Below, one piece after another: positions 1 through 6,894 of a stretch of 6,894 nucleotides of DNA (within the stretch, counting starts at the first letter, position 1; each line of letters begins with the position of its first letter). The stretch is from Candidatus Thorarchaeota archaeon (GTDB lineage: Archaea; Asgardarchaeota; Thorarchaeia; Thorarchaeales; Thorarchaeaceae), in assembly GCA_016839245.1 (NCBI GenBank), contig JAEOUN010000065.1:1-6894 (forward strand). Reading direction: 5' to 3'. Under the pieces are notes generated by a model. It had not been told where the DNA came from and did not search any database. It worked only from the letters and a program-made list of their open reading frames with translations. A program made the position numbers and the translations under genes.

Positions 1-84
1 GCATTGGTTCTTGTTGTATTCTGCGTAATCGCCTTCCTTACGATGGAAAAAATATCTGAGGGGAGTACTGGAGGTGCACTATGA
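1..84 (+). CDS. C-terminal end of a membrane protein, probably ABC transporter permease (5'-partial)
   Basis: Frame 1 is open from the window edge to a TGA at 82-84 and gives 27 residues. The first part (ALVLVVFCVIAFLTME) is a hydrophobic segment that could be a last transmembrane helix, followed by a short polar tail (KISEGSTGGAL). The stop overlaps the start of the ABC ATPase gene in an ATGA (81-84). Binding-protein-dependent permeases commonly end in such a helix and are commonly encoded directly before their ATPase. The permease call rests on this position and on the hydrophobic end only, because no EAA loop or other family motif lies inside the window. Confidence 0.6.
   Translation, partial: ALVLVVFCVIAFLTMEKISEGSTGGAL
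70..76 (+). promoter_or_regulatory. Ribosome binding site of the ABC ATPase gene
   Basis: GGAGGTG is a near-perfect complement of the archaeal 16S rRNA 3' end. It lies inside the last codons of the upstream gene, 4 nt before the ATG at 81 and 7 nt before the ATG at 84. The spacing slightly favours the second ATG as the true start. Its strength fits translational coupling or re-initiation between the two genes. Confidence 0.7.
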
Positions 85-1145
85 TGGTTAGTGTTGAACT
101 TAGAGGAATAATAAGAGAGTTCCCAGATGGAACAAGAATTGGTCCAATAAATCTCAAGGTTAGAGATGGTGAATTGCTTACTCTATTGGGCCCAAGTGGA
201 TCTGGAAAGACAACAACACTCAGAATGATTGCAGGATTCATTGATTCAGATGCAGGAGAATTATTGTTTGATGGTGTTGACATATTGAATGTACCACCCA
301 GGGAGAGAGATATTGGAATGGTCTTTCAATCAGTTGCCCTCTTTCCAAATATGACTGTCTATCAAAATATTGCGTTTGGACCAGAGATGGCAGAATGGAC
401 TCATGATAAGACAGTAGAGAGAGTGGAAGAGCTCGCGAATTTGTTAGGTATTCGAAACTTACTATTCAGGAAAATCGATGAAATAAGTGGAGGAGAAGCA
501 CAACGAGTAGGATTGGCTAGAGCATTGGCGAAGGAACCAAAACTTCTCCTTCTAGATGAGCCACTCTCAGCTTTAGATCCTCAACTCAGAGAGAGACTTC
601 AGATGGAGATAAGGAGAGTTCAACAAAAACTTGGAGTTACAACAATATATGTGACTCACAGTCAGGATGAAGCTTTCGCAATATCAGATCGAGTTGCTAT
701 AATCGACGATGGTAAAATATTACAAGTTGGAACACCAGAGGAACTCTATGACTCGCCTGCGAATGAATTTGTTGCCAGATTCTTGGGTAGTGGCAACATA
801 TTTTCCGGTGTTGTGGAAGATATAAAAAATGATCTTCTGGTGGTTAGGATTCATCAAAATGAATTCTTAATTAATGGAAGCAGTGCTGTGGGTAAAACAA
901 TAAAATTTGCTGTAAAACCAGAGGACATCTCTCTTGTAAAACAAGGAACCAAGGATTCAATTGAAGGAGAGATACTCTCCATTACACCATTAGTGGGACT
1001 CTTCAAGATTGGTATTGCCCTAAATGGCGAAACAGTTTATGCAATAACACAAGATGAATTAGTTGTCAAGAAACTTCGAGATGAAAAAATGAGACGAATT
1101 TCATTCATCTTCCACCCAAGTGCTGCTATCATCATTCCTGATTGA
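81..1145 (+). CDS. ABC transporter ATP-binding protein with C-terminal TOBE-type domain (importer)
   Basis: This is the cytoplasmic ATPase of a binding-protein-dependent importer. Residues 1-235 form the nucleotide-binding domain: Walker A GPSGSGKT (37-44), Q-loop glutamine 83 in VFQSVALFPN, signature SGGEAQR (136-142), Walker B LLLLDEP (155-161), D-loop SALD (163-166) and H-loop histidine 193 in THSQDEA. Residues from about 238 to 353 are a beta-rich TOBE-like region, which is usual in the polyamine, iron, sulfate, molybdate/tungstate and sugar importer ATPases. The 354-residue length is normal for that group. The substrate cannot be decided here, since the binding protein and most of the permease are outside the window. 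The start is ATG 81 or ATG 84, and the 4-nt ATGA overlap with the upstream gene points to one operon. The last 45 nt overlap the opposite-strand gene at 1101-2153. The final residues look like a normal strand-forming TOBE end, so nothing suggests a frameshift. Confidence 0.93.
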   Translation: MMVSVELRGIIREFPDGTRIGPINLKVRDGELLTLLGPSGSGKTTTLRMIAGFIDSDAGELLFDGVDILNVPPRERDIGMVFQSVALFPNMTVYQNIAFGPEMAEWTHDKTVERVEELANLLGIRNLLFRKIDEISGGEAQRVGLARALAKEPKLLLLDEPLSALDPQLRERLQMEIRRVQQKLGVTTIYVTHSQDEAFAISDRVAIIDDGKILQVGTPEELYDSPANEFVARFLGSGNIFSGVVEDIKNDLLVVRIHQNEFLINGSSAVGKTIKFAVKPEDISLVKQGTKDSIEGEILSITPLVGLFKIGIALNGETVYAITQDELVVKKLRDEKMRRISFIFHPSAAIIIPD

Positions 1146-2153
1146 TTCTTCAGCAAGTCCTATTTCTGATGAAGTATCAAGAGAAGAATCAGTTTCTGTT
1201 AGTGAATCATCTTCAAATTCTGAAGCAGTTAGAATCTGACGCTCTAATAATGATAGAAGTCTACTTCGAATATAATCTGCTGATGTAATCATATCAGGAA
1301 CTTCATACTTGCTATTGAGAATATACATCAAAGACGCTGTAGCCCTACCTTTGAAAGCCATAAAGATGAAGGTAAAAGTTAGTACAATTGAAAATAATGG
1401 ACCAAGTGGAACAAGAATTACAAAAATCGAGATCCAAGGTGCTTCAAAACCCGTCGTTAAAGTAAGCTCAACCCACACTAAGATAATATCAACTCCAGCA
1501 AAGAATTCAAGTATGTCTTCAAGGTCGTCACCAACATTACTCATAGATCTATCACGTTCATCAAGATGAAAGAGTCCAGCATCTTTGATTAACCATGGTC
1601 CATAATAGAGGACCAGAATTGTGATTGGTAACAAGATTACACTAGCCCACATTATTGTGGTTCCAAATCCAACAATATCCCAAGTAGCTACGTTACCCAT
1701 TAAATCGAAACTTATCAGAGTGAGAGCAATTCCAACAACGAGGACGGATCCATAAAGAGACCTTCTCAAAATAGTCGTATAAGACTGATCAACGGGTTCA
1801 GGACTAAGAAAATACTCACCAGTACCACGCTTGGCGATACTATGTAATTTGAGAGGAAGTCCAACAGATGATGGAAATCGCACCATTATGAAGCAAATGA
1901 TAAGAGCTACAACAATGGTTAACAATGAGGCTGCCAACATCCATAGTGTATAAGAGATGTATTTTGTGGGTAGGACAATCCATACACCTGAAGCATTAAG
2001 AACGTACAACAGACCCCACGTAGAAGCAATCATAATCAAGGTGGAGCCCAAGAGACCCAGAATTATTTGAAACACACTCAAAGTCGCCATTTGATTAGAT
2101 TCATGAGTATACGAACGTACAAGTCTGGACTTTCCTTTCATCACAATTACCAA
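1101..2153 (-). CDS. Uncharacterised multi-pass membrane protein with acidic serine-rich C-terminal tail
   Basis: I do not recognise the family. With the longest start (TTG at 2153) the protein has 350 residues. Hydrophobic stretches likely to be membrane helices lie at about 25-53, 64-92, 132-152, 162-186 and 240-267, with a weaker one near 220-235. Between them are charged loops, for example 187-218 (LDERDRSMSNVGDDLEDILE). After the last helix comes a probably helical segment (268-312), then a tail of about 38 residues dominated by Glu, Asp, Ser and Thr (313-350). The start is uncertain: TTG 2153, ATG 2141 (residue 5) and ATG 2090 (residue 22) are all in frame and none has a good Shine-Dalgarno; ATG 2141 is the most plausible. 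The gene is divergent from the gelsolin-like gene and converges on the ABC ATPase gene with a 45-nt overlap of coding ends. No catalytic or transport motif was seen. Confidence 0.85.
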   Translation of the reverse strand: MVIVMKGKSRLVRSYTHESNQMATLSVFQIILGLLGSTLIMIASTWGLLYVLNASGVWIVLPTKYISYTLWMLAASLLTIVVALIICFIMVRFPSSVGLPLKLHSIAKRGTGEYFLSPEPVDQSYTTILRRSLYGSVLVVGIALTLISFDLMGNVATWDIVGFGTTIMWASVILLPITILVLYYGPWLIKDAGLFHLDERDRSMSNVGDDLEDILEFFAGVDIILVWVELTLTTGFEAPWISIFVILVPLGPLFSIVLTFTFIFMAFKGRATASLMYILNSKYEVPDMITSADYIRSRLLSLLERQILTASEFEDDSLTETDSSLDTSSEIGLAEESIRNDDSSTWVEDE

Positions 2154-2175
2154 TAAAATAGATGCGCTCCTTACT

Positions 2176-2292
2176 CATAAGCGTTCTTTGAACTTATTCA
2201 GGCCTTTTTTTCAAGGTATATTTAACACAATAACAATCATATAGCACAATCAGTGCATAAGCTAGTCGTTATCAATACACTCAAGGCTTATG
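2176..2292. repeat. Three copies of heptamer CATAAGC (possible regulator site)
   Basis: CATAAGC occurs on the plus strand at 2176-2182 and 2256-2262 and on the minus strand at 2286-2292 (GCTTATG on plus). The last two form a 7-bp inverted repeat with a 23-nt spacer. All three sit between the divergent genes, where an operator would be expected. The match is exact, but the motif is short and was spotted after the fact. Confidence 0.35.
2216..2224. promoter_or_regulatory. TATA-like element, direction undecided
   Basis: The minus strand reads TTAAATATA, close to the archaeal TATA-box consensus, about 63-71 nt upstream of the membrane-protein TTG and 75-83 nt upstream of its ATG 2141. The plus strand reads TATATTTAA, which would imply a leader of roughly 100 nt for the gelsolin-like gene. 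No clear purine-rich BRE is seen on either side, so the element could serve either gene or neither. Confidence 0.3.
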
Positions 2293-2349
2293 TCTTGTGT
2301 TGTCACAGTCAATAATTGCACGAGTTCAACATTTGAGTAGTGATAGATT

Positions 2350-3270
2350 ATGGTGATAGGGTACGAGGTTCAAGAAGATGGAACCTTGAATGAGATAGAA
2401 TTATCCAAAGAAGACCTTCGATCAGATCTTGTCGTCTGTGTCGTAGATGACGAAACAAAGAGCATCTATCTCTGGAAAGGGAGTCAAGCAGGAGTACGTG
2501 TGAAGTTTATCGGTGCAAGAGTCGCAACTAATCTAAGGACTGAATATGGTTTTCATTTCAAAGTACGACCACTTGATGAGGGAGAGGAACCACCAACATT
2601 CTTTACAGCCTTAAACGGTTCCACAGCCGCAAGTCGAATTATGAAACCTGGAGACAAAGCACCACCACCAGTTCCGCCAAAGCCAAAGAAAGAACCAGAG
2701 GTTGCACCAGTTATTACACAGTCATCAACTCCAACTACAACAGAACCAACCATAATGTCATCTCCTTCAACTATATCAACACCTCCACCTAAGCCACCAA
2801 TTAGTACTCCTTCAACTCGTCCTGCAGCTCATTCAACAACTCCTGTTTCTCGAGCACCTAGTGGAGAGATTGAAGAAATGATTAAAGAACTTGAGAATAT
2901 GGATCCACCGGAGGGATATCAGAGAGAGCTCGTGATTGTCTATAACGACTTATACACAGTTGCTGAACATAGAACAGCAGTCTTTGGCCAAGAAAAAATT
3001 GAAAGAAGAATTGAAAAGGTCAAAGATCCACCAGAAGGAACCTTCATGGCAGAAGGATTTATCCCACGCGTCATTGTGAAAGACAGACGAGTGATTGGAA
3101 TTGAACTTCTAAAAGGAACACCGGATGCCATATTGAGCCCAATTAAGGCAGAGATGAAAGAACGTCTTAGTGACCTGATTACCTTCTTCAAATCAGAAAC
3201 TGAAGAGGGTAAAGCAGCAGACGCGAAGAAAGAAACAGGAAAGAAAGGCAAGAAGCTAGTTGCCAAGTAG
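2350..3270 (+). CDS. Gelsolin-like domain protein with proline-rich linker and novel C-terminal domain
   Basis: The 306-residue protein has four visible parts. Residues about 20-90 resemble a single gelsolin/villin-type repeat: a strand ending in a possible Asp-rich site (DLVVCVVDDETKS, 26-38), the hallmark IYLWKG (39-44), a basic helix (50-64), a strand (69-73) and the family-like ending GEEPPTFFTAL (78-88). Residues 95-172 are a disordered Pro/Ser/Thr linker including APPPVPPKPK and STPPPKPP. Residues about 173-282 form a predicted folded domain I do not recognise, rich in alternating strands (RELVIVYND, RVIVKDRRVIGIELLKG), with the pentapeptide DPPEG at 185-189 and 226-230. Residues 283-306 are a lysine-rich tail. 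Gelsolin-fold proteins in Asgard archaea are known to bind or remodel actin-like filaments; that role is inferred here from a motif-level resemblance. The start ATG 2350 has only a weak SD (AGTGAT, 2339-2344). The Roadblock gene follows after 35 nt, suggesting one transcript. Confidence 0.8.
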   Translation: MVIGYEVQEDGTLNEIELSKEDLRSDLVVCVVDDETKSIYLWKGSQAGVRVKFIGARVATNLRTEYGFHFKVRPLDEGEEPPTFFTALNGSTAASRIMKPGDKAPPPVPPKPKKEPEVAPVITQSSTPTTTEPTIMSSPSTISTPPPKPPISTPSTRPAAHSTTPVSRAPSGEIEEMIKELENMDPPEGYQRELVIVYNDLYTVAEHRTAVFGQEKIERRIEKVKDPPEGTFMAEGFIPRVIVKDRRVIGIELLKGTPDAILSPIKAEMKERLSDLITFFKSETEEGKAADAKKETGKKGKKLVAK

Positions 3271-3293
3271 CACATTTACATACAACATATATC

Positions 3294-3299
3294 AGGGGA
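3294..3299 (+). promoter_or_regulatory. Ribosome binding site of the Roadblock gene
   Basis: AGGGGA lies 6 nt before the ATG at 3306, in the 35-nt gap after the gelsolin-like gene. It supports this start and independent loading of ribosomes on the second cistron. Confidence 0.6.
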
Positions 3300-3305
3300 A
3301 ATATC

Positions 3306-3692
3306 ATGTCGTCACAATTAGACCCAGCAAAGGAAAAAGAACTAGTTGAGCTTCTCATGGGGCTCACAAATTATGCGGATCTTGATGCCATAGCAGTTGT
3401 CAGTAAACAAGGAGTGAAACTTGCATACTTTGCAACTGAAGATTCTGACGCGGACCCAGATCTTATGGCTGCTGTAAGCGCTGCTCTCCTTATGACTGGA
3501 GACATGGCCGCTGGAAAACTGGGACTTGATGAACTCTATGAAGTAATCGTACGAGGAAAAGACGGCTTTGTCGTTCTTTCTCATGCGGGAGAGTTTCTCC
3601 TCATGGGTTCAGCAAGAGACCTCACATCGATGGGACTAGCTATAACTCAGATGAGAAAATATGCTCGTGAGGTAGGCGAACTACTAGGCTAG
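3306..3692 (+). CDS. Roadblock/LC7 (MglB-like) domain protein
   Basis: At 128 residues the protein is a single stand-alone Roadblock/LC7 domain. It has an N-terminal helix (7-21, EKELVELLMGL), the characteristic first strands (LDAIAVVSKQGVKLAYF, 26-42), a long central helix (50-73, PDLMAAVSAALLMTGDMAAGKL), strands (78-101, including VVLSHAGEFLLMGSA) and a C-terminal helix (108-127). Family members dimerise and act as regulators or scaffolds of small Ras-like GTPases, as MglB does for MglA in bacteria and as Ragulator and dynein light chains do in eukaryotes. Asgard archaea carry many such proteins. No GTPase gene lies next to it here. Its neighbours are the gelsolin-like gene upstream, probably in the same operon, and the longin-like gene 149 nt downstream. 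No signal peptide or membrane segment is present. The assignment to the superfamily is confident; the partner is unknown. Confidence 0.88.
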   Translation: MSSQLDPAKEKELVELLMGLTNYADLDAIAVVSKQGVKLAYFATEDSDADPDLMAAVSAALLMTGDMAAGKLGLDELYEVIVRGKDGFVVLSHAGEFLLMGSARDLTSMGLAITQMRKYAREVGELLG

Positions 3693-3841
3693 CCATTCTT
3701 TTCAAATCAATATCACCAATAGCAATGAAGTGTAGAAACTCAGATATACTCTTGATGATTTCAAAATCTGGTTAATCGTAATTCGTACTCCAAGAAAATT
3801 GAGTTGTACTTTGCGAATAAATCAATCCAAGAAGAACATGT

Positions 3842-4255
3842 GTGGTTATCAATGAGATGAAGGGCATTATAGTCTTCGACGAATCTGGCATTAATAGAGC
3901 TTCTGTCGGATTGGACAATATCGTGGTCGATCCCGACCTCTTTAGTTCATTTATCTCAGCGATACAGGCGTATGCAAAGAGATCTGTTGGTAGTGAAATG
4001 AAAGAAGTAACCTACAGCAAGGTTCGGCTTTTAATTGGTCGTGCGGGACCGTATCACGTTGTTACGCTTCATACTATAGATGATGAGGATGCAAAGTGGA
4101 ATCACAGCGCTACACTAAACGTTTTGGATACTGAGGACTACATGCTCGATAATGAACATCTACGAATTTTGCAGCAACTTCTTACTGACGAGATTCTCTC
4201 ACCTGATGAAGTTGAAACAGGTATAGACACACTGACTTCTATCACTGATGACTAA
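3842..4255 (+). CDS. Small longin-like (or Roadblock-like) alpha/beta protein
   Basis: With the GTG start at 3842 the protein has 137 residues, but ATG 3857 (residue 6) gives MKGIIVFDESGI, a more natural beginning in which the first strand follows the initiator. A GGTTATC 6 nt before that ATG resembles the GGTGATC anti-SD complement. The order of elements is strand (7-13), strand (20-29), amphipathic helix (31-49, PDLFSSFISAIQAYAKRSV), strands (53-66 and 71-79), then an acidic helical C-terminal half (96-137). This beta-beta-alpha-beta-beta order fits longin domains, which in eukaryotes act in vesicle trafficking and as GEF or GTPase partners and are abundant in Asgard archaea. The fold is inferred by eye with no signature residue to prove it. 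The same-strand Roadblock gene ends 149 nt upstream, and the opposite-strand gene ends 5 nt away. Confidence 0.75.
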   Translation: MVINEMKGIIVFDESGINRASVGLDNIVVDPDLFSSFISAIQAYAKRSVGSEMKEVTYSKVRLLIGRAGPYHVVTLHTIDDEDAKWNHSATLNVLDTEDYMLDNEHLRILQQLLTDEILSPDEVETGIDTLTSITDD

Positions 4256-4260
4256 GTCTA

Positions 4261-5349
4261 TTATGACTTATTTCCTAGTTGTTTGAATGTAACAATTTCA
4301 TGAAGTGTATTTCCATCTTCCTTGTCACTTTTGCCGCCAATATCGACTGTTAACTTGAAGTTTGAATCTAACCGAAAGTATCCAGGTTTTATTCTAAGGA
4401 TATATTTGGCAATGATTCGAAGAGGTGCAGAAAATGCACTGAGCATATCTTCAGCCTCAAGAACACGATGAACATCAAGTCTCGCAGTTAATACGTTAGG
4501 AGCATTAATCATGATTGTTCTTGGAAAGCTATGTCCTGCCGAGGAACTATATTCGAAGTCCTCTTGACTAAAGTCATATTCTCCAGTACTTAAGATCACA
4601 TCTTTTCCTTTTGCAGCCATTAGAACTTTTACCACATGATGGTCTACCTTTTCATTACACTGGATAAAAGCGTATGAGATAGTAAAGGTCTTAGAATAGA
4701 TTCGACCCCACATCCAATACTCAATAATGCTTGAAAATGAAAAATTCAACCAATTATGGTCATGATATCCTACTCCAGAGACCTCTATTATTGTATCGTC
4801 ATCTCTCACAGTCCCACTTACTGAGGCCTTTGCGAAGGGGATAACCCATGCAAAGTATCCTAGATCAGCAAAATGAGAGAACCCGCTTCCTGGTTTCCAA
4901 CCAACAACCTCACAATGATATACTAAATCAAAACCAAGTTCTCCTTCATCAAGATGTATTCTGTAGGTTGGCAAGTCATCCTGTGAATATTCGACCTCAA
5001 GATAATTCTGACCTATTTTCACATCAGCCTTTTCACGTGATGCATAGAAGTCAGATTTCTTATATTTGACAAAGTGTTGTGTCTTGCGACCATCAGGTCG
5101 CAATAAGACTAATTCAACACCAATTTTTCCAACATCAAGTCCAGGATTTGGATTTGCAGCATAGAAGAAAGCTACCAGAGTATACCCACCATTCAGATGA
5201 GCATCAAAATACCACCACTCAAACTGGTTCTTTTTGCCAACATCAATATGAAGAGCATCATCCTCTGGCGTTATTGGAGTTATGACTCCATCCTTACGTC
5301 CAGGACCATTCCATCCTTCTTTTACATGTGGACTGATAGTATCTGTCAT
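4261..5349 (-). CDS. CrtC/AttH-type lipocalin-like protein (carotenoid 1,2-hydratase superfamily)
   Basis: The 362-residue protein shows the marks of the CrtC/AttH family: EWWYFDA (44-50) opening the first lipocalin-like barrel, an AWVIPFAKASVSGTV strand pair (167-181), the conserved GVGYHDHNW (192-200) and YWMWGRIY (211-218). The family contains hydroxyneurosporene synthase CrtC, which adds water across the 1,2 double bond of acyclic carotenoids, as well as AttH proteins and lipocalin-like pericyclases of natural-product pathways. The sequence does not decide between these. No signal peptide is evident, so the protein is likely cytoplasmic. The start ATG (5347-5349) overlaps the stop of the FAD oxidase gene in an ATGA, and an AAGGAGTG lies 11 nt upstream inside that gene. 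Coupled translation suggests the two proteins act on one pathway. The last codons are 5 nt from the opposing longin-like gene. Confidence 0.82.
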   Translation of the reverse strand: MTDTISPHVKEGWNGPGRKDGVITPITPEDDALHIDVGKKNQFEWWYFDAHLNGGYTLVAFFYAANPNPGLDVGKIGVELVLLRPDGRKTQHFVKYKKSDFYASREKADVKIGQNYLEVEYSQDDLPTYRIHLDEGELGFDLVYHCEVVGWKPGSGFSHFADLGYFAWVIPFAKASVSGTVRDDDTIIEVSGVGYHDHNWLNFSFSSIIEYWMWGRIYSKTFTISYAFIQCNEKVDHHVVKVLMAAKGKDVILSTGEYDFSQEDFEYSSSAGHSFPRTIMINAPNVLTARLDVHRVLEAEDMLSAFSAPLRIIAKYILRIKPGYFRLDSNFKLTVDIGGKSDKEDGNTLHEIVTFKQLGNKS

Positions 5350-6894
5350 TTCTTCTTCTTCACTCCTTTTACATAATGGCTTGGATCTGATAGATCCTTT
5401 GGATCAAACGCAGTCTTGATTTTTCTCAACCAATCTGGATAGTTCATCGTCCTCTCAGCATAGAAATTATGAACCTCATTACCAACAATAAAGAAAGGCA
5501 TTCCTAGAGCCTGGTCAAGATCCAGTTTGTTGCACTCATCCTGATATGCGGCAAAGCCAAGGCAAGACTCTTCGGAGGTTGGATCGTAAACTGTTGGAGT
5601 TTCCATATGAGCCATATGACCAGATTCATAGCTAGTAATCCAGACTCCGAGACCACGGTCATCTCCTATCACGCCTTTATCGATATATTTCTGTTTGACC
5701 GGTTGATTGAGCTGTGCTAATCGAATAGCCATAGCAATAGTATCCATACCTCCATGTGTACTTTGGAAGCAGTTTGAGAATCGAAAAGCATGACCTCCTA
5801 ACATATTACGAACAGTTTCTCCATAGTGCATGGATTTAGGTGTGATTACACCATCTGCTACCAAGTCAGTACCACTATATTTTTCCATGATTAGCTGTAC
5901 GAGTTTGATTCGGAATTCAAATTCACGTTGAGTATGAGCTGCAACAAGAATAACAATGTAGTTTCGGGTAGCAGCTAGGAGGCCTGCAAAGATAGATTCT
6001 ATCGCTTCCATCTTCGTATTTGTGAAAAGTGCCGCTAGGCCCTCAGGAGCGGAAGTAGTTGCAACCATTGTGACTTCTCTATCATTCAACTCATACATGG
6101 CCCCTCGATACTCTTGCCATTCCTCGAAGTTAAGAACAAAAATCTGCCAATAGGGAGGAACATCCCATTCATAGTTAGGAATAGTACCACTTGTCTTCCA
6201 TTTCCATTCTTTTGGAGCTGGCCAAGAGAAGAGGCGGATTGCAGCCTTTGTGAAGACACCGAGTCCACCATAGGCTCCTAACCACCCACGCATGATTCCT
6301 CTCAAGCTAAATCCAGGACCATCCCCAGTGAACCATTTTCCATTATGATCATATGAACCAAGTCTGAGTATCTCGCCAGTTGGAAGAACCCATTCAACAC
6401 CCAGAACGTTTCTTCCACTGAATCCTGTATAAGGAGAAGTAAAGCCAGGTCCAACAAAGGAAGTATGGCTGGCAAGAGGAGATGTCTGCGGTCCAGCTCC
6501 TTGAGCGTGATGCATCAAACCGTATTGGAAAAGCTCACATTGTAACTGAGCATTGGTGACATATGGCTCAATGACCACATACATATTCTTTTCATCAACT
6601 TCAATAATCCGATTCATACGACGTAGATCAATCTGGATTGCTCGGGGATTGCTTAATCCAGCCCATGGACCCATTCCTGTCGAGATTGCTTTGAAACCAA
6701 CATTGTATTCATTGCAGATCTTGACAATAGTCTGCACTTGCTCAGTGGATTCGGGTAGTACAACACAAAGGGGTCGTACACCAAACCTCTGAGGTTCCTC
6801 TCCTCGTTGAGCGCTTTCAATCTCATTACACCATTGGAATGCATAGGAGTCCATTATTGCAGGATCTTGAGAAATATATCGTTCTCCAACAACA
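5346..6894 (-). CDS. FAD-linked oxidase, VAO/GlcD-type flavoprotein (5'-partial)
   Basis: This is a flavoprotein with a PCMH-type FAD-binding domain. Counting from the internal Met at 6854: RPLCVVLPESTEQVQTIVKI (27-46) is the typical opening helix of the domain, AISTGMGPWAGLSNP (57-70) the pyrophosphate-binding loop region, IQIDLRRMNRIIEVDEKNMY (73-92) the strands that follow, GFSGRNVLGVEWVLPTGEI (144-162) the second FAD-contact segment, and RGWLGAYGGLGVFTKAAIRL (189-208) the equivalent of the GSEGTLG stretch of GlcD-like enzymes. The remainder, about 290 residues, is the substrate/cap region, which I cannot assign to a substrate. The ATG at 6854 is probably not the start: the frame stays open to the window edge and adds VVGERYISQDPAI, which looks like the normal N-terminus of this family. 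The protein ends with a lysine run (KGVKKKK). It is upstream of and overlaps the CrtC-like gene. It probably oxidises an alcohol or similar group on the same substrate. Confidence 0.88.
   Translation of the reverse strand, partial: VVGERYISQDPAIMDSYAFQWCNEIESAQRGEEPQRFGVRPLCVVLPESTEQVQTIVKICNEYNVGFKAISTGMGPWAGLSNPRAIQIDLRRMNRIIEVDEKNMYVVIEPYVTNAQLQCELFQYGLMHHAQGAGPQTSPLASHTSFVGPGFTSPYTGFSGRNVLGVEWVLPTGEILRLGSYDHNGKWFTGDGPGFSLRGIMRGWLGAYGGLGVFTKAAIRLFSWPAPKEWKWKTSGTIPNYEWDVPPYWQIFVLNFEEWQEYRGAMYELNDREVTMVATTSAPEGLAALFTNTKMEAIESIFAGLLAATRNYIVILVAAHTQREFEFRIKLVQLIMEKYSGTDLVADGVITPKSMHYGETVRNMLGGHAFRFSNCFQSTHGGMDTIAMAIRLAQLNQPVKQKYIDKGVIGDDRGLGVWITSYESGHMAHMETPTVYDPTSEESCLGFAAYQDECNKLDLDQALGMPFFIVGNEVHNFYAERTMNYPDWLRKIKTAFDPKDLSDPSHYVKGVKKKK
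5361..5368 (-). promoter_or_regulatory. Ribosome binding site of the CrtC-like gene
   Basis: The minus strand reads AAGGAGTG, 11 nt before the ATG at 5349 and inside the 3' end of the FAD oxidase gene. It confirms the ATGA-overlapping start and supports translational coupling. Confidence 0.55.

Follow-up and report, generated by a model that had tools for sequence, protein, structure and literature searches.

The systems closest to the locus analysed here are the gelsolin-type proteins of Asgard archaea. According to passages of one study, ProGel is a single-domain protein, and 2DGels carry two repeats with conserved calcium-site residues (PMC9433394). The same passages list a further type, 1DGelX, apart from ProGel and 2DGel, a name and listing that fit one gelsolin domain plus X. 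These proteins are only counted there: for Loki MK-D1 the numbers are 'two ProGels and two 1DGelXs', for GC14_75 'four ProGels and three 1DGelXs'. This source (2022) is the only one in the literature searched that uses the term. Gelsolin, Roadblock and small GTP-binding genes are among the 500 most expressed in MK-D1, according to a passage of PMC7015854. The two Asgard Roadblock proteins (RBs) that passages of PMC10933270 describe as solved are homodimers. A gelsolin fold is also found in Sec23 of the COPII coat, which works with a small GTPase and contains in addition zinc-finger, trunk, beta-barrel and helical domains (passages of PMC6775307).

A single-gelsolin protein with an X domain

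The window, i.e. the whole stretch of 6,894 nucleotides that was analysed, encodes a protein of the 1DGelX type followed on the same strand by a Roadblock/LC7 protein (Table 1). Fold searches and alignment with a full-length AF2 model of the first protein gave ThorProGel in complex with actin as the structure nearest to its gelsolin domain. The protein has the gelsolin fold, as the initial annotation had proposed from a putative gelsolin repeat, and that claim therefore survives the structure prediction by which it was to be checked. The WxG signature corresponds to W42 and G44, and the tryptophan and glycine are present in 154/166 and 164/166, respectively, of the aligned proteins combining a gelsolin domain with X (GEL-X). 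Pfam PF00626 gave no match in the window protein at E<=1 and none in the relative L082 at E<=0.1; among other relatives it reached 22.1 bits in L064 (cut-off 21) and 19 bits, below the cut-off, in L102.

Table 1. Position and strand of the features of the window.
Feature	Position	Strand	Remarks
ABC ATPase gene	81-1145	+	upstream neighbour
Gene for a 350-aa protein, divergently transcribed	1101-2153	-	no Pfam match; membrane-bound look
1DGelX-type gene, 306 aa	2350-3270	+	gelsolin domain, proline-rich linker, X domain, basic tail
Gelsolin/ADF-type domain, residues 1-90	2350-2619	+	
PPPVPP linker motif (PPPxPP, profilin-ligand-like)	2662-2679	+	PPPxPP in 97/101 Thor-type linkers parsed
PPPKPP, second linker motif	2782-2799	+	sequence
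X domain, residues 171-290	2860-3219	+	helix, five strands, long helix (AF2 model)
Basic C-terminal tail ending KKLVAK	3247-3267	+	conserved
35-nt intergenic stretch between 1DGelX-type and Roadblock genes	3271-3305	+	sequence
Roadblock/LC7 gene, 128 aa, gelsolin-linked Roadblock subfamily	3306-3692	+	Pfam, clade, adjacency
ORF3, possible third member	3857-4255	+	ATG 3857, from comparison with relatives, more likely than GTG 3842, where the listed ORF starts
CrtC-like gene	4261-5349	-	Pfam 22.2 bits, just below the 22.5 cut-off
FAD-binding protein gene	5346-6854	-	Pfam

With respect to the Thorarchaeal ProGel (PDB 7c2f, with rabbit actin), the window protein has a linker, X and a tail in addition, about 210 residues. 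Asgard 2DGels (7c2g, 7c2h, 7whf, 7whg) have the gelsolin fold in common with it, and some of them carry C-terminal extensions, but the window family has one repeat and lacks the calcium-site glutamate. This residue lies in the long helix of the calcium-regulated 2DGels and is presumably their type II calcium ligand. V51 of the window protein aligns opposite the 2DGel3 glutamate of the canonical calcium position, and none of 164 GEL-X proteins has a glutamate there (the remaining two of 166 have gaps); the residue is instead K, S, R or another, and in ThorProGel it is likewise K. The absence of this ligand from the aligned sequences points to an actin binding by GEL-X that would be independent of calcium and would need another control input.

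The initial annotation had also described a long proline-rich linker, which holds for the Thorarchaeal proteins (median 27% proline) and less so elsewhere (medians 9-19%). In Thor-type linkers, PPPxPP occurs in 97 of 101 against 10.4 expected from shuffled linkers, and PPPAPP in 59 of 101 against 1.9 expected; the count leaves out 19 of 120 Thor-type proteins, for parse failure or a linker shorter than 40 residues. In the second motif of the window protein, P147 is invariant and P146 and P149 are nearly so in an 18-row alignment of relatives. The enrichment is confined to Thor-type proteins: no excess of PPP/PPxPP was found in linkers outside them, and a profilin-binding polyproline linker as a family-wide trait was rejected, PPP/PPxPP being present in 25/165 linkers, fewer than the 41.6 expected from shuffling. 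For the VASP peptide PPPAPPLPAAQ, passages of PMC8410842 report binding by a Thor profilin, with a KD of 200-500 uM. A PPPAPP protein of the Thor isolate Tekir-14 that appears in the same paper (TFG13563) was not equated with 1DGelX, as the Tekir-14 member of our set, L013, has PPPTPP.

The C-terminal signature [KR]L[VI]AK ends 119 of the 120 relatives listed (the window's own entry included) and none of 154 non-Thor proteins. The near-invariant K(K/R)LVAK tail of Thor 1DGelX could be an actin, membrane or partner peptide.

Database searches with the 306-aa protein returned 308 matches at E<=1e-3; among the 120 listed, the organism names are nearly always Thorarchaeota, and the five best relatives (own entry aside) are 79-87% identical. 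Profile searches for X extended well beyond this group, with matches in 185/227 genomes of the phylum using a Thor-derived profile (E<=1e-3) and in 195/227 using a broader one (E<=1e-10). With the Thor-derived profile, the 37 genomes regarded as Thor (best X E-value <=1e-69) show a single match apiece and the others one to four; the matches called non-Thor are far weaker than 1e-69, the best being 1.5e-31. A gelsolin domain is present in 127/130 non-Thor X ORFs and in 154/160 of a larger locus set, where the six ORFs that lack it include five bordering on a locus end. No true standalone X protein was established in these searches, which yielded a 117-aa relative, P0147, and short proteins of the Thor type, of which several bear the label partial. 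One GEL-X relative, P0163, is filed under the bacterial MAG Candidatus Deferrimicrobium and is probably misbinned.

The combination of gelsolin and X is pan-Asgard. A single gelsolin repeat followed by a linker and an extra domain had initially been called an arrangement not recognised among described Asgard gelsolins; this does not hold, as 1DGelX proteins are counted in Lokiarchaea in passages of PMC9433394. The architecture was probably already known under that name, from which we infer the identity of our X with the published one. Beyond the counts given in those passages, the family is now seen across Asgard genomes with a Roadblock or GTPase neighbour.

A dedicated Roadblock gene downstream

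The second protein of the pair was correctly assigned at the outset: it matches Pfam PF03259 (Robl_LC7) with 43.1 bits against a cut-off of 23 (E 3.6e-11), and it resembles the solved PDB chains 9jue_D (E 1.9e-7) and 7f8m_A (E 4.1e-7) only distantly. It was not identified with the crystallised Thor-RB KXH72322.1, the best PDB match being at E 1.9e-7. What it has in common with Asgard RBs, MglB and LAMTOR2/3 is a score above the Pfam family cut-off; what sets it apart is its membership in a distinct subfamily marked by a gelsolin-X neighbour.

The conservation of the gene pair was surveyed in a Thor-type set of 33 loci from the family scan, of which 29 are titled Thorarchaeota, two 'archaeon' and two 'Lokiarchaeota', the last two encoding proteins with a Thor-type tail. 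A Roadblock gene occupies the next position downstream (+1) on the same strand in all 30 loci with downstream sequence, the first gene meeting a contig end or N gap in the other three, and its product is 83-95% identical to that of the window. The distance from the GEL-X stop to the Roadblock ATG ranges from 13 to 285 nt and is 27-41 nt in 21 of these 30 loci. The Thor loci L034-L063 are outside the pairing counts. The likely operon of the initial annotation, with its 35-nt gap, is supported, and the gene pair is conserved throughout the Thor-type loci that could be scored.

Outside Thor, the same survey comprised the 153 of 160 X ORFs with at least 450 nt of downstream sequence (seven were left out). 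A Roadblock gene was found at +1 in 69 of them (66 on the same strand, 3 convergent), and neither a Roadblock nor a Ras-family GTPase in 59, so that conservation of the pair, whose lack would have counted against the initial proposal, extends to other Asgard lineages. The 69 include L117, L183 and L213, in which a same-strand Roadblock lies 17-74 nt downstream under an antisense ORF; five further loci (L094, L154, L155, L157 and L212) have a Roadblock-type ORF at a position other than +1. At +1 of 153 loci, chance would place roughly one Roadblock and two GTPases, given a background of 6-16 Roadblock and 20-74 Ras matches per genome (counted in 12 and 10 genomes, respectively) and about 0.85 genes per kb, a density taken from Loki-B35 (6.04 Mb, 5,119 proteins; passages of PMC9834061); loci of one clade are non-independent. 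At -1, no Roadblock was present in the 122 testable loci of an earlier non-Thor set. Five paired loci show a 2-nt gap between the genes, which suggests coupled translation.

In a GEL-X tree of 166 proteins (FastTree), the Roadblock label requires 10 changes against a mean of 53 for shuffled labels, 7 of them forced by starred branches; the tree raised long-branch warnings, and three paired rows (L117, L183, L213) were labelled unpaired. Pairing is spread across the tree, in Thor and in several separate clades, and paired Roadblocks that are only 32-44% identical to that of the window are still adjacent to GEL-X. The neighbours at +2 and farther vary by lineage, for instance an NAD(P)HX dehydratase (Pfam), a chaperonin or an aminotransferase (the last two named by eye).

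Genomes carry about 12 Roadblock paralogues each, and the gelsolin-linked ones form a subfamily of their own. A quick tree of 75 rows and 85 columns, with many forks unresolved, was built from the full complement of 60 Roadblock matches in five genomes, of which 5 are adjacent to GEL-X, and from 15 further adjacent ones chosen among the paired loci. The comparison was with 55 other Roadblocks, and all 20 adjacent ones grouped within a single starred set of 21 rows; the single non-adjacent row of the set belongs to G091, in which X is matched four times (E<=1e-10). With a profile of this subfamily, all 26 genomes tried gave a match (E<=7e-28), 23 of which had been picked for having the examined GEL-X copy unpaired; in these 23 the Roadblock relative is mostly located elsewhere. 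In G074 and G075 (best match) and in G059 (second-best), a subfamily Roadblock is found immediately after a further X match, the one in G059 being weak (E 3e-8). The simplest history is an ancestral GEL-X/Roadblock pair that was often broken while the partner was kept.

No report of this neighbourhood was found in the literature searched, supplements and most subscription papers being beyond reach. Passages of PMC11291895, PMC8813620, PMC10989744, PMC7015854 and PMC10846614 mention the families without the pairing, which was likewise not met in passages of PMC9433394, PMC10933270, PMC9834061 and PMC12993045. What is new is that GEL-X is paired across Asgard archaea with one dedicated Roadblock subfamily and, in other places, with GTPases.

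A third gene, ORF3, was detected after the Roadblock in the window and in 11 of the 30 paired Thor-type loci (L001, L002, L003, L005, L006, L008, L009, L011, L012, L017 and L025); several others end soon after the Roadblock. It had no PDB match. A comparison with a Roadblock alignment (hhalign) gave a probability of 28% over 37 columns, and the weak Pfam matches MAPKK1_Int (E 0.076) and Robl_LC7 (E 0.13) were each seen in one of 11 members, the lowest E-value (0.0039) being that of the unrelated MsrA_helical. From these faint similarities ORF3 is perhaps roadblock/longin-like. Upstream, the ABC ATPase is present in 30/33 Thor-type loci and the divergent 350-aa protein in 19/33. The CrtC-like and FAD-binding genes overlap by 4 nt and probably form an unrelated operon. 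Scans for bacterial-type signals, uninformative for archaea, gave 5 promoters against 4.6 in shuffles, and 5 terminators against 1.4, but inside genes.

Ras-family GTPases and other neighbours

In other Asgard clades, the slot taken by Roadblock is occupied by a Ras-family GTPase, which strengthens the initial idea of a GTPase link. Such a gene is at +1 in 25/153 non-Thor loci (19 on the same strand, 6 convergent), for example in L165 (E 1e-47) and L180 (E 3e-53), and the clades of the GEL-X tree that have it lack a Roadblock at +1. The Ras label requires 3 changes, the GTPase neighbours being confined to a few clades. One comprises 11 tree rows, each with a second, P-loop GTPase-like gene at +2; another lies in the G059-G067 group; the third is a paralogue found in G019-G042, mostly in convergent orientation.

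In L164-L168 and L199-L205, GEL-X is followed on the same strand by a Ras-family GTPase and then by a P-loop GTPase-like protein of ~250-270 aa (in L165 with a Pfam Arf match, E 1e-5; in L200 the X ORF is truncated), a possible three-gene operon. In G046, G054, G059 and G064 the GTPase adjacent to GEL-X is the genome's best or second-best listed Pfam Ras match. A Ras-family GTPase of ~560 aa is also encoded on the same strand at position -2 relative to the GEL-X/Roadblock pair in L064 (1949-3634) and L068.

Two other kinds of neighbour recur. A protein of ~650-810 aa is encoded at +2 on the same strand in 37 of the 66 non-Thor Roadblock-paired loci other than L117, L183 and L213 (e.g. L086:6680-8845, L093 and L097), and a VWA domain was found in 3/4 of those scanned. 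In one clade (L169, L173, L174, L176, L177, L206-L209 and L211), the gene after GEL-X encodes 93-98 aa, and the products of L169, L174 and L177 end in ISHGG, which we take to resemble a ubiquitin-like/MoaD-type beta-grasp protein; Pfam gave no match in that of L169.

A putative actin-control module

We propose that the two genes of the window encode a two-protein module for actin control, and consider about evenly balanced the chances that GEL-X is a calcium-independent actin binder whose dedicated Roadblock partner feeds small-GTPase signals to actin. The single gelsolin domain would bind actin as Thorarchaeal ProGel does, and a flexible linker, with its profilin-ligand-like PPPxPP in Thor, would join it to X. 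X, alone or together with the linker and the tail, would dock the Roadblock paralogue encoded by the next gene, most likely as a homodimer, and this dimer would bridge the gelsolin domain and a small GTPase. Nucleotide state or membrane location, and not calcium, would then set where the gelsolin domain acts on filaments. The actin binding, the contacts of Roadblock with X and with the GTPase, and the direction of control are what we infer; that the control input would be Roadblock/GTPase is suggested by the fixed Roadblock partner and by the GTPases in the same slot elsewhere.

Several observations count against such a module: the farther neighbours vary, few clades have the Ras-family gene, PPP/PPxPP is not enriched family-wide, and adjacency is not obligatory, since 59/153 non-Thor loci have neither gene and the Roadblock of unpaired genomes is mostly elsewhere. 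In another reading, which we find possible, if rather doubtful, the genes are co-transcribed because the cell needs cytoskeletal proteins and GTPase regulators together, their products make no contact, and the Roadblock acts on a GTPase that has no link with actin. Roadblock and GTPase genes in the same position could then merely mark a shared regulon, and a Roadblock of the same subfamily is indeed present where the examined GEL-X copy is unpaired. However, of the dozen or so Roadblock paralogues in each genome, it is those of one clade that are paired across diverged lineages while other neighbours change, and such selective pairing usually reflects physical or obligate functional contact. 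Chance retention of an inherited, functionless pair appears very improbable and is disfavoured: loci of one clade are non-independent and the Roadblock label changes only 10 times (with uncorrected labels, three rows being mislabelled), yet the pairing persists down to 32-44% Roadblock identity to the window's despite neighbour turnover, and GTPases recur in the slot.

Alternatively, the gelsolin domain might serve to bind proteins within a membrane or trafficking assembly that is controlled by a GTPase, with no action on actin. Eukaryotic Sec23, the GAP of Sar1, binds PPP motifs by its gelsolin domain (passages of PMC7594496 and PMC6775307), Roadblock and GTPase neighbours would suit trafficking, and so would the large +2 proteins of many non-Thor pairs, although VWA is a common domain. 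The structure nearest to the window protein is nevertheless actin-bound ThorProGel, and Sec23 is not among the 50 matches listed by either fold search, which is no proof of its absence. Pfam families of the Sec23 zinc-finger, trunk, beta-barrel and helical domains gave no match in the window protein at E<=1, a search in which Pfam misses its gelsolin domain too. We consider this second reading unlikely; it and the one without contact stand beside the actin-control module.

A bolder form of the actin-control module is an ancestral switch of small GTPase, Roadblock and gelsolin, encoded as one gene module ever since an early ancestor of the Asgard archaea and controlling actin by nucleotide state rather than calcium. 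In Thor, by analogy with VASP and formins, such a switch may also gather profilin-actin via the PPPxPP linker. We put this form forward tentatively, as more doubtful than probable; if true, the control of the actin cytoskeleton by Rho/Rac-type GTPases would have a precedent in prokaryotes.

Asgard archaea have many Roadblock and GTPase proteins, and matching GTPases to regulators by genome layout is difficult because operons are not generally shared (passages of PMC10933270). The GEL-X/Roadblock pair is an exception resolved by gene order, linking one Roadblock subfamily to one gelsolin protein and, in other clades, to a GTPase, and the proteins of the pair and the GTPase are small enough for expression and testing. 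If the module is borne out, GTPase-controlled actin would predate eukaryotes. Asgard archaea are relatives of the ancestors of complex cells, and the pairing in many of their lineages suggests that switches like those governing our own cytoskeleton may be older than complex cells.
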